A DNA stretch of 64,000 nt from Cellvibrio sp. OA-2007 (GTDB lineage Bacteria; Pseudomonadota; Gammaproteobacteria; Pseudomonadales; Cellvibrionaceae). The notes beneath the pieces were generated by a model. It was not told the origin of the DNA. It made no database searches and saw only the letters and a program-made list of their open reading frames with translations. The stretch lies in the NCBI RefSeq assembly GCF_000953825.1, contig NZ_BBUL01000082.1, forward strand, positions 1 to 64,000. Direction: 5' to 3'. Position numbers and translations under genes: made by a program. Below, in pieces: positions 1 through 64,000 of this stretch; positions within the stretch are counted from its first letter, which is position 1; every line of letters starts with the position of its first letter.

Positions 1-2
1 CG

Positions 3-548
3 CTATTGGCTTTATTAGCCCAGAGCGCTTTGAGGCAAGAAATGTATGTTAGTGAACTGTCCGAAGTTGGCGGAGGGGATCACTTTTCCCAGGTTAAAAC
101 TATTGCGGACTTGCGTCGTTTGCGCGGTGGGATTGGCTCGCATTGGCCAGATAGAATTGTCATGGAAGAGAATGGCTTACCCTTGGTGTTAAGCATGAGT
201 TATTTTAATTTGTTCAAAATGCTCGTTTCCAGGCGATTTGATTACTATTCACGTGGTGCGCATCAAGTTTTACCTGAGATTAGTCGTTATGCTACCAAAG
301 GCATAACACTCGAGCAGGAGTTATTGCTTCGCTATGACAACCCAGTTTATTTTTACGTTAATAAATCTAATACCCAGTTAGCTGAACGCATCGGCCTTGG
401 GCTTAAAATAGCTCAGGAGGATGGTAGTTTTGACGCTTTGTTTGCACAGTTTGAAAATTTCACTTGGGCAGAAGCAATGATTAAGCAGGCTGATCGCCGG
501 GTAATACCGCTCACGAACTTCAGTTTTAGTGGATTAGCTGCACAATAA
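3..548 (+). CDS. Solute-binding-like periplasmic protein (family 3 fold), 3' end only
   Basis: This is the C-terminal part of a gene that begins before the window, and the reading frame is open to the left edge. The 180 visible residues look like the second lobe of a family 3 extracellular solute-binding protein, the fold of amino-acid ABC transporter receptors. That fold is also used by stand-alone periplasmic sensor proteins. The ending, with a segment about an effective score of repeated turns and helices (IGLGLKIAQEDGSFDALFAQF), resembles the closing helices of that fold. No permease or ATPase gene follows, so transport cannot be claimed. The next gene starts about 275 bases downstream behind its own candidate promoter, so this gene is probably not part of the chemotaxis operon. 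The family call is tentative and the function is unknown. Confidence 0.55.
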   Translation, partial: LLALLAQSALRQEMYVSELSEVGGGDHFSQVKTIADLRRLRGGIGSHWPDRIVMEENGLPLVLSMSYFNLFKMLVSRRFDYYSRGAHQVLPEISRYATKGITLEQELLLRYDNPVYFYVNKSNTQLAERIGLGLKIAQEDGSFDALFAQFENFTWAEAMIKQADRRVIPLTNFSFSGLAAQ

Positions 549-613
549 TGTCTGCTTGAGCCATTTTCCTGTGGTACCTAGCCTGCAAGTCATTTTCAGC
601 TTTACGCTTCAGC

Positions 614-640
614 TAAATAATCTTGAATAAATGCCGATAG
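614..640 (+). promoter_or_regulatory. Candidate sigma-28 (FliA) promoter for the parC-parP-cheW operon
   Basis: TAAATAAT, 11 bases, then GCCGATAG. The enterobacterial FliA consensus is TAAAGTTT-N11-GCCGATAA. The -10 matches at seven of eight positions and the first four -35 bases match. The predicted start near 647 leaves a leader of about 175 bases before parC. The match is inferred by eye. Confidence 0.5.
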
Positions 641-823
641 CTTGACGTTCCTTGGTGCTAGGCAATAATTACTATCCCCTGATTGAAAAATAATCACCTT
701 GATTGGCTGTCAATCGGCACCCGGTAAATAGATAATCCTGTTTTCGTTGAATGGGCATAGACCTTGCTTTGCATGTATTAATGACAAAAATGTCTGGTGT
801 TTGACGCCAGTGAGGGTTTAATC

Positions 824-1660
824 GTGCGTGTTTTGGCAATAGCAAATCAAAAAGGTGGGGTTGGAAAAACCACAACTAGCGTGTCTCTTGGCGGGTTAAT
901 TGCCTCGTCCGGGAAGCGTATTTTATTGCTTGATATCGATCCTCATGGCTCTCTGTCCACTTATTTTGGCCAGGATCCTGACGCGCAACAACTGAGCAGT
1001 TACACTTTATTTCAAGAGCGTAAAGAGCTATCGCGGGATTCAATCAAGCGGCTAATTATTGCGACTGATTATCCCAATCTGCATATTCTTCCATCGGCAA
1101 CCGCCTTGGCGACTTTGGAGCGTCAAGCCATAGGGCAGGATGGAATGGGTTTGGTGTTGAGCCGGGCGTTAGCGCATATCGCTGATGATTACGACTATGT
1201 ACTGATAGATACCCCGCCCTTGTTAGGTGTCCTGATGATCAATGCACTGGCTGCCTGCCAGTACTTGGTAATTCCTGTACAGACTGAATTTCTCGCGCTT
1301 AAAGGTTTGGAGCGTATGGTTAATACGCTTAGGATGATGTCGCGTTCACGCAAAAAAGCGTTGGCCTATACGATTGTCCCTGTCATGTTTGACCGCCGCA
1401 CCCAGGCATCGGTAACCAGCTTGCGTACCATTCGCAATACATATCCTGAACAGGCTTGGCCTGGGCATATCCCCATTGATACCCGTTTTCGCGATGCGAG
1501 CAAAGCCGGAGTGCCGCCACATATCTTTGACCCTACCAGTCGCGGTGCTGATGCTTATTTGTCTCTATGGCATTGGCTGGAAAAAGCGATTCGTAGCGAT
1601 GAATCAACACCAGATAATCCGCCCGTTGTGGTTGCCAATAAAACAGGTATGGGCTCGTGA
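824..1660 (+). CDS. parC: ParA-family ATPase ParC, polar positioning of chemotaxis arrays
   Basis: This is a 278-residue deviant Walker ATPase of the ParA/MinD superfamily. The P-loop KGGVGKTT lies near residues 10-17 and a Walker B-like DYVLIDTPP segment lies in the middle. I chose the GTG at 824 because GAGGG at 812-816 is well spaced before it and the protein then starts MRVLAIANQKGG, as ParA proteins usually do. A GTG at 797 would add nine residues. ParP and CheW follow directly, the order seen in Pseudomonas and Vibrio, where ParC recruits chemoreceptor arrays to the old pole and helps segregate them. This is not topoisomerase IV ParC. Its GTGA overlap with the next gene suggests translational coupling. 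The role is inferred from family and context. Confidence 0.85.
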   Translation: MRVLAIANQKGGVGKTTTSVSLGGLIASSGKRILLLDIDPHGSLSTYFGQDPDAQQLSSYTLFQERKELSRDSIKRLIIATDYPNLHILPSATALATLERQAIGQDGMGLVLSRALAHIADDYDYVLIDTPPLLGVLMINALAACQYLVIPVQTEFLALKGLERMVNTLRMMSRSRKKALAYTIVPVMFDRRTQASVTSLRTIRNTYPEQAWPGHIPIDTRFRDASKAGVPPHIFDPTSRGADAYLSLWHWLEKAIRSDESTPDNPPVVVANKTGMGS

Positions 1661-2685
1661 CTAAGCAAAAAGACTCAGGTGATAGCATCAAGCCGCCTGA
1701 TGACAGCTTGAATAATTACTTTGATGATCTGCTGGGCGGAGAAGATTTGCTTGAGCAGGCGTTCAATGCAATGGATGAGCGACCAATGCCTGTTGCTGCA
1801 GGCGCAGGTAGCGCACGTGTAGTTGCCTTGCCGACTAAAAAAAACCTTGACGAAAAACCTAAAAAGCCAGTTTTGCGTGCAGAGCCAACAAGCAAACTAG
1901 CTCCCCAAGCCATGGCCACTTTTGCTGAGCCTGAGGCTATTCAATCACTTGAGCAGAAGCGCAAGCTAGAAAAGTTATTGCAGTCAGCGAGAACTGAATT
2001 ATTGGTTGATGTACCGGTGGCGACACAGGTATCAACCGAGACTAAAACGCAATTCGTAAGCGATCCTGACGAGATTCAAGAGTGGGATGTTGAGGGTCTG
2101 ATTGATGAGGTATTGACGGTCGGTGCGAATAGTGAGGTGCCGATTGTTGCAGAACAAACTCAGCATGAGGATATTCCGCAAGCGGGGCATTTTCAAATCC
2201 AAGGTCTTGAGTGGCTGGAGAATGGGCGCCCACAGTGGGCGCAGTCCCGTTTTGATGTGCTGCTGTTTAAAGTGTCAGGCTTAACACTCGCGGTGCCCTT
2301 GATTTCACTGGGTCAAATCCAGCCGCTGACTGATGAGTTGACTCCATTATTTGGTCAGGCCGACTGGTTTATGGGGTTTCAGCCAACTGCCGCCGGTAAG
2401 ATTCGTACGGTAAACACTGCCAAATTTGTAATGCCAGAGCGCTATGACCCCCATTTTTTGGAAACTGCTAAGTATGTCATGTCGATCAATGGCGTTCCTT
2501 GGGGGTTGGCGGTAGATTCTGTTAATCAGCCCATTACGCTTATGCCGGAAGATGTAAAGTGGCGCGGTGATCGCAGTAAGCGCCCATGGCTTGCGGGTAC
2601 GGTTAAAGATCACATGTGCGCGCTTTTGGATATTCCCAGAATTGGGCAGATATTGATTGAGGCAGACAAAAACTTTACACCTTAA
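1657..2685 (+). CDS. parP: ParP-like array adaptor with C-terminal CheW-like domain
   Basis: This 342-residue protein has a long, charged, low-complexity N-terminal half (about residues 1-185, rich in Glu, Ala, Pro and Lys). A compact C-terminal CheW-like domain follows (about 195-340, starting near RFDVLLFKVSGLTLAVP). That architecture fits ParP, whose array-integration domain binds CheA and receptors while another part binds ParC. It begins with GTG at 1657, overlapping the parC TGA. The N-terminal half is the least conserved type of region and I cannot assign motifs in it. The strict order parC-parP-cheW supports the name more strongly than sequence detail does. Confidence 0.8.
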   Translation: MTKQKDSGDSIKPPDDSLNNYFDDLLGGEDLLEQAFNAMDERPMPVAAGAGSARVVALPTKKNLDEKPKKPVLRAEPTSKLAPQAMATFAEPEAIQSLEQKRKLEKLLQSARTELLVDVPVATQVSTETKTQFVSDPDEIQEWDVEGLIDEVLTVGANSEVPIVAEQTQHEDIPQAGHFQIQGLEWLENGRPQWAQSRFDVLLFKVSGLTLAVPLISLGQIQPLTDELTPLFGQADWFMGFQPTAAGKIRTVNTAKFVMPERYDPHFLETAKYVMSINGVPWGLAVDSVNQPITLMPEDVKWRGDRSKRPWLAGTVKDHMCALLDIPRIGQILIEADKNFTP

Positions 2686-2777
2686 ACAAAAGTGGCATAG
2701 GAAAAGTCCTCGGCTATAGTTATAACGACATTTATGTGATTTGCCGCCCTGTAGTGCGGCCTTAGAGGAATTAGACG

Positions 2778-3263
2778 ATGGCAACTGATGCAGCAAAAAA
2801 TAAAAGTAGTGATGATCCCGTATTGCAATGGGTCACTTTTCGCTTGGATGGTGAGACTTACGGTATCAATGTAATGCAGGTGCAGGAAGTGCTGCGCTAC
2901 TCTGAAATAGCTCCGGTGCCTGGTGCGCCATCCTATGTGTTGGGCATTATTAATTTGCGAGGCAATGTGGTGACGGTAATTGATACCCGTCATCGTTTCA
3001 ATTTGTCTAGCGGTGAGATTACCGATAACACCCGAATTGTAATTATCGAAACGGATCGCCATGTGATTGGTATTTTGGTGGATAGCGTGGCAGAGGTGGT
3101 TTATCTTCGCCAATCAGAAATGGAGATCGCGCCTAACGTAGGCAATGAGGAAAGCGCGAAGTTTATCCAAGGTGTTTGTCACAAAAACAATGAGCTGTTA
3201 ATTCTGATTGATCTCAATAAATTGTTAACCAGTGAAGAGTGGTCAGAATTGGAGGATGTATAG
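2778..3263 (+). CDS. cheW: Chemotaxis coupling protein CheW
   Basis: This 161-residue protein is a single CheW domain linking chemoreceptors to the CheA kinase at the cell pole. Typical features are VTFRLDGETYGINVMQVQEVLR near residues 16-37, the segment VLGIINLRGNVVTVIDTR in the middle, and a regulatory loop IVIIETDRHVIGILVDSVAEV. The start at 2778 has AGAGGA about nine bases upstream. It lies 92 bases after parP in the same direction, with no clear terminator between them. The dedicated CheA is not in the window, so this coupling protein probably serves an array encoded further upstream. Confidence 0.95.
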   Translation: MATDAAKNKSSDDPVLQWVTFRLDGETYGINVMQVQEVLRYSEIAPVPGAPSYVLGIINLRGNVVTVIDTRHRFNLSSGEITDNTRIVIIETDRHVIGILVDSVAEVVYLRQSEMEIAPNVGNEESAKFIQGVCHKNNELLILIDLNKLLTSEEWSELEDV

Positions 3264-3323
3264 GTCGCGGCGCAACCATGCAAGCTGATCGCAAATGACG
3301 GAATCAGGCACAGAGAAATATTC

Positions 3324-3710
3324 ATGACAGTGTTGGAGATGGGGCTGGCTGTATCCGCAGCGATCAGTGTTATTGCACTGGTGATCGCAGTGCTGAGTTT
3401 GAAACACGTGCGTCGGCAGGCTGATGCTAACGAAAAGTTGATTCAGAAATTAATGCGTGAAGTCGCCGCGTCCAGCAGCGGCTCAGTCGGTATGGGGCAG
3501 CGATTGCTAGCCATGGAAAAACGCTTACAGGCTAATTTGACTAAACCGCCCGAAAAAATTGATTACTACAATGACGACGAGTTTCAGCCATATTCTCAGG
3601 CGGCACAAATGTTCAAAATGGGGATGGATTGTGATGAAGTTGCGCGTCGCTGCGGCTTGTCCCGCGCGGAGGCATCGCTGCTGGAGATGATGCAAAAATC
3701 CAGTCACTGA
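3324..3710 (+). CDS. DUF2802 family protein, single-pass membrane
   Basis: This 128-residue protein has one N-terminal membrane helix (about residues 5-26, rich in Val, Ile, Ala and Leu). A basic stretch and a predicted coil follow, and then a C-terminal segment resembling a small helix-turn-helix (AQMFKMGMDCDEVARRCGLSRAEASLLEMM). Members of DUF2802 are the standard last gene of the Pseudomonas-type chemotaxis cluster, after cheW. Its function has not been defined as far as I know. A clear hairpin terminator follows 23 bases after the stop codon, marking it as the last gene of the operon. Confidence 0.8.
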   Translation: MTVLEMGLAVSAAISVIALVIAVLSLKHVRRQADANEKLIQKLMREVAASSSGSVGMGQRLLAMEKRLQANLTKPPEKIDYYNDDEFQPYSQAAQMFKMGMDCDEVARRCGLSRAEASLLEMMQKSSH

Positions 3711-3732
3711 GCGGCAGATTTAATACATGGCC

Positions 3733-3760
3733 AAAAGGAGATCACTCGATCTCCTTTTTT
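3733..3760. terminator. Bidirectional intrinsic terminator between the cheW operon and yciK
   Basis: The seven-base arms GGAGATC (3737-3743) and GATCTCC (3748-3754) flank an ACTC loop. T6 follows on the plus strand and AAAA precedes the stem, which reads TTTT on the minus strand. It sits between two converging transcription units and can serve both. Confidence 0.85.
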
Positions 3761-3799
3761 ATTACACAGATTTTTTGATGATTTGGCGGCAGCACAATT

Positions 3800-4552
3800 C
3801 TATTGTTGATAATGGAATGCTTGGCCACTAACGCCCACCGAATCATCACTCAGTAAATACACGTATGAGGGCATCAGCTCGGCCGGTGTTTTTACGGTTT
3901 CTGGATCTTCCGCAGGATAAGCTGATGCACGCATCGCCGTGCGAGTTGCACCTGGATTAATGCTGTTTGCGCGGATGCGGGTTGCACCTTCCAATTCATC
4001 ATGCAGTGTTTGCATAAAATTTTCTTGCGCTGCCTTGGATGCTGCATAAGCACCCCAAAAGGCGCGGCCTTTAAATGCAACACTGGAGCTGGTGAATACA
4101 ATGCTTCCATTTTCGGCGCGCTCCAGTAGTGGCAGCAACGCCTGAGTCATCATAAACGGTGAGTTCACATTCACTTGCATGCAGCGCAGCCAAGCGCTAA
4201 CCGAATAATTGCTGAGTGGAGTGCGCTCGCCCAAGTCGGCGGCGTTAAACAGAATGCCATCCAAGCGCCCGAATGTATCTTCCAGCGCATTGCACATATC
4301 GTCGTAATCTTTTTCTACTGCGCTTTCAAAATTGATGAGAAAAATTGCAGGTTGCGGGTGGCCCGCTGCTTCAATCTCATCGTAAACCTGTTCCAGTTTT
4401 GCCATGGTACGGCCACAGAGGATTACCGTAGCACCGCAGGCGGCAAACGTGGTTGCGGCTGTTTTGCCTATGCCTGCGCCTGCGCCGGTGACAAGAATAA
4501 TTTTTCCGCTCAGTGCATCGGGTTTAATGGTGTAATCGGAAGGTATTTGCAT
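3800..4552 (-). CDS. yciK: YciK-type short-chain dehydrogenase/reductase
   Basis: This 250-residue classical SDR has the nucleotide-binding motif TGAGAGIG near residues 21-28, the structural NAA motif (ILFNAADLG), the catalytic Ser in FTSSSVA, and YAASK as the YxxxK pair. The natural substrate of YciK proteins is not established. I start it at 4552 (MQIPSDY), because the longer open frame to 4630 runs back into mupP. It lies 43 bases downstream of mupP, as in Pseudomonas, where ubiG-mupP-yciK are neighbours. The terminator at 3733-3760 ends the unit. Confidence 0.85.
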   Translation of the reverse strand: MQIPSDYTIKPDALSGKIILVTGAGAGIGKTAATTFAACGATVILCGRTMAKLEQVYDEIEAAGHPQPAIFLINFESAVEKDYDDMCNALEDTFGRLDGILFNAADLGERTPLSNYSVSAWLRCMQVNVNSPFMMTQALLPLLERAENGSIVFTSSSVAFKGRAFWGAYAASKAAQENFMQTLHDELEGATRIRANSINPGATRTAMRASAYPAEDPETVKTPAELMPSYVYLLSDDSVGVSGQAFHYQQ

Positions 4553-4595
4553 AAGTGTATCTTCAATAAGGTAGCGATTTAAAAATCGCAGGGTT

Positions 4596-5264
4596 TTACA
4601 GGTGTTGTTCGATAATGGGCCAGATTTCATCGGCGTGGTTTACGCAGTAGTCGGCATTCCAGTTTGCCGGATCATCACCTGCATCAACATAACCATAAGC
4701 GGCGGCAATCGTGATACTACCCGCACCTTTACCGCAGTCGATATCGCGCTTGTGATCGCCGATGTAAATAATTTCTTCGGGCGAGCAACCCAGTTGAGTT
4801 CCTGCCAAAAATAAAGATTCTGGATCAGGTTTGCTGCGCGCAACATGGTCAGGGCAAATCACACTGAGTGGTGCAGGTTGAATATTCAATGCGGCCATTA
4901 AAGGTAATGTGTAGGTAGACGGTTTATTAGTGGCAATTCCCCAGGCGATATTGTGATCGGCTAATTTGTCCAGCAGTTTATCAATTCCAGGAAAAAGTAC
5001 GGTGTGAACTGCGATGTGCGCTAAATACAATTCCAATAAGCGTTGGCGCAGTGGCTCAAATTGTTCGTGGCTTTCATCGAGCGAAAACGCGAGTTTGATT
5101 AATGCTTTTGAGCCGTTAGAGACGCCAGCGCGGATTATTTCTGCTGCGAGTGCAGGGCGCGCTTGTTCACTCAGTAGTTGATTTACTACTACGACAAAAT
5201 CGGGCGCGGTATCCAATAGAGTGCCATCTAAATCAAACATAACTGCGCGAATAGGTTTAGCCAT
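4596..5264 (-). CDS. mupP: MupP/Gph-type HAD phosphatase
   Basis: This 222-residue HAD-superfamily phosphatase of the phosphoglycolate phosphatase type has motif I MFDLDGTLLDT near residues 9-19, motif II Thr/Ser and Lys in the ATNKPS and RSKPDPE segments, and motif III acids in IYIGDHKRDIDCG. In Pseudomonas the gene at this position, between ubiG and yciK, encodes MupP, the MurNAc-6-phosphate phosphatase of the cell-wall recycling pathway leading to UDP-MurNAc. Sequence alone cannot separate this from phosphoglycolate phosphatase, and the name rests on gene order. Its ATG overlaps the ubiG stop codon by one base (TAATG), suggesting coupled translation. Confidence 0.85.
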   Translation of the reverse strand: MAKPIRAVMFDLDGTLLDTAPDFVVVVNQLLSEQARPALAAEIIRAGVSNGSKALIKLAFSLDESHEQFEPLRQRLLELYLAHIAVHTVLFPGIDKLLDKLADHNIAWGIATNKPSTYTLPLMAALNIQPAPLSVICPDHVARSKPDPESLFLAGTQLGCSPEEIIYIGDHKRDIDCGKGAGSITIAAAYGYVDAGDDPANWNADYCVNHADEIWPIIEQHL

Positions 5265-5968
5265 TAATTGCCGACCTTTTTTGCATGTAGCAAATAATTA
5301 ACGTTCACATCATTGGGGTTGAGCTTGTAATGTTTGGTGAGTGGGTTGTAAGTCATGCCGGTAATGGTTTGCAGTTCCAGACCTGCCGCGCGCAACCACT
5401 GCGCTAATTCCGATGGGCGAATAAATTTACTGTAATCGTGTGTGCCTTTAGGCAGCAATTTCAAAATATATTCAGCGCCGAGAATCGCAAAGGCATAGGC
5501 CTTTGGGCTGCGATTAATAGTAGAAAAATATACATCGCCGCCGTCTTTCACCAACGCTGCGCAAGCGCGCACCACCGATGAAGGATCGGGTACGTGTTCC
5601 AACATTTCCATGCAAGTAACTACATCAAAGGCACCGGGCAGTTGTGCGGCTTTATCTTCTGCGGTGGTTTGTTCGTAGGTCAATTCAACGCCGCTCTCCA
5701 GTGCGTGCAGGCGTGCAACCGCTAAAGGCGCTTCGCCCATATCGATCCCTGTCACTATTGCGCCGCGCTGCGCAAGTGATTCGGCCAGAATGCCGCCACC
5801 GCAACCGACATCGATAATTTTTTTCTGTGCTACCGGTGAGCGCTCATCAATAAAATTGGCGCGCAATGGGTTGATGTCGTGCAGCGGTTTAAATTCGCTA
5901 TTTTTATCCCACCAACGGCTGGCGAGGGCTTCAAATTTTGCAATTTCGGCAGTATCGACATTGGCCAT
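5264..5968 (-). CDS. ubiG: Ubiquinone biosynthesis O-methyltransferase UbiG
   Basis: This 234-residue class I SAM-dependent methyltransferase performs the two O-methylations in ubiquinone synthesis. SAM-binding motif I is [15 protein letters not shown] near residues 50-65, followed by GIDMGE and [11 protein letters not shown], which are close to the family pattern. The N-terminus [25 protein letters not shown] is a UbiG hallmark. It begins 22 bases after mtaD and overlaps mupP by one base, so the four minus-strand genes mtaD-ubiG-mupP-yciK probably form one transcript. Confidence 0.95.
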
Positions 5969-5990
5969 AATATGTTTCCGCTTTGTAAAT

Positions 5991-7328
5991 TTAGTGAGTG
6001 GCGATTTGTTTTCGCCACCAATTGGCTTTACCTAAAATTTCGCGTTCATCCAGGGTTTGCAATTGGCGATTAACGAGCAGCGCTTTGCCTTGCACCCACA
6101 CATGACTTACCCCTTGACCGGAATGGGTATACACCAATTGTGATGCGGGGTTGTATAAAGGTTGTGTTCCGAGTCCGCTTAAATCAATAGCGGTCATGTC
6201 GGCAAATTTACCCACTTCAAGGCTGCCGATTTTTTCTTCCATGCCCAAGGCTTTGGCGCCATTGAGTGTTGCCATACGCAGTGCAGCGTGGGCATCAAGT
6301 GCGGCGGCATCACCGGCGACCGCTTTGGCAAGCAATGCGGCGGTTTTTAATTCGCTGAATAAATCCAAATCATTATTGCTGGCGGCACCGTCAGTGCCGA
6401 GTGCGACATTAATTCCCGCTTTGATTAATTTATCGACGGGGCAAAATCCGCTCGCTAATTTCAAATTGGATTCTGGGCAGTGCACAACATGCGCGCCGGT
6501 TTGTTGCAACAGCGCTATATCGATATCGTTAATTTGTGTCATATGGACACATTGGGTCAGAGGCGAGAGTAAACCTAACTCCATCAAGCGCTGGGTTGGG
6601 CGCTTGCCATATTGCTTAAGTGATTCTTCCACCTCAAACGCTGTTTCGTGCAGATGGATTTGCACCGGCATATCCATTTCTTGCGCGAGTACCGCAATTT
6701 TTTGCAGTGGGGTGTCCGACACTGTATAGGGCGCATGAGGGCCAAAGGCAATATTGATTAAATCGGTAGCGCGCAAACTGTCATGCAGGGCGAGCCCCTT
6801 GGCGAAGTAATCGTCTGCACCCATGCCCCATGAAGTCGCGAAATCGAAAATCGGAAAACTAATCTGGCTGCGCATTTTGGCTTCCAGGCAAACCTGTGCG
6901 GCCTGTTCAGGATAAAAATACATATCCGCAAAGCAGGTGGTGCCCGTTTTGATCATCTCTGCCATTGCCAGCTGGGTGCCGTCGCGAACAAATTCTTCGC
7001 CGACCCAGCGGTTTTCGGTGGGCCAGATGTGATCGTTGAGCCAGGTGTGCAGCGGTTGATCGTCGGCATAGCCGCGTAGCAAACTCATCGCCGCGTGCCC
7101 ATGGGCGTTAACCAACCCGGGAATCAATGCATGGCTGCCGAGGTTGACAATCTCTGTGGTATTAAAGCGGCGCTCCGCTTCATCACTGGGGATTATCGCT
7201 AAAATTCGCCCTTTATCGATTGCTAGTGCGCAATTTTCCAGCACCCGATTTTCTGGGGTCACGGGAATTATCCAGCGGGCTTTTACAATCAGGTCGATTA
7301 AGGGTTGCTCGGGTGTGGGCGTCAACAT
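5991..7328 (-). CDS. mtaD: 5-methylthioadenosine/S-adenosylhomocysteine deaminase (TRZ/ATZ family)
   Basis: This 445-residue amidohydrolase shows the metal-binding HxH in [10 protein letters not shown], further histidines in HLHETAFEV and [12 protein letters not shown], and the acid in [12 protein letters not shown]. In pseudomonads the orthologous gene next to ubiG deaminates 5'-methylthioadenosine, opening an alternative route of methionine salvage. S-adenosylhomocysteine or other adenosines are possible substrates. I chose the ATG at 7328 over a TTG at 7355 in the same frame. The gene is transcribed away from gyrA. Confidence 0.88.
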
Positions 7329-7708
7329 AGGTGTAAGGGCTAGCTTGGGTCGCAAAAAAGAGGCGCCCAGTATACTGCAAAGACTCTGCAGGGCTAGGGC
7401 AGATTTGCAGCTGCGCCTATGGGATTTACTGCCTTCCTTTTATGGCTTAAATCGTTCGTGTTTTCAGAGTGATGGCGTTGTGCCAACTGCCTATACCGTA
7501 GAATTTATGCTAACATCGCGCCCCTGAATTAAGCGTTAGATGCATTTTTAGCCAGTTTTTTGTTTGGCAAGTAGTAGGGTAGCGGTTTTTGTCTCTTTTT
7601 GATTGGTGCGCATAATAGGCGCTACCTGTCTAATTGGTGCAGTCGCAGCTCATAACTAAAGCCTTAATTAAGCCCGTAGCTTTAATAAGAAAGGAAAGCT
7701 GTATTCCC
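7329..7708. other. Divergent intergenic region between mtaD and gyrA
   Basis: There is no gene here. The stretch must carry the outward promoters of mtaD (minus) and gyrA (plus), but I see no promoter strong enough to mark. Open frames extending into it from both sides lack ribosome binding sites and begin with TTG-type codons, so I treat it as noncoding. Confidence 0.6.
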
Positions 7709-10378
7709 ATGGTCGAATTCGCCAAAGAAATATCACCAGTCAGTATCGAAGACGAACTCAAACAATCCTACCTTGATTACGCCATGAGTGTAATCGTAGG
7801 TCGTGCTTTGCCAGATGTGCGCGATGGTTTGAAGCCTGTGCATCGTCGCGTGCTGTTTGCGATGAGCGAACTGAATAACGATTGGAATAAGCCCTATAAA
7901 AAATCTGCCCGTGTGGTGGGTGACGTAATCGGTAAATATCACCCGCATGGTGATACCGCTGTATACGACACCATCGTTCGTATGGCGCAGCCTTTCTCAT
8001 TGCGTTATATGCTGGTTGATGGTCAAGGTAACTTCGGTTCGGTCGATGGTGACCGTGCAGCAGCGATGCGTTATACCGAAATCCGTATGGCAAAAATCGC
8101 CCATGATTTGTTGGCAGATCTCGACAAAGAAACTGTCGATTTTGTGCCTAACTACGATGGCACCGAGCAAATCCCGGCAGTAATGCCCACCCGTATTCCC
8201 AACCTGTTGGTCAATGGCTCATCAGGTATCGCCGTAGGTATGGCGACCAATATTCCGCCCCACAATTTGAAAGAAGTTGTGCAGGGTTGTCTGGAGTTAA
8301 TTAACAACCCCGACATCACCATCGAAGAGTTGATGGAATTTATTCCCGGGCCGGACTTCCCCACTGGTGCCATCATTAATGGCCGTGCTGGCATTGTGCA
8401 GGCATATCGCACCGGTCGCGGCAGTATTATTGTGCGCGCTAAAGCCGATATTGAGCGCGATGAAAAAACCGGCCGCGAAACGATCATCGTTCACGAAATT
8501 CCTTATCAGCTGAACAAAGCGCGTTTGATTGAGCGTATTGCTGAGCTGGTAAAAGAAAAGAAAATTGAAGGCATTAGCGAACTGCGCGATGAGTCTGATA
8601 AAGACGGTATGCGCATCGTTATTGAAGTAAAACGCAACGAGTCTGGCGAAGTACTGCTGAATAATCTGTTTTCGCAAACCCAGCTGCAAACCACCTTCGG
8701 CGTCAACATTGTTGCGCTGGATGACGGTCAACCCAAAATTCTCAACCTTAAGCAATTGCTTGAAGCATTTGTTAAGCATCGTCGCGAAGTGGTTACACGC
8801 CGCACCGTGTATTTGCTGCGTAAAGCCCGTGAGCGTGGCCATATCCTCGAAGGTTTGGCGGTTGCCATTTCCAATATCGATGAAGTTATCGCACTGATCA
8901 AAAACTCTGCGTCTCCTGCTGAAGCAAAAGAAGGTTTGATGGTGCGCGGCTGGAATGCGGCTGAAATGGCGCCCTACCTTGAGCGCGCGGGTGAAGATGC
9001 CTGCCGCCCGGAAGATTTGGGTGCTGAATTTGGCATGCGCGATGGCCATTATTATTTGTCGGCCGCACAAGCGCAGGCGATTCTTGAATTGCGCTTGCAC
9101 CGTTTGACCGGTATGGAGCACGACAAACTGCTCGCCGAATACGACGAAAAATTAATCCAAATTGCTGAGTTCCTTGAGATTCTGGGCAATGCTTTACGTT
9201 TGATGGAAGTTATCCGCGAAGAGTTGACGCAAGTCATCAACGACTACGGCGATAAACGTCGCACGGAAATTGTTGCTTCTAGTATGGATCTGACTAACGA
9301 AGATTTAATCAACGTTGAAGATCGCGTAGTGACTATTTCTCACGGCGGTTACGCGAAGAGTCAGCCGTTAGATGACTATCAAGCACAGCGTCGCGGCGGT
9401 ATGGGCAAATCTGCAACCGCAGTGAAAGATGAAGACTATGTTCAGCACTTATTGATCGCCAGCACTCACGATACGGTGTTGCTGTTTACCAATGCCGGTA
9501 AAGTGTATTGGTTGAAGGTGTACATGATTCCAGTTGCGGGTCGCCAATCCCGTGGCCGTCCGGTGATTAATTTGTTGCCATCGTTGGACGAAGGCGAGCG
9601 CATCACGTCGATTCTGCCGGTTAAGTCTTACGATGATGACAAGTTTATTTTCATGACCACGGCCAACGGTACGGTGAAGAAAACGGCTCTAACCCAATTC
9701 TCGCGTCAGCGCAGCGTTGGTTTGCGTGCGATTGAATTGGACGAAGGCGATACCTTGGTAGGCACCGCAATCACCGACGGTTCGTGCGATGTGGTGTTGT
9801 TCTCCAGCTCCGGTAAAGCGGCACGTTTCCGTGAATCACAAGTGCGTGCGATGGGCCGTACGTCGCGTGGTGTGCGCGGTATTCGTTTAGCCGAAGGTCA
9901 GCGTGTAGTTGGCATGGTTATCCCGATGGAAAACGGCCAAGTACTTACCGTAAGTGAAAATGGTTACGGCAAGCGCACTGAAGTAGGTGAATTCCCAGCG
10001 AAAGGTCGTGGTTCGCAGGGTGTAATTGGTATGCAAACTACCGAGCGTAATGGCCAATTGGTCGGTGCAGTACAAGTATTTGATGGCGAAGAAATCATGT
10101 TGATTTCTGACCAAGGCACTATGGTTCGTACCCGTGTTGATGAAGTCTCTGTATTGAGCCGTAATACCCAAGGTGTGCGCCTGATTAAATTGAAAGAAGG
10201 CGAGCGTATGCAGGGCTTGGAGCGCATCGAAGAAAACGTCGATGAAAATGCCAAGCGTGAATTGGCGCGCTCTGAAGCAACAGAAGGTGAAGAAGCGCTT
10301 GACGATGGTGTAGCTGCAGATGATGTGGCGGACGACATTATCGATGATGCCGCAGATGATGCGAGCGACCAGGAGTAA
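7709..10378 (+). CDS. gyrA: DNA gyrase subunit A
   Basis: This 889-residue protein is the DNA-cleaving subunit of gyrase, which introduces negative supercoils as a GyrA2GyrB2 complex. The catalytic tyrosine is Tyr122 (AAMRYTEI), and the GyrA box QRRGGMG lies about 560 residues in, ahead of the DNA-wrapping C-terminal domain. Asp/Glu-rich residues fill the last 40 positions, as is common in GyrA tails. The quinolone-determining region reads [10 protein letters not shown], so position 83 is Thr and position 87 is Asp, the wild-type state in Pseudomonas. The start at 7709 is supported by AAGGAAAG at 7691-7698. The open frame from 7634 adds a segment without homology. Confidence 0.98.
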
Positions 10379-10420
10379 TTAACCGATAGGTAATTGGCCT
10401 ATTAGTAATCGAGTGAGTAG

Positions 10421-11530
10421 ATGAGCACAGATCAAACCGAAGCAGAAAAATTACTTGCGCTGCGCAATAAAATCGATTCGATCGATGAAGAAATCGGTCG
10501 TTTGATTTCGGCGCGGGCAGAGTGCGCGCAAGAAGTGGCCGATGTAAAAAAAGCAAATCTGCCGGAAGATGCCAAGATTTTGTTTTATCGCCCTGAGCGC
10601 GAAGCGCAGGTTTTGCGTAAAGCCATGGAGCGCAATAAGGGCCCTCTTAGCAATGAAGAAGTTGCGCGCTTGTTTCGCGAGATTATGTCGGCTTGTTTGG
10701 CGCTAGAAAACCCTATCAAGGTTGCCTATTTAGGGCCAGAGGGCACCTTCACTCAGCAGGCATCGTTAAAACATTTTGGTCACTCGGCCATTGTGCTCCC
10801 GTTTTCTGCGATCGATGAAGTATTTCGCGAAGTTGAAGCGGGGGCAGTTAATTACGGCGTAGTTCCGGTCGAGAATTCGACGGAAGGTGTAGTGAACCAC
10901 ACGCTCGATAATTTTATGGGCTCTAACCTGAAAATTTGTGGCGAAGTTGAATTACGTATTCATCACAATTTGATGGTGTCTGATGTTACTAGCGTCAACA
11001 ATATCACTCGCATTTACTCTCACTCCCAATCACTTGCACAATGTCGCAAATGGTTAGATGCCCACTATCCCAAAGCCGAGCGTATCGCAGTCAGCAGTAA
11101 TGCTGAAGCGGCCAAGCGCTTGAAAGGTGAGTGGAATGCAGCTGCTATCGCAGGCTCCATGGCAGCAGAGCGATACGGTTTGAAAATGATTGCTGAAAAA
11201 ATTGAAGATCAGCCAGATAACTCCACGCGGTTTTTAATTATTGGTAAACAAGCAGTTCCGCAAAGCGGTGTTGATAAAACCTCGATTGTTGTTGCTATGC
11301 GCAATGAACCGGGCGCGCTGCATAAACTGTTGGAGCCGTTTCATCGTCACAATATTGATTTAACCCGTGTGGAAACTCGCCCTTCGCGTACCGGCGCATG
11401 GACTTACGTATTTTTTATCGATTTTGCCGGCCATGTTGATGAGCCATTAATTAGCGATGTGATGAAAGAAGTCGCTAGCCGTTGCGCCGATTTGAAATTG
11501 CTCGGTTCTTATCCCAAAGCGGTATTGTGA
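10421..11530 (+). CDS. pheA: Chorismate mutase / prephenate dehydratase (P-protein)
   Basis: This 369-residue bifunctional enzyme converts chorismate to prephenate and then to phenylpyruvate in phenylalanine synthesis. Residues about 8-95 form the AroQ-type mutase (LRNKIDSIDEEIGRLISARA). Residues about 100-275 form the dehydratase (YLGPEGTFTQQA, ending with the catalytic Thr-Arg-Phe in DNSTRFLIIG). Residues about 285-369 form the ACT domain that binds phenylalanine (MRNEPGALHKLL and VETRPSR). It follows gyrA by 42 bases. In Pseudomonas serC lies between gyrA and pheA; here it is absent. Confidence 0.97.
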   Translation: MSTDQTEAEKLLALRNKIDSIDEEIGRLISARAECAQEVADVKKANLPEDAKILFYRPEREAQVLRKAMERNKGPLSNEEVARLFREIMSACLALENPIKVAYLGPEGTFTQQASLKHFGHSAIVLPFSAIDEVFREVEAGAVNYGVVPVENSTEGVVNHTLDNFMGSNLKICGEVELRIHHNLMVSDVTSVNNITRIYSHSQSLAQCRKWLDAHYPKAERIAVSSNAEAAKRLKGEWNAAAIAGSMAAERYGLKMIAEKIEDQPDNSTRFLIIGKQAVPQSGVDKTSIVVAMRNEPGALHKLLEPFHRHNIDLTRVETRPSRTGAWTYVFFIDFAGHVDEPLISDVMKEVASRCADLKLLGSYPKAVL

Positions 11531-11536
11531 TTATTT

Positions 11537-12451
11537 ATGTCCCAACCCCTGATCAATAAATTTGTTGTTGTTGGTATAGGTTTGATTGGCGGGAGCCTGG
11601 CTACCGGCTTAAAGCAGCGTAATGCGTGCAATGAAGTAATCGGTATTGCGCGTAAAGCGGAAACCTGCACGGAAGCGGTAAATCATGGTGTGGTTGATCG
11701 TGCCTATACCTCGCTACAAGAAATTGCCGGTGAGCTGGGGCAGGGTGACGTTATTTTTATTGCGGTACCCACCTTATCGGTCAATGCGGTTTTGGAAGAA
11801 ATCAAACACTGCGTTGCCGATACTGTCACCATCACCGATGGCGCCAGTGTAAAGGGCAGCGTGCAGCGTGCAGCCGAGGCTGTTTTTGGTCAGGTGCCAT
11901 CACAGTTTGTACTTGGGCACCCTATTGCGGGCTCAGAAAAAAGTGGTGTTACAGCAGCCAACCCTAATCTGTATGAGAATCATCGCGTTATTCTAACGCC
12001 TCTGGATAATACCGCAGCTTGGCATATCGATTTGGTTACCCGGATGTGGCAAACCGTTGGTGCAGAAGTGTTGAGCATGTCGGTTGTCGAGCACGATGAA
12101 GTGTTGGGTGCAACCAGCCACTTGCCGCATGTGATTGCCTATTCATTGGTAGATACGCTCGCTGAAGATATAAAAAACCCCAATATCTTTCGTTATGCCG
12201 CTGGCGGTTTTCGCGACTTTACGCGGATTGCATCCAGTGATCCGGTAATGTGGCATGACATTATGCGCGCTAACAAAACTGCAATTTTGCAATCGATGGA
12301 TTTGTTTATCGACAACTTGTCGCGCTTGCGTAGCAGTATTGAGCACGAAGATAGCGATTATTTACTCAATGTATTTAGTCGCGCAAAAGAGGCGCGTGAT
12401 GAGTTTACGCTTTTGTTAGCCAAGCGCCATGCCGCACAAAAAGAAGATTAA
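11537..12451 (+). CDS. tyrA: Prephenate dehydrogenase
   Basis: This 304-residue NAD(P)-dependent enzyme makes 4-hydroxyphenylpyruvate for tyrosine synthesis. The Rossmann motif VGIGLIGGSLATGL lies at residues 12-25. Catalytic and substrate residues are visible in GHPIAGSEKSG and SHLPHVIAYSL. It starts six bases after pheA, so the two are cotranscribed. In many pseudomonads TyrA is fused to AroA, but here it ends after the dehydrogenase helices (KRHAAQKED) with no EPSP synthase domain. Confidence 0.95.
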   Translation: MSQPLINKFVVVGIGLIGGSLATGLKQRNACNEVIGIARKAETCTEAVNHGVVDRAYTSLQEIAGELGQGDVIFIAVPTLSVNAVLEEIKHCVADTVTITDGASVKGSVQRAAEAVFGQVPSQFVLGHPIAGSEKSGVTAANPNLYENHRVILTPLDNTAAWHIDLVTRMWQTVGAEVLSMSVVEHDEVLGATSHLPHVIAYSLVDTLAEDIKNPNIFRYAAGGFRDFTRIASSDPVMWHDIMRANKTAILQSMDLFIDNLSRLRSSIEHEDSDYLLNVFSRAKEARDEFTLLLAKRHAAQKED

Positions 12452-12499
12452 TTTGTAAGCGTCCAAACTTACAGGAATAAACTTAGAAACAATTAGTCA

Positions 12500-12528
12500 T
12501 TAAACCTTGCGTTCAGGCTCTATATAAT
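12500..12528 (+). promoter_or_regulatory. Candidate sigma-70 promoter for cysDN
   Basis: TTAAAC, 17 bases, then a perfect TATAAT (12523-12528), placed 62 bases before the cysD ATG. The -35 box is weak (three of six), so an activator such as CysB could be needed. I did not identify a CysB site. Confidence 0.5.
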
Positions 12529-12590
12529 CGCGGCTGTTTTTATATCACTCGTGTTAATCGCCAACGCTGTACTTATCTGGTAACTATTGA

Positions 12591-13499
12591 ATGTCAAATT
12601 ACAACTTGACTCACCTCAAGCAGCTTGAAGCTGAAAGTATTCATATCATCCGCGAAGTGGCTGCTGAGTTTGATAAACCGGTCATGCTTTATTCTGTCGG
12701 CAAAGACTCTGCGGTAATGATGCATCTCACCATGAAGGCTTTTTTTCCTGGTAAACCACCATTTCCTATGTTGCACGTAGACACTACGTGGAAGTTTCGT
12801 GAAATGATTGAGTTTCGCGATCAGCGAATCAAAGACTTGGGTTGGGATCTGATTGTGCATATCAACCAAGAAGGTGTTGATATGGGTGTGGGGCCATTTA
12901 CTCATGGTAGCGCCAAACACACCGACATCATGAAAACCCAGGGCTTGAAACAAGCGCTGAATAAATATGGTTTTGATGCGGCTTTTGGTGGCGCTCGTCG
13001 CGATGAAGAAAAGTCCCGTGCAAAAGAGCGCGTATATTCTTTCCGCGATAAAAACCATCGCTGGGATCCTAAAAATCAACGCCCCGAATTGTGGAATATT
13101 TACAATGGCCGCGTAGATAAGGGTGAAAGTATTCGTGTATTCCCTCTGTCTAACTGGACTGAATTGGATATTTGGCAGTACATTCATTTGGAGAATATCC
13201 CCATTGTTCCGCTGTACTTTGCAGCCAAACGCCCAGTGGTTGAGCGCGACGGCACCCTCATCATGGTTGATGATGACCGTATGCCGATTGGCCCAGAGGA
13301 TAAAGTTGAAGAAAAAATGGTGCGTTTCCGCACGCTCGGTTGTTATCCATTAACCGGAGCGGTTGAATCTGAAGCGACCACCTTGCCGGAAATTATTCAG
13401 GAAATGCTGTTGACGACCACATCGGAGCGTCAGGGCAGGGTAATTGATCACGATAGCTCCGGTTCAATGGAGAAGAAAAAGCAAGAAGGCTATTTCTAA
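12591..13499 (+). CDS. cysD: Sulfate adenylyltransferase subunit 2 (CysD)
   Basis: This 302-residue catalytic subunit of ATP sulfurylase forms adenosine 5'-phosphosulfate from sulfate and ATP, the first step of assimilatory sulfate reduction. The PP-loop [12 protein letters not shown] lies near residues 36-47. The C-terminal motif [19 protein letters not shown] is typical of CysD. It precedes cysN by 66 bases in the same direction, and the heterodimer needs both. Confidence 0.97.
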
Positions 13500-13565
13500 T
13501 TCGTTGTTTTTAACCCTTTTCGAAAATTGTAGTTATTACAACTTACTGATTGCAAAGAGACCCTT

Positions 13566-14984
13566 ATGAGTCATCAGTCCGAATTAATTGCGCAGGATAT
13601 CAACGCCTATCTCGCGCAACATGAACAAAAAGAATTGCTGCGCTTTTTAACCTGCGGCAGCGTAGATGACGGCAAAAGCACCTTGATTGGCCGTTTATTG
13701 CATGATTCAAAAATGATCTATGAAGATCAATTGGATGCAATCCGCTCTGACAGTGTTAAGCACGGTACTACTGGCGAAAAAATCGATTTGGCGCTGCTGG
13801 TAGATGGTTTGCAAGCAGAGCGCGAGCAGGGCATTACGATCGATGTTGCCTATCGTTATTTTTCTACGGCAAAGCGTAAATTTATTATCGCGGACACACC
13901 AGGCCATGAGCAGTACACACGCAACATGGCGACGGGTGCGTCTACTTGCGATCTCGCGATTATTTTGATTGATGCGCGCTATGGCGTAGTTACCCAAACT
14001 CGTCGTCACAGTTATATCGCCTCACTGCTCGGCATTAAACATATTGTTGTTGCTGTTAATAAAATGGATTTGTTGAATTTTGATCAAGCAGTGTTTGATA
14101 AAATCAAACAAGATTATTTTGATTTTGCGGCGAAATTAGGCATGAACAATGTGATGTTTGTGCCTATCTCTGCATTGGATGGCGACAACGTGGTGAATCG
14201 CTCAGAGAGATCACCGTGGTATCAAGGTCAAACCTTGATGGAAATTTTTGAAACTGTGCCTATTGCCGGCGACAAAAATTATTCGGATTTTCGTTTTCCC
14301 GTACAGTATGTCAACCGCCCCAATCTCAACTTCCGTGGCTTCTGCGGTAATGTTGCATCTGGTGTAGTGAAGGTTGGCGATGAAATTCGCGTTTTGCCTT
14401 CCGGTAAAACAAGCTATGTAAAATCCATCGTGACTTACGATGGGGAATTGCAGGAGGCGTTTACTGGCCAGGCAGTCACCTTGACACTCACTACTGAGGT
14501 TGATGTCAGCCGTGGCGACATGCTGGTGTTAGCAAAAGATTCGGTGCCGCAATCCAATCATCTTAAGGCCCATGTTGTATGGATGGCAGAAAAAGGCGCT
14601 CAAGCGAATTCTGAATACCTGTTTAAATTCGCCAGCAAAGTGGTGAGTGGATCGATTGAGGCCATCAATTATCGCATCGACGTAAATACACAGGAACATT
14701 CAATAGTTAATCAGTTGCAGTTAAACGATATCGCTGTAGTTGATGTGTTATTGACTCAACCTGTAGTTGCCGACAAGTACGATAATAATCGTGCGACCGG
14801 TGCATTTATTGTGATTGATCGTCTCACTAACATCACCGTAGGCGCTGGCATGGTTATCGAGCAGCTGGAGTCAAAAGCGACAACGCCGACTCAGTACAGC
14901 GACTTTGAAATCGAGCTAAATGCACTTATTCGCAAGTATTTCCCTCACTGGAACGCTGCAGATTTGAAAACCTTGATTGGTTGA
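13566..14984 (+). CDS. cysN: Sulfate adenylyltransferase subunit 1, GTPase (CysN)
   Basis: This 472-residue EF-Tu-like GTPase powers APS synthesis by CysD. The G1 motif [17 protein letters not shown] lies near residues 31-47, G3 is [12 protein letters not shown], and G4 is VNKMDL. Two beta-barrel domains follow. The protein stops at TLIG with no APS kinase domain. In Pseudomonas CysN is usually fused to CysC, so a separate cysC is expected elsewhere. A strong terminator follows 17 bases after the stop. Confidence 0.97.
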
Positions 14985-15001
14985 GGCGCATAAAACCTTA
15001 A

Positions 15002-15032
15002 AAAGCCTTAGTGTGAACTAGGGCTTTTTTTT
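15002..15032 (+). terminator. Intrinsic terminator after cysN
   Basis: The ten-base arms AAAGCCTTAG (15002-15011) and CTAGGGCTTT (15018-15027) pair with one wobble across a TGTGAA loop, and a run of T reaches 15032. Confidence 0.85.
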
Positions 15033-15163
15033 GGCGCGATTTTGTAAGAAATATCGCACATTCGATTTGGTAATTGTCGTCTTGGTGGCAATCGCAAAAC
15101 ATAATACTCTGGTTGGGTACACGGAAAAGTGTACGATTTTCATAAACCCATAAGGAGCATCAC

Positions 15164-15481
15164 ATGAAATTTATTCTTTCTTTTTTATCCATCCTAATTT
15201 TGTCTTTTGGCACCTCTTCTTTGGCATTTGCAGTTGATACGCCAGCAGTGAAATCACCTACAGCTAAGGCTGAAATGGTTGCACCTCAGGCGGGCATTAA
15301 TATTAATACTGCAGATGTACAGGAATTGACCAAGCTAAAAGGCATAGGTGAAAAGAAGGCTGAAGCTATTGTTGCGTGGCGTAAGGAGAATGGTAACTTC
15401 AAAACTGTAGAGCAGTTAATGGAGGTTAAGGGAATCGGAGAGGCAACGCTTGCTGCTAATCGAGAAAATATCCGCATTTAA
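15164..15481 (+). CDS. ComEA-like secreted helix-hairpin-helix DNA-binding protein
   Basis: This 105-residue protein has an N-terminal signal peptide (hydrophobic core about residues 3-21, likely cleavage after AFA near residue 23). A short linker leads to two helix-hairpin-helix motifs (ININTADVQELTKLKGIGEKKA and a second ending MEVKGIGEATL). The family binds double-stranded DNA; ComEA proteins pull transforming DNA into the periplasm. Many gammaproteobacteria carry such small proteins without proven competence. AAGGAG is well placed before the ATG. It is alone, between two terminators. Confidence 0.88.
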   Translation: MKFILSFLSILILSFGTSSLAFAVDTPAVKSPTAKAEMVAPQAGININTADVQELTKLKGIGEKKAEAIVAWRKENGNFKTVEQLMEVKGIGEATLAANRENIRI

Positions 15482-15543
15482 GTGATTGTTAACGCCCTAG
15501 TCGGTGTTAACGAATGAATTTTGCGGGGATTTTTGTTTTAATG

Positions 15544-15578
15544 AGAGCCCGAGTCTATTGACTCGGGCTCTTCTTTTT
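15544..15578 (+). terminator. Strong intrinsic terminator between the comEA-like gene and pyrF
   Basis: Perfect 12-base arms (15544-15555 and 15560-15571) carry AGAGCCCGAGTC around a TATT loop, followed by a T-rich run. Its 3' end is only 14 bases before the pyrF ATG, so pyrF may be read by transcripts that pass or start near the hairpin. Confidence 0.85.
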
Positions 15579-15591
15579 ATGAGGTCAAGAA

Positions 15592-16293
15592 ATGTCCACT
15601 CTGGGTCCGCGCATTGTTGTCGCCATGGATTTTGATAATGCAGATCAATGTCTAGCCATGGCAAAGCTATTATCTCCGCAAGATTGTCGTCTAAAAGTAG
15701 GCAAAGAACTATTTACTGCATGTGGCCCCAAGATTGTCGAACAATTGATGTCACTGGGATTTGAGATTTTTCTCGACCTTAAATTTCACGATATTCCCAG
15801 TACTACCAGTAAAGCAGTTAAAGCTGCTGCTGAATTAGGTGTATGGATGGTTAATGTGCACGCATCTGGTGGCGAGCGGATGATGGTTGCTGCGCGTGAA
15901 ATTCTGGAGCGTCGCACGGGCAAGGTACCCTTATTAATAGCTGTTACTGTTCTTACTAGCATGGACGCTACAGATTTGTCAGGTATTGGTATCGCAAATA
16001 GTCCTGAAGAGCAGGTTATGAAGCTGGCTAGTCTTACGCAGCGCTGCGGTCTGGACGGAGTAGTTTGCTCCGCTCAAGAAGCGGTGCAAATGCGCACTCA
16101 GCTTGGCAAGGGATTTTGCCTTGTAACCCCAGGTATTCGCTTGGAAACATCCCCCACCGATGACCAGCGGCGTACCTTAACGCCTGCTGCCGCAATTGCG
16201 GCCGGCAGCAGTTATTTGGTGATTGGTCGGCCAATTACCCAGTCCGTCAATCCTACCGAAACCTGCCAATCTATTATTAAGACGCTGATCTAA
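15592..16293 (+). CDS. pyrF: Orotidine 5'-phosphate decarboxylase
   Basis: This 233-residue enzyme performs the last step of UMP synthesis. The catalytic Asp-Lys-Asp array lies in [13 protein letters not shown] near residues 61-73. The phosphate-binding end [13 protein letters not shown] is intact. GAGGTC precedes the ATG. It is followed after 39 bases by cmk, another pyrimidine nucleotide gene, and probably shares a transcript with it. Confidence 0.97.
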
Positions 16294-16332
16294 TTTTTGG
16301 TGTGTGATCATTAAGGAAGTTTGGTGTTTGCT

Positions 16333-17004
16333 ATGAATGTTTCAGTTCCCATTGTCATTACTATCGATGGTCCAAGTGGTTCCGGCAAGGGAACTCTTAG
16401 TCAAATGTTGGCGCGACATTTAAATTATCATCTGCTGGATAGTGGTGCGCTTTATCGTCTGGTTGCACTGGCAGTGATAAAAAAAGGCGTTGAGCTGAGC
16501 GATGAGCAGGCTGTAAGTAAGGTGGCAGAAGGGCTGGATGTGAGATTCAGCCTTGAAAATGGCGAGTCGGCTCAGATTTTGCTGGAAGGAGAAAATGTGG
16601 CAGGCGCAATTCGTCAAGAGGTGGTGAGTATGGCTGCGTCGCAGATTGCTGCTTATCCGAAAGTCCGAGCGGCATTGCTTGAGCGTCAGCGTGCATTTGC
16701 AATTGGTCCAGGGTTGATTGCCGATGGGAGAGATATGGGAACCACCGTCTTTCCTAATGCACAAGTTAAGTTGTTTTTAACTGCCAGTCCAGAAGCGCGT
16801 GCGGAGCGACGTTACAAACAGTTATGTGGAAAAGGCGAAGCTGTAGATATGAGCGAATTGATAAATGATATACGTGAGCGCGATGAACGCGACTCTAATC
16901 GTTCCATCTCTCCACTGAAGCCAGCACCTGATGCAGTTATTATTGATAGTACGGCGATGTCAATTGATGAGGTGTTTGCAAAAATACTGACAGCAATTAA
17001 ATGA
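16333..17004 (+). CDS. cmk: Cytidylate kinase
   Basis: This 223-residue (d)CMP kinase has the P-loop GPSGSGKGT near residues 12-20. The CMP-binding segments DSGALYRL and ADGRDMGTTVFP are present, as is the lid region (RERDERDSNRSISPL). Two starts are possible. ATG at 16333 gives the usual N-terminus but lies 13 bases from AAGGAAG (16313-16319). GTG at 16324 is better spaced and adds three residues. In most gammaproteobacteria rpsA follows cmk directly; here about 5.6 kb separate them. Confidence 0.95.
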   Translation: MNVSVPIVITIDGPSGSGKGTLSQMLARHLNYHLLDSGALYRLVALAVIKKGVELSDEQAVSKVAEGLDVRFSLENGESAQILLEGENVAGAIRQEVVSMAASQIAAYPKVRAALLERQRAFAIGPGLIADGRDMGTTVFPNAQVKLFLTASPEARAERRYKQLCGKGEAVDMSELINDIRERDERDSNRSISPLKPAPDAVIIDSTAMSIDEVFAKILTAIK

Positions 17005-17138
17005 CCCCTTTAAGTGCAACTCATGTCAACAAACGGTAAGAATACTCAACTAGTTTGCACAGGATATTCTTTTTATAACAATATATTCAGCACAACAGCA
17101 TCGCAGAAAATATCTTCCATTTACGATGAGATTAGAAT

Positions 17139-18491
17139 ATGAATTTAACGTGTTTTAAAGCCTATGATATTCGCGGGAAGCTGGGCGATGAGCTCAATGA
17201 AGATATTGTTTATCGTATTGGCCGTGCTTATGCGCAGTTTCTAAAGCCCAAAAGTGTTGTTGTGGGTGGTGACGTCCGTTTGACCAGTAAAACGTTAAAG
17301 AATGCATTAAGTAATGGTTTGCGCGATGAAGGTGTTGACGTTATCGATATAGGAATGGCTGGCACAGAAGAAATTTATTTTGCGACAAGTTATTTGAAAA
17401 CAGATGGTGGTATTGAGATAACAGCTAGCCATAATCCAATTGATTACAACGGAATGAAATTGGTGCGTGCTAACTCAAAGCCAATTAGTGGTGATACAGG
17501 CTTGAATGAAATAAAGCAGCTGGCTGAGGATAATAATTTTGCTCAAGTAGATTTTTCAACGCGTGGGAATATTCGTGAGCTGAGTATTTTAGACGCTTAT
17601 GTTCAGCACTTGTTGTCTTATGTTGATGTGACCCAGCTAAAGCCATTACGTTTGGTGGTGAACGCAGGCAATGGCGCGGCAGGGCATGTGATAGATGCTA
17701 TCGAAAAATACCTACCTTTCGAATTTATTAAGATCAATCATGAGCCAGATGGTACTTTTCCAAATGGTATTCCCAACCCGCTATTGGTAGAGAATCGCGC
17801 ATCGACCACCGCTGCGGTCATCGAGCATAAAGCAGATATGGGAATTGCGTGGGATGGAGATTTTGATCGTTGTTTTTTATTTGATGAAACCGGTGCATTT
17901 ACTGAAGGTTATTATATTGTCGGTTTGTTGGCAGAGGCTTTCCTGCTCAAAAACCCGGGCGCAAAGATTATTCATGACCCTCGTTTGACGTGGAATACGC
18001 TTGATATTGCTCAAAAAAATGGAGGCCAGGCAATTCAGTCTAAAACTGGGCATGCTTTTATCAAAGAGCGCATGCGTGAAGAAGATGCGGTGTATGGTGG
18101 TGAGATGAGTGCGCATCATTATTTCCGTGACTTTTTTTACTGCGACAGCGGAATGATTCCTTGGTTGTTGGTTTGCGAGTTGTTAGGGCGCAAAACACAG
18201 ACTCTATCGAGCATGCTTGAGGATAGAATTGCAAAGTTCCCGTCACCAGGTGAAATTAATAGCCATGTTGTAGATCCAAAAACTGCAATAGATAGAGTGT
18301 TTAATCACTATGTTGCCGATGCAAAAGCTATCGATAAGACGGATGGAATCAGTCTTGAGTTTGATACATGGAGATTTAATTTGCGTATGTCTAATACCGA
18401 GCCAGTCGTGCGACTTAATGTAGAGAGCCGTAATGATCAAGTATTGGTTGAGCAAAAAACAGCTGAAGTGTTGAGTTTACTCAACGGCTAA
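17139..18491 (+). CDS. manB: Phosphomannomutase (ManB/CpsG type)
   Basis: This 450-residue alpha-D-phosphohexomutase interconverts mannose-6-phosphate and mannose-1-phosphate, and possibly the glucose phosphates as well. The active-site serine loop is [11 protein letters not shown] near residues 95-105, the metal-binding loop is DGDFDRCF near 245, the sugar-binding GEMSAHHYF is near 322, and the phosphate-binding [12 protein letters not shown] lies at the end. It heads a run with galU, manC and ugd. ManB plus ManC gives GDP-mannose. Length and motifs match the enterobacterial capsule-type enzyme better than AlgC. Confidence 0.9.
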
Positions 18492-18517
18492 CATAAAAAA
18501 TTTAAAAGGATACAATC

Positions 18518-19411
18518 ATGCAAGTTAAAAAAGCAGTTATTCCTGTGGCAGGTCTTGGAACACGTATGTTGCCTGCAACCAAGGCAATTCCCAAAGAAAT
18601 GTTGCCAGTGGTTGATAAACCATTAATTCAATACGTGATTGAAGAGGCGGCAGCGGCAGGTATCAAAGAAATTGTTTTGGTAACACATGCCAGTAAAAAC
18701 GCGATTGAAAATCACTTCGATACCAGTTTTGAATTGGAAGCTCAGCTTGAGTCGCGGCTGAAGCGTTCATTGCTTGCCGAAGTGCGTTCCATTACACCGC
18801 CGGGCCTTACTGTTATTTCGGTGCGTCAAGCCGAGGCTAAAGGATTAGGGCATGCAATACTTTGCGCTAAATCTGTTGTGGGTGATGAACCTTTTGCGGT
18901 CTTGCTGCCTGATGTGATTGTTGACAATGCTGAATGCAATCTCAAACAAGATAATTTAGCGGGAATGACTAAACGCTTTGAAGAAACTGGCAATAGCCAG
19001 ATTCTTGTTGAGCAGGTTCCACATAATCAAGTTGATAAATACGGTGTTGTAGATTGTTCCGGTGCGGATATTCCGGTAGGAAAAACGGCGCCTATTAAAG
19101 CAATGGTAGAAAAGCCTCCCGTTGATGAGGCTCCTTCCAATATGGCTATTGTCGGGCGTTATGTTTTGTCAAAAACCGTTTGGGATTTACTGGCGAAAAC
19201 TATGCCGGGTGCAGGTGGTGAGATTCAATTGACGGATGCTTTGGATGCACTTCTTGGGCAGGAGACTGTTGAAGCTTATCAGTTAGTAGGGCGTAGCCAT
19301 GACTGCGGAACAAAAATTGGCTATATGATGGCTAATGTTATTTATGGTGAGCGCCATGCAGATGTGGGTGGTGCATTTACATCATTTATGAAAGAACGCT
19401 ACAAACATTAA
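18518..19411 (+). CDS. galU: UTP-glucose-1-phosphate uridylyltransferase
   Basis: This 297-residue nucleotidyltransferase makes UDP-glucose. The signature [19 protein letters not shown] lies near residues 11-29, and [12 protein letters not shown] with the C-terminal [10 protein letters not shown] are typical. AAGGA sits before the ATG. It begins 26 bases after the phosphomannomutase. UDP-glucose is the substrate of the Ugd encoded two genes downstream, so the cluster makes a coherent path to UDP-glucuronate. Confidence 0.96.
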
Positions 19412-19515
19412 TTGATGGTCAGGTTGAGTTGTTTATAAGTCGTCGCTTACTAAGCGTAGACGGAATTAGCAACTCAAGGCTTTCGGTGTAACCCTTTGTG
19501 TATAAGGAGAATTAA

Positions 19516-20928
19516 TTGATTATTCCTGTGATACTTGCTGGTGGTTCGGGAACACGCCTTTGGCCCTTGTCTCGCAAACATTATCCGAAGCAACTGCTCA
19601 AACTGTTCGGCGATAAAACCATGTTGCAGCAGACGTTGTTACGTTTGCAGGGCGTAAAAAATCTAGCTCCGCCTATTGTTGTTTGCAATGAGGAGCATCG
19701 ATTTATGGTGGCGGAGCAGTTGCATGAGATTGGCCAAAAGGAGTCATCAATAATTCTAGAGCCAATCGCTCGTAACACCGCACCTGCATTAGCATTGGCT
19801 GCTATTCATGCCCGAACGTTAGGTGACAACCCTATTCTTTTAGTGTTGTCAGCAGATCACATGATTAGGGAGGTGGTAGTTTTTCAAGGTGCAGTGGCTG
19901 ATGCTATTGGTGCTGCTCAAGGTGGGCATCTCGCTACCTTCGGTGTGCACCCTACGCGCCCTGAAACCGGATATGGTTATATAAAGACATTGAATGACTC
20001 TGGTGCACATGTGTTTTTTCCTGTATCTGAGTTCGTAGAAAAACCGAATTTGGCTACGGCAGAGGAGTATCTAGCTGAGGGATGTTATTACTGGAATAGC
20101 GGTATGTTTGTATTCCAGACGGAAGTATTTTTGCGAGAGTTGCAGGAACAAAGCCCTGATGTGGTTGTTGCTGCTGAGCAAGCTAAGGTTTTGGCTGTGC
20201 AAGATCTGGATTTTATTCGAGTAGATAAAGATGCCTTTGCACAGGCGCCTAATATTTCTATTGATTACGCATTAATGGAGAAAAGCAAAAATGTAGTTTG
20301 CGTGCCTCTCGATGCAGGTTGGAGTGATGTAGGAGACTGGAAATCATTTTGGGATCTTTCTGATAAAGACGCCTCTGGCAACAGCTTGATTGGCGACAGT
20401 ATCGATATAGGTTCAACTAACACCTTGGTGTTTTCGCAAGACAAGTTGGTAGCAACCCTAGGGGTTAATAATTTAATGATTATTAATACACCGGATGCTG
20501 TGTTAGTTGCAGATAAGTCGCAAGCGCAAGAAGTAAAGTCAATCATCAGTCATATTGAAAAACAAAAGCGCTCTGAGCATCTTCAGCATCGCGAAATTTA
20601 TCGGCCTTGGGGTTGCTACGACGCAATAGATAGCGGCGATCGCTATCAGGTGAATCGTATTCGTGTAAAACCTGGTGGAAGTTTATCATTACAGGTGCAT
20701 CACCATCGCGCTGAACACTGGATTGTTGTTAAGGGTACCGCATTGGTACAAAAAGGTGATGAGACGATTTTATTGTCGGAAAATGAATCAACCTATATTC
20801 CCGTGGGCACAAAGCATCGATTAAGTAACCCCGGTAAGATACCTTTGGAGATTGTCGAGGTTCAGTCGGGTCCTTACCTTGAAGATGACGATGTTATTCG
20901 TTATGAAGATAGTTATGGTCGCTCGTAA
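19516..20928 (+). CDS. manC: Mannose-1-phosphate guanylyltransferase (ManC/CpsB, possible isomerase domain)
   Basis: This 470-residue protein has an N-terminal nucleotidyltransferase (LAGGSGTRLWPLSRKHYPKQ near residues 7-26) and a C-terminal cupin of the type II phosphomannose isomerase fold (RPWGCYD, then QVHHHRAEHWIVVKGTA). The start is TTG at 19516: AAGGAGA at 19504-19510 is ideally spaced and no in-frame ATG fits. It supplies GDP-mannose for polysaccharide. A gap of about 100 bases after galU could hold another promoter. Bifunctionality is inferred from the domain layout. Confidence 0.93.
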   Translation: MIIPVILAGGSGTRLWPLSRKHYPKQLLKLFGDKTMLQQTLLRLQGVKNLAPPIVVCNEEHRFMVAEQLHEIGQKESSIILEPIARNTAPALALAAIHARTLGDNPILLVLSADHMIREVVVFQGAVADAIGAAQGGHLATFGVHPTRPETGYGYIKTLNDSGAHVFFPVSEFVEKPNLATAEEYLAEGCYYWNSGMFVFQTEVFLRELQEQSPDVVVAAEQAKVLAVQDLDFIRVDKDAFAQAPNISIDYALMEKSKNVVCVPLDAGWSDVGDWKSFWDLSDKDASGNSLIGDSIDIGSTNTLVFSQDKLVATLGVNNLMIINTPDAVLVADKSQAQEVKSIISHIEKQKRSEHLQHREIYRPWGCYDAIDSGDRYQVNRIRVKPGGSLSLQVHHHRAEHWIVVKGTALVQKGDETILLSENESTYIPVGTKHRLSNPGKIPLEIVEVQSGPYLEDDDVIRYEDSYGRS

Positions 20929-20952
20929 GTTATTTTAAGTTAGAGGTTTCTA

Positions 20953-22290
20953 ATGAAAGTCACTGTATTTGGTACTGGTTATGTTGGTTTGGTGACTGGT
21001 GCCTGCTTGGCAGATGTTGGGCATGATGTTCTTTGCGTTGATATTGACCAAGCTAAAGTGGATAACTTGAGTGCCGGGATAATTCCGATTTACGAGCCGG
21101 GGCTGGAGTCTGTTGTTAAGCAAGCTGTGCTAAATGGTTTGCTTAATTTCACTACAAATATGAATCGTGGTGTACAGCATGGTGAATTGCAATTTATTGC
21201 GGTAGGTACGCCATCAGGTGAGGATGGTTCTGCAGACTTGCAGTATGTTGTTGCGGTAGCTAAAACAATTGGCCGCTGTATCACTGATTATAAGGTTGTC
21301 GTTAATAAATCTACTGTGCCTATAGGTACTGCAGAAATAGTCAACAAAGCGATTGCCGACGAGCTAGCGGTGCGCGGTGAAAATATCCCTTTTGATGTTG
21401 TCTCTAATCCAGAGTTTCTAAAAGAGGGTGCTGCAATCAATGACTTTATGAAGCCTGATCGAATTGTAATCGGGACTGATAGTGAAAAGGCTGAGTTGTT
21501 ATTGCGTGAGTTGTATGCCCCATTTAACCGTAGTCATGATCGAATGATTTTTATGGATGTGCGCTCGGCGGAGCTGACTAAATATGCTGCAAATGCAATG
21601 TTGGCAACCAAAATAAGCTTTATCAATGAGATGGCCAATTTGGCTGAGCTATTAGGCGCTGATATTGAAAAGGTTCGTAACGGTATAGGTGCGGATCCGC
21701 GAATTGGGTATCACTTTATTTATCCCGGGTGCGGTTATGGTGGATCCTGTTTTCCCAAAGATGTGAGGGCGCTGATTAAGATCGCGCGCAATGTTGATTA
21801 TCAGGCTGGCCTTATGGAAGCGGTCGATAGGGTAAATCAAGCTCAGAAAAATAAATTGTTTGGCTATATTGATCGTCACTTTGATGGCGACCTTCAAGGC
21901 AAAGTGTTTGCTGTATGGGGCTTATCCTTCAAACCGAATACCGATGACATGCGTGAAGCCCCGAGTCGGGTTTTAATGGAGGCCATCTGGGCTGCTGGCG
22001 CAAAAGTTCAGGCGTATGATCCTGTTGCCATGGAAGAAACGCAGCATATTTATGGTTTGAGGGATGACCTTAAGCTTGTGGGAACAAAGGAGGCGGCACT
22101 TGAAAAGGCGGACGCGTTGATTATCTGTACGGAATGGAAAAACTTTCGTGCCCCCAACTTTGAGCTGCTTAAGTTGGCTCTGCGCGCCCCTGTCATTTTT
22201 GACGGACGGAATCTGTATGAGCCTGAACGATTGGCGGCATTGGGGTTTAAATATTATGCTGTTGGTCGCGGCCTGAGTGTTGTGCGGTAA
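20953..22290 (+). CDS. ugd: UDP-glucose 6-dehydrogenase
   Basis: This 445-residue enzyme oxidises UDP-glucose twice to UDP-glucuronate. The Rossmann motif [15 protein letters not shown] is at the N-terminus. The catalytic Cys is in [14 protein letters not shown] near residue 263, the central helix has a Lys in [17 protein letters not shown], and the C-terminal domain reads [19 protein letters not shown] is placed before the ATG, 24 bases after manC. It is the last gene of the sugar-nucleotide run. Confidence 0.96.
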
Positions 22291-22618
22291 ATCGCTGATA
22301 ATACTGTGCTTTTTTGTGTTTTGCCTGAAGTGCCCGGGCAAAACACAGAATGTTTTGTAACCCTGCCAATTTTGCCTCTTTGGTGTGTGGCTAACTTTAG
22401 CTAAGCTATTGAAATATAAAGGGCATTCTGCTAGCCTTGCGCACCTGCTAATATTCCATTCTTTGAGTTGACCATTAAGTACATTTTAGCAGTGGTGAAA
22501 ACTGTCAAACCCAGCCTGAGGGGGTTTTCGCGTTACTTTAACTGACCCGTGTGACTGGCCGTGCGGAATAGGTAAGGCGTGTTGTTGACGTCGGTGCCTC
22601 TAATTTATAGGTAATACC
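22291..22618 (+). other. Intergenic region ugd-rpsA (leader and promoter of rpsA expected)
   Basis: This is 328 noncoding bases. A hairpin with ten-base arms GTGTTTTGCC (22316-22325) and GGCAAAACAC (22337-22346) follows ugd, but the T-run precedes rather than follows it, so it is a poor terminator. The rest should hold the rpsA promoter and leader; S1 mRNA leaders are autoregulatory in E. coli. I cannot place a promoter with confidence. Confidence 0.5.
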
Positions 22619-24304
22619 ATGAGTATGAACGAAAGTTTTGCTGCGTTATTTGAAGAAAGCCTAAAAACTGTTGATATGGTTCCTGGGACCATTATTACTG
22701 GTGTAGTAATTGACATCGATAAAGACTGGGTGACTGTTCACGCCGGCTTGAAATCAGAAGGTGTTATTCCTGCTGAGCAATTCCGCAACGAAATGGGTGA
22801 GTTGACTCTCCAAATCGGCGACGAAGTACAAGTAGCGCTGGAAAGTGTTGAAGACGGTTTCGGCGAGACTAAATTGTCACGTGAGAAGGCCAAGCGTGCC
22901 GAAGCGTGGAAAATTCTTGAAGCAGCTCATGTTGCTGAAGAAGTTATCAAAGGTGTTATTAATGGCAAGGTTAAAGGTGGTTTCACCGTTGACGTTGCTG
23001 GTATTCGTGCCTTCCTTCCAGGTTCATTGGTAGATGTTCGCCCTGTGCGCGAAACTACTCATCTCGAAGGTAAAGAGCTTGAATTTAAAGTCATCAAGTT
23101 AGACCAAAAGCGTAACAACGTAGTTGTTTCTCGTCGTGCGGTATTGGAACAAGCTAACTCTGTTGAGCGCGATGAATTGCTGGCTACTCTGCAAGAAGGT
23201 CAAGCAGTTAAAGGTATCGTCAAAAATCTTACCGACTACGGTGCATTCGTTGACTTGGGCGGCGTAGATGGCTTGCTGCACATCACTGATATGGCGTGGA
23301 AGCGTATTAAGCATCCAGGTGAGATCGTTGAAGTTGGTCAAGAAATTGACGTTAAAGTATTGAAATTCGACCGTGAGCGTAATCGCGTATCCTTGGGCTT
23401 GAAGCAATTGGGTGAAGATCCATGGATTCAAATCACCAAGCGTTACCCAGAAGGCGCTCGTGTGAAAGCAAAAGTAACCAATTTGACTGATTACGGCTGC
23501 TTCGCAGAGTTGGAAGAAGGTGTTGAAGGTTTGATCCACGTTTCAGAAATGGACTGGACTAACAAAAACATTCACCCTTCAAAAGTTGTCCAATTGGGCG
23601 ACGAAATCGAAGTTATGGTGTTGGATATCGACGAAGAGCGTCGTCGCATTTCCTTGGGCTTGAAGCAATGTCAAGAAAATCCATGGGATGCATTTGCTCG
23701 TACTTGTGCCAAAGGCGACAAGATCAGCGGCAAAATTAAGTCAATCACTGACTTCGGTATCTTCATCGGTTTGGATGGCGGCATCGACGGTCTGGTTCAC
23801 CTGTCTGATATCTCTTGGCACGAAGCTGGCGAAGAAGCTGTGCGTAAGTACAAGAAGGGCGATGAGCTGGAAACTGTTGTATTGGCAATCGATCCAGAGC
23901 GTGAGCGCATTTCTTTGGGTATCAAGCAACTTGAAACCGATCCATTCTCAGAATACGTTTCTGTAAATGATAAGGGTGCAGTTGTTAAAGGTATCGTTAA
24001 AGAAGTTGAAGCTAAAGCAGCTGTAATCACCTTGGCTGACGACGTAGAAGCTACTTTGAAAGCGTCTGAGTTGAGCCGTGAGAAAGTTGAAGATGCGCGC
24101 AACCTGCTCAAAGTAGGTGATGAGGTTGAAGCTAAGATTATTGCGGTAGATCGCAAAAACCGCAGCATCAGCTTGTCAGTGAAATCTAAAGATGTTGAAG
24201 AAGAGAAGACCGCTATGAAAGAGCTTTCTAGCAAGCAGTCTGATCAGGCTTCTCCGACCACTTTAGGTGATTTGATTAAAGCGCAAATGCAAAGTAAAGA
24301 GTAA
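22619..24304 (+). CDS. rpsA: 30S ribosomal protein S1
   Basis: This 561-residue protein has six S1 (OB-fold) repeats, clearest in [38 protein letters not shown] and [19 protein letters not shown]. The first two repeats bind the ribosome and the later ones bind mRNA. Its length is close to E. coli S1 (557). The start at 22619 has only a weak GGTAA upstream, as is known for rpsA, and an in-frame ATG two codons on is an alternative. A terminator follows, then ihfB, the conserved neighbour. Confidence 0.97.
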
Positions 24305-24315
24305 TCTTTCTTGCG

Positions 24316-24352
24316 AATCGGTGACTGGCGTTATATCCGGTCACCGATTTTT
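24316..24352 (+). terminator. Intrinsic terminator after rpsA
   Basis: The arms AATCGGTGAC (24316-24325) and GTCACCGATT (24340-24349) extend inward by three more pairs, one of them a wobble, and are followed by T residues to 24352. Confidence 0.8.
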
Positions 24353-24432
24353 ACCTAGCTATAATTTTTAATGGTTTGTATTGATTTGTTCAGTTCTATT
24401 ACTTGAGTGTTTTTAATAACAGAGATCAGGTT

Positions 24433-24726
24433 ATGACAAAGTCAGAATTGATTGAATATATTACTGAAAAGCAGAACCAGCTGACTATTAAAGATGTTGA
24501 AATGTCTGTGAAGCTTTTGTTGGATTATATGTCGGATATTCTTGCGTCTGGCGAGCGTATTGAGATTCGTGGTTTTGGTAGTTTTTCATTGCACTATCGT
24601 GCGCCTCGTACTGGCAGAAATCCTAAGACTGGTGATGCTGTAATTCTAGAGGGAAAGTACGTTCCACACTTTAAGCCGGGCAAGGAAATGCGTGATCGCG
24701 TAAATGAGAGCATCGTAAAGTTATAG
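24433..24726 (+). CDS. ihfB: Integration host factor subunit beta
   Basis: This 97-residue DNA-bending protein of the HU/IHF family has the signature [21 protein letters not shown] with the Pro of the DNA-intercalating arm. The start at 24433 gives [10 protein letters not shown], the standard IhfB beginning; a longer open frame from 24403 is not needed. IHF commonly helps sigma-54 activators reach their promoters by looping, and this window has several sigma-54 type sites. The rpsA-ihfB order is widely conserved. Confidence 0.96.
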
Positions 24727-24852
24727 CCTTATACCGTCTTATTAAGGTTGCTTGCCAGAGCGATCCTGTTTTTGTATCTTCCCTTTCTATACTTTTTCCT
24801 CTTTTTATCTTGCTGTTTGCCGCCTATTTTGTGCTTTGCTGAGCTGCTATCT

Positions 24853-26742
24853 ATGTTGACGAAATTATTTGAGGCGTCCAGGCCTGCAAAGCGGTTGATC
24901 TCCCTGTCTTATGATGCCCTTGCTATCGCTTTGGGGGTATATTTTTCAATATGTTTGCGCCTGGGCACTTTCGACATAATTATTACTTCAAAAGAATTAG
25001 CGGCGTTATTAATAACAATTATCTCCAGCCTATTTATTTTTATTCGTATGGGGATGTATCGAGCCATTTTGCGATACATGACTCAGCCAGCAATAGTCAC
25101 CATTGTTATTTGTGTTTTTTTATCCGGCGCGACATTGGCCATTTCTGGCTTTATGACCTATTCAAAAATTCCTCGTTCGGTTCCTTTTATTTATATAGCG
25201 TTGATGATTTTACTTATTGGTGGGCCTAGGTTACTGGTGCGGCATGTCATTTTGATGATGGGTGCTTTACCTGCAAAGGATGCTATACCAGTGATTGTCT
25301 ACGGAGCAGGTAGAACGGGCTATCAATTGTTACAGGCTCTGCAGGATACAGGCTATCGCGTTGCTGCTTTTGTTGATGATAATAAGTTTTTACACGGCAC
25401 TTTACTCTCCAATATAAAAATTTATTCGCCTAAAACTATTCCTAAATTAATTGCATCCACCGGCGCTAATAAGCTGCTACTTGCGTTGGGTCGAGCCTCG
25501 CATAGTACGAGATTGGAGATTATTAAAAGGCTTGAAAAATACCACATTAATGTACAAACAATTCCAGAGTTCTCCGATATTTTGTCGGGCAAGGCGAGGA
25601 TTGAGAATGTTCGCGATGTTGAGGTGGATGATTTGCTTGGTCGCGATAGTGTCCAGCCTATACTGCATTTAATGGAAGCGTCGGTATCAGATAAAGTTGT
25701 TTTGGTGACGGGAGCGGGGGGGTCGATTGGTGGTGAATTATGCCGGCAAATTATTGAGCTTAAGCCGCAAAAGTTAATATTAATTGATCACAATGAATTT
25801 AGTCTTTACAGCATTGAGCGAGAGTTGTCTGCTAAAAACATTGATCAGGTTGATGTGGTTGCATTGCTTGGTTCCGTACAAAACACTTTGCTGCTAGATT
25901 CGATAATGAGGCAGTATTCTGTTCAGACTGTATACCATGCCGCAGCTTATAAGCATGTCCCCTTGATGGAAAGTAATTGTGTAGAGGGAATGAAAAATAA
26001 TGTATTTGGAACGCGATTCTGTGCTGAGGCTGCTATCAAATCTGGCGTTGAATTGTTTGTGTTAATTTCCACTGATAAGGCTGTGCGTCCAACTAATCTT
26101 ATGGGGGCATCAAAACGTTTAGCTGAATTGATTTTGCAAAGTTTTGCGCAGAAACAACATTCGACTCGTTTTGTAATGGTGCGATTCGGTAATGTATTGG
26201 ATTCATCTGGTTCGGTGGTTCCTCTTTTTCGTAAGCAAATAAAAGAAGGTGGTCCAGTTACGGTAACTCATCCCGATATCATTCGATATTTCATGACGAT
26301 TCGTGAGGCTGCACAGTTGGTGATACAGGCGGGAGCGATGGGGCATGGTGGCGATGTGTTTGTACTTGATATGGGTGAGCCGGTAAAAATTGTCGACTTG
26401 GCTAAACGCATGATCAGTCTTTCGGGGCTGACAGTTCGTGATGAGCATGATCAGGATGGTGATATTGCGATTAGTTATACGGGTTTGCGCCCAGGTGAAA
26501 AATTATTTGAAGAGCTTTTAATCGGCGACAATGTGGCGCCAACAGAGCACGCTAGAATATTCAGGGCGATGGAGCAGTTTATTTCCTGGCAGGAGATGGA
26601 TTTGTTTTTGGTGCGTTTGGCTAATGCTTGTGAGTCAAATAATTGTGACTTGGTTAAAGCCTTGTTATTTGAAGTCCCTACGGGTTATTCGATTGATGCG
26701 CCGCTGTTGCCGGAAGAAAATAAAGTGTTACTGGTGGGGTGA
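24853..26742 (+). CDS. WbpM/CapD-type nucleotide-sugar 4,6-dehydratase, membrane-bound
   Basis: This 629-residue member of the large FlaA1/WbpM/CapD family has four or so N-terminal membrane helices (about residues 15-130) and a first nucleotide-binding domain (GAGRTGYQLL near 150). The catalytic SDR domain carries GAGGSIGGELC near 287. The catalytic region reads STDKAVRPTNLMGASKR, where Met replaces the usual Tyr of YxxxK, as in long WbpM-like enzymes. These usually convert UDP-GlcNAc to UDP-4-keto-6-deoxy sugars for O-antigen or capsule. I start at ATG 24853; an open frame from 24748 adds a hydrophobic stretch without a ribosome binding site. Exact substrate unknown. Confidence 0.88.
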   Translation: MLTKLFEASRPAKRLISLSYDALAIALGVYFSICLRLGTFDIIITSKELAALLITIISSLFIFIRMGMYRAILRYMTQPAIVTIVICVFLSGATLAISGFMTYSKIPRSVPFIYIALMILLIGGPRLLVRHVILMMGALPAKDAIPVIVYGAGRTGYQLLQALQDTGYRVAAFVDDNKFLHGTLLSNIKIYSPKTIPKLIASTGANKLLLALGRASHSTRLEIIKRLEKYHINVQTIPEFSDILSGKARIENVRDVEVDDLLGRDSVQPILHLMEASVSDKVVLVTGAGGSIGGELCRQIIELKPQKLILIDHNEFSLYSIERELSAKNIDQVDVVALLGSVQNTLLLDSIMRQYSVQTVYHAAAYKHVPLMESNCVEGMKNNVFGTRFCAEAAIKSGVELFVLISTDKAVRPTNLMGASKRLAELILQSFAQKQHSTRFVMVRFGNVLDSSGSVVPLFRKQIKEGGPVTVTHPDIIRYFMTIREAAQLVIQAGAMGHGGDVFVLDMGEPVKIVDLAKRMISLSGLTVRDEHDQDGDIAISYTGLRPGEKLFEELLIGDNVAPTEHARIFRAMEQFISWQEMDLFLVRLANACESNNCDLVKALLFEVPTGYSIDAPLLPEENKVLLVG

Positions 26743-27741
26743 GTGATCAGCTCGGCCGGCATGAAATTGTTTGGCTAGCCATAAAAGCGGGATATAGGCA
26801 ATTATTAGTGCAGTAATATAATGTAAGTGTTTGGTGGCAGCTGCGATAGCAATTGGAAAAAGCCACGTTAGATTAACAGCCATTATTGCCAGTGTTGCAA
26901 AGGTGTGCGATTTATATTTTTCGGCAATTTTTTGATAGGTGTGTGTTCGGTGGGCTTGATGAAAGGCTTGTTTGGTGACAAAGCGATAAAAAAGTGTGTA
27001 GCTAGCATCCACAACAAATACACCCAGCATAATTAACCAAGCGGTCAATAGGTGAGCTCCTTCATTGATGCTTTCAGCGGTTAGAAGGCCAAAGCTTAAG
27101 CCCAAGAATAAACTACCTGAATCTCCCATAAAAAGTTTTGCGCCTGGAAAATTCCAAAATAAAAACCCAAGTGAGCTTGCGGCAATAACTATCAACAAAT
27201 AAGTAGTGTTTGTATTGCTGGAGGTTATCCAATAAATAATACACATGCACACGCATACACTAATAGCCTGAAGTGCTGCTAGTCCGTTAATCCCGTCCAT
27301 AAAATTGTATAAGTTTGTCATCCATACAATAAATAAAAGTACAGGCGCTGCAATTAACATCTGAGTGGGTTGTGAAAACTCGCTTTGACTACCAATAAAA
27401 AACAATCCTACAGCTGAAAGTAAAAATTGCATTGCCAAGCGTATGCCTATATTTAAATTAAATAAGTCATCGCAAATTCCAAGAATTGCTATTAGTCCGG
27501 AGGGGATGAGTAGCCAGTAAAGTGGAGCGGTGTTTATATGCTCAAAGCTCCATCCTGTTAATAATGAAATAATCACTCCCAGTGCTAAAGCGATGCCTCC
27601 GCCTCTTGGTGTTGGTATTTGATGGGAGCTGCGATTATTGGGCCTATCTAGCAAACGGTTTCCGAAATAGTGAATGACTAATCGCGATAATATCAATGAA
27701 CTAAGTAGGGGAAGGGCGCACAGAATCAGCCATTTACTCAA
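26728..27741 (-). CDS. WbpL/WecA-type undecaprenyl-phosphate sugar-1-phosphate transferase
   Basis: This 337-residue polytopic membrane protein of glycosyltransferase family 4 has about ten membrane helices. It starts polysaccharide synthesis by moving a HexNAc-1-phosphate onto undecaprenyl phosphate. Family motifs are visible: DRPNNRSSHQIPTPRGGG, the acidic pair in GICDDLFN, NFMDGINGLA, FMGDSGSLFLG and the basic loop HQAHRTHTYQKIA. In P. aeruginosa wbpL lies beside wbpM. Here the two are neighbours too but converge, with their 3' ends overlapping by 15 bases. Whether it uses GlcNAc, FucNAc or QuiNAc cannot be told. Confidence 0.88.
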   Translation of the reverse strand: MSKWLILCALPLLSSLILSRLVIHYFGNRLLDRPNNRSSHQIPTPRGGGIALALGVIISLLTGWSFEHINTAPLYWLLIPSGLIAILGICDDLFNLNIGIRLAMQFLLSAVGLFFIGSQSEFSQPTQMLIAAPVLLFIVWMTNLYNFMDGINGLAALQAISVCVCMCIIYWITSSNTNTTYLLIVIAASSLGFLFWNFPGAKLFMGDSGSLFLGLSFGLLTAESINEGAHLLTAWLIMLGVFVVDASYTLFYRFVTKQAFHQAHRTHTYQKIAEKYKSHTFATLAIMAVNLTWLFPIAIAAATKHLHYITALIIAYIPLLWLAKQFHAGRADHSPHQ

Positions 27742-27882
27742 CTGGGGTGTCCTTTTTGTAATAGGAAGATTGGGTTTCTGTTGTGGATAGATGATTAGCT
27801 TGCGGCAAGTAGCGCTGCGCTGTCGGTCGCGAGTATTGTATGGATTTTTCCTGTAAAAACCAAAGTGCTTTTGATAAAGAGC

Positions 27883-27908
27883 AAAAGGACAGCGGTGGCT
27901 GTCCTTTT
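27883..27908 (-). terminator. Intrinsic terminator for the flgM-flgN transcript
   Basis: Perfect 11-base arms AAAAGGACAGC (27883-27893) and GCTGTCCTTTT (27898-27908) enclose a four-base loop. Read on the minus strand it lies just after flgN and ends in TTTT. Confidence 0.8.
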
Positions 27909-27922
27909 GGGGTTTGAGTGAT

Positions 27923-28399
27923 TTAGGCTTTAGCTACAGTGTAGGAAGAAGTGGCTTGGGTTTTGGTGCCTTGTGCGGTGTAGAGCGATGGCGCAGGCAC
28001 TTTGCCTTTTAGAAGTCCGAGCAAATGGCTTAAGGTTTGTTGTGATCGTGCAATCATTTTGCCGTTAATATCATTCATTTTTTGGCAGTCTTCGAATTCG
28101 CGGACTAGTAAATTCCACTCGCTCACTAGTGGTTGAGTGGTGGTATTGCGCTGTAATAGTGTGTCCCAGCCTTGAGCATTGGTGGGTAGATTAAGTGCAG
28201 AGAGGATCTGCTGACGTTGTTTGGCACTATGATTGAGCTGATCTAGCAGCATAGATTTCTGCTCAATAATTCGCGGTAGTTCATCTTGCTTGCGTTGTTC
28301 TAACTGTTCACGCTCGTACGCAAGTAATTGCTTGAGTTGGGTAAGTGCGGTTGAGTCCTGCGCGATCATCTCGCGTAGTTGCGTAGGATTGAGAGACAT
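27923..28399 (-). CDS. flgN: Flagellar export chaperone FlgN
   Basis: This 158-residue, mostly helical protein has coiled-coil heptads over about residues 10-70 and 100-140. The FlgN family keeps the hook-junction proteins FlgK and FlgL unfolded and brings them to the export gate. The sequence (LLAYEREQLEQRKQDELPRI and later CQKMNDINGKMIARSQQ) fits that family. It lies 89 bases downstream of flgM with AAGAGG before its ATG, and both its presumed clients are encoded in this window. Confidence 0.88.
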   Translation of the reverse strand: MSLNPTQLREMIAQDSTALTQLKQLLAYEREQLEQRKQDELPRIIEQKSMLLDQLNHSAKQRQQILSALNLPTNAQGWDTLLQRNTTTQPLVSEWNLLVREFEDCQKMNDINGKMIARSQQTLSHLLGLLKGKVPAPSLYTAQGTKTQATSSYTVAKA

Positions 28400-28488
28400 A
28401 GCAACCTCTTCATTTTTAAGTGATACAGCAAGCGATCATATGGATTAAAACTCTCCGGGGAAGAGGGTTTTAATTTTCAAATCGACAT

Positions 28489-28806
28489 CTACCCAAGCAG
28501 ATCATTCTGATTAAGCATGTTTTCTGCGATGCGATCGGGATTAATTTCAAAGCGGCCTTCGGCTATTGCGCGTCTGATTTCGGCAACTTTGTCCAGGTCA
28601 ATGTCAGGTGAACTGTTAATTTTGGCTTGTAATCGCCCCAGTGTTTGAGCTTCTTGGCTCAATACCACCTGATCACTGGCGCCTTTACTTACTGGATTTA
28701 CATCGGCTGCTGGAATCTTTGTCTCGGGCGCGCTTGGCGTGGCAGGCTTGCTGCGGGCGCCTTTAGTGCCAGCAGTATCAAGAGTATTGTTGGTATTAAA
28801 GTTCAT
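28489..28806 (-). CDS. flgM: Anti-sigma-28 factor FlgM
   Basis: This 105-residue protein has an unstructured, Pro/Ala/Lys-rich N-terminal half (export signal region). The C-terminal half has the FlgM sigma-binding helices (VVLSQEAQTLGRLQAKINSSPDIDLDKVAEIRRAIAEG and DRIAENML). FlgM holds FliA inactive until the hook-basal body is complete and then leaves through the channel. AGGGGAA precedes the ATG. A near-perfect FliA promoter lies upstream, so FlgM would be made partly under the control of its own target, the usual feedback. Confidence 0.93.
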   Translation of the reverse strand: MNFNTNNTLDTAGTKGARSKPATPSAPETKIPAADVNPVSKGASDQVVLSQEAQTLGRLQAKINSSPDIDLDKVAEIRRAIAEGRFEINPDRIAENMLNQNDLLG

Positions 28807-28936
28807 TTTATTCCCCTGTTTGCCTTGGAGTTATTAGCTTCAAAGGCGATTAACTATAAAAATGTCGCGGTTGCTATGTCGTGACACTGGCGGCTCTCAT
28901 TGGTGCTTCAGCGTATTTTGAGAGTCCCTAGCAGGC

Positions 28937-28963
28937 TTATCGGCCAGTTACCGCGTAACTTTA
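28937..28963 (-). promoter_or_regulatory. Sigma-28 (FliA) promoter of flgMN
   Basis: On the minus strand: TAAAGTTA, 11 bases, GCCGATAA. Fifteen of sixteen positions match the FliA consensus. It lies in the flgA-flgM gap, 131 bases before the flgM start. Confidence 0.85.
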
Positions 28964-28989
28964 GTGAATATTTAAAAAGCTTTCATAAA

Positions 28990-29787
28990 TCAAAGCGTTT
29001 GTACTAGCCCTCGACTAATCACAATCCCGCTGATAACTCGATCCGATGAGTTATTGCGTACCCGAATTTTTTGGCCGATACGTCCGTTAGCCATGGCTGT
29101 GCCTGAGCTGCTGACTTTAATACTACCAGCGAGCGACTCCAGTGTTACCAGCTCTCCGCGTTTAACGGCAGTCGGGGCATCTAGAAGCGTCTCTCTAAAA
29201 GGCTCTCCCTTGCCTATATTACGCTTGGCCTCTTTGCCTATAACTAGCTTCGCATCGGGTAAAAATGCTTGGCGAATATTGCTGACATTTACCAGGCTTG
29301 ACGTGAGGTGTGCATGACCAATTACTTCGCCCCGCATTATGTCGCGCCCGGCAATAGTAATTTCACGGTAAATCGTTACTTGTGCGGGAACGTGAATAGA
29401 CCATATTTTGCCGCCATCACATTGTACTTTGACGCTAATGTTGCCCCCTAGGCCCGTGTGATCTTGATTGATGAACTCCATGGAATCTGTACAGCGAGCA
29501 AGCCTGAGCCTGCTATCTAAATTGCTAACGTTAATTTCTATGCGCTGGTGAGGTGTCTGTTTGTATTCTGCAGTCAAGAAATTGACAATATCCTGTTTTA
29601 GATCATTTAAAGGATAAATTTCTGCTGAGGCGAATGGTACGAGGCTGCATAGCAAGATAAGCAATCCTGACTTAAGTGAGTTTGCTAGCCGGATTTGCGA
29701 TGGCTGCTTTTTGTTCATAGGCATGTCGCTTTGCATATGGCGAAAAATATTCCTCAAGAAAGTTCTATAAAAACTAGGAAGTTCCAT
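28990..29787 (-). CDS. flgA: Flagellar P-ring assembly chaperone FlgA
   Basis: This 265-residue periplasmic protein assists FlgI in building the P ring. A membrane-type signal (KSGLLILLCSLVPFASA) ends before EIYPLNDL. The C-terminal SAF-type domain has RGELVTLESLAGSIKVSSSG and the ending GQKIRVRNNSSDRVISGIV, which are FlgA hallmarks. The start is uncertain. ATG 29787 has AGGA seven bases upstream but gives a long n-region; ATGs at 29736, 29724 and 29718 would give a normal-length signal but have poor ribosome sites. A sigma-54 site lies upstream on the same strand. Confidence 0.9.
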   Translation of the reverse strand: MELPSFYRTFLRNIFRHMQSDMPMNKKQPSQIRLANSLKSGLLILLCSLVPFASAEIYPLNDLKQDIVNFLTAEYKQTPHQRIEINVSNLDSRLRLARCTDSMEFINQDHTGLGGNISVKVQCDGGKIWSIHVPAQVTIYREITIAGRDIMRGEVIGHAHLTSSLVNVSNIRQAFLPDAKLVIGKEAKRNIGKGEPFRETLLDAPTAVKRGELVTLESLAGSIKVSSSGTAMANGRIGQKIRVRNNSSDRVISGIVISRGLVQTL

Positions 29788-29842
29788 ATTTTGTCCTATC
29801 CTCAAGGGTAAGAACTGAGTGCCAGTTTGGTTGATCAACGAC

Positions 29843-29869
29843 TAAAGTCTGACACTTTTTTGCCGCTAA
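29843..29869 (+). promoter_or_regulatory. Sigma-28 (FliA) promoter of cheV-cheR
   Basis: TAAAGTCT, 11 bases, GCCGCTAA; 14 of 16 consensus positions match. Its -10 is identical to that of the fliD promoter. It lies about 100 bases before cheV, and the predicted start is near 29876. Confidence 0.75.
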
Positions 29870-29888
29870 GCTGATTTACTAAGTATCA

Positions 29889-29906
29889 AAGCAAATACTG
29901 TGCCGT
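29889..29906 (-). promoter_or_regulatory. Sigma-54 type promoter of flgA
   Basis: On the minus strand the sequence reads CGGCACAGTATTTGCT, giving GG, ten bases, GC with the -12 core TTTGC. The consensus is TGGCAC-N5-TTGC. The predicted start is near 29880, about 93 bases before the preferred flgA start. Confidence 0.7.
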
Positions 29907-29968
29907 ATATCCCAGGCAAGTTTGCGAATGAACTGGGCCAGAATTTTGAGAATAAATGAGGTAATTGC

Positions 29969-30925
29969 ATGGCTGGTGTAATGGATAGTGTCAATCAGCG
30001 TACGCAGCTGGTTGGGCAAAACCGTCTGGAGCTCCTATTGTTTCGGCTTGGCGGTCAACAGTTATATGGCATTAATGTCTTTAAGGTGAAAGAGGTGCTG
30101 CAATGCCCACAGCTGAATGCGATTCCTGGTCGTAGCTCGGTGGTGCGTGGTGTCGCACATATTCGTGGCGGCACATTGCCGATCATGGATATGAATCTTG
30201 CGATTGGGCGTCGTGAATTACCGGATATCGAGAGCTGCTTTGTAATCATCACTGAATACAATCGTACGGCTCAGGGGTTTTTGGTGCGCTCAGTAGAGCG
30301 TATTGTAAATATGAATTGGGGGGATATTCATCCGCCACCTAAAGGCGCTGGCAGGGAGCATTACCTGACTGCCGTTACACAAGTGGATGGGCAGTTGGTT
30401 GAAATTATTGATGTTGAGAAAATTCTCGCCGAGGTTTCACCTGCCCGCGAAGAAGTGAGCGCCGGAGTAATTGAGGATGGTATTGCAGATAAAGTAATCC
30501 AAAAGCATATATTAATCATTGATGACTCCACTATTGCTCGCAAACAAATTCAGCGTGTAGTAGAGGGGATGGGCATAAAAACTACGATAAAAAAGGACGG
30601 GGCAGAGGGATTCCAGTATTTAAATGATTTATTAAAAGAGGGGAAAGATCCTTACTCTGAATTGATCATGATTATTTGCGATATCGAAATGCCTGAAATG
30701 GACGGATATACCTTTACTGCAGAAGTGCGTAATCACCCTAGCCTAAAGAAATTACATATTGTCCTGCATACTTCTTTGAGTGGTGTATTTAATGAAGCTA
30801 TGGTGAGGAAGGTAGGGGCGGATGACTTCCTTGCGAAATTCCACCCTGATGAGCTTGCAAAGCGTGTCAATGATCGTGTGTTGTCCATTACGGGTGAGAG
30901 CTTGTTGCCACCGGATGAGGCCTGA
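29969..30925 (+). CDS. cheV: Chemotaxis protein CheV (CheW-receiver fusion)
   Basis: This 318-residue protein joins an N-terminal CheW domain (about residues 20-160: ELLLFRLGGQQLYGINVFKVKEVL) to a C-terminal receiver (about 178-310). The receiver has the acidic pair in IIDDSTIARKQ and the phospho-accepting Asp in IICDIEMPEMDGY. CheV couples receptors to CheA and adapts through phosphorylation. GAGGT is correctly placed before the ATG. The cheV-cheR order between flgA and flgB is that of pseudomonads and vibrios. Confidence 0.96.
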   Translation: MAGVMDSVNQRTQLVGQNRLELLLFRLGGQQLYGINVFKVKEVLQCPQLNAIPGRSSVVRGVAHIRGGTLPIMDMNLAIGRRELPDIESCFVIITEYNRTAQGFLVRSVERIVNMNWGDIHPPPKGAGREHYLTAVTQVDGQLVEIIDVEKILAEVSPAREEVSAGVIEDGIADKVIQKHILIIDDSTIARKQIQRVVEGMGIKTTIKKDGAEGFQYLNDLLKEGKDPYSELIMIICDIEMPEMDGYTFTAEVRNHPSLKKLHIVLHTSLSGVFNEAMVRKVGADDFLAKFHPDELAKRVNDRVLSITGESLLPPDEA

Positions 30926-30979
30926 GGTTGTATTGCCGTGGTGAACTAGCCTGCGGCATTTGTTTTACATTGGAACCCT

Positions 30980-31855
30980 ATGATTAATAAAGAATCGCCT
31001 TTTACCAAGCCGGTGGGTCGGGATAGCATCGACCAAGCCGAGTTTGATCAGTTTCGCCAGTTTCTTGAAGACGCCTGCGGTATTTCGCTGGGTGATAATA
31101 AACAATATCTAGTCACTAATCGTATTCGTCGCATTCTGGAAGAAAACAATATTTCATCTTTTGGTGAGCTGGTGCGAGTGCTGAAACAAGGACTGAATCG
31201 CAAATTAAAAGATCAGGTTGTGGATTCGATGACCACAAATGAGACCTTTTGGTTTCGTGATAATTATCCTTATGATCATCTTAAGGGCGCGTTACTGCCA
31301 CAATTAATGGCTGGCAACAACCGTATGTTTGGTCCGGTTCGCATATGGTCGGCGGCTTGCTCATCGGGGCAGGAGCCTTATTCGATCAGTATGATGGTAG
31401 AGGAATATAAGCGGCAAGCGATGGGGAATTTGGCGCGACAAGTGCAGATAGTTGCAACCGATCTATCGTCGACTGTACTGGAGCAAGCTAAGCGCGGTGA
31501 ATATGACAAATTATCGGTATTGCGCGGTTTGCCAGCTGAACGATTGGAGCGTTACTTTGATAATCCTACGCCGACAGTTTGGCGAGTAAAAAATATTGTT
31601 AAAGAGCGAATCGACTTTCGCTCCCTTAATTTGATGGACTCTTATGCCTCTTTGGGTAAGTTCGATATTGTCTTTTGTCGCAATGTGCTGATTTATTTTA
31701 ATGCTGAATTAAAACGGCAGATCCTGCAAAAAATTCACGCGTCGCTAAAGCCCCAAGGTATTCTCTTTCTCGGCTCATCTGAAGGTTTGGCAGGTGCTGG
31801 CGATTTGTTTGAGATGGTGCGCTGTGATCCTGGGATTCTCTACAAGGCAATTTAA
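30980..31855 (+). CDS. cheR: Chemoreceptor methyltransferase CheR
   Basis: This 291-residue enzyme methylates glutamates on chemoreceptors using SAM. Its small N-terminal helical domain (about residues 18-90) is followed by the SAM-binding domain with IWSAACSSGQEPYSISM near 120 and FDIVFCRNVLIYF near 235. The C-terminus lacks a receptor-docking pentapeptide such as NWETF-type tails have, which I would not expect on CheR itself. It follows cheV by 54 bases and should share its transcript. Confidence 0.96.
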   Translation: MINKESPFTKPVGRDSIDQAEFDQFRQFLEDACGISLGDNKQYLVTNRIRRILEENNISSFGELVRVLKQGLNRKLKDQVVDSMTTNETFWFRDNYPYDHLKGALLPQLMAGNNRMFGPVRIWSAACSSGQEPYSISMMVEEYKRQAMGNLARQVQIVATDLSSTVLEQAKRGEYDKLSVLRGLPAERLERYFDNPTPTVWRVKNIVKERIDFRSLNLMDSYASLGKFDIVFCRNVLIYFNAELKRQILQKIHASLKPQGILFLGSSEGLAGAGDLFEMVRCDPGILYKAI

Positions 31856-31956
31856 ACCCACTCGCTCAGACTTTTAATCCTCCTCCAAAGGGAGCGTTGC
31901 CCACCAAATACTGCTCTGTTGTTAATTGTTGGTATTTCTTCTAATTACCCATCGTC

Positions 31957-31974
31957 ACTCCCGCATGCGGGAGT
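31957..31974. repeat. REP-like GC-rich palindrome
   Basis: A perfect 18-base palindrome with half-site ACTCCCGCA is preceded by CGTC and followed by CCAGC. This resembles the extragenic palindromes of the form gtcaTTCCCGC...GCGGGAAtcca found in many proteobacteria. I see one clear copy in this window, so its repeat nature is inferred. Confidence 0.5.
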
Positions 31975-32013
31975 CCAGCTTTTGCTTTTCGCTTAACTAT
32001 TGCGATTTGTATA

Positions 32014-32052
32014 AGCGGAAGATCTTTGCCGCTTCTCCCTTGCCGCTTTTAT
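32014..32052 (+). promoter_or_regulatory. Shared upstream element, copy 1 (before flgB)
   Basis: It consists of AGCGGAAG, three variable bases, TTTGCCGCTTCT, six bases, then CCGCTTTTAT. The same blocks recur at 36422-36462 before flgF. It ends about 65 bases before the GG of the flgB sigma-54 promoter, a plausible enhancer position. It can also fold as a small AAGCGG/CCGCTT hairpin and may act as the cheR terminator. Confidence 0.5.
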
Positions 32053-32115
32053 CGCGCTCACCTCTCTTTGTTTTTTTATCCATTTAAATCAGTAAGTTAT
32101 GGCTATTTTTGGTCA

Positions 32116-32132
32116 TTGGCACAGCAGTTGCT
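32116..32132 (+). promoter_or_regulatory. Sigma-54 promoter of flgBCDE
   Basis: TTGGCACAGCAGTTGCT: GG at 32118-32119, ten bases, GC at 32130-32131, a near-perfect match to YTGGCACGN4TTGCW. It lies 69 bases before the flgB ATG. Confidence 0.85.
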
Positions 32133-32200
32133 TTATTGTAGATATCAAAAGGTTACAGCCACATTGGTTGCCACCTGTCATCACTGAAGGCGAATTTAAT

Positions 32201-32602
32201 ATGTCCATTTCTTTTGATAAAGCACTCGGCATTCATGAATCGGCGCTGCACTTTCGTTCCGAGCGTGCAAGCGTGTTGGCTAATAACCTTGCCAACATCG
32301 ATACCCCGAATTTCAAAGCGAAAGATTTGGATTTCAAACAGGCATTGAATCAAAAAATGCAAGCATCGAATGGTTTTGATTTGGCGACAACCCAAAATCG
32401 CCATATCGATGGCAGTGGTTTCAATATGGATAACGGTGATGTGTTGTATCGCACGCCGCAGCAGCCATCAATAGATGGCAACACTGTAGAAGACCAAATT
32501 GAACACGCGGAATATATGAAAAATGCGCTGGCATTCCAGGCAAGTTTTCAATTTTTAAACAGTAAATTTACTGGGTTGCGCACGGCTATTCGCGGCGACT
32601 AA
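32201..32602 (+). CDS. flgB: Flagellar proximal rod protein FlgB
   Basis: This 133-residue rod protein has the conserved N-terminal motif RASVLANNLANIDTPNFKAKD near residues 23-43. C-terminal residues (MKNALAFQASFQFLNSKFTGLRTAIRG) form the partner helix of the rod bundle. I start it at ATG 32201 (MSISFDKALGI); GAAGG lies upstream, and the longer frame from 32099 would run through the sigma-54 promoter. It opens the flgBCDE unit. Confidence 0.95.
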   Translation: MSISFDKALGIHESALHFRSERASVLANNLANIDTPNFKAKDLDFKQALNQKMQASNGFDLATTQNRHIDGSGFNMDNGDVLYRTPQQPSIDGNTVEDQIEHAEYMKNALAFQASFQFLNSKFTGLRTAIRGD

Positions 32603-32660
32603 GGCAGATAAAAATTTTGGGTAATATTTTCTTCCAATCGAATTTTGTAGGTATCTAATC

Positions 32661-33110
32661 ATGGCACTTGGAAATATTTTTGATATCGCTGGCACAGGAA
32701 TGAATGCACAGAGTTTGCGTTTAAATACCACTGCTAGCAACCTGGCCAACGCGCAATCGGCCAGTTCCAGTGTGAATGAAGTTTATCGCAGCCGTCAGCC
32801 AGTGTTTGCAGCCATGCATCAAAATGCTATGCGTGAAGCTGCGATTGAAGGCGAGTACAGCAATAACGAGTTGGATGCCGCAGCAGGTGTAAAAGTATTA
32901 GGTATTGTTGAAAGTGATGCGCCGCTACAACGCCGTTATGAACCTAGTCATCCGAAAGCGGATGAGGAAGGTTATGTTTATTACCCCAATGTAAATCCGG
33001 TTGAAGAAATGGCGAATATGATTGCCGCATCACGTTCATTTCAAATGAATGTAGAAGTAATGAATTCAGCTAAACAAATGGTTCAGCGCGTGCTGACTCT
33101 TGGTCAGTAA
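32661..33110 (+). CDS. flgC: Flagellar proximal rod protein FlgC
   Basis: This 149-residue rod component has N-terminal SLRLNTTASNLANAQS and a C-terminal PVEEMANMIAASRSFQMNVEVMNSAKQM, the paired helices of axial proteins. It contains the typical internal PNVNPVEEM segment. It follows flgB by 58 bases with AGGT before the ATG. Its length is close to the family norm (about 134-150). Confidence 0.95.
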   Translation: MALGNIFDIAGTGMNAQSLRLNTTASNLANAQSASSSVNEVYRSRQPVFAAMHQNAMREAAIEGEYSNNELDAAAGVKVLGIVESDAPLQRRYEPSHPKADEEGYVYYPNVNPVEEMANMIAASRSFQMNVEVMNSAKQMVQRVLTLGQ

Positions 33111-33129
33111 TTAGTGAGGGAGAAATGTT

Positions 33130-33834
33130 ATGTCAACTGTAAGTGGCACCGGTAATACCTCCAGCGTTACTGACAACCTGAGCATTACCAAAAAAACAGA
33201 AACGAAAAAAAATACAAATGAGCTTGGTCAAGCGGCATTTCTTGAGCTGATGATTACGCAAATGAACAACCAAAATCCATTGAGTCCACAAGACAACAGC
33301 GAGTTTGTTGCACAGTTGGCGCAGTTTAGCTCGGTGGAAGGGTTGGAGCGTTTAAATACTAGTTTTAATAGTTTTATGTCGAACAATGCATTGCAAGCTT
33401 CTTCATTGGTTGGGCGCAGTGTAACGGTTAAATCTGATACCAGCATGCTCGTCACAGGTGGAATTGTCGCCGGTAGTGTGGATCTTGCTTTGCCTGCCAG
33501 CGATATGAAAATCAGTATTTACGATGAGATGGGAGCATTAATACAAACCGTTCCTGTCGGTAAGGTGCCCAGTGGTGAAACAGTCTTCCGTTGGGATGGG
33601 CAAAACATGGAAGTTAATGGTCAGTTGTTGGATTGGGAAGCGGGCGATGATGCTGCGGCTGCAGGCAAATATCGTTTTGCTGTGACTGCAATGCAGGACG
33701 GAAAAACAGAAGCGCTCGATACGTCGCTGAGTGCAAATGTCAATAGCGTGACAATTGGTGAAAATGGCGCGCTTATTTTGAATCTGGCAGGTGTTGGTGC
33801 CGTAGATGCCAAAAATGTAAAACAGTTTAATTAA
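33130..33834 (+). CDS. flgD: Hook cap / assembly scaffold FlgD
   Basis: This 234-residue hook-capping protein has the conserved LGQAAFLELMITQMNNQNPLSPQDNSEFVAQLAQFSSVEGLE near residues 33-74. The Ig-like and tudor-like C-terminal domains follow. It caps the growing hook and is replaced by FlgK. GAGGGAG is placed before the ATG. It sits between flgC and flgE, as expected. Confidence 0.95.
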   Translation: MSTVSGTGNTSSVTDNLSITKKTETKKNTNELGQAAFLELMITQMNNQNPLSPQDNSEFVAQLAQFSSVEGLERLNTSFNSFMSNNALQASSLVGRSVTVKSDTSMLVTGGIVAGSVDLALPASDMKISIYDEMGALIQTVPVGKVPSGETVFRWDGQNMEVNGQLLDWEAGDDAAAAGKYRFAVTAMQDGKTEALDTSLSANVNSVTIGENGALILNLAGVGAVDAKNVKQFN

Positions 33835-33891
33835 TGTGAGTTGATGTAATTAAAAAATTCAAGCCATTAATCGTTATGGTCGAGGTGTAAT

Positions 33892-36360
33892 ATGTCTTTC
33901 AATACAGCGTTAAGCGGAATTCGTGCAGCCAATACCGATCTGCAAGTGACCGGTAATAATATTGCCAATGCGAGTACAGTCGGATTTAAATCGTCGCGCG
34001 CTGAATTTGGCGATGTGTATACCAGTACCTTGTTGGGGGGTGGATCGAACACTCCCGGAAGTGGCGTCAATATTCAAAATATTCGCCAGCAATTTACCCA
34101 AGGGAATTTAAAATTTACGCAAAATGAATTGGACTTGTCGGTTAATGGCGAAGGTTTTTTTGTAGTAGAAAAAAATGGAGAGCGTTTATATACCCGTGCG
34201 GGCACTTTTGGTCTGGATAAAAATGGTTATATAGTCAATGGTACCGGTGCATTGCTGCAGGGATTTGGTGCTGATTCAAGTGGCAATATTGCCGGTGTGC
34301 TTGGGGATTTGCGCGTGGATGTTAGTTCACAAGAACCACGTCAGACGACTGCGGTAGCTGCATCGTACAATGTTAATTCGAATGCATTGGTGTTAGAGAC
34401 AACCGGTCAGCGTTTTGCAACTAACGGCACTGGAATTAGTAATGCACAGTTGGGGTTAAAAGTACCGGTAACGTCCCGAGTTGATGTAGCCACAGCAACC
34501 GCGTCAGCCGGATCACCTATAGTCGTTGCTACTCCTTCTGTCGGCCCTCCAGCTGTGGCAGCTACAGTCATACAGTTGTCGCGTACTGTACCGGGCAACC
34601 CTACACCTCAGACTGTTGATATCACCATCACTCCAGGCACTTATAATAATTTAACCTCTATTGCGAACGAAATTAATAATAAAAACTTTAGCAAAGCTGT
34701 GCCGCTAAATGTTCAGGCTTATGTAGATACAGATGGCCGCTTGAAAATGCGTGATCTGGCAGCAGGTGTTGCTTCTCAGTTAGATATTTCAACTATAAGT
34801 GGTAGCAATGGCTTAACTACCGCGATAGATGCGATAACACCTGCAAACATTACTGTTGGTCAGCCTAAGGTCACGAATGATTACGCTTCCCATACCTTGG
34901 TTATTCAAGGCCCGAATAAAGCAGCACCGGTCACTTACATTAGTAAATATGGCGCGGGAGCCGATCAAACTGCATCTGAATTAAATTCACTTGCCGGTAT
35001 TAGTGCGACAGCGCGCACCACTGCCACTATTTTGCGTGAGGTGCCGGCTGTTGTTGGCCCGCCGGCAGTTGCTGCAAAACCTTTTGATAATAATACCGGC
35101 ACATTTACTTTGAATGGTGTGGTGCTTACTTCATCCACTGCAGTCGACATGACGGATCTTGCTAAGGAAATTAATAACCTGAGTAAGTCTACACTGTTTG
35201 GAATTACTGCCAACGTTAATGAACTTACCGGTGACCTTGAAGTGGTGTCTGCTACTGGGCGTGATTTGGAATTCTCCTTTGGTAGCGCAGGCGATGTAGT
35301 AGGTGTTATCGGTAATCAAGGGGTATTGCAAGAAATAGATACTATTACCACTCCCGCATTAGTTGGTAGTGCGATCAAAGTGGGCGGTGAAATTACCGTT
35401 ACCATGCAGGAAGGTTACTCGATTAAGAGTAGCCAACCTACAACACCTGTTAGTGGCGGCATTTTATTCGGCGCTATTGGTGACCCTACCTTCTTTACTC
35501 CTGTTCCGATTAATGCTTTTAACCCCAATGATCAAAAAACTTATAATCACGCAACCACTACCCCTATATATGACAGTCTGGGTAATGTTCACTCAATGCG
35601 TCAGTATTTTGTAAAACAAACCTACGACCCAGCCGATCCCACTACGTCTTCCAATCATTGGAAAATGTATGTGCAGATCGATGGTCAAAATGTAGGAGAC
35701 CCAGATCCTACCCTGCCATCGCCAGACAATATCTTGCCTACCATGGCTTCATTTGACCTACATTTCACGCCGGATGGCACTATTGATTTGTCGATGACCG
35801 ACTCCATTCTAATTTCCAACTGGACGCCACTTGGTAAGGACGGAGCTCCATTGGGTGCCTTTGGCCCACTAAATGTTTTGCAAGGTGGAACCATTCCGGT
35901 AGCAGAGCCACCGGCTAGCTCTAACTTTATGATTGACCTTACGGGTAGCACGCAGTTCGGTAGCGCCTTTTCAGTTGAGCAACTAGATCAAAATGGCTAC
36001 ACAACTGGTCGTTTAGCGGGTTTGGATATCAGCAATACCGGCATCGTGTTTGCGCGTTTTACTAACGGTGAAGCTCAGGTGTTAGGGCAGGTTGCACTGG
36101 CAAACTTTGCCAGCGTGGATGGCTTGAAGCCAACTGGCGACACTATGTGGGCGCAAACCTTTGAATCAGGTGAGGCGATTGTCGGAGCGCCAGGCTCATC
36201 TCAGTTAGGTAATATCACCGCTGGTGCAGTAGAGGAATCCAATGTGGATTTATCTGAACAGTTGGTAAACCTGATTATTGCCCAGCGGAATTATCAGGCG
36301 AACGCAAAAACCATTGAAACGGCTAATGCAACGACTCAGACGATTTTGAATCTTCGTTAA
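33892..36360 (+). CDS. flgE: Flagellar hook protein FlgE, unusually long
   Basis: This 822-residue protein is about twice the length of E. coli FlgE (about 400). The N-terminus (MSFNTALSGIRAANTDLQVTGNNIANASTVGF) and C-terminus (EESNVDLSEQLVNLIIAQRNYQANAKTIETANA) are standard core helices. The extra length is in the outer domains at about residues 170-560. These contain two copies of a VGPPAVAA linker, near 217-224 and 388-395, and a Flagellin_IN-like stretch (FTLNGVVL). GAGGTG precedes the ATG. A terminator follows the stop. The function of the extra domains is unknown; surface display or hook stiffening are possibilities. Confidence 0.95.
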   Translation: MSFNTALSGIRAANTDLQVTGNNIANASTVGFKSSRAEFGDVYTSTLLGGGSNTPGSGVNIQNIRQQFTQGNLKFTQNELDLSVNGEGFFVVEKNGERLYTRAGTFGLDKNGYIVNGTGALLQGFGADSSGNIAGVLGDLRVDVSSQEPRQTTAVAASYNVNSNALVLETTGQRFATNGTGISNAQLGLKVPVTSRVDVATATASAGSPIVVATPSVGPPAVAATVIQLSRTVPGNPTPQTVDITITPGTYNNLTSIANEINNKNFSKAVPLNVQAYVDTDGRLKMRDLAAGVASQLDISTISGSNGLTTAIDAITPANITVGQPKVTNDYASHTLVIQGPNKAAPVTYISKYGAGADQTASELNSLAGISATARTTATILREVPAVVGPPAVAAKPFDNNTGTFTLNGVVLTSSTAVDMTDLAKEINNLSKSTLFGITANVNELTGDLEVVSATGRDLEFSFGSAGDVVGVIGNQGVLQEIDTITTPALVGSAIKVGGEITVTMQEGYSIKSSQPTTPVSGGILFGAIGDPTFFTPVPINAFNPNDQKTYNHATTTPIYDSLGNVHSMRQYFVKQTYDPADPTTSSNHWKMYVQIDGQNVGDPDPTLPSPDNILPTMASFDLHFTPDGTIDLSMTDSILISNWTPLGKDGAPLGAFGPLNVLQGGTIPVAEPPASSNFMIDLTGSTQFGSAFSVEQLDQNGYTTGRLAGLDISNTGIVFARFTNGEAQVLGQVALANFASVDGLKPTGDTMWAQTFESGEAIVGAPGSSQLGNITAGAVEESNVDLSEQLVNLIIAQRNYQANAKTIETANATTQTILNLR

Positions 36361-36411
36361 TAAGTAGGATGGGTAGAGCGCTGCGATACCCATCTATGTC
36401 CATAGTTATCG

Positions 36412-36450
36412 AGCGGCAAACAGCGGAAGCAGTTTGCCGCTTCTTTATTT
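36412..36450 (+). terminator. Intrinsic terminator after flgE
   Basis: The ten-base arms AGCGGCAAAC (36412-36421) and GTTTGCCGCT (36432-36441) enclose a ten-base loop, with TCTTTATTT following. It closes the flgBCDE unit. Confidence 0.7.
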
Positions 36451-36462
36451 CTCCGCTTTTAT
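36422..36462 (+). promoter_or_regulatory. Shared upstream element, copy 2 (before flgF)
   Basis: It reads AGCGGAAG, three variable bases, TTTGCCGCTTCT, eight bases, CCGCTTTTAT, matching copy 1 at 30 positions in those three blocks. It overlaps the flgE terminator and ends about 83 bases before the GG of the flgF sigma-54 promoter. Confidence 0.5.
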
Positions 36463-36543
36463 ACATCTTCTTTCTCTTGGCTGCCTGTCAAAATTCCTTA
36501 TAAATATCAGTAGCTTATTGCTTATCTCTGGCGAGCTATTTAC

Positions 36544-36560
36544 TTGGCATCGCTCTTGCA
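36544..36560 (+). promoter_or_regulatory. Sigma-54 promoter of flgF operon
   Basis: TTGGCATCGCTCTTGCA: GG at 36546-36547, ten bases, GC at 36558-36559. It sits 72 bases before the chosen flgF start, downstream of the flgE terminator. Confidence 0.85.
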
Positions 36561-36631
36561 AAACCTTCAGTAACGGCAAATTCGCCAAAAAACTAGCGGC
36601 AACTTTATCGCTAGCGACTGGAGACATTCTT

Positions 36632-37375
36632 GTGGACAAAGCGCTCTTTATCGCCATGACCGGCGCCAAGCACAACATGCTGGCACAGGCTAATCGCGCC
36701 AATAACCTTGCCAACGTCAATACCACTGGTTTTCGTGCGGACTTTGAACAGTCACGCAGTATGGGGGTTTATTACGGCGATGGTCAGCCAACTCGCGCCT
36801 ATGCAATGACAGAGTCGCCCCGTGCCGATTTCACCTCAGGCGCCATGATTGCCACCAATAATCCGCTTGATGTTGCAATTCAAGGCGATGGCTTTTTTGC
36901 CGTGCAAGCTGTTGATGGTACTGAGGCCTACAGCCGCGCCGGTAATTTTGCGGTGGATGCAACCGGCACTCTGCGCACCGCTAATGGCTTGGTTGTATTA
37001 GGCGATGGCGGGCCAATCAACATTCCCGAAAATGAAAAAGTACAAGTGGGTGCAGATGGCACCATTTCTATTGTCGGCCAAGGCCAAGGTCCAGAGGCGA
37101 TGGTGGAAGTAGGGCGCTTGAAGTTAGTGAACCCCGATGTACAAAACCTTGAAAAAGGCGATGACGGTTTATTTCGTCAGCGCGATGGTTTAAATCCATT
37201 GGCGGCGGCTGAAGTGACTTTGCGCAGTGGCATGTTGGAAAGCAGTAACGTCAATCCGATTGATGAATTCACGCAAATTCTTAGCCTTTCACGGCAATAT
37301 GAAATGCAAGTAAAACTGATGAAAACAGCCGAAGAAAATTCAGCGAGTTCAGCGCAGCTGTTACAAATCTCCTAA
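36632..37375 (+). CDS. flgF: Flagellar proximal rod protein FlgF
   Basis: This 247-residue rod protein has the core N-terminal motif MLAQANRANNLANVNTTGFRADFE and a C-terminal SSNVNPIDEFTQILSLSRQYEMQVKLMKTAEE. I start it at GTG 36632 (MDKALFIAMTG), which has GGAGA at 36620-36624 with seven bases of spacing. An upstream open frame to 36434 would overlap the promoter and adds unrelated residues. Length fits the family (about 250). It opens the second rod and ring unit. Confidence 0.93.
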   Translation: MDKALFIAMTGAKHNMLAQANRANNLANVNTTGFRADFEQSRSMGVYYGDGQPTRAYAMTESPRADFTSGAMIATNNPLDVAIQGDGFFAVQAVDGTEAYSRAGNFAVDATGTLRTANGLVVLGDGGPINIPENEKVQVGADGTISIVGQGQGPEAMVEVGRLKLVNPDVQNLEKGDDGLFRQRDGLNPLAAAEVTLRSGMLESSNVNPIDEFTQILSLSRQYEMQVKLMKTAEENSASSAQLLQIS

Positions 37376-37436
37376 GCACCATTAATTTTGTTGCACGTGT
37401 TGTAAAGCAATAGATAGCTAATTTGAGGAACACATT

Positions 37437-38222
37437 ATGATCGCCTCTCTCTATGTCAGTAAAACGGGTTTGTCGGCGCAAGACCGGCAGCTCACCACCA
37501 TTTCCAATAATTTGGCGAATACCAGCACCGTCGGTTTTAAGCGTGACCGCGCTGTTTTTGAAGATTTGCTGTATCAAAACCAACGTCAACCGGGTGCGCA
37601 GCAAACGCAAGAAACTCAATTGCCCTCCGGTTTGCAATTGGGTGCCGGTGTGCGTGTTGTTGCCACACAAAAAGAATTTACGCAAGGCAGTTTGCAAGTC
37701 ACTGAACAATCACTTGATGTCGCAATTGATGGGCATGGTTTTTTACAAGTGCTGCAGCCGGATGGAACCATTGCTTATACCCGCAACGGACAGTTGCAAA
37801 TTAATGGCGAAGGGCAATTAGTGAATGCCGATGGTTATTTGTTAGAACCAGCGATTATTGTTCCGGCAGGCGCAAACAAAATAACTATTGGCACCGATGG
37901 CTCGGTCAATGCCTATTCACCTGGCCAGCCAGATCCACAGCAGCTTGGTGATATTACCTTGGCCGATTTTATTAACCACTCCGGTTTGCAGGCGATTGGC
38001 GGCAATTTATTTGTCGAAACCGTAGCGAGCGGTAACCCAGTGCAAGGTACACCCGGTGAAAACGGCTTGGGTGTGATCAAGCAGGGCATGTTGGAAAATT
38101 CCAATGTGGATATAGTTGAAGAAATGGTCAATATGATTACCACGCAGCGCGCTTATGAAATGAATTCCAAAGTGGTATCAACTGCCGATCAGATGTTGCA
38201 GTTTATTACCCAGAATCTTTAA
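37437..38222 (+). CDS. flgG: Flagellar distal rod protein FlgG
   Basis: This 261-residue rod protein has N-terminal LYVSKTGLSAQDRQLTTISNNLANTSTVGFKRD and C-terminal ENSNVDIVEEMVNMITTQRAYEMNSKVVSTADQML, both strongly conserved. FlgG forms the distal rod held in the P and L rings. GAGGAA precedes the ATG. The length matches E. coli FlgG (260). Confidence 0.97.
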   Translation: MIASLYVSKTGLSAQDRQLTTISNNLANTSTVGFKRDRAVFEDLLYQNQRQPGAQQTQETQLPSGLQLGAGVRVVATQKEFTQGSLQVTEQSLDVAIDGHGFLQVLQPDGTIAYTRNGQLQINGEGQLVNADGYLLEPAIIVPAGANKITIGTDGSVNAYSPGQPDPQQLGDITLADFINHSGLQAIGGNLFVETVASGNPVQGTPGENGLGVIKQGMLENSNVDIVEEMVNMITTQRAYEMNSKVVSTADQMLQFITQNL

Positions 38223-38236
38223 TCGGGCGAATTAAT

Positions 38237-38941
38237 ATGCGCACTTTAATGATGAGTAATTCACGCTGGCTAAAACTGATTGCATTCTGGGTAATGCTTA
38301 TCAGTCTTAGCGGTTGTTTTACCAACAAAAAACCAGAGCCGGACGATCCTGCATATGCTCCCACGATTGCGGCCAGCATGCCCGTGCCACAGCGTACTGA
38401 TGGCTCGTTGTATCAAGATGCCTATGGTTTAAATTTATTTAATGATCGCAAGGCACATTTTGTTGGGGATGTAATCACTGTAACTCTGAGTGAGCGCACC
38501 GTATCGAGGAAATCATCTGGCGTTGCTACCGGCAAAAAGAGTGGTGTGAACTTCAATGCCGGTCCATTGTTGGGTGCCAATCCCACCATTAAAGGTAAAG
38601 AATTAACCACCACATTGGAGCAGGACCGCACCTTTGATGGCAGTGCCGATGCCGATCAAAGTAATAGTTTGCAAGGCAATATTACTGTCACAGTTGCTGA
38701 AATTTTGCCAAACGGAAATTTAATCGTGCGCGGTGAAAAGTGGATTACTTTAAATCGCGGTGATGAATTTATTCGGATCAGCGGCATGATTCGCCCAGAT
38801 GATATAGCGCCAGATAACACGATTGTTTCTACCCGTTTGGCCAATGCAAAAATTTCCTACAGTGGTACAGGCGCGTTGGCTGATTCCACTTCCATGGGGT
38901 GGTTGTCGCGCTTCTTTAATAGCGATTTGTGGCCACTGTAA
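38237..38941 (+). CDS. flgH: Flagellar L-ring lipoprotein FlgH
   Basis: This 234-residue outer-membrane lipoprotein has a signal ending in the lipobox LSGC near residues 24-27. The L-ring core runs through DRKAHFVGDVITVTLSERT and, late, ISYSGTGALADSTSMGWLSRFFNSDLWP. It forms the bushing in the outer membrane with FlgI below. It begins 14 bases after flgG. Starts at 38249 or 38252 (the next Met codons) are also possible. Confidence 0.95.
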   Translation: MRTLMMSNSRWLKLIAFWVMLISLSGCFTNKKPEPDDPAYAPTIAASMPVPQRTDGSLYQDAYGLNLFNDRKAHFVGDVITVTLSERTVSRKSSGVATGKKSGVNFNAGPLLGANPTIKGKELTTTLEQDRTFDGSADADQSNSLQGNITVTVAEILPNGNLIVRGEKWITLNRGDEFIRISGMIRPDDIAPDNTIVSTRLANAKISYSGTGALADSTSMGWLSRFFNSDLWPL

Positions 38942-38964
38942 TTTGAGTGAACGAGGTACTTTGT

Positions 38965-40068
38965 ATGCGTAATATCAATCTAGTCATTGTTGCGATTGTG
39001 TTGCTGTGCAGTGCGGCAGCACAGGCAGAACGCATTAAAGATATCGCAAGTGTTGCTGGTGTGCGCGCCAACCAATTAGTGGGTTATGGCTTGGTAGTGG
39101 GCTTAGACGGCACTGGCGACCAAACAACCCAATCACCTTTTACCACCCAATCTTTCAACAGTATGTTGAAGCAATTTGGTATTACCGTACCGGAAGGTGC
39201 GCGGATGCAAATGAAAAATGTGGCAGCGGTGATGATTCAAGCGGAGCTGCCTGCATTTGCCAAGCCAGGTCAAACGCTAGATATCACTGTATCTTCCATT
39301 AGTAATGCAAAAAGTTTGCGCGGTGGCAGTTTGTTGGTGACACCACTTAAGGGATTAGATGGCAAGGTTTACGCAGTTGCTCAAGGCAATTTAGTGGTTG
39401 GTGGCTTGAGCGCATCGGGTAATGACGGCTCAAAAATTACCGTCAATATTCCCAGTGCTGGGCGTATTCCTGGCGGTGCAATTGTCGAGCGGATGGTGGA
39501 AAATAATTTCGCCGGTGGTCAGCCGATTGTATTTAATCTGCATCGCGCCGATTTCACTACCGCCAATGCCTTGGCAAAAAGTATTAATGCTTTATTGGGG
39601 CCAGATGTGGCGCGCCCAATTGATGCTGTGTCGATTATGGTTAGCTCACCCGCGAACCCTGCACAGCGGGTGGACTTTATTTCAATGTTAGAAAACCTGC
39701 AGGTGACCATGGGTGAAGAAGTTGCCAAGGTCATTATCAATTCACGCACCGGCACCATTGTGGTAGGAAAAAATGTGCGTGTGTCACCGGTGGCGGTGAC
39801 GCACGGCAGCCTGACCGTATCGGTAGCTGAAAGTTTGACGGTTAGCCAGCCCAATGCGTTAGCCGATGGCCAAACGGTAGTGGTGCCAAGCAGCAATGTG
39901 CGCGCCGATGAAGAAGTTAACCCTATGTTTAAATTTGCCCCTGGCGCGAATCTGGATGACATAGTGCGGTCGGTTAACAATGTTGGGGCTTCGCCAAGCG
40001 ATTTAATGGCGATTCTTGAGGCGCTAAAACAATCAGGTGCTCTTAAAGCAGAATTGGTGGTGATCTAA
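38965..40068 (+). CDS. flgI: Flagellar P-ring protein FlgI
   Basis: This 367-residue periplasmic ring protein has a cleavable signal (about residues 1-21, ending AAAQAE). The strongly conserved [33 protein letters not shown] follows. I start at ATG 38965 with a GAGG upstream; a GTG at 38947 gives six more residues. It assembles around the rod in peptidoglycan with help from FlgA. Length is normal. Confidence 0.96.
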
Positions 40069-41259
40069 ATGTTACCTATTGATGCAGGTGCCAAAATTTC
40101 TGCGGTGCAGGATTCTTATCTTGACCCTAATTCGCTTAATTCGATTAAAGCAATGGGGCGCGATAAAGATCCGCAAGCATTAAAAGAAGTCGCCAAAAAA
40201 TTTGAAGCCATGTTTGTGCAACAAATGTTAAAAACCATGCGCGAAGCGAATGAAGCGTTTGGTGAAGGCAACTACTTTGATAGTCAAACAACACGCTTTC
40301 ATCGCGATATGCTCGATCAGCAAATGGTACTTAATCTAACCAGTGGCCGTGGCATAGGTTTGGCTGATCATTTTTATAAACAAATGTTGCAAAACTATGG
40401 TGCTGGTATGAAACCGGAATCTGGCGCAGCAGGGTCATCAATGCAGGATATAAGCGGCATGCTGGATCATGCTGTGGAATATAAAAAAGCCAGTAATGCA
40501 GATGTTGGTGTGGTGAATACAGATGACTTGGATAATTGGATCAACGACTTTATTCGCATGAGCGATAACGCCCAGTTGCAAACAGTTTTGTCGGAAGCTG
40601 AATCAGATCAGCAAGTTCAGCTACCGGTTCACTACGGTATTCCTCATCTTCTCGCCAACAAAATAATGACGGGTAGCCAGCGCGCAGGACAAAAGGCCAG
40701 TATCAGCAGCACCCAAGAAAATTTTGTCATGCTGTTGAAACCTCATGCTGAAAAAGCAGCAGCTGAGTTGAACATTAGCCCCGAGGTGTTAATTGCTCAG
40801 GTCGCGTTAGAAACGGGCTGGGGCAAACATGTGATTCACAATAAGCAAGGCGAGAATAGTTTTAATTTGTTCAACATCAAAACCGGCAGCCAGTGGCAGG
40901 GCGACAAAGTCAATGTTGCTACGCTTGAATACCGCGATGGCATTGCCGTGAATGAAAAGGCCGATTTTCGCAAATACCGCGATTATGCCGATAGTTTTTC
41001 TGACTATGTGCGCTTAATGAAAAATAGTTCGCGTTACGAGAAAGTATTGCAGCAGGGAACCGATTCGGCTGGTTACGCAGAGGCTTTGCAGTCAGCTGGT
41101 TATGCGACTGACCCTGAGTACGCGAAAAAAATAAAACAGCTTTTAAATACTGATGCGATTAAATCATTGCGTGAGTTAAGCCCGCTTGATGAGGTAAAAA
41201 CCACGGCGCAATCTATTCTCTCTTTAGCGACGGCTGCGCGCCGTCAATTAGTGGAGTAA
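40069..41259 (+). CDS. flgJ: Rod scaffold and peptidoglycan hydrolase FlgJ
   Basis: This 396-residue bifunctional protein has an N-terminal rod-scaffold domain (about residues 35-110: KEVAKKFEAMFVQQMLKTMREANEAF). After a long linker, a C-terminal GH73-type glucosaminidase domain (about 220-375) carries the catalytic Glu in QVALETGWGKHV. It cuts peptidoglycan for rod passage. The ATG directly follows the flgI stop codon, so translation is probably coupled. It is longer than E. coli FlgJ (313), mostly in the linker. Confidence 0.95.
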   Translation: MLPIDAGAKISAVQDSYLDPNSLNSIKAMGRDKDPQALKEVAKKFEAMFVQQMLKTMREANEAFGEGNYFDSQTTRFHRDMLDQQMVLNLTSGRGIGLADHFYKQMLQNYGAGMKPESGAAGSSMQDISGMLDHAVEYKKASNADVGVVNTDDLDNWINDFIRMSDNAQLQTVLSEAESDQQVQLPVHYGIPHLLANKIMTGSQRAGQKASISSTQENFVMLLKPHAEKAAAELNISPEVLIAQVALETGWGKHVIHNKQGENSFNLFNIKTGSQWQGDKVNVATLEYRDGIAVNEKADFRKYRDYADSFSDYVRLMKNSSRYEKVLQQGTDSAGYAEALQSAGYATDPEYAKKIKQLLNTDAIKSLRELSPLDEVKTTAQSILSLATAARRQLVE

Positions 41260-41263
41260 TCCT

Positions 41264-44062
41264 ATGTCAGGTCTCCTCTCAAATGCTATTTCTGGATTGC
41301 AGGCAAGCCAAAATGCCCTACGCACGGCAGGGCACAATATTTCCAATGCTAATACGGCAGGTTATTCGCGTCAGGAAGTTAACTACGTTACTCGCCCAGA
41401 GCAAAACATTGGTGGCGCTGGTTTTATTGGTTCCGGTGTTACAACCCAATCTATTGAACGTGTGGTGAGTGAGTTTGCTACAGCACAGTTGCGCTTGGAT
41501 TCCTCGACGTTTAATCAGCTGAATAAATTCAACACTAATATTGGCAAGGTAGATAAGTTATTTGCGGATGTTAGTACCGGTTTGGCTGGTGCATTACAAA
41601 CGTTTTTTGCATCTATGCAAAATGGCGCGAACGATCCAGCCTCCACCCCGGGTCGGCAACTTATTGTGACTGAAGCGGAGAGTCTGAGTGTTCGATTTAA
41701 TAATTTACATCAGCGTTTAACCGATATTGAAAGTTCGGTTAATGGTGAGGTGAGAACTGTTACCGCACAAATGAATTCATTGGCCAGCTCCATTGCATCG
41801 CTAAATCAAGCAATTGGCGAGCAGCGCGCATCGGGCAGCGGTAATCCACCCAATGATTTGTTGGATAAGCGCGATGAAACCTTGCGTCAACTCTCTGAAT
41901 TGGTATCACTGCAAGTGGTTAATCAAGGTGATGGCGATGTAAATGTCTTTATTGGCAATGGTCAGCCTTTGGTAATTGGCACTAAAGCCAGCGTATTTAG
42001 TGTGACCAATGATGGAAAAATGCAGCTAACCGGCAATAATTCTAATGCCGACGTCACCGCGCAAATATCGGGTGGACAGATTGGCGGGTTGTTGCATTTT
42101 CGCAGTGAAGTATTACAGCCTTCGATGAATGAATTAGGGCGTATTGCACTAACTATGGCTGATCAGTTTAATACTCAGCAGCAAGAGGGTATTGACCTTG
42201 ATGGCGACTATGGCCAACGGATGTTTGGCGATATTAATGATCCGGTTTTGGCAGCTAACCGCGTGGCCCATGGTTCCAATGCGCAGCCTTATGATCGCGT
42301 AATTTCCGTCACCATTGATGACACCAATAAATTAACTACCAGTGATTACCGTTTTGAAATTGCGCCTGGTTCCAGCAATTATTTGGTGACGCGCCTGTCA
42401 GATAAAACCGTCGTAGAGCAGGGTACTCTATCGGGTGCTTACCCGGCAAAAATTTCATTTGACGGTGTCAGCATCAACTTGACTAGCGGTTCATTTCAGG
42501 GAGGCGATAGTTTTACTATTCAGCCCACCAAAAATGGTTCGCGCGATATTCGCTCAGAAATTAAACGCCCGGAAGATATTGCATTTGCATCGCCCATACG
42601 TACGGCAGGCAGCACCAGTAATTCAGGTAGCGGTCTTATCAGTGCGGGCGAAGTATTAAGTCTGGTGGATCAAAACGGTAATCGCTTGCCCGCTTTTGCA
42701 AATCCAAAAACATTATCACCGCCGATTCTAATTCGCTTCACCTCTGAAACAACCTATGAAGTGTTGGACAATAGCGACCCGGCTAATCCTAAAGATTTGG
42801 TTCCCGCCATGCGCGACCAAACCTTTATTCCCGGTGCCAACAACAATATTTTTACGACTGATATTGGTGAGACGCGGGTGACTGGAAAGGGAGAGCGGGT
42901 TGGTTTGCCTGAAGGGCGCCTTGTGCAAACAATTGATCCTCTCTCCGTGCCTGCAGGTTTGGCGATGACGGCGGCGAGTTTGCCGCAGGCAAACGGTTAT
43001 TTAGCGGAGCAATTAAATTTTACTTTTAAAAATCCGGATACCGGATCGATTAGTAATCGAACCATCACTACAGTATCGGGTGCATCTGCTATGCAAACCG
43101 CGGCGCAGATCAGTGCGTTGCCAGGGGTGACCGCTAATGCAGTGACAACGGCAACAATTACCGATATTAATTTTGATCCATCCACCTACGCGCCCCCATT
43201 ACAGTTGTCTGTAAATGGTGAAAATCTATTGGAATACAATCCGTCACTTACTGCATTTGGTTTTGATGTGCCCGATCCAAATCTGGATGAGGCGGGTTTC
43301 AATACCTATTTAGCAAATCGCATTAATTCGAATTCCAATTTAAAAACCTTGGGTTTTTATGCGCAAAGCGGTAGTAATCCTGTTACGGGTGCGCCGGAGT
43401 TGCGAATTGTTGCATCTTCCGGTGTCAACATTGATATTCGCTTAAAAGCATCAAACGGTGCGACGAATTCAATTGATGTGAACGACAGTAACGGCAACCC
43501 GAATGTCCGCTTGATGGGTATGGATGCAGGCGGCGGGGAGCAAAGTGCGATTACGGTGGGCGGCCGGATTGATATCACCATGGCCAACGGCATTAGCCTG
43601 CAAACCTCGCCTACTAATAGCCCGCTCTTTGGCGATAGTAGCTTGGCGACGTTTGCGCAATCTTCTTTTATTGGTTATCAAGCCGCCATTAACGGGCAAC
43701 CTAAAGCAGGTGATACGTTCACTATAGGTTTTAATACCAATGGTAAAAATGATAACCGCAACGCATTGTTAATGGTCGCACTGGAAACTCAATCGACTAT
43801 GCAAGATGGCACCATGAGTTTTGGTGATGGTTATGGAAAGCTGGTTGAAGAAGTGGGAACTAAAAGTAGCCTTTCAAAAATTAATACCGAAGCCAGCAAA
43901 AGTTTATTAGAGCAAAGCCAAACCATGCGCGACCAAATTTCCGGTGTAAATTTAGATGAAGAAGCAGCTGATTTAATTAAGTTTCAACAGCTTTATCAGG
44001 CTAATGCGCAGGTTATTTCGGTCGCGCGAGAATTGTTTGATACCTTGCTTAATTCTCTCTAG
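41264..44062 (+). CDS. flgK: Hook-filament junction protein FlgK (HAP1), unusually long
   Basis: This 932-residue protein is much longer than E. coli FlgK (about 547). N-terminal core MSGLLSNAISGLQASQNALRTAGHNISNANTAGYSRQ and C-terminal core GVNLDEEAADLIKFQQLYQANAQVISVARELFDTLL are standard. The inserted outer domain spans about residues 330-830 and is rich in Asn, Ser, Thr, Gly and Asp with no transmembrane segments. GGAG precedes the ATG, four bases after flgJ. Its likely chaperone FlgN is encoded upstream. Confidence 0.95.
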   Translation: MSGLLSNAISGLQASQNALRTAGHNISNANTAGYSRQEVNYVTRPEQNIGGAGFIGSGVTTQSIERVVSEFATAQLRLDSSTFNQLNKFNTNIGKVDKLFADVSTGLAGALQTFFASMQNGANDPASTPGRQLIVTEAESLSVRFNNLHQRLTDIESSVNGEVRTVTAQMNSLASSIASLNQAIGEQRASGSGNPPNDLLDKRDETLRQLSELVSLQVVNQGDGDVNVFIGNGQPLVIGTKASVFSVTNDGKMQLTGNNSNADVTAQISGGQIGGLLHFRSEVLQPSMNELGRIALTMADQFNTQQQEGIDLDGDYGQRMFGDINDPVLAANRVAHGSNAQPYDRVISVTIDDTNKLTTSDYRFEIAPGSSNYLVTRLSDKTVVEQGTLSGAYPAKISFDGVSINLTSGSFQGGDSFTIQPTKNGSRDIRSEIKRPEDIAFASPIRTAGSTSNSGSGLISAGEVLSLVDQNGNRLPAFANPKTLSPPILIRFTSETTYEVLDNSDPANPKDLVPAMRDQTFIPGANNNIFTTDIGETRVTGKGERVGLPEGRLVQTIDPLSVPAGLAMTAASLPQANGYLAEQLNFTFKNPDTGSISNRTITTVSGASAMQTAAQISALPGVTANAVTTATITDINFDPSTYAPPLQLSVNGENLLEYNPSLTAFGFDVPDPNLDEAGFNTYLANRINSNSNLKTLGFYAQSGSNPVTGAPELRIVASSGVNIDIRLKASNGATNSIDVNDSNGNPNVRLMGMDAGGGEQSAITVGGRIDITMANGISLQTSPTNSPLFGDSSLATFAQSSFIGYQAAINGQPKAGDTFTIGFNTNGKNDNRNALLMVALETQSTMQDGTMSFGDGYGKLVEEVGTKSSLSKINTEASKSLLEQSQTMRDQISGVNLDEEAADLIKFQQLYQANAQVISVARELFDTLLNSL

Positions 44063-44127
44063 CTCTAGCGCTTTGAGCTGGTTCTCTCTGTATATCTGTT
44101 TTATTCAACTGTGGCTTATTTCTCAAT

Positions 44128-44152
44128 TGCCTCCGGTATTTATCCGGAGGCA
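44128..44152 (+). terminator. Hairpin after flgK, possible attenuating terminator
   Basis: Perfect nine-base arms TGCCTCCGG (44128-44136) and CCGGAGGCA (44144-44152) enclose a seven-base loop. No T-run follows, so full termination is doubtful; an mRNA 3'-end stabiliser is an alternative. Confidence 0.4.
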
Positions 44153-44215
44153 CGAATATTGTTTCGTTATGAAAAGTTGGAGTGCTTTGTGCATTACTAC
44201 GGTATGAGCACCAGT

Positions 44216-44232
44216 GTGGGCAAACTATTGCC
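44216..44232 (+). promoter_or_regulatory. Sigma-54 type promoter candidate for flgL
   Basis: TGTGGGCAAACTATTGCCG: GG at 44218-44219, ten bases, GC at 44230-44231, with a good -12 TTGC but a weaker -24 (TGGGCA instead of TGGCAC). It lies 37 bases before flgL. Confidence 0.5.
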
Positions 44233-44268
44233 GCCTTGCAAAAAATACCGTTAAAGCGGGAGTAAATA

Positions 44269-46176
44269 ATGCGTATCTCTACCTCACAAATTTACAATAT
44301 CGCCACTTTGGGTATTAGCCAGGCACAAACTGCCCTCGCGAAAACACAAGAGCAATTGTCGACGGGTAAGCGCGTGCTTTCACCGGCAGATGACCCAGTT
44401 GCGGCAACGGCCATATTGCAATTAAATCAGGAGTTGGCGCGCACAGAACAATATAAAAAGAACGTCGATGTGGCCGACAACAGTTTGGATTTGGAAGAAA
44501 CCAATCTGCAATCCATTGTGGACTTAGTGCAGAAAATGCGCACGATTGCGGTATCCGCAGGTAATACTGCGGTAATGACCCGAGAGAACTATTTGTCTCT
44601 CGCGGCGGAAGTAGATACACGCATTGCAGAGCTTGTTAATTTACAAAATACGCGCAATGCCTCTGGGCAATATATTTTTGCTGGCTATCAGAGTGATACT
44701 AAGCCTTTTGTGAGTGATGGTGGCGGTAATTATTCTTACCTTGGCGATGAGGGGCAGCTGCGTTTGCAGGCATCTGCATCGGTTAGTGTGGCGGTGAGCG
44801 ATTCCGGGAAAAGATTATTTGTCGATATCCCCAGTGGCCACAATACATTTACAACATCCGCCAACCCTAGCAATAAAGCTGTTCCTCCCGCACTGATATC
44901 AGTAGGTCAAGTCTTTGATCAGCAAGAATTTGACAAGTTGTATCCTAATGATTTAGTGGTGACCTTTACCAAATCAGGCTCTACCGTTAATTTTACGGTG
45001 AGCGAGCGCGCCTCGGGTAAGCAGCTGCTAGTGAATCAGCCTTATATGGCAGGACAGGATATAGAGGTGGCAGGCGCGCGCTTTAAAATTCTTGGCAATC
45101 CTTATCCGGGTGAATCGGCCATTGCTGGCACCATACCGTTTGATGTGGCTGCGCCAGTAAGCGCCATTAATCCGGGTGATACATTGCGCATTACCGTGGG
45201 TGGCAAAACGGAGGAGTTTACTTTTCCCGCAGGTGTTGTAGCTGGTGATACTACCGGGTTTGTTGCAGCATTAAACAATGGCGCAGCAGTGCCGCCTGCG
45301 CTGCCTACGGGCAATGCAGCAAGATTGGCAAATTTAGGCATTAGTGTTGATGCGGCAGGCTTCTCGAGTGCAACAGGGTTAAATATTACGTTGACCGATG
45401 GTGTGGGTACTAGCGCTGCAGCCATGATGGGCGCAAACGGTACTCGTTCAGTGAACATGCCTTTTCCTGTTGCTCCTGCCACTATTACACCACACGATTT
45501 TTCTACTGCACCGGCGAGTTTTCAAATAGAAGTAAATGGTAAAACTGAAACGCTGACATTTAATCAAAACATTACGAATCAAACTCAGCTGGCGGCAGCT
45601 TTTAATGACCCTGCCAATGCGGCACAACTAGTGCGTTTGGGTTTATCTGTTACCGATAAAGGTATTATTTCTAACAATAATTCCACTATCACCGTTAAAG
45701 GTGGTAATACTTTTCTGGATGGTGTGATGGGTTTTGCTACCCAAGGTGACGGCAGTAAATCTACTCGTGGAGTGTTGGTGAAACCTGGCGATAGTTTTTT
45801 TATCGACTCGTCAGATAAGCAGGCGCTGCTCACTACGCTTTCGCGCTTTAGTGAGGCAATGAAAAATGTCGTCGATACGCCAGAGAGTAAGGAGGAGCTA
45901 GGTAAGCTTGTTGCTAAAACCCTAACCAATCTAACGAACGTGGTTACTAATTTGGTTGCGGTACAGGGTGAGGTGGGGGCACGCTTGAATACCTTGGAGA
46001 GTTCGGCATCATTAAACTTGGATATTATTTTATTTACCCAGACCACGTTATCTAATTTGGAAAGCGTGGATGTTGCAGAAGCGACTATACGCCTATCAAT
46101 GCAGTCGCTAATTTTAAATGCCTCCCAGCAAAGCTTTGCTAAAGTCAGTCAGTTAACATTGTTCAGCTATTTATAG
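44269..46176 (+). CDS. flgL: Hook-filament junction protein FlgL (HAP3), unusually long
   Basis: This 635-residue protein is about twice E. coli FlgL (317). The N-terminal core ISTSQIYNIATLGISQAQTALAKTQEQLSTGKRVLSPADD is standard, and so is the C-terminal bundle. Two related stretches of about 95 residues, near 295-395 and 412-500, share GKTE-x-TF and R-L-x-x-L-G-[IL]-S-V patterns and look like an internal duplication. GGGAG precedes the ATG. It may have its own promoter, since a 206-base gap with a hairpin separates it from flgK. Confidence 0.94.
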   Translation: MRISTSQIYNIATLGISQAQTALAKTQEQLSTGKRVLSPADDPVAATAILQLNQELARTEQYKKNVDVADNSLDLEETNLQSIVDLVQKMRTIAVSAGNTAVMTRENYLSLAAEVDTRIAELVNLQNTRNASGQYIFAGYQSDTKPFVSDGGGNYSYLGDEGQLRLQASASVSVAVSDSGKRLFVDIPSGHNTFTTSANPSNKAVPPALISVGQVFDQQEFDKLYPNDLVVTFTKSGSTVNFTVSERASGKQLLVNQPYMAGQDIEVAGARFKILGNPYPGESAIAGTIPFDVAAPVSAINPGDTLRITVGGKTEEFTFPAGVVAGDTTGFVAALNNGAAVPPALPTGNAARLANLGISVDAAGFSSATGLNITLTDGVGTSAAAMMGANGTRSVNMPFPVAPATITPHDFSTAPASFQIEVNGKTETLTFNQNITNQTQLAAAFNDPANAAQLVRLGLSVTDKGIISNNNSTITVKGGNTFLDGVMGFATQGDGSKSTRGVLVKPGDSFFIDSSDKQALLTTLSRFSEAMKNVVDTPESKEELGKLVAKTLTNLTNVVTNLVAVQGEVGARLNTLESSASLNLDIILFTQTTLSNLESVDVAEATIRLSMQSLILNASQQSFAKVSQLTLFSYL

Positions 46177-46327
46177 TTTCTTTTGGTTATTGGGAGTTTT
46201 TGCGCATCTTCTTCTATTGAATGAGTGCCGTTGGGGGCTTGAAATCTCTTCGGCTGATTCATTATCTTTTGCTAATCTTGAGATATGGCGTTAGTCTGCT
46301 GTTGACTCACTATGAAGAGCTGTATTT

Positions 46328-46654
46328 ATGGATATTGATCCCCTGTTAGATCCACTTACCCGCGCACTCAGTCAGTCCCACGCATTGTTATCCCTTGCCC
46401 AGGCGGGCGATTGGGAATCCTTTGAGACATTGGTGCAGCAGCGTCAACAAGGGTTGCTGTCGCTAAATGATCACGAATATTTGGAATCCTTGGCACAAGC
46501 CGATTTAGAAGCAAAAGCGGCTGATGTGATTCAGGAAATCCAGACCATCAATAAGACTCTTGCCGAACTTGCTGAGTCTCATCGAGAAAATGCAGCGTCA
46601 GAATTACGTCAAAATAATCGTACCGCAAAGGCCATAGATGCCTACGGGCAGTAA
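46328..46654 (+). CDS. FliT-like flagellar export chaperone
   Basis: This 108-residue, helical, acidic protein has a predicted coil at about residues 60-95. The pattern (ALSQSHALLSLAQAGDWESFETLVQQRQQGL, later QEIQTINKTLAELAESHRENAASELRQ) fits the FliT family, whose members hold the filament cap FliD unfolded for export. Here it lies between flgL and fliC1 rather than after fliS, its usual place. Similarity is fold-level and I judge it probable, not certain. GAAGAG precedes the ATG. Confidence 0.7.
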   Translation: MDIDPLLDPLTRALSQSHALLSLAQAGDWESFETLVQQRQQGLLSLNDHEYLESLAQADLEAKAADVIQEIQTINKTLAELAESHRENAASELRQNNRTAKAIDAYGQ

Positions 46655-46742
46655 TTTGACGTGGCCTGTTGTTTTATAACTGTTTTAAACGTTTTTTGTC
46701 TTTTACTGCTATAAATAATTGGGTTCTGCAATAAAAAAACGC

Positions 46743-46769
46743 TAAAGCTACTCCGGAATGTGTCGATAA
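46743..46769 (+). promoter_or_regulatory. Sigma-28 (FliA) promoter of fliC1
   Basis: TAAAGCTA, 11 bases, GTCGATAA. Thirteen of sixteen consensus positions match. It lies 99 bases before the fliC1 ATG. Confidence 0.8.
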
Positions 46770-46806
46770 CCTGTTTAGAAGTGCTGATTAGTCCGTTGTT
46801 CTCAGA

Positions 46807-46829
46807 CTTCATCAACCGACTTGTTATAG
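46807..46829 (+). promoter_or_regulatory. Flagellin leader element, copy 1
   Basis: The 23-base stretch begins CTTCATCA, has CG in its centre, and ends CTTGTTATAG. It ends 39 bases before the fliC1 ATG. The same pattern occurs 41 bases before the fliC2 ATG (49749-49771), with five differences. It would be in the mRNA leader. Confidence 0.55.
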
Positions 46830-46868
46830 CAGCCAGACTGCACAAGACATTAACTCTGGAGATTCATC

Positions 46869-48929
46869 ATGGCCTTAGTAATTAACACAAACGTCGCCTC
46901 TCTGAATGCTCAACGTCAGTTGATGAGTTCAGGCAATGCGCTTGACCGCGCAACTGAGCGCTTGTCATCAGGTGCACGTATCAACTCAGCAAAAGACGAT
47001 GCTGCCGGTTTGGCAATTGCCAACCGTATGACTTCTCAAGTCCGCGGTCTGGATCAAGCAGTTCGTAACGCCAACGACGGCGTATCCCTCATTCAAACAG
47101 CGGAAGGTGCGCTGTCAGAATCTACCAACATCCTGCAACGTATGCGTGAACTGTCGGTACAGTCTGCGAACGGTATTTACACCGCGAGCGACCGTAAAAC
47201 ACTGGATGCGGAAGTAAAACAACTCGTATCTGAATTGGATCGTATCGCTAAAACCACCTCGTTCAACGGCCAAAATCTGTTAGATGGCAAGTTGGGCAAA
47301 ATTGATTTGCAAGTGGGTTCAAGTGCTAACCAAACTATCTCACTGAAAGTGCCAGCGATGGACGCTAAAACCTTGGGCATGGGTTCAACCAGTGTGGATT
47401 TAATGGGCGGTGCGTTTGCTATTGACTCACTCACCACAACCGATGTTTTGAGAGAGGGAAGTGTTTTAATTAATGGCCAGTCAATTATTAAAGGTACCGA
47501 TACTTTTGATGGTGCCGGTGCTGGTGCAACTAATAGTGATCAAGCACTTCTTGATCACATTAATAAAAATGTTAATGGTGTGACAGCATCTACTTATGCT
47601 GTTGCAACTGCCACTGACGCGGGTGACGGAGTGTTGACTGCTACTGAATCAGTCACTGTGACTCTAACCAATCTAGATGGCACTACGACTGCTATTGATA
47701 TTGGCGGCGGTTCAACTGGTACAGCCAGCTTGTCTGAACTGGTTGATAAAATGAATGCGTCAAGTGGCGGTAAATTTAGCGCAAGCATTGGGGACGATGG
47801 GAAAGTATCAATTTCTGCCGAAAATGTATCTTCAATTGCTTTCACTGATGCCGGTGGCGCTTTAGGCACTATAGCTGACTCAAATGCTCGTATTGTACTG
47901 AAAGCGGATAACGGTGACCCAGTTACTGTAACCCGTGGTTCTATCGGAACCTTGGCACAATTAAACTTCCTAGGTTTTCGCGAGAATGATAAAGCGGGCA
48001 CTATAGAAGGCTTTGCAGTTGGTGCAGGTGCTTTGGCTGTTGGGGATCTCAAGATTAATGGTGTCGATGTTGGTTCAAGCGCTACTGCAGGTTTAACCGA
48101 TAAATTGAAAGCCATAAATAGTGTATCTGATCAGACTGGTGTAACAGCGAAAGCGTTTTCCTCTGCTGTGTTGGATTTTAGTGCGGTGTCTTTGAGCGCA
48201 CTTGCTGGCGGAGCTATTAAAATAAATGGTGTTGATATTACTGTGGCTGCAGGTACACCTACTACGACACTATCCACTATCGCATCAGTATTTAATGGAG
48301 TGACTGATAAAACTGGAATCACGGCTACAGTGAGCGGGACTCGTCTTCTTTTGGAGGGTAACACTAATGAAATTACCCTGGCCGACGGTGCATCAGATAC
48401 AGTAGTGGCTGCATTAACAGGCACCAACGTCGCTAAATTTGGTAGCGGTGCGGCTACACCAGCAGATATTGCTACAGCAAGCGTTACCGCTGCTGGCGGT
48501 ATTCAATTGGTAAGCAGCAATGGAAATCCTATCCAGGTAGACGTTAAAGATGCGACTGCGACCACTAAAACTGGTTTGATTGATTCAAACGTAAGTGCAG
48601 GCGGTTCATTCGGTGCAGCTATCTCCTCGATTAGCATTGACACCGCAGCTAACGCACAAAAGGCAATTAAAGTAATCGACAATGCACTGACTACCATCAG
48701 TGATGTACGTTCGGATCTGGGTGCTATCAACAACCGTTTGGATTTCACCATCTCCAACTTGGCGAACATCTCTGAGAAGACATCTTCAGCGCGTTCACGT
48801 ATTACCGATGCTGACTTCGCCGCAGAAACCGCAAACTTGAGCCGTTCACAAGTATTGCAACAAGCGGCATCGGCGATGTTGGCTCAGTCTAATGCTCGTC
48901 CACAGCAAGTACTGTCTCTGTTGAGATAA
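46869..48929 (+). CDS. fliC: Flagellin 1, large
   Basis: This 686-residue filament protein has the conserved D0/D1 ends: [35 protein letters not shown] at the start, and a C-terminus with [34 protein letters not shown]. The middle (about residues 185-600) is hypervariable and three times contains an ING motif (ILINGQSI-like near 200, KINGVDV near 395, KINGVDI near 451) typical of Flagellin_IN modules. GGAG precedes the ATG. It is a paralog of fliC2 and is followed by flaG. Confidence 0.96.
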
Positions 48930-48997
48930 TGACTGATTCCTCTGCGCAATCTGGTTGATTAGGGTTGTGCAGAGGAATTCTTAGTGAGGATTTGGGT

Positions 48998-49387
48998 ATG
49001 AATGAATTCACTAAAGTCACTGCGGGTCCGACACAGATTTCATCTGTGTCGGTTTCGCCACAAGCGGGCAGTGCAAAAGGTCAAAAAACCGGCAATGATT
49101 TGCCGCTTGCCGCTGTAGCGGCAAAGCCACAACCACAAGAACCCGTCAATTCTAAGGCGATAGAAGAGAAAGTTCAGGCCGCCGTTGCGCAAATGAATGA
49201 ATATATTCAATCAACGCAACGCGATTTAAACTTCTCTTATGACCCTGATTCTGGCGAAACGGTGGTTAAGGTTTTGGATCGTGCAACACAAGAAGTTATT
49301 CGTCAGATTCCCGATGAAACCTTCTTGCGGTTAGCGCAAAAAATGAGTGTGGAATCATCTGGCTTATTGTTTAGCGCAAAAGCTTAA
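48998..49387 (+). CDS. flaG: Flagellar protein FlaG
   Basis: This 129-residue protein has a disordered N-terminal third and a FlaG domain at about residues 60-129 (DLNFSYDPDSGETVVKVLDRATQEVIRQIPDETFLRLAQKM). FlaG limits filament length or glycosylated filament behaviour in some polar-flagellated bacteria; its mechanism is unclear. I start at ATG 48998 with GAGGATTTGGG upstream; the frame to 48965 lacks a ribosome site. It lies 68 bases after fliC1, probably cotranscribed, and ends at a terminator. Confidence 0.93.
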   Translation: MNEFTKVTAGPTQISSVSVSPQAGSAKGQKTGNDLPLAAVAAKPQPQEPVNSKAIEEKVQAAVAQMNEYIQSTQRDLNFSYDPDSGETVVKVLDRATQEVIRQIPDETFLRLAQKMSVESSGLLFSAKA

Positions 49388-49441
49388 AAATCATTTAAAA
49401 ACAAGTAGTTATCGTTTTTTATTTGGTGCTTTTTTAACTGA

Positions 49442-49474
49442 AAAGAGAGTCGTGAAAACGGCTCTCTTTTTTTA
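49442..49474 (+). terminator. Intrinsic terminator after flaG
   Basis: Twelve-base arms (49442-49453 and 49458-49469; AAAGAGAGTCGT pairs with ACGGCTCTCTTT with one wobble) enclose a GAAA loop and run into seven or more T residues. Confidence 0.85.
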
Positions 49475-49621
49475 TTTTGCAGGTTCACTTTTTTCAAAAT
49501 TATTTTGTGTTTTCCAATCATTATTGACTGTGATTTTTACCGTCTTATCCGCATTTTTTATTTCCGCTTTTAATTGTATCTCGCCACTTTTTGTTCCGTT
49601 TAAAAATCGCCTGAAATTATC

Positions 49622-49638
49622 TTGGCACAGTCTGTGCA
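49622..49638 (+). promoter_or_regulatory. Sigma-54 type promoter candidate for fliC2
   Basis: TTGGCACAGTCTGTGCA: perfect -24 (TGGCAC), GG at 49624-49625, ten bases, GC at 49636-49637, but -12 GTGC instead of TTGC. It is 174 bases before fliC2, a long leader. No FliA site is visible in this gap. Confidence 0.55.
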
Positions 49639-49748
49639 AAATCCTGTTTAGGCGACCCGTATAGAAATCCTGTTGGTTAATTATTTCTTACAAGTCTTGC
49701 CACGAAGTTCTCACAGACCATGCAATGCAGATTGTTAATGTCCCTGAG

Positions 49749-49771
49749 CTTCATCAGTCGGCTTGTCACAG
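49749..49771 (+). promoter_or_regulatory. Flagellin leader element, copy 2
   Basis: It begins CTTCATCA and ends CTTGTCACAG, matching copy 1 at 46807-46829 at 18 of 23 positions. It sits 41 bases before the fliC2 ATG. Confidence 0.55.
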
Positions 49772-49812
49772 AAAACGCACTGTGAACAGGAACAATCATT
49801 AGGAGATACATT

Positions 49813-51882
49813 ATGCCTTTAGTCATTAACACCAATGTCGCTTCCTTGAATTCACAGCGTCAATTGATGAACTCAGGAAACGCGCTTGATCGTGCCAGTG
49901 AGCGTTTGTCTTCCGGGCAGCGCATTAACTCCGCTAAAGATGACGCCGCCGGTTTGGCGATTTCCAACCGCATGACCTCACAAATTCGTGGCTTGGATCA
50001 AGCGATTCGAAATGCTAACGATGGCGTGTCACTGATTCAAACTGCGGAAGGCGCTTTGCAAGAATCCACGAATATTCTGCAGCGTATGCGCGAGTTGTCG
50101 ATCCAATCAGCGAACGGTATTTATTCCGATGCAGACCGCAAAACGTTGGATGCAGAAGTACAACAACTGATTCAGGAATTGGATCGTATCGCAACATCCA
50201 CCTCGTTTAATGGCCAGAAATTATTAGATGGTTCCTTGGGCAAGGTGAATCTACAAGTCGGCTCTGATGCCGGACAAACCATCACCATGAAAATCCCGGC
50301 GATGGACGCCAAAACCCTCGGTATGGGCTTTGTTGGCGTGGATATGTTGGGTGGGGAAATTGATCTGTCGACATTGGCGATCAATGAAAATGACATCTTG
50401 ATCAATGGTCAGTCGATTGCCAAATCGCTGGAAAGCTACCAAGGTTTTGCAATTGTTGGTCCACCAGCGGTTCCTGCGCAAACCATGGATAAATTGATCG
50501 ATTTGATCAATAAAAACGTCCTGGGTATTGATGCCTCCACCTACGCCCAAGCGACTGCAACAGGGGCGGGTACGGGTGTATTGGAAAATGGTCAAGTTTT
50601 TGAAGTTGCTATTACCAAGCTGGACGGCACAGTTACAACGGTTCAGGTAACCAATACGCAAAACTTGAATCAACTGGCTGAAAAAATTAACACCGAAAGC
50701 GGTGGTCTGCTGAATGCGATTGTGGGTGATAACAGCAAACTGAGTATTGCCGGTATTAATGTTGCAAGCTTCACCATTACCGATGGTAGTGTGCCTGCTA
50801 ACGCAGCCGGTGGTGGTATCGCGGGAACCTATGCTGGGCGGTTGGTACTGGAGTCTGAGCATGGTGATCCGATTACTATCACGCGTGGTTCAACTGGAAC
50901 ACTTGCACAGCTAAATGCACTAGGTTTCCGCGAGAATACCAATCCTGGCAACATTGAAGGTATTGGTATGGCCACACCGGCTGTACCTTGGAATGTGGGT
51001 GACCTCACCATTAATGGTGTAGCCATTTCCAATAAAAATACGGATTCTTTGGCTGGGAAAGTGGCTGCAATTAACGCAGCGCAAAATGACACGGGTGTTA
51101 CAGCGGCAGCGTTTTCGTCGGCAACATTGGACTTTGCCGCAGCCACATTGTCTACCTTGGCAGGTCCTTTTGATTTAAATGGCGTGACCATTGATTTGGG
51201 GGCTGCATCGGCGACGCGAACCATTTCTGAAGTGGTTGCATTATTTAATGCGAGCACAGATGCAACGGGCATCTCTGCAAGTTTGTTGGGTACGCGAGTA
51301 GTATTGGAAGGTTCAACATCCTCAATAACCTTTAGAGATGGTGCGGCAGGTTCAGTCGCGACTGCTTTGGGTGGCGCTTTGCTTGCGCACTCGGACTTTG
51401 TAAATAACCCAACTCCTGCAGCAGTGGCTGACGGCAATAGTGTTAACGGTGGTATCAAGCTCAGCAGTACTAACGGCGCGCCGATCAGTATTAAGTTAGG
51501 TGCAAATGCAGACCCTGATACTTTGGGGATTTTGGAATCCAATGTTACGGCTGAGGGTGCGTTTGGTACTGCCATCGCTTCAATCAGTATTGATACGGCG
51601 GCTGGAGCCCAAAAAGCCTTAGGTGTAATCGACAATGCACTTACAACAATTAACGATGCTCGCTCGCAATTGGGTGCAATTAACAACCGCTTGGACTTCA
51701 CCATGTCTAACCTGGCGAACGTATCTGAAAAAACCTCTGCATCGCGTTCGCGGATTGTGGATGCTGACTTCGCTGCAGAAACGGCCGCATTGAGCAGGGC
51801 GCAAGTTCTGCAACAGGCAGCTCAGGCGATGTTGGCGCAGTCCAATGCACGGCCTGAGCAGGTGTTGCAATTGCTTCGTTAA
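49813..51882 (+). CDS. fliC: Flagellin 2, large
   Basis: This 689-residue filament protein is a paralog of flagellin 1. The conserved ends are [37 protein letters not shown] and [34 protein letters not shown]. The variable middle holds ING motifs (ILINGQSI near 195-202 and LTINGVAI near 397) and a VGPPAVPA segment near 215-222 like the linkers in FlgE. GGAG precedes the ATG. It has its own terminator and a different promoter class from fliC1, suggesting separate timing. Confidence 0.96.
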
Positions 51883-51902
51883 TAGTGGCAATCGGCTTAA
51901 CA

Positions 51903-51934
51903 AACCGCCCAAGGCTTGCTTTGGGCGGTTTTTT
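51903..51934 (+). terminator. Intrinsic terminator after fliC2
   Basis: Ten-base arms AACCGCCCAA (51903-51912) and TTGGGCGGTT (51921-51930) enclose an eight-base loop and are followed by T residues. This should separate flagellin transcription from the sensor kinase gene. Confidence 0.85.
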
Positions 51935-52002
51935 ATTGTTTTTTTGTGCCATTGGGAAGGGACTCGACTAGGCTTAGGAAAGCTGAAAACGAGAGTCATT
52001 TG

Positions 52003-54654
52003 ATGGTAAAAATTTGGCGTATGCCTGCAACACCTTGGGTGTTGCGTATTGTGTTACTTGCGCTCGCGTATTTCCTTGCTGGGCGCCTGTCGTTATTACT
52101 GGCAATTCCGCCCGGTTTTGTTTCTGGTTTATTTCTCCCTATGGGGATCTCGCTAGGGGCTTTATTGATATGGGGCTACCCCATGGCGATTGGCGTCTTC
52201 GTCGGTTCATTGCTACTCAATATTTCGGTTAGCCCTGCGCCAATACTGGAGTTGCCAGTAGTGTTACTTGCAGCGGAAATTGCTTGTGGCAGTGTTCTTG
52301 CGAGTGCTGCAGGAGCGTGGTTGATTCGTCGTTATATTGGATTCCCCAATAGTCTGACCGACGAGCGCAGTATTTTCGCCTTCTTTATTTTGGGCGGACC
52401 TATTGCTACCAGTATTAGTGCCACTGTAGGTGTGATGGCGTTATTTATGAGCGATGTGATTCCCGCCAAACAGGTTTTTTATAGTTGGTGGACCTGGTGG
52501 ATAGGGGATGCAATTGGTGTTTTGATTGCGGCGCCGTTGGTGTGTGTCTTGTTTGCGGAACCGCGCCATTTTTGGCGAGGGCGCCGCGTGACAGTAGGTG
52601 TTCCAATTGTTGTAAGCAGTTTAATTGTTGTAGCTGTGTTTGTTATATCCAGCAACAACGAAAATAGAAAATTAAATGATCATTTTCGACAACAGGCCGG
52701 CTTGCTAGTCGGTTCGGTCGATACCGGTTTCTCATCGGTAGTGAATACACTAGCGACCTTGCGTTCATTTTTTATCGCGTCAGAAGAGGTGACTCGCGAT
52801 GAGTTTGCTACCTATATAGAGCATGTGACGATTGGGCGTTATGGAATTACAGGGTTTTCTTGGAATCAGTTTGTTAAAGATGCCCAGCGCGCGCAGTTTG
52901 AAATTCAAAAAAGTCAGAGTTTAGGTACAGATTTTTTTATTAAAGAAAAAGACTCAACCGGCCAGTTTGTGCCAGCTTTGCGCCGTGATGAGTATGTAGT
53001 GGTTTCTTATATTCACCCTTGGCAAAAAAACTCAGTCATTATTGGGTTTGATGTTGCATCCGACCCTATTCGGCGCGAGGCGTTGTATCGTGCTCGTGAG
53101 TCGGGGGAATTTGCTATGACTCGCCCCGTGCAACTATTGCAAGATAAAGCCACATCGAGTGGTGTATTGATTTATCAGCCGGTCTACGATTCCGCGTCGC
53201 TCAAACTAAATCCGGTTGCGCGGGAACCTTGGTTAAAAGGCTATGTTACCGCTGTTGTGCGTATTGACGACCTATTGGCTGCCATAGTCAAACCCTATGC
53301 TTCAGGCGATTTTCAATTAACAATTACTGATATCACCGATGTGAGTGATCCCAAGCCTTTTTACCATACCCAGGAATTTAAAGTGCCCGCTTATGCGCAC
53401 AGTTTGGCGTTGAGTCAGACTATGGCACTAGGGGGGCGGCAGTTATTAATTACAGTGACTCCCACAGAAAAATATCTAGTAGATCATGTGAGTTTACAGT
53501 CTTGGTTTGTATTGGCTGGCGGCTTGTTGTTTTGTAGTTTACTCGGTGGTTTTTTGTTATTGATCACGGGGCGCACTCAACATATTACGAATTTAGTTGA
53601 GCAGCGTACCAAAGAGTTAGCAGCGATTTTGGATAACGCAGTTGAGTCCATTTTAGTGGTAGATGAGCAGGGGTTTATTCAAAACGCCAATCCCGCCGCG
53701 GCACAACTCTTTAAATATCCCATTGCACAGTTTGCGTACTTGCATATCGGCGAATTGGTGCCATCTATGCGGCAAGGGTTAAACTTTACTGGTGATGATA
53801 ATACCGCAACCGTATTAAGTGATGGACTGGGTCGCTGCAGTAATGGAAATGATTTGGAAATTGAATTGAGTATCAGCCCGGTTGCGCTTCACGAACGAAA
53901 GTTTTTTACATTTATTATTCACGACGCGTCTGCCAGGCGCAAAATGGAGCGGTTAAAGAATGAATTTGTTGCTACGGTCAGCCATGAGTTGCGCACGCCG
54001 TTAACTTCGATTAAAGGGGCGCTGAGCATCGCGCTGAGTGGAAAATTGGGTGAAGCTAAACTGCATGAGCTATTAACTATTGCCAGCAATAATGCAGATC
54101 GGTTGGCGCGTTTGGTGAACGATATTCTCGATATCGAAAAACTGGAATTTGGCAAGTTAACACTGACGCTGGAGCAGTGCGAAGTTTATCCATTGTTGCA
54201 ACAAGCCATTGAACAAAATCAGGGGTATGCCGCACGTTATGGGGTGCAATTACAATTGGATGTTCCGGATGAGCAATCTATTCATTGCCTTGCCGCTATA
54301 GATCCACATCGTTTTCTACAAGTGATGGCAAATTTGCTGTCCAATGCGGTTAAGTTTTCTTATCTTGATGGTGTAGTGCGAGTACGGCTTACTAATGATG
54401 CGGAAAGCCTCAAGGTGGCGGTAAGGGATGAAGGGCAGGGAATCGCAGATGAATTCCGTTCGCGCATTTTTCAAAAGTTTGCCCAAAGTGACTCATCAGA
54501 CACGCGCAATCGTGACGGTACCGGCTTGGGGTTGAGTATTTCAAAAATTATTGTTGAGCAAATGGGGGGCTCAATTGACTACAGTTCAACCTTGGGTAAA
54601 GGCAGTACATTCTATTTCACACTGCCGTTAACAACTAACGGCGGGGTGGGTTAG
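52003..54654 (+). CDS. Orphan sensor histidine kinase with MASE1, CHASE and PAS domains
   Basis: This 883-residue sensor has a membrane-embedded MASE1 domain (about residues 10-210, eight or so helices). A CHASE-type extracellular domain follows (about 240-500), then one more membrane helix near 505-530, a PAS-like domain (about 540-650), HisKA with the phospho-accepting His in ATVSHELRTPLTSIKGALS near 660, and an HATPase with N box NLLSNAVKFSYLD, DEGQGI and GTGLGLSI. All catalytic motifs are present. I start at ATG 52003 with GAGAG upstream; ATG 52021 is possible. There is no response regulator gene next to it. Its place between fliC2 and fliD is unusual. Confidence 0.88.
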   Translation: MVKIWRMPATPWVLRIVLLALAYFLAGRLSLLLAIPPGFVSGLFLPMGISLGALLIWGYPMAIGVFVGSLLLNISVSPAPILELPVVLLAAEIACGSVLASAAGAWLIRRYIGFPNSLTDERSIFAFFILGGPIATSISATVGVMALFMSDVIPAKQVFYSWWTWWIGDAIGVLIAAPLVCVLFAEPRHFWRGRRVTVGVPIVVSSLIVVAVFVISSNNENRKLNDHFRQQAGLLVGSVDTGFSSVVNTLATLRSFFIASEEVTRDEFATYIEHVTIGRYGITGFSWNQFVKDAQRAQFEIQKSQSLGTDFFIKEKDSTGQFVPALRRDEYVVVSYIHPWQKNSVIIGFDVASDPIRREALYRARESGEFAMTRPVQLLQDKATSSGVLIYQPVYDSASLKLNPVAREPWLKGYVTAVVRIDDLLAAIVKPYASGDFQLTITDITDVSDPKPFYHTQEFKVPAYAHSLALSQTMALGGRQLLITVTPTEKYLVDHVSLQSWFVLAGGLLFCSLLGGFLLLITGRTQHITNLVEQRTKELAAILDNAVESILVVDEQGFIQNANPAAAQLFKYPIAQFAYLHIGELVPSMRQGLNFTGDDNTATVLSDGLGRCSNGNDLEIELSISPVALHERKFFTFIIHDASARRKMERLKNEFVATVSHELRTPLTSIKGALSIALSGKLGEAKLHELLTIASNNADRLARLVNDILDIEKLEFGKLTLTLEQCEVYPLLQQAIEQNQGYAARYGVQLQLDVPDEQSIHCLAAIDPHRFLQVMANLLSNAVKFSYLDGVVRVRLTNDAESLKVAVRDEGQGIADEFRSRIFQKFAQSDSSDTRNRDGTGLGLSISKIIVEQMGGSIDYSSTLGKGSTFYFTLPLTTNGGVG

Positions 54655-54748
54655 GTCAATTATTGATAATAAAAACATGTAATTGGCGCAGATCGTGCTC
54701 TTAACCAATGGAAGAGGAATGAATCTCTTAAAAAGCGGCAAAACCGGC

Positions 54749-54775
54749 TAAAGTTTACCCACCGGTTGCCGCTAA
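54749..54775 (+). promoter_or_regulatory. Sigma-28 (FliA) promoter of fliD
   Basis: TAAAGTTT, 11 bases, GCCGCTAA; 15 of 16 consensus positions match. It lies 50 bases before the fliD ATG. Confidence 0.85.
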
Positions 54776-54825
54776 CCTTATGTAATGAAGATAGCCAAGC
54801 GGTAATTTTTGGTGGGGAGGTATCA

Positions 54826-56892
54826 ATGGTGAACGGTACATCAAGTACAACTAACAGCAATGGCGCGACAGGCTCCAGCATTATCAGTGCATTGGGAACC
54901 GGTTCTGGCATTGATACCAACAAGTTGGCAGATCAACTGACAGAAGCGAATAATGCGGTTCAATCACAGCGCCTCACTACCAAAAAAACATTGCTGGAGA
55001 CTCAAATATCGGATTTTGGGCGTTTGCGCAGCTCGCTAGCAAAGCTCGAAACCGCTGCCGCCAAGCTGGGCAGTGCAGATACCTTCAATGCCAAGTCCCT
55101 TTCTATTCCAGACACTACGTTGCTGGCCATTACCAAGCTAGATGCCGCTGCAGTAGCGGGCAGTTATCAACTGAAAGTAGAGCAAATTGCGCAGCCACAA
55201 TCGCTCAGTTCAGGTACTTTTGCCTCTATGACTGACCCTATAGGCAAGGGCACCTTAACTATCCGGTTGGGAGAGTGGAACGCAGGCGTGACAGCCTTTA
55301 CCGTTGACTCAAGCAAAACTGCAGGCGGCACTATTACCATTGACGATTCCAATAACTCGCTTACTGGGCTGCGAGACAGCATCAATAAAGGCAACCTTGG
55401 GGTAACGGCCAGTATTATCAGTGATGGTGGTGGTTATAAGTTGTTGTTGACGGCAAAGTCCGGCGCCAAAAACGAAATTGAAATCACCGCGACAGAAGAC
55501 CCTGCCTCCTTGGGGCTGGCAAGTTTTAATTTTAACGAAACCACCCGCAACCTAATCCAACAACAAGAAGGGCGTGATGCACAAGTGCGCGTCAATGGCT
55601 TGTTGGTGAGCCGTGAATCCAACCAAATTAAAGACGTGGTTGGCGGCTTGGAGTTCGATCTTTTTGCCAGTTCGTTAACAGAAACGATCAATGTCACTAT
55701 CAATCATGATAAAGCCACGGCAGAACAGACTATTCGCGATTTTGTAACTGCCTACAACACCTTCAAAACTGAAGTGGAGAAGCTGGTCGGTTTTGATTCG
55801 GAATTGGAGGCTTACGGCAGTTTGCAACGTGACCCACTGGCGAAAAGCATCACTCAGGGGTTGCGCAATATTTTGTCGTCATCCGTTGCCGGGCTAAGCG
55901 GTAATTTTAATGCGCTGTCAAGCATGGGGATACGCACCAAGCTGGACGGCTCCCTGGAAATTATTGAAAACAAGAAAGATCAGGAAAACCTTGATTTTCG
56001 CGCTGCTATTGATAATCACTTTGACAGCGTGCGCGATATTTTTGTACCCAAAACCTCTTCGTCCAGTGTCAATATTGATGTCAACAAATACTCTGCCAAA
56101 AGCCAACCTGGAACCTACGATGTTGTTATAACCCAGCAGCCTAGCAAGGGTAAATTGACCAATGATGACGTTATTGCTTTCCCGTTTGATACCACAGGTA
56201 AAGACTACAGCTTCACTTTTTCGTTAAATGGTGTGAGCACTGCATCTATCAGTTTGCCTGATGGAAAAACTTATACCTCTGGCGCCCAGTTAGCAGCTGA
56301 TTTTCAAAGCTTGATTAATCTCGATGCTAATTTAAAGGCAGTAAAAACAACGGTGGCGGTCAGTTTTGAAGCTAACAAGTTGGTATTTACCTCTGACTCC
56401 TATGGCAGCTCCAGTAAAGTCGCTTTTACTGCTGCGGGCGGTGATATGAGTGACTTGGGTATAGCTGTGCGTGGAGGCGTAACGGGTAGCGATGTTGGCG
56501 GCACAGTAGGCGGCGTTGCAGCATTTGGCTACGGCAATATTCTTTTACCTGCAATTGGTAGTAAAGCGGAAGGCCTAAGTATGATCGTTCAGCCGGGTAC
56601 TACCTCTGGCAGCATCACGTTTTCACGCGGTTTTTCTGGCAGCATGACTAATTTGATCAATGAATTTTTGAAGTCATCTGGCACGATCAAAGAGCGTGAA
56701 ACCAATATCACTAAAGATATTAAGAATGTCACCAAAGCCGAAGCTGACTTAACTCGGCGTAGTGAGGCTTATAGAGCAAGGTTGATGGCGCAGTTTCAAG
56801 CGATGGAATCTATTGTGCGCAGCCTCAATTCTACCGGTGATTTTTTGGATGGTATTTTAGATCGCCTACCGTTTACCTCAAAAAATAATTAA
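54826..56892 (+). CDS. fliD: Filament cap protein FliD (HAP2), long
   Basis: This 688-residue cap protein is longer than E. coli FliD (468). The N-terminal LGTGSGIDTNKLADQLTEANNAVQSQRL is typical, and KLDAAAVAGSYQLKVEQIAQPQSLSS identifies the family. The C-terminal end forms a long coil (about 640-685). I start at ATG 54826, with GGGGAGG at 54814-54820; the frame from 54766 would lie within the promoter. It has ING-like motifs (VRVNGLLVS near 275). fliS and the usual fliT do not follow it. Confidence 0.95.
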   Translation: MVNGTSSTTNSNGATGSSIISALGTGSGIDTNKLADQLTEANNAVQSQRLTTKKTLLETQISDFGRLRSSLAKLETAAAKLGSADTFNAKSLSIPDTTLLAITKLDAAAVAGSYQLKVEQIAQPQSLSSGTFASMTDPIGKGTLTIRLGEWNAGVTAFTVDSSKTAGGTITIDDSNNSLTGLRDSINKGNLGVTASIISDGGGYKLLLTAKSGAKNEIEITATEDPASLGLASFNFNETTRNLIQQQEGRDAQVRVNGLLVSRESNQIKDVVGGLEFDLFASSLTETINVTINHDKATAEQTIRDFVTAYNTFKTEVEKLVGFDSELEAYGSLQRDPLAKSITQGLRNILSSSVAGLSGNFNALSSMGIRTKLDGSLEIIENKKDQENLDFRAAIDNHFDSVRDIFVPKTSSSSVNIDVNKYSAKSQPGTYDVVITQQPSKGKLTNDDVIAFPFDTTGKDYSFTFSLNGVSTASISLPDGKTYTSGAQLAADFQSLINLDANLKAVKTTVAVSFEANKLVFTSDSYGSSSKVAFTAAGGDMSDLGIAVRGGVTGSDVGGTVGGVAAFGYGNILLPAIGSKAEGLSMIVQPGTTSGSITFSRGFSGSMTNLINEFLKSSGTIKERETNITKDIKNVTKAEADLTRRSEAYRARLMAQFQAMESIVRSLNSTGDFLDGILDRLPFTSKNN

Positions 56893-56901
56893 TTTTTAGC
56901 G

Positions 56902-56931
56902 TTCCTCCCCGTTCAACCTAATGAGGAGGAA
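56902..56931 (+). terminator. Weak hairpin after fliD
   Basis: The arms TTCCTCC (56902-56908) and GGAGGAA (56925-56931) are seven bases long with a 16-base loop and no T-run. I regard termination here as only possible. Confidence 0.3.
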
Positions 56932-57046
56932 TGTTTGCCCCTTCATTAGATGCACGTGCGGATTAATTTTGTTCATTTAGTGACCTTTCATCATTACTTT
57001 GCTATACCCTAATGATTGCTGACACTTGTCGAATACTGGAGGGGTT

Positions 57047-57739
57047 ATGTCAAACGTAGTTGCACTTGTACCTGCTCGCGGTGGATCAAAAGGCATACTG
57101 CAAAAAAATATCGTGGCAGTGGGGGATCATCCGCTGCTGGCTTATACGATAAAAGCAGCGCAAGACTCCGGTGTTATTGAAGCAACTTATGTATCTTCTG
57201 ACGATGATCAGATTCTATCGGTAGCCCATTATTATGGTGCCGAGCGATTAAAACGCGATCCTCATTTGGCGCGGGATGAAACGCCGATTGACCCGGTTGT
57301 TGCAGAGTTTATTCACCGCTTAAAGCTAAACGGTAAAGATATTATTGTCCTGTTGCTGCCTACATCACCCTTGCGTACTGCAATACATATTCGCGAAGCA
57401 ATTGCGGAGTTCCATGATTTTCCCACTTGCCATAGCTTGATCAGTGTGCGCGAAATTAATAGTCAATTGATGAAAGCTTATGTTGGTGGCGGGGAGTTTT
57501 TGCAGCCGCTGGCGGGCGCACATTCATCGTATTTACGCCGTCAGGATTTGCCATCGCTTTACATGCCTAATAACGCTATTACCATTTTTAAAGTGGATGA
57601 TTTTTTGCGAGAGGAGAGAATTCCACGCACCCATGAAATACCCTATTTAATGTCGGAGCATGACAGTTTGGATGTAGATACGCCTGCAGATCTAGCGCTT
57701 GCAAAAGAGCGTTTGGCAGACTGGGCTGAACGCAAATAA
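57047..57739 (+). CDS. CMP-sugar cytidylyltransferase (NeuA/PseF/LegF type)
   Basis: This 230-residue protein of the CMP-NeuAc synthetase family activates a nonulosonic acid with CTP. The N-terminal motif VPARGGSKGILQKN lies near residues 7-20, LLPTSPLRT is in the middle, and the ending DSLDVDTPADLALAKERL is typical. I start at ATG 57047 with GGAGGGG upstream. Such genes near flagellin and fliD usually serve flagellin glycosylation with pseudaminic or legionaminic acid. The rest of that pathway and a Maf-type transferase are not in the window, so it may equally serve surface polysaccharide. Confidence 0.85.
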   Translation: MSNVVALVPARGGSKGILQKNIVAVGDHPLLAYTIKAAQDSGVIEATYVSSDDDQILSVAHYYGAERLKRDPHLARDETPIDPVVAEFIHRLKLNGKDIIVLLLPTSPLRTAIHIREAIAEFHDFPTCHSLISVREINSQLMKAYVGGGEFLQPLAGAHSSYLRRQDLPSLYMPNNAITIFKVDDFLREERIPRTHEIPYLMSEHDSLDVDTPADLALAKERLADWAERK

Positions 57740-57759
57740 TTTGCCGGGCAAGCGCGGAT

Positions 57760-58020
57760 TTATTTTTGTTTTGATTGTGTTTCTTCTTTGATATGGGCTT
57801 GCAGTTTTTTCCAGACCATTTCAGCGTCCTGAGGCGAAGCATGTTTTGTTATGCCAGCGCCGACTTGCTGGGTGATTTTTAAGTGGCGGACAAAACGGCG
57901 GCAGTTTGCGCACATCAATAAATGCAAGCGGATTTGCCATTTAAGCTGGGTGTTGTTATCCAGACTATTGCGGTCTAGATAATCGCTGGCGAGCGCAGCT
58001 ACTTGTTTGCAACTTAACAT
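57760..58020 (-). CDS. Putative anti-sigma factor with zf-HC2-like motif
   Basis: This 86-residue protein has a His-Cys cluster at HLLMCANC, the HxxxCxxC arrangement of zinc-containing anti-sigma (RsrA/ChrR-type) factors. No membrane helix is present, so it is probably cytoplasmic. Its ATG overlaps the end of the sigma gene by seven bases (58014-58020), which supports cotranslation and a partner role. Redox or metal sensing through the Cys pair is a family-based inference. Confidence 0.75.
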   Translation of the reverse strand: MLSCKQVAALASDYLDRNSLDNNTQLKWQIRLHLLMCANCRRFVRHLKITQQVGAGITKHASPQDAEMVWKKLQAHIKEETQSKQK

Positions 58021-58631
58021 GAGCCAGTCTCCTGATAGCGATCAATTACCTGCATGAGAGTAAGGCGCGCGCGGTGTACCAGTACCCTCACATTGGCTGC
58101 GCTAACTGAAAGAATGTTGCAAATATCGTCAAAGGATTGCTGTTCAATATCGCGCAATATAAATGCGGCTTTCTGTGCGGATGGCAACAGATCGAGAGTA
58201 CGGTTGATGCAGCGTTGTAATTGCTGCTCTTCTAATAATGACTCGGGCGATTCATTGTTCCAACGCGGTACGGATTGTTGCCAATGACCATTTTTTTTGA
58301 AATGGGTACCATCAAGATAGCTACCTGGTGTTTCACCATCTAATTGGTCCAATGAAACCTGGCGTGATTCTTTGCGCAGGCGCGCTTTTGCTTGGTTGCT
58401 TACGATTGTCAGTAGCCAGGTTTTTAGTGAGGAGCGCTGTTCAAAATTGACAATGTTGCGGTATACCGAAACCCATGCTTCCTGCACTACATCGTCGGCG
58501 AAAGTATCACCCGCAATGGCGCGTGCGATGTTCAGCATTAGGGAGTGATACTGGGCAATAAGTCGGCGAAATGCATAATCATCCCCCTTCATTAATTGCG
58601 CAATTAGCTCGCGCTCATTATCTATCATCAT
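58014..58631 (-). CDS. ECF-type RNA polymerase sigma factor
   Basis: This 205-residue extracytoplasmic function sigma factor has region 2 (about residues 15-85: YHSLMLNIARAIAGDTFADDVVQEAWVSVYRNI) and region 4 with a helix-turn-helix (about 140-195: LPSAQKAAFILRDIEQQSFDDICNILSVSAANVRVLVHRAR). I start at ATG 58631 (MMIDNERELIAQ); the frame to 58685 begins with GTG and adds 18 residues. It is coupled to the anti-sigma gene. Its target genes are not apparent; I found no matching promoter before DoxX or before itself. Confidence 0.9.
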   Translation of the reverse strand: MMIDNERELIAQLMKGDDYAFRRLIAQYHSLMLNIARAIAGDTFADDVVQEAWVSVYRNIVNFEQRSSLKTWLLTIVSNQAKARLRKESRQVSLDQLDGETPGSYLDGTHFKKNGHWQQSVPRWNNESPESLLEEQQLQRCINRTLDLLPSAQKAAFILRDIEQQSFDDICNILSVSAANVRVLVHRARLTLMQVIDRYQETGSC

Positions 58632-58722
58632 GTTACTCGTGTTGGATTTGGGCGAGCCGCACACATTAATTGGCGGTAGTCGCACAAGCTTAGCACTCGC
58701 AATAATAGCTGTGTACAGTGGA

Positions 58723-59346
58723 TTAATTTTTCTGCGTAGTTTTCTGCTCGAGTTTTTTACGTAGCCAATAATCCAAGCTGTGATATTTTCCGCCGCCTAA
58801 TCCAATCAGTGCCAACAGCATAATCAAATAGGTTGCTGCAAACTCAATGCCGTTGTTGAGGATGACAAATTTCCCGCTGCCAGTGAGCCATTCATAGTTG
58901 CCGTGGGTTTGCAAAATATCCCGCGCGCGCGCGAGCTTGTCAGTTGCTGCTAGCACTTGCTCATTGGCAAAAGGTGCGCTGGCATCGGCAATCGCCTGCC
59001 AGCCGTTGCTCCAATGCACGGCAAAAATAGCGACCAACATGGTAATAATCAGGGGAATACTAATCAGGCGGGTGAATAACCCCAGCACGAGCAATACTGC
59101 ACCGACAAGTTCAGTGGCTGTGGCCAAGAATGCCATAAGCCAAGGGAGGGGGAGGCCTAGCCCCCATTCAGTGTTGCCGAACCACGCAACGGTGCTATCA
59201 AATGCGTTGAGCTTGTTCATACCTGCCATCCAAAAAATCGGCGCTAAGTAAAGGCGTAAAGCGAAGCTGGCAATATTGGAGCTACTGCTTTTGAGTCTAT
59301 TACTGAAATTTTGATGCAGACGGCAGAGTGCTGGAGAGTTGAACAT
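58723..59346 (-). CDS. DoxX family membrane protein
   Basis: This protein of about 207 residues has four membrane helices in the DoxX arrangement (FALRLYLAPIFWMAGMNKLNAF, then ELVGAVLLVLGLFTRLISIPLIITMLVAIFAVHW, and a C-terminal LIMLLALIGLGG). DoxX proteins are linked to redox balance, but this one has no assigned substrate. Two starts exist: ATG 59361, which lies inside a terminator stem, and ATG 59346, five codons on. I prefer 59346, although the ribosome site is poor for both. It lies 91 bases upstream of the sigma gene on the same strand. Confidence 0.8.
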   Translation of the reverse strand: MFNSPALCRLHQNFSNRLKSSSSNIASFALRLYLAPIFWMAGMNKLNAFDSTVAWFGNTEWGLGLPLPWLMAFLATATELVGAVLLVLGLFTRLISIPLIITMLVAIFAVHWSNGWQAIADASAPFANEQVLAATDKLARARDILQTHGNYEWLTGSGKFVILNNGIEFAATYLIMLLALIGLGGGKYHSLDYWLRKKLEQKTTQKN

Positions 59347-59385
59347 AAAAAAGGCATCCATAGCGATTAATAGCCTATAGATGCC
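59347..59385 (-). terminator. Intrinsic terminator overlapping the start of the DoxX gene
   Basis: On the minus strand, 11-base arms (59385-59375 and 59363-59353; one G-U pair) enclose an 11-base loop and run into six T residues (59352-59347). The T-run touches the ATG at 59346. It follows the lipoprotein gene by 63 bases. Confidence 0.75.
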
Positions 59386-59416
59386 TCAGTGTTCAATTTG
59401 TTACAAGGTTAAGTAT

Positions 59417-59440
59417 CGCTGAAATCGATCGATTTCAGCG
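59417..59440. repeat. Perfect 24-base palindrome
   Basis: The half-site is CGCTGAAATCGA, repeated inverted without a gap, immediately after the lipoprotein stop codon. No T-run follows on either strand, so it is not a classical terminator. A dimeric regulator site or an mRNA end hairpin are possible. Confidence 0.6.
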
Positions 59441-59448
59441 GAAATGAG

Positions 59449-60189
59449 TTACTGGTTTTTCTTCTTTTTGATCTCAGCAGCTTCCTTTTTCATGGCCGCA
59501 TCAAAGTCCAGTTGTTCCTGATCTATAACGGGAGTGACAGGTAGGGCTTGTTGCACACTTTCTGTTGCTTGCTGTTTGGCTTTTTGAGTGGTGTTGGTGA
59601 TGCTGCTATCAATTTTTTCATTGACCTTATCTGCTACCGCACCTACAGGGTTCTCGACAATTTTTTGTACATTCATTAGCGCTTTTTGTTTTTCATTCAA
59701 TGCGCTTTTTGCAGCTTTGGCTTGGTCGTAAGCACTTTGCAATTCTTTTGGTAGAACAGGGGTGATAGCCTGTTTTGCGCCTTCGACTTGTTCCGAAATA
59801 ATTTCTGGTGTGCCATCTTTAATCAACATGACGGCCATTTGGTTGGTATCGGCATTCCATACCATGGCTGCTTTGTCGGTAATTTCCTGCACTTGCGGTG
59901 GCGCGTAACGGGAGGCTACATAAAACAATGCACCTTCCTGTTGGATCGCTTGCGCGGTACGCAATAGTTTCATGGTGGGTTCGTACTTATCACCCAGTAA
60001 TGAGGTCATCCGGTCTTTTACCATAGGTGTTTCAAAGAGGTCCACCTCATTGGGGTCGAATCCCACTAGGGGTTTAAGAAAAGACCACATTAGTTTGCTC
60101 TGTAGTTGGTTGCCAATCAGTAGCGACGAAACACAAGCAGACAGAAAAATACAAATAAACGCGATAGAGATAAATTTGGTTGTACGCAT
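59449..60189 (-). CDS. Predicted lipoprotein of unknown function
   Basis: This 246-residue protein has a signal ending in the lipobox LSAC near residues 16-19, so it should be lipid-anchored. The middle has a compact segment (about 55-135) and a long Lys/Ala/Glu/Gln-rich helical tail (about 150-246) with coiled-coil character and a Lys-rich end. I do not recognise the family. It is divergent from etfBA and is followed by a palindrome and a terminator. A structural envelope role is possible but not shown. Confidence 0.7.
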   Translation of the reverse strand: MRTTKFISIAFICIFLSACVSSLLIGNQLQSKLMWSFLKPLVGFDPNEVDLFETPMVKDRMTSLLGDKYEPTMKLLRTAQAIQQEGALFYVASRYAPPQVQEITDKAAMVWNADTNQMAVMLIKDGTPEIISEQVEGAKQAITPVLPKELQSAYDQAKAAKSALNEKQKALMNVQKIVENPVGAVADKVNEKIDSSITNTTQKAKQQATESVQQALPVTPVIDQEQLDFDAAMKKEAAEIKKKKNQ

Positions 60190-60434
60190 GAATAATCCGA
60201 TAAATTAGAGGGCTGGTTTATGCAGATCGGCAGTGTACGCAATGTGTTTCATGCCGTACATAAGGTGAGCACGATTAGATTAAAATTGATGTTTCATGGT
60301 GACTCATGAGGTAAAAAACCCTTTTTATGGAGGCTATTTGGCGAATATGATTGAATGGTGAGGTTGCGAATATTTGGCAATCAATAAAAATAGAGAATAC
60401 GACCCTTTTACTTTGGACCCGCAAGGAAAACGCT

Positions 60435-61184
60435 GTGAAAATTTTAGTGGCAATTAAACGTGTTGTGGACCCTGGTGTCCGCGTGCGCCCTTTGGCTGAC
60501 GGTAGTGGTATGGACATCGCCAGCGCCAAAATGGCGATGAATCCCTTTTGTGAAATCGCTGTTGAAGAGGCCATTCGCTTAAAAGAGCAAGGGCTGGCCA
60601 GCGAGGTAGTGGTAGTTAGTATTGGGCAGCAGACCGTGCAAGATCAATTGCGTAGCGCGCTCGCCCTGGGGGCAGATCGCGCCCTGCACATTACAACCGA
60701 ATCTATTCTTGAGCCTTTAGCTATTGCCAAAGTGCTGCATGCACTAGTGCAAAAGGAGCAGCCTCAACTGGTGCTGTTAGGTAAACAATCTATTGATGGT
60801 GACCACAATCAAACCGGGCAGATGTTGGCTGGGCTCTGCGGTTATCCTCAGGGCACCTTTGTCTCGCACATTGAGTGCAAAGGTGATGAGGTTTGGGTAA
60901 CCCGCGAGCTGGATGGTGGTTTGCAAACCCTTGCGCTCAAGCTCCCGGCAGTTGTCACCACAGATTTACGTCTGAATCAGCCGCGCTACCCAACTATGCC
61001 CAATATTATGAAGGCGCGCCAAAAGCCGCTGGTTGTTATCCCTCTGGCGGAATTGGGCTTGAGTTTACAGCCGCGCCTGCAAACCATCTCCATAGATGCT
61101 CCCAAAGCACGCCAGCAGGGCATTAAGGTCAACAGCGTTGCTGAATTGGTAGATAAACTGCGGCAGGAGGCCAAAGTGCTATGA
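60435..61184 (+). CDS. etfB: Electron transfer flavoprotein subunit beta
   Basis: This 249-residue subunit pairs with EtfA to carry electrons from acyl-CoA and other dehydrogenases to the quinone pool. The start is GTG at 60435 with AAGGA at 60423-60427, giving MKILVAIKRVVDPGVRVRP. The family signature appears as VTRELDGGLQTLALKLPAVVTTDLRLNQPRYPTMPNIMKA. The open frame from 60351 adds unrelated residues. Its end overlaps etfA by four bases (ATGA). Confidence 0.95.
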   Translation: MKILVAIKRVVDPGVRVRPLADGSGMDIASAKMAMNPFCEIAVEEAIRLKEQGLASEVVVVSIGQQTVQDQLRSALALGADRALHITTESILEPLAIAKVLHALVQKEQPQLVLLGKQSIDGDHNQTGQMLAGLCGYPQGTFVSHIECKGDEVWVTRELDGGLQTLALKLPAVVTTDLRLNQPRYPTMPNIMKARQKPLVVIPLAELGLSLQPRLQTISIDAPKARQQGIKVNSVAELVDKLRQEAKVL

Positions 61185-62140
61185 ACACATCAAAGAAGGT
61201 GGGTGCGCTGGTATTGGTTGAGTTGGGTGCTAGTGGCTTCAGTTTAATCAACCTGAAGGTGATGGGCGCTCTGGCGCGTTTGGGCGAATTTACCTCATTA
61301 GAGGTGGATCTACTGGTCGCCGGTAAAGATTGCGCCGCTGCTGCAGCAATGGCTGCGCGTGTACCGGGTATACGCCAAGTATTGCTTGCCGATGATGATC
61401 GCTGTGAGCATCAACTACCGGAAACACTTGCGCCTTGGCTGGCGCACCTGGCCCAGGATTATGCTTATGTCTGTGTAGGAGCAACAACCTTTGGCAAGAA
61501 TCTATTGCCGCGCATAGCGGCGCTGATGGATTTGCAACCTGTTACCGATGTGGTCGCAATTGAATCTGCCAATGAATTCAAACGTCCGGTGTATGCAGGT
61601 AGTGCCCTAGCGCATCTACGTACAGAGCAGTCGATTAAACTCCTGAGTATTCGCGCGAGCGCCTTTGGTGAAGTGGCACTAGGAGAAAGCAGTGCGGAAG
61701 TGGTTGCTATCACGCCTCCGCCATCACAAACCATTAGCCGTTTTATTAGTCAGCAACAGGTGCAAAGTGAGCGGCCTGAGCTGACCGCGGCGCGTGTGGT
61801 AGTGTCGGGTGGGCGCGGCATGCAGGCGGGCGAGAATTTTCAGTTGCTCTATCAATTGGCTGACAAACTTGGCGCTGCGGTAGGTGCGTCACGTGCCGCG
61901 GTGGATGCGGGTTTTGTCCCCAATGATATGCAGGTAGGGCAAACCGGCAAGGTGGTGGCTCCCGAATTGTATATCGCCGTAGGGCTATCCGGCGCGGTGC
62001 AGCATTTAGCTGGAATGCGCGATTCACGGGTGGTGGTGGCAATCAATAAAGACGCAGATGCGCCTATCTTTCAAGCGGCAGATTATGGTTTGGTGGCTGA
62101 TTTGTTTGAGGCTGTGCCCGAGTTGATCGAGTTGCTGTAA
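61181..62140 (+). CDS. etfA: Electron transfer flavoprotein subunit alpha
   Basis: This 319-residue FAD-binding subunit has the C-terminal FAD motif [37 protein letters not shown], then [32 protein letters not shown] and AMP binding across the two subunits follows from family knowledge. Its ATG overlaps the etfB stop, giving tight coupling. A terminator follows. Confidence 0.96.
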
Positions 62141-62175
62141 AAAGATTGTAATCAATCGCTTGATTTCCCCTCCTC

Positions 62176-62208
62176 AAAGCCGCTACTACAGCGGCTTTTT
62201 GTTTTTTT
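62176..62208 (+). terminator. Intrinsic terminator after etfA
   Basis: Nine-base arms AAAGCCGCT (62176-62184) and AGCGGCTTT (62190-62198) enclose a five-base loop, and T-runs reach 62208. Confidence 0.85.
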
Positions 62209-62264
62209 CGCTACAATGCCGCCCCATTCATCCTTCTCATTTTCTGTATTGGGCTTAAACGACC

Positions 62265-62462
62265 ATGGATCTCGAACAATTTGAAACCTGGGCTATGTAT
62301 CTCTGTGGCGGCGGGTTGATTATCTTTATGTTTTTTATCGTATGGGATCTTGCTAAAAAATCCAAAGCGGGCCGGTTTGGTACCTTTATCCTCTTCGGGG
62401 TACTGGGTTTTGCGATTATGGTGTTTGTGATTAAAGAAGTATTTGTGCACATCCTTAGCTAG
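62265..62462 (+). CDS. DUF2788 family small membrane protein
   Basis: This 65-residue protein has two membrane helices (about residues 13-28 and 40-62) around a basic loop. The core FMFFIVWDLAKKSKAGRFGTFILFGVLGF is highly characteristic of DUF2788. The family is common next to etfBA in gammaproteobacteria, but its role is unknown. It starts at ATG 62265 with only a weak ribosome site. A kinase gene follows after 47 bases. Confidence 0.85.
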   Translation: MDLEQFETWAMYLCGGGLIIFMFFIVWDLAKKSKAGRFGTFILFGVLGFAIMVFVIKEVFVHILS

Positions 62463-62509
62463 CCTAAAGGCATAGCCTTGATTCTCATTGTTATAACTGT
62501 GGGTTAACC

Positions 62510-64000
62510 ATGTTCCATTTTTTTGTCCCCGCCACCAAGGTTCAAAAAGACCGCGCCATCATGCGCGAAACCGACGCTCGTGTTGCCAAATACAGCCGAC
62601 GCGGTTTAATTCTTAATTTTATTGTCTTTGTGCTTTGCCTTGCATTCGGCGATTTTCAGGAAAAAGAACACAACTTGGCGATAGTGCTGGTGACGGGGTT
62701 GCTGCTGGTGACTTTGGTGCGCAGCTATTATTTGTTTCGCTTCGATGCACTTTACGCCCGCGCGCCCACACGTTGGCGCAATCAATACTTTTTTGCATCC
62801 TGCTTGGGGGCAGCGTGGTGGAGTGTGATTTTAGTGACCCTCACCTGGGTGCAGGGCATGCGCGATGAAACGCTGGTGATGTGGCTCTATTCCGTCGTGT
62901 TTTACTCCAGTGTCGCCAATGTGTTTGCGCCGTATCGCCATTTTCTCAGTTTGTATTTAGCGATTGGTCAAATTCCTGCTGCAATTACTGCGATGTTTTT
63001 AGGCAATGCCGAAGGTGTGTTATACGGCAGTATTATGCTGGTGTTTTATCTTATGCTGAGTCATCAAGGCAAGGTGACATCACTTGCGTACTGGGAGCGT
63101 TTGGAAGCGCACTATGCGTTGCGCGAGCGAGCGCAGGGGTTGGAAAATGAAAAGCGTACATCGCAAGCGCAGATCGAATTAAAGAATGAATTTTTGGTCA
63201 ATCTCGGGCAGGAGATTCGCTCATCTATTAGCGATGTAATGAGTACACTTTCATTGATTGATGACAGTCAGCTTTCAGAGCATCATCGCGAATTGCTGAC
63301 AACTGCGAATAAGGCAACGGGCAGGCAAATTGATCTGGTCAATAATGTGGTGGACTTCTCCAAGATCACTACCAAGACACTGGTGCTTGACGATGTTGAA
63401 TTTGATTTGCGCCGGGTGTTAGAAAAATTTGTACAAGATTTTACCCTCGATGCTCATCAGCAAGGCATTGAGCTCTATTACAGCTTTGATCCCAATATGC
63501 CGCTGCGGGTAAAAGGTGATGTTACTCGCTTAAATCAAATTCTTGCCACGTTACTTAATCATACACTCAAAGCGAGCCGCATTGACCATGTCTATGTTGA
63601 GGCGCGTTTTCATCAGGAGCAAGATGATTTTGGTGAGTTGCAGGTCATCATCAGTGATGGTGAAAAAAATGTCGCCGGTGAAAATGATGCTGAAGCGCAC
63701 GAGAGTAATCAAAAAGGAATTGGTCTTGCTATTTGTAAAGGGCTGGCTGCATGTATGGGAGGCAGCATTCATTTGCGGCAAAATAAAAATCGCGGCAATC
63801 GTATTTTTATCAATATCGCGTTACAAGTGGTTTCCCATGAAGAGCGTCGTTTTGGTTCCGAACAAAAGCTGCGTGGAAAACGTGCGTTGTTGGTGGATTT
63901 GCCTGAGCACAATGCCAATGCCTTGGCCGATGAAATGAATGCATGGGGTATGGCGACAACGATTGTGGCGGGGCAGGAGCAGACCATATCAAAGTTGCGC
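62510..64000 (+). CDS. Degenerate sensor-kinase-like protein, cut by the window end
   Basis: The frame is open from ATG 62510 to the window end (497 codons). There are several N-terminal membrane helices (about residues 30-175), then a short coil, and a HisKA-like helix with the box EFLVNLGQEIRSS. There Gln234 (CAG at 63209-63211) stands where the phospho-accepting His belongs. The ATPase-like domain is also altered: LLNHTLKAS replaces the N box and DGEKNVAGEN replaces the G1 box, but KGIGLAICKG is kept. A receiver-like domain begins near 480 (KRALLVDLPEHNANA) with a missing acid. It probably acts without kinase activity. The call is limited by the truncation. Confidence 0.75.
   Translation, partial: MFHFFVPATKVQKDRAIMRETDARVAKYSRRGLILNFIVFVLCLAFGDFQEKEHNLAIVLVTGLLLVTLVRSYYLFRFDALYARAPTRWRNQYFFASCLGAAWWSVILVTLTWVQGMRDETLVMWLYSVVFYSSVANVFAPYRHFLSLYLAIGQIPAAITAMFLGNAEGVLYGSIMLVFYLMLSHQGKVTSLAYWERLEAHYALRERAQGLENEKRTSQAQIELKNEFLVNLGQEIRSSISDVMSTLSLIDDSQLSEHHRELLTTANKATGRQIDLVNNVVDFSKITTKTLVLDDVEFDLRRVLEKFVQDFTLDAHQQGIELYYSFDPNMPLRVKGDVTRLNQILATLLNHTLKASRIDHVYVEARFHQEQDDFGELQVIISDGEKNVAGENDAEAHESNQKGIGLAICKGLAACMGGSIHLRQNKNRGNRIFINIALQVVSHEERRFGSEQKLRGKRALLVDLPEHNANALADEMNAWGMATTIVAGQEQTISKLR

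Follow-up and report, generated by a model that had tools for sequence, protein, structure and literature searches.

In the 64,000-nucleotide stretch of Cellvibrio sp. OA-2007 DNA analysed here (the window), the flgB and flgF promoters are preceded by the same palindrome, which is also found at promoters of the middle flagellar stage in a large part of a bacterial order. Judging from sequence and position, the element is probably a sigma-54 enhancer and a putative binding site for the FleR/FlrC-type response regulator of a FleS/FleR system.

An inverted repeat shared by flgB and flgF

A preliminary description had proposed a three-block element shared by the flgB and flgF regions, and all of its blocks were found where it had placed them. 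However, they are not different words. Blocks 1 and 2 are the left and right occurrences of a single half-site, TTGCCGCTT, and block 3 is an additional copy; the notion of three separate blocks was abandoned because all three are variants of this half-site. The inverted pair has the consensus AAGCGGCAA-N4-TTGCCGCTT, a 22-bp dyad, and is accompanied by a third half-site copy. Upstream of flgB (32201..32602; identified by Pfam Flg_bb_rod, gene order and relatives), the putative enhancer dyad AAGCGGAAG-ATCT-TTGCCGCTT spans 32013..32034 (half-sites 32013-32021 and 32026-32034) and the third half-site of the cluster, TTGCCGCTT, lies at 32040..32048; these and all features below are on the plus strand. 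Upstream of flgF (36632..37375, GTG start, identified by Pfam), the putative enhancer dyad CAGCGGAAG-CAGT-TTGCCGCTT (36421..36442) is followed by a degenerate third half-site, TCTCCGCTT (36450..36458). An extra half-site, GAGCGGCAA (36411..36419), pairs with 36434-36442 as a strong hairpin after flgE and is a possible terminator. Past the promoter, the flgF leader contains another half-site, TAGCGGCAA (36594..36602).

Both genes have a sigma-54 promoter that matches the consensus, TGGCACAGCAGTTGCT (32117..32132) for flgB and TGGCATCGCTCTTGCA (36545..36560) for flgF. These are two of the 13 perfect matches to TGGCAYN5TTGCW in the genome (reversed control, 4). The element ends 65 bp before the flgB promoter (32117) and 83 bp before that of flgF (36545), in agreement with the 65-85 bases reported previously. 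The exact arrangement AGCGGAAG-N3-TTTGCCGCTTCT occurs at 2 places in the 4.6-Mb genome, before flgB and before flgF. The whole-genome scan that the preliminary description had called for, carried out with AGCGGAAGNNNTTTGCCGCTTCT at up to 3 mismatches, returned the 2 exact places and 2 extra places at 3 mismatches, while its reversed control returned 0, and hence none exact. Two less specific queries were rejected as too common, namely the 12-mer TTTGCCGCTTNT alone at one mismatch (293 places; reversed control 170) and the dyad in its loose form, GCGGNAN5TTGCCGC, with two mismatches allowed (922 versus 485 in the reversed control); 4 of the 7 exact places of the latter lie within ORFs, without a sigma-54 match in 400 bases.

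Recurrence in relatives and at other flagellar promoters

Conservation upstream of flgB was assessed in two sets, which overlap since L178/L013, L199/L024 and L212/L033 look identical. The first set (L002-L081) consists of the best 80 of 323 relatives from an FlgC scan. Among these best 80, the 36 loci L002-L037 gave 34 scored promoters (L032 has no FlgB match and L028 scored under 14), 30 of which carry the half-site upstream of flgB (~7% expected). The remaining four, lacking such a site, are L003, where only 14 bases of contig precede the flgB promoter, L026, L033 and L036. The half-site was found in 0 of the 42 scored Alteromonadales-like flgB promoters from the other 44 loci, L038-L081 (L068 and L077 scored under 14). 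The second set, a sample of the order, comprised 82 loci from 81 of the 82 genomes other than our own with FlgB (G085 was left out and G094 has two copies); omission of L258 (no BLAST match), the second G094 copy and four promoters scoring under 13 left 76. The half-site lies upstream of flgB with at most 1 mismatch in 57 of these 76 genomes (dinucleotide shuffles: mean 7.1, max 16) and exactly in 29 (mean 0.5, max 3), and is lacking in 19. Unbiased counting of 8-mers upstream of flgB also returned the half-site as the top word, in 19 of 37 families compared to 0.43 expected. When inverted pairs were counted in the order sample (half-sites with at most 2 mismatches, start distance 6-39), 13 of 64 fell at spacing 13, the next highest bin holding 6; the same spacing of inverted halves is found in 16 fliK leaders from other genomes.

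Conservation is weaker at flgF than at flgB, the half-site being present in 14 of the 24 promoters scored in L002-L037 of the best 80 of 323 relatives (24 of 36 loci were scored there and 40 of 44 in L038-L081). Across the order, for which 29 of 83 genomes other than our own with flgF were used and 18 promoters scored, 5 of 18 have an upstream site (mononucleotide shuffles: mean 0.5, max 4) and 4 of 18 a leader site. In our own genome, the class III sigma-54 promoters of flgB, flgF, fliK and fliD carry half-sites and the fliL and fleS promoters do not; a half-site with at most 1 mismatch was likewise absent from seven further perfect sigma-54 matches. At flgB and flgF, the half-sites are located ~60-140 bp upstream; at fliK and fliD they lie in the leader, ~47-60 bases past the point where the -24 element starts. 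The fliK dyad is positioned between the sigma-54 promoter and the start codon (leader folding, z -1.15), and 15 of 18 scored fliK promoters of relatives have a leader half-site at +30..+70. The candidate sigma-54 promoter of fliD, TGGCGCAGATCGTGCT (54684..54699), has a similar counterpart in the Cellvibrio-type relatives L320-L325 and is followed by three leader half-sites (54733..54805), AAGCGGCAA at 54733, TTGCCGCTA at 54766 and AAGCGGTAA at 54797. All 6 of these relatives retain the first two with their separation of 33 bases (shifted by 12 in L323), and the layout is mostly absent in relatives beyond Cellvibrio (7/13 scored). One half-site overlaps the promoter candidate of fliE, which in Pseudomonas belongs to class II.

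A further dyad, AACCGGCAA-TGAT-TTGCCGCTT, followed by more half-sites, lies inside the flaG coding sequence (49087..49130) and may be an intragenic enhancer. Synonymous codons are biased in this region, and a G-x-x-L-P match was found in 16 of the 17 flaG genes examined (L367 lacks it; L374 and L375 were left out of the set). A near-identical fliC2-type sigma-54 site is located 0.5-1 kb past the flaG start in 9 of the 10 loci L358-L367. In our genome the candidate sigma-54 promoter of this second flagellin gene, TGGCACAGTCTGTGCA (49623..49638, 1 mismatch), has only a weak half-site nearby, TTTCCGCTT (49561..49569). This is the lone CCGCTTTTA noted earlier, which is indeed present but, as a 9-mer alone, is at chance level; with 25 matches in the window at up to 1 mismatch versus 19.7 expected, it was rejected as a standalone motif.

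We trained a matrix on the 16 fliK leaders from other genomes (the L355 site was left out because its halves are shifted) and ran it over 230 kb of our genome, partly chosen around sigma-54 matches. Eleven places scored at least 13, 5 of them at sigma-54 promoters (random mean 0.29, max 4, 2000 draws), namely those of fliK, flgB, flgF, a YcgR-like gene and a GGDEF gene. One of the five is fliK itself; without this training gene, the count is 4 of 10. The remaining 6 of 11 lie away from any sigma-54 site. The flaG dyad is the second-best place in the 230 kb (score 27.4), the flgB dyad the third-best (18.3) and the flgF dyad ranks 11 (13.2). The YcgR-like gene, which has a perfect sigma-54 site, has a matrix match only and no half-site with at most 1 mismatch.

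Assignment of the dyad to a regulator

The preliminary description had suggested an enhancer for an activator of the FleQ/FlrC kind. Its enhancer component is supported by the recurrence of the motif at a constant position before flgB sigma-54 promoters in much of the order, the preferred dyad spacing and the recurrence at other class III promoters. The binder is probably FleR/FlrC, a response regulator of the second tier, the master activator FleQ being less likely. FleR is favoured because the marked promoters match the Pseudomonas FleR gene list and because a FleS/FleR-like pair is encoded on the same contig (C16:98.3-101.2 kb), where a REC, Sigma54_activat and HTH_8 protein lies beside a PAS-HisKA-HATPase kinase. 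We take these two to be FleR and FleS from domain layout and recognition. According to the available portions of the reports, P. aeruginosa FleR recognises the promoters of flgBCDE, flgFGHIJKL and fliC (PMC8335546), while FleSR regulates fliK and FleR the diguanylate cyclase gene gcbA (PMC10714779). FleR is most likely the protein that binds the dyad, under control of phosphorylation, and activates transcription. Following the assembly-checkpoint logic from the literature on relatives (PMC7064773, available portion), the kinase would phosphorylate FleR once the export gate and the MS-ring/rotor are assembled. FleR dimers would bind the dyad via their C-terminal Fis-type helix-turn-helix and assemble into oligomers across the cluster of half-sites, with the AAA+ domain contacting sigma-54 RNA polymerase to open class III promoters. 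The predicted targets are flgBCDE, the flgF operon, fliK, fliD, probably fliC2, the GGDEF gene and the YcgR-like gene.

That the dyad could be an enhancer through which FleQ (FlrA) acts directly on class III promoters seems unlikely, even though FleQ is likewise a sigma-54 activator with a Fis-type helix-turn-helix. ChIP-seq in P. fluorescens placed flgB, flgF and fliK among the likely FleQ targets, according to the portion of PMC6120874 available. The consensus quoted in that portion, GTCaNTAAAtTGAC, is unlike the dyad and, at up to 3 mismatches, was found at none of flgB, flgF, fliK, fliD and fliC2, a scan that is weak evidence because fliL, fliE and flhA gave no match either; the GGDEF gene has a match at 3 mismatches. 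Moreover, fliL and fleS, where the half-site is absent, are FleQ targets in Pseudomonas. Less likely still is an intrinsic-terminator hairpin copied to the ends of genes, raised earlier on the grounds that both copies can fold. A good fold is seen for the flgF copy, ~50 bases past flgE (z -3.87 at -21.3 kcal/mol), where a T-rich stretch comes next and a terminator-like match is listed at 36425, but not for the flgB copy, whose folding is no better than that of shuffles (z 0.21). The element occupies only two genome places rather than the many ordinary gene ends that had been named as evidence against an enhancer, and the Cellvibrio-type loci L005-L007 have, by eye, a separate GC hairpin and T run before the flgB dyad. 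A terminator at the fliK dyad, which precedes the start codon, would silence the gene. Termination fails as a general explanation given the flgB fold and the fliK site, and may be a second role of the flgF copy.

Another regulator or a nucleoid protein, such as an IHF-like bender or a repressor, could also occupy the dyad at class III promoters, and sequence alone cannot name its binder. The recognition helix [PADQ]RTLRYK is kept nearly identical in the best FleR-like protein of 11 of 12 Alteromonadales-like genomes lacking the flgB motif (31 loci parsed for FleR-like DNA-binding domains), indicating that presence of the motif does not simply track this helix; helix 2 differs, being mostly KNTA versus K-x-V-A. 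We nevertheless consider such a protein improbable, as the dyad with tandem half-sites, its location at the distance of an enhancer, its association with class III sigma-54 promoters and its agreement with the FleR target list, as far as the accessible sources give it, fit a sigma-54 activator. The genome encodes six other strong Sigma54_activat matches, probably including FleQ; to our knowledge none of the remaining proteins is associated with the class III flagellar gene set.

In many bacteria, the rod-hook stage of polar flagellum assembly is controlled by FleR/FlrC regulators. With a 22-bp dyad and a predicted target list, the regulon prediction becomes directly testable, and it becomes tractable to ask whether the enhancers work from upstream or downstream positions. 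If FleR is the binder, activation of the hook genes should be accompanied by that of a diguanylate cyclase and a c-di-GMP brake. More tentatively, and with some doubt on our part, one palindrome might serve as an order-wide FleR code in three layouts (upstream clusters at flgB and flgF, leader dyads at fliK and fliD, and an intragenic enhancer within flaG codons, ~0.5 kb ahead of the sigma-54 promoter of a flagellin gene), tying c-di-GMP output through the GGDEF gene and the YcgR-like brake to the assembly checkpoint.

Comparison with known enhancers

NtrC-type enhancers consist of short half-sites in inverted orientation, separated by roughly one helical turn and frequently grouped in clusters. 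The dyad shares this architecture, including the clustering, and differs in half-site sequence and in the genes it marks. The FlrC enhancer of Vibrio cholerae flaA, reportedly described by Correa and Klose in 2005, is said to have a footprint beginning near +24. As at flaA, the promoters marked here are class III flagellar sigma-54 promoters with an activator of the FleR/FlrC group, putative in our case. The half-site at fliK, fliD and flgF starts 48-49 bases past the start of the -24 element, which we reckon to be near +24 of the transcript and therefore like the FlrC footprint start. Unlike at flaA, the main dyad lies upstream at flgB and flgF, and the motif is absent from the Alteromonadales-like flgB promoters. 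We know of no FlrC recognition sequence. The literature searched, as far as accessible, contained no FleR/FlrC recognition sequence apart from a P. syringae FleR SELEX motif, which exists as a figure (PMC7532196). FleQ sites (GTCaNTAAAtTGAC, PMC6120874, in the part available) are flagellar sigma-54 enhancers, as the dyad probably is, with a different sequence and a promoter set that overlaps without being identical. In the available parts of PMC8335546 and PMC10714779, the Pseudomonas FleR class III promoters (flgBCDE, flgFGHIJKL, fliK, fliC) agree with those described here in genes, sigma factor and putative regulator family, and FleR targets include a diguanylate cyclase gene, as does our predicted list, whose GGDEF gene we do not equate with gcbA.

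The flgB and flgF elements and their conservation

Inspection of the sequence placed the two copies of the three-block element where the preliminary description had located them, one ahead of flgB and one ahead of flgF, each with a perfect sigma-54 promoter match downstream. A scan of the whole 4.6-Mb genome found AGCGGAAGNNNTTTGCCGCTTCT at two exact places, both of them these copies, and at two additional places with 3 mismatches, while the reversed control gave none. All three blocks were in place; however, they are not distinct words but versions of one 9-base half-site, TTGCCGCTT (inverse form AAGCGGCAA), which forms a 22-bp inverted dyad with a 4-base spacer and 13 bases between half-site starts. 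Half-sites lie before flgB at 32013-32021 (AAGCGGAAG), 32026-32034 (TTGCCGCTT) and 32040-32048 (TTGCCGCTT), and before flgF at 36411 (GAGCGGCAA), 36421 (CAGCGGAAG), 36434 (TTGCCGCTT) and 36450 (TCTCCGCTT), with another in the flgF leader at 36594 (TAGCGGCAA). The lone CCGCTTTTA described ahead of fliC2 is present, but as a word it occurs at chance level.

Relatives, among which the closest named genomes were Cellvibrio (best 80 of 323), were scored for a half-site with at most one mismatch within 150 bp upstream of the promoter. The half-site preceded flgB in 30 of 34 scored promoters of loci L002-L037 (Cellvibrio, Marinimicrobium, Exilibacterium, Endobugula and others; approximately 7% predicted from the background of the same loci) and in none of 42 from L038-L081 (mostly Pseudoalteromonas, Idiomarina, Rheinheimera and Arsukibacterium). 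For flgF, the corresponding counts were 14/24 versus 1/40. In the Pseudoalteromonas flgB leaders, AAGTCAATTTTTTGGAG or near variants are common between promoter and start codon, and are possibly the local counterpart of the absent motif.

FlgB was present in 83 of the 115 genomes searched across the order. A half-site with at most one mismatch lay upstream of flgB in 57 of 76 scored promoters (dinucleotide shuffles: mean 7.1, maximum 16), leaving 19 without, and an exact one in 29 (mean 0.5, maximum 3); these sites concentrate between −130 and −60 relative to the −24 element. Among inverted pairs with up to two mismatches per half, spacing 13 accounted for 13 of 64, the runner-up bin holding 6. 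An unbiased count, in which every 8-mer was tallied in one genome per family without preselecting any word, returned AGCGGCAA/TTGCCGCT as the top 8-mer upstream of flgB (19 of 37 families, 0.43 expected). The signal at flgF was weaker, with an upstream site in 5 of 18 scored promoters (mononucleotide shuffles: mean 0.5, maximum 4) and a leader site in 4 of 18.

Two other features were observed nearby. A perfect inverted repeat, CCCGCATGCGGG, occurs once in the window, at 31960-31971 ahead of the flgB cluster, and a similar repeat precedes flgB in the relative's locus L014. The flgF leader contains a conserved stretch, CGGCAAATNNGCCAAAAAA (36574-36592), found at the same place in most of L002-L014, and its GCCAAAAAA portion is still kept in L020-L023.

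Half-sites at other sigma-54 promoters and inside flaG

Elsewhere in the genome, fliK, fliD and a GGDEF gene also carry the half-site in their leaders, where it begins 47-49 bases past the −24 element's first base; in the flgF leader this distance is likewise 49 bases. At up to one mismatch it was absent from the sigma-54 promoters of fliL, fleS and a YcgR-like gene and from seven additional perfect sigma-54 matches (the names fliL, fliE and flhA were assigned by eye). Among 19 relatives, 18 fliK promoters were scored, and 15 of them had the half-site in the leader at +30 to +70, often as a full dyad (e.g., AAGCGGCAA-GGGT-TTGCCGCTT in L350); by eye, L343 and L344 hold a weaker form and L353 none. 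The fliD leader had it in 7 of 13 scored relatives, including all six Cellvibrio-type loci. A 912-aa histidine kinase gene (51916-54654) separates fliD from the second flagellin gene.

As a cross-check, we built a symmetrised matrix on 16 fliK leaders taken from other genomes and scanned it over 230 kb of the Cellvibrio sp. OA-2007 genome, comprising the window and stretches selected in part for their sigma-54 matches and flagellar genes. The three top-ranking places were, in order, this genome's own fliK leader, a site within flaG, and flgB; fourth was C3:15321, 96 bp upstream of the perfect sigma-54 site of the YcgR-like gene, whose product has a PilZ domain and a PilZN domain slightly below Pfam's cut-off. 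The GGDEF gene ranked 9 and flgF 11. Five of the 11 places scoring at least 13 lay at sigma-54 sites (random positions: mean 0.29, maximum 4 in 2000 draws), or four of 10 when fliK, whose match depends on the training set, is excluded; the other six had no sigma-54 site nearby. Since the dyad lies at sigma-54 promoter candidates of both the GGDEF gene (L129, C11:49725) and the YcgR-like PilZ gene (L156, C3:15321), these matches hint that c-di-GMP functions may belong to the class III flagellar set.

Within the flaG coding sequence (49087-49130), the dyad is accompanied by additional half-sites. The FlaG protein motif G-x-x-L-P could account for it, but the synonymous codons are biased in favour of the dyad: in 16 genes (own plus 15 relatives), GGC is used in 14 (4.6 expected from local usage; lost in L371 and L372), TTG in all 16 (5.1 expected) and CCG in 14 (4.2 expected; lost in L366 and L372), statistics that ignore shared descent. 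Nine of 10 loci (L358-L367) have a near-identical sigma-54 site 0.5-1 kb past the start of flaG. The flaG dyad is a possible candidate intragenic enhancer for fliC2, confounded by G-x-x-L-P. As for the two large flagellin genes of the window, the first has a sigma-28-like promoter (TAAAG-N14-GTCGATAA, 46743-46769), and the second a candidate sigma-54 promoter (49623-49638), much like the split between V. cholerae flaA and the other flagellins.

Alternative readings and the predicted binder

The preliminary description had offered a copied terminator hairpin as the alternative to an enhancer. The flgF copy indeed folds well (z −3.87) and could double as the flgE terminator, but the flgB copy does not (z 0.21), and the fliK leader dyad (z −1.15) lies where a terminator would make no sense. 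Binding by the master activator FleQ would be another explanation, but its consensus, as quoted in the source excerpts, did not fit the motif-bearing promoters, in a scan equally uninformative at class II genes. The motif is real and conserved, and we consider it most likely a sigma-54 enhancer with FleR/FlrC as its predicted binder. A FleS/FleR-like pair is encoded at C16:98.3-101.2 kb, on the same contig as the window, and the regulator comprises receiver, sigma-54 activator and Fis-type HTH domains. A simple story in which the motif follows FleR is weakened: of 12 genomes tested that lack the motif, 11 retain the recognition helix in their FleR-like protein; helix 2 differs. Across the FleR-like proteins of L303-L318, helix 2 of the DNA-binding domain tends to K-N-T-A where the motif is present and to K-x-V-A in the Alteromonadales-like genomes, and the helix after it is nearly constant.

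The portions of the literature searched contained no report of the motif sequence, the P. syringae FleR SELEX figure (PMC7532196) lying outside this comparison. According to the available excerpts of published reports, P. aeruginosa FleR recognises the promoters of flgBCDE, flgFGHIJKL and fliC (PMC8335546), fliK is under FleSR regulation and the diguanylate cyclase gene gcbA is regulated by FleR (PMC10714779), and in V. cholerae the flgE-flgF interval holds a putative sigma-54 site (PMC7064773). The element is of a known kind, and what these excerpts list for Pseudomonas and Vibrio fits the promoters that bear the motif here.
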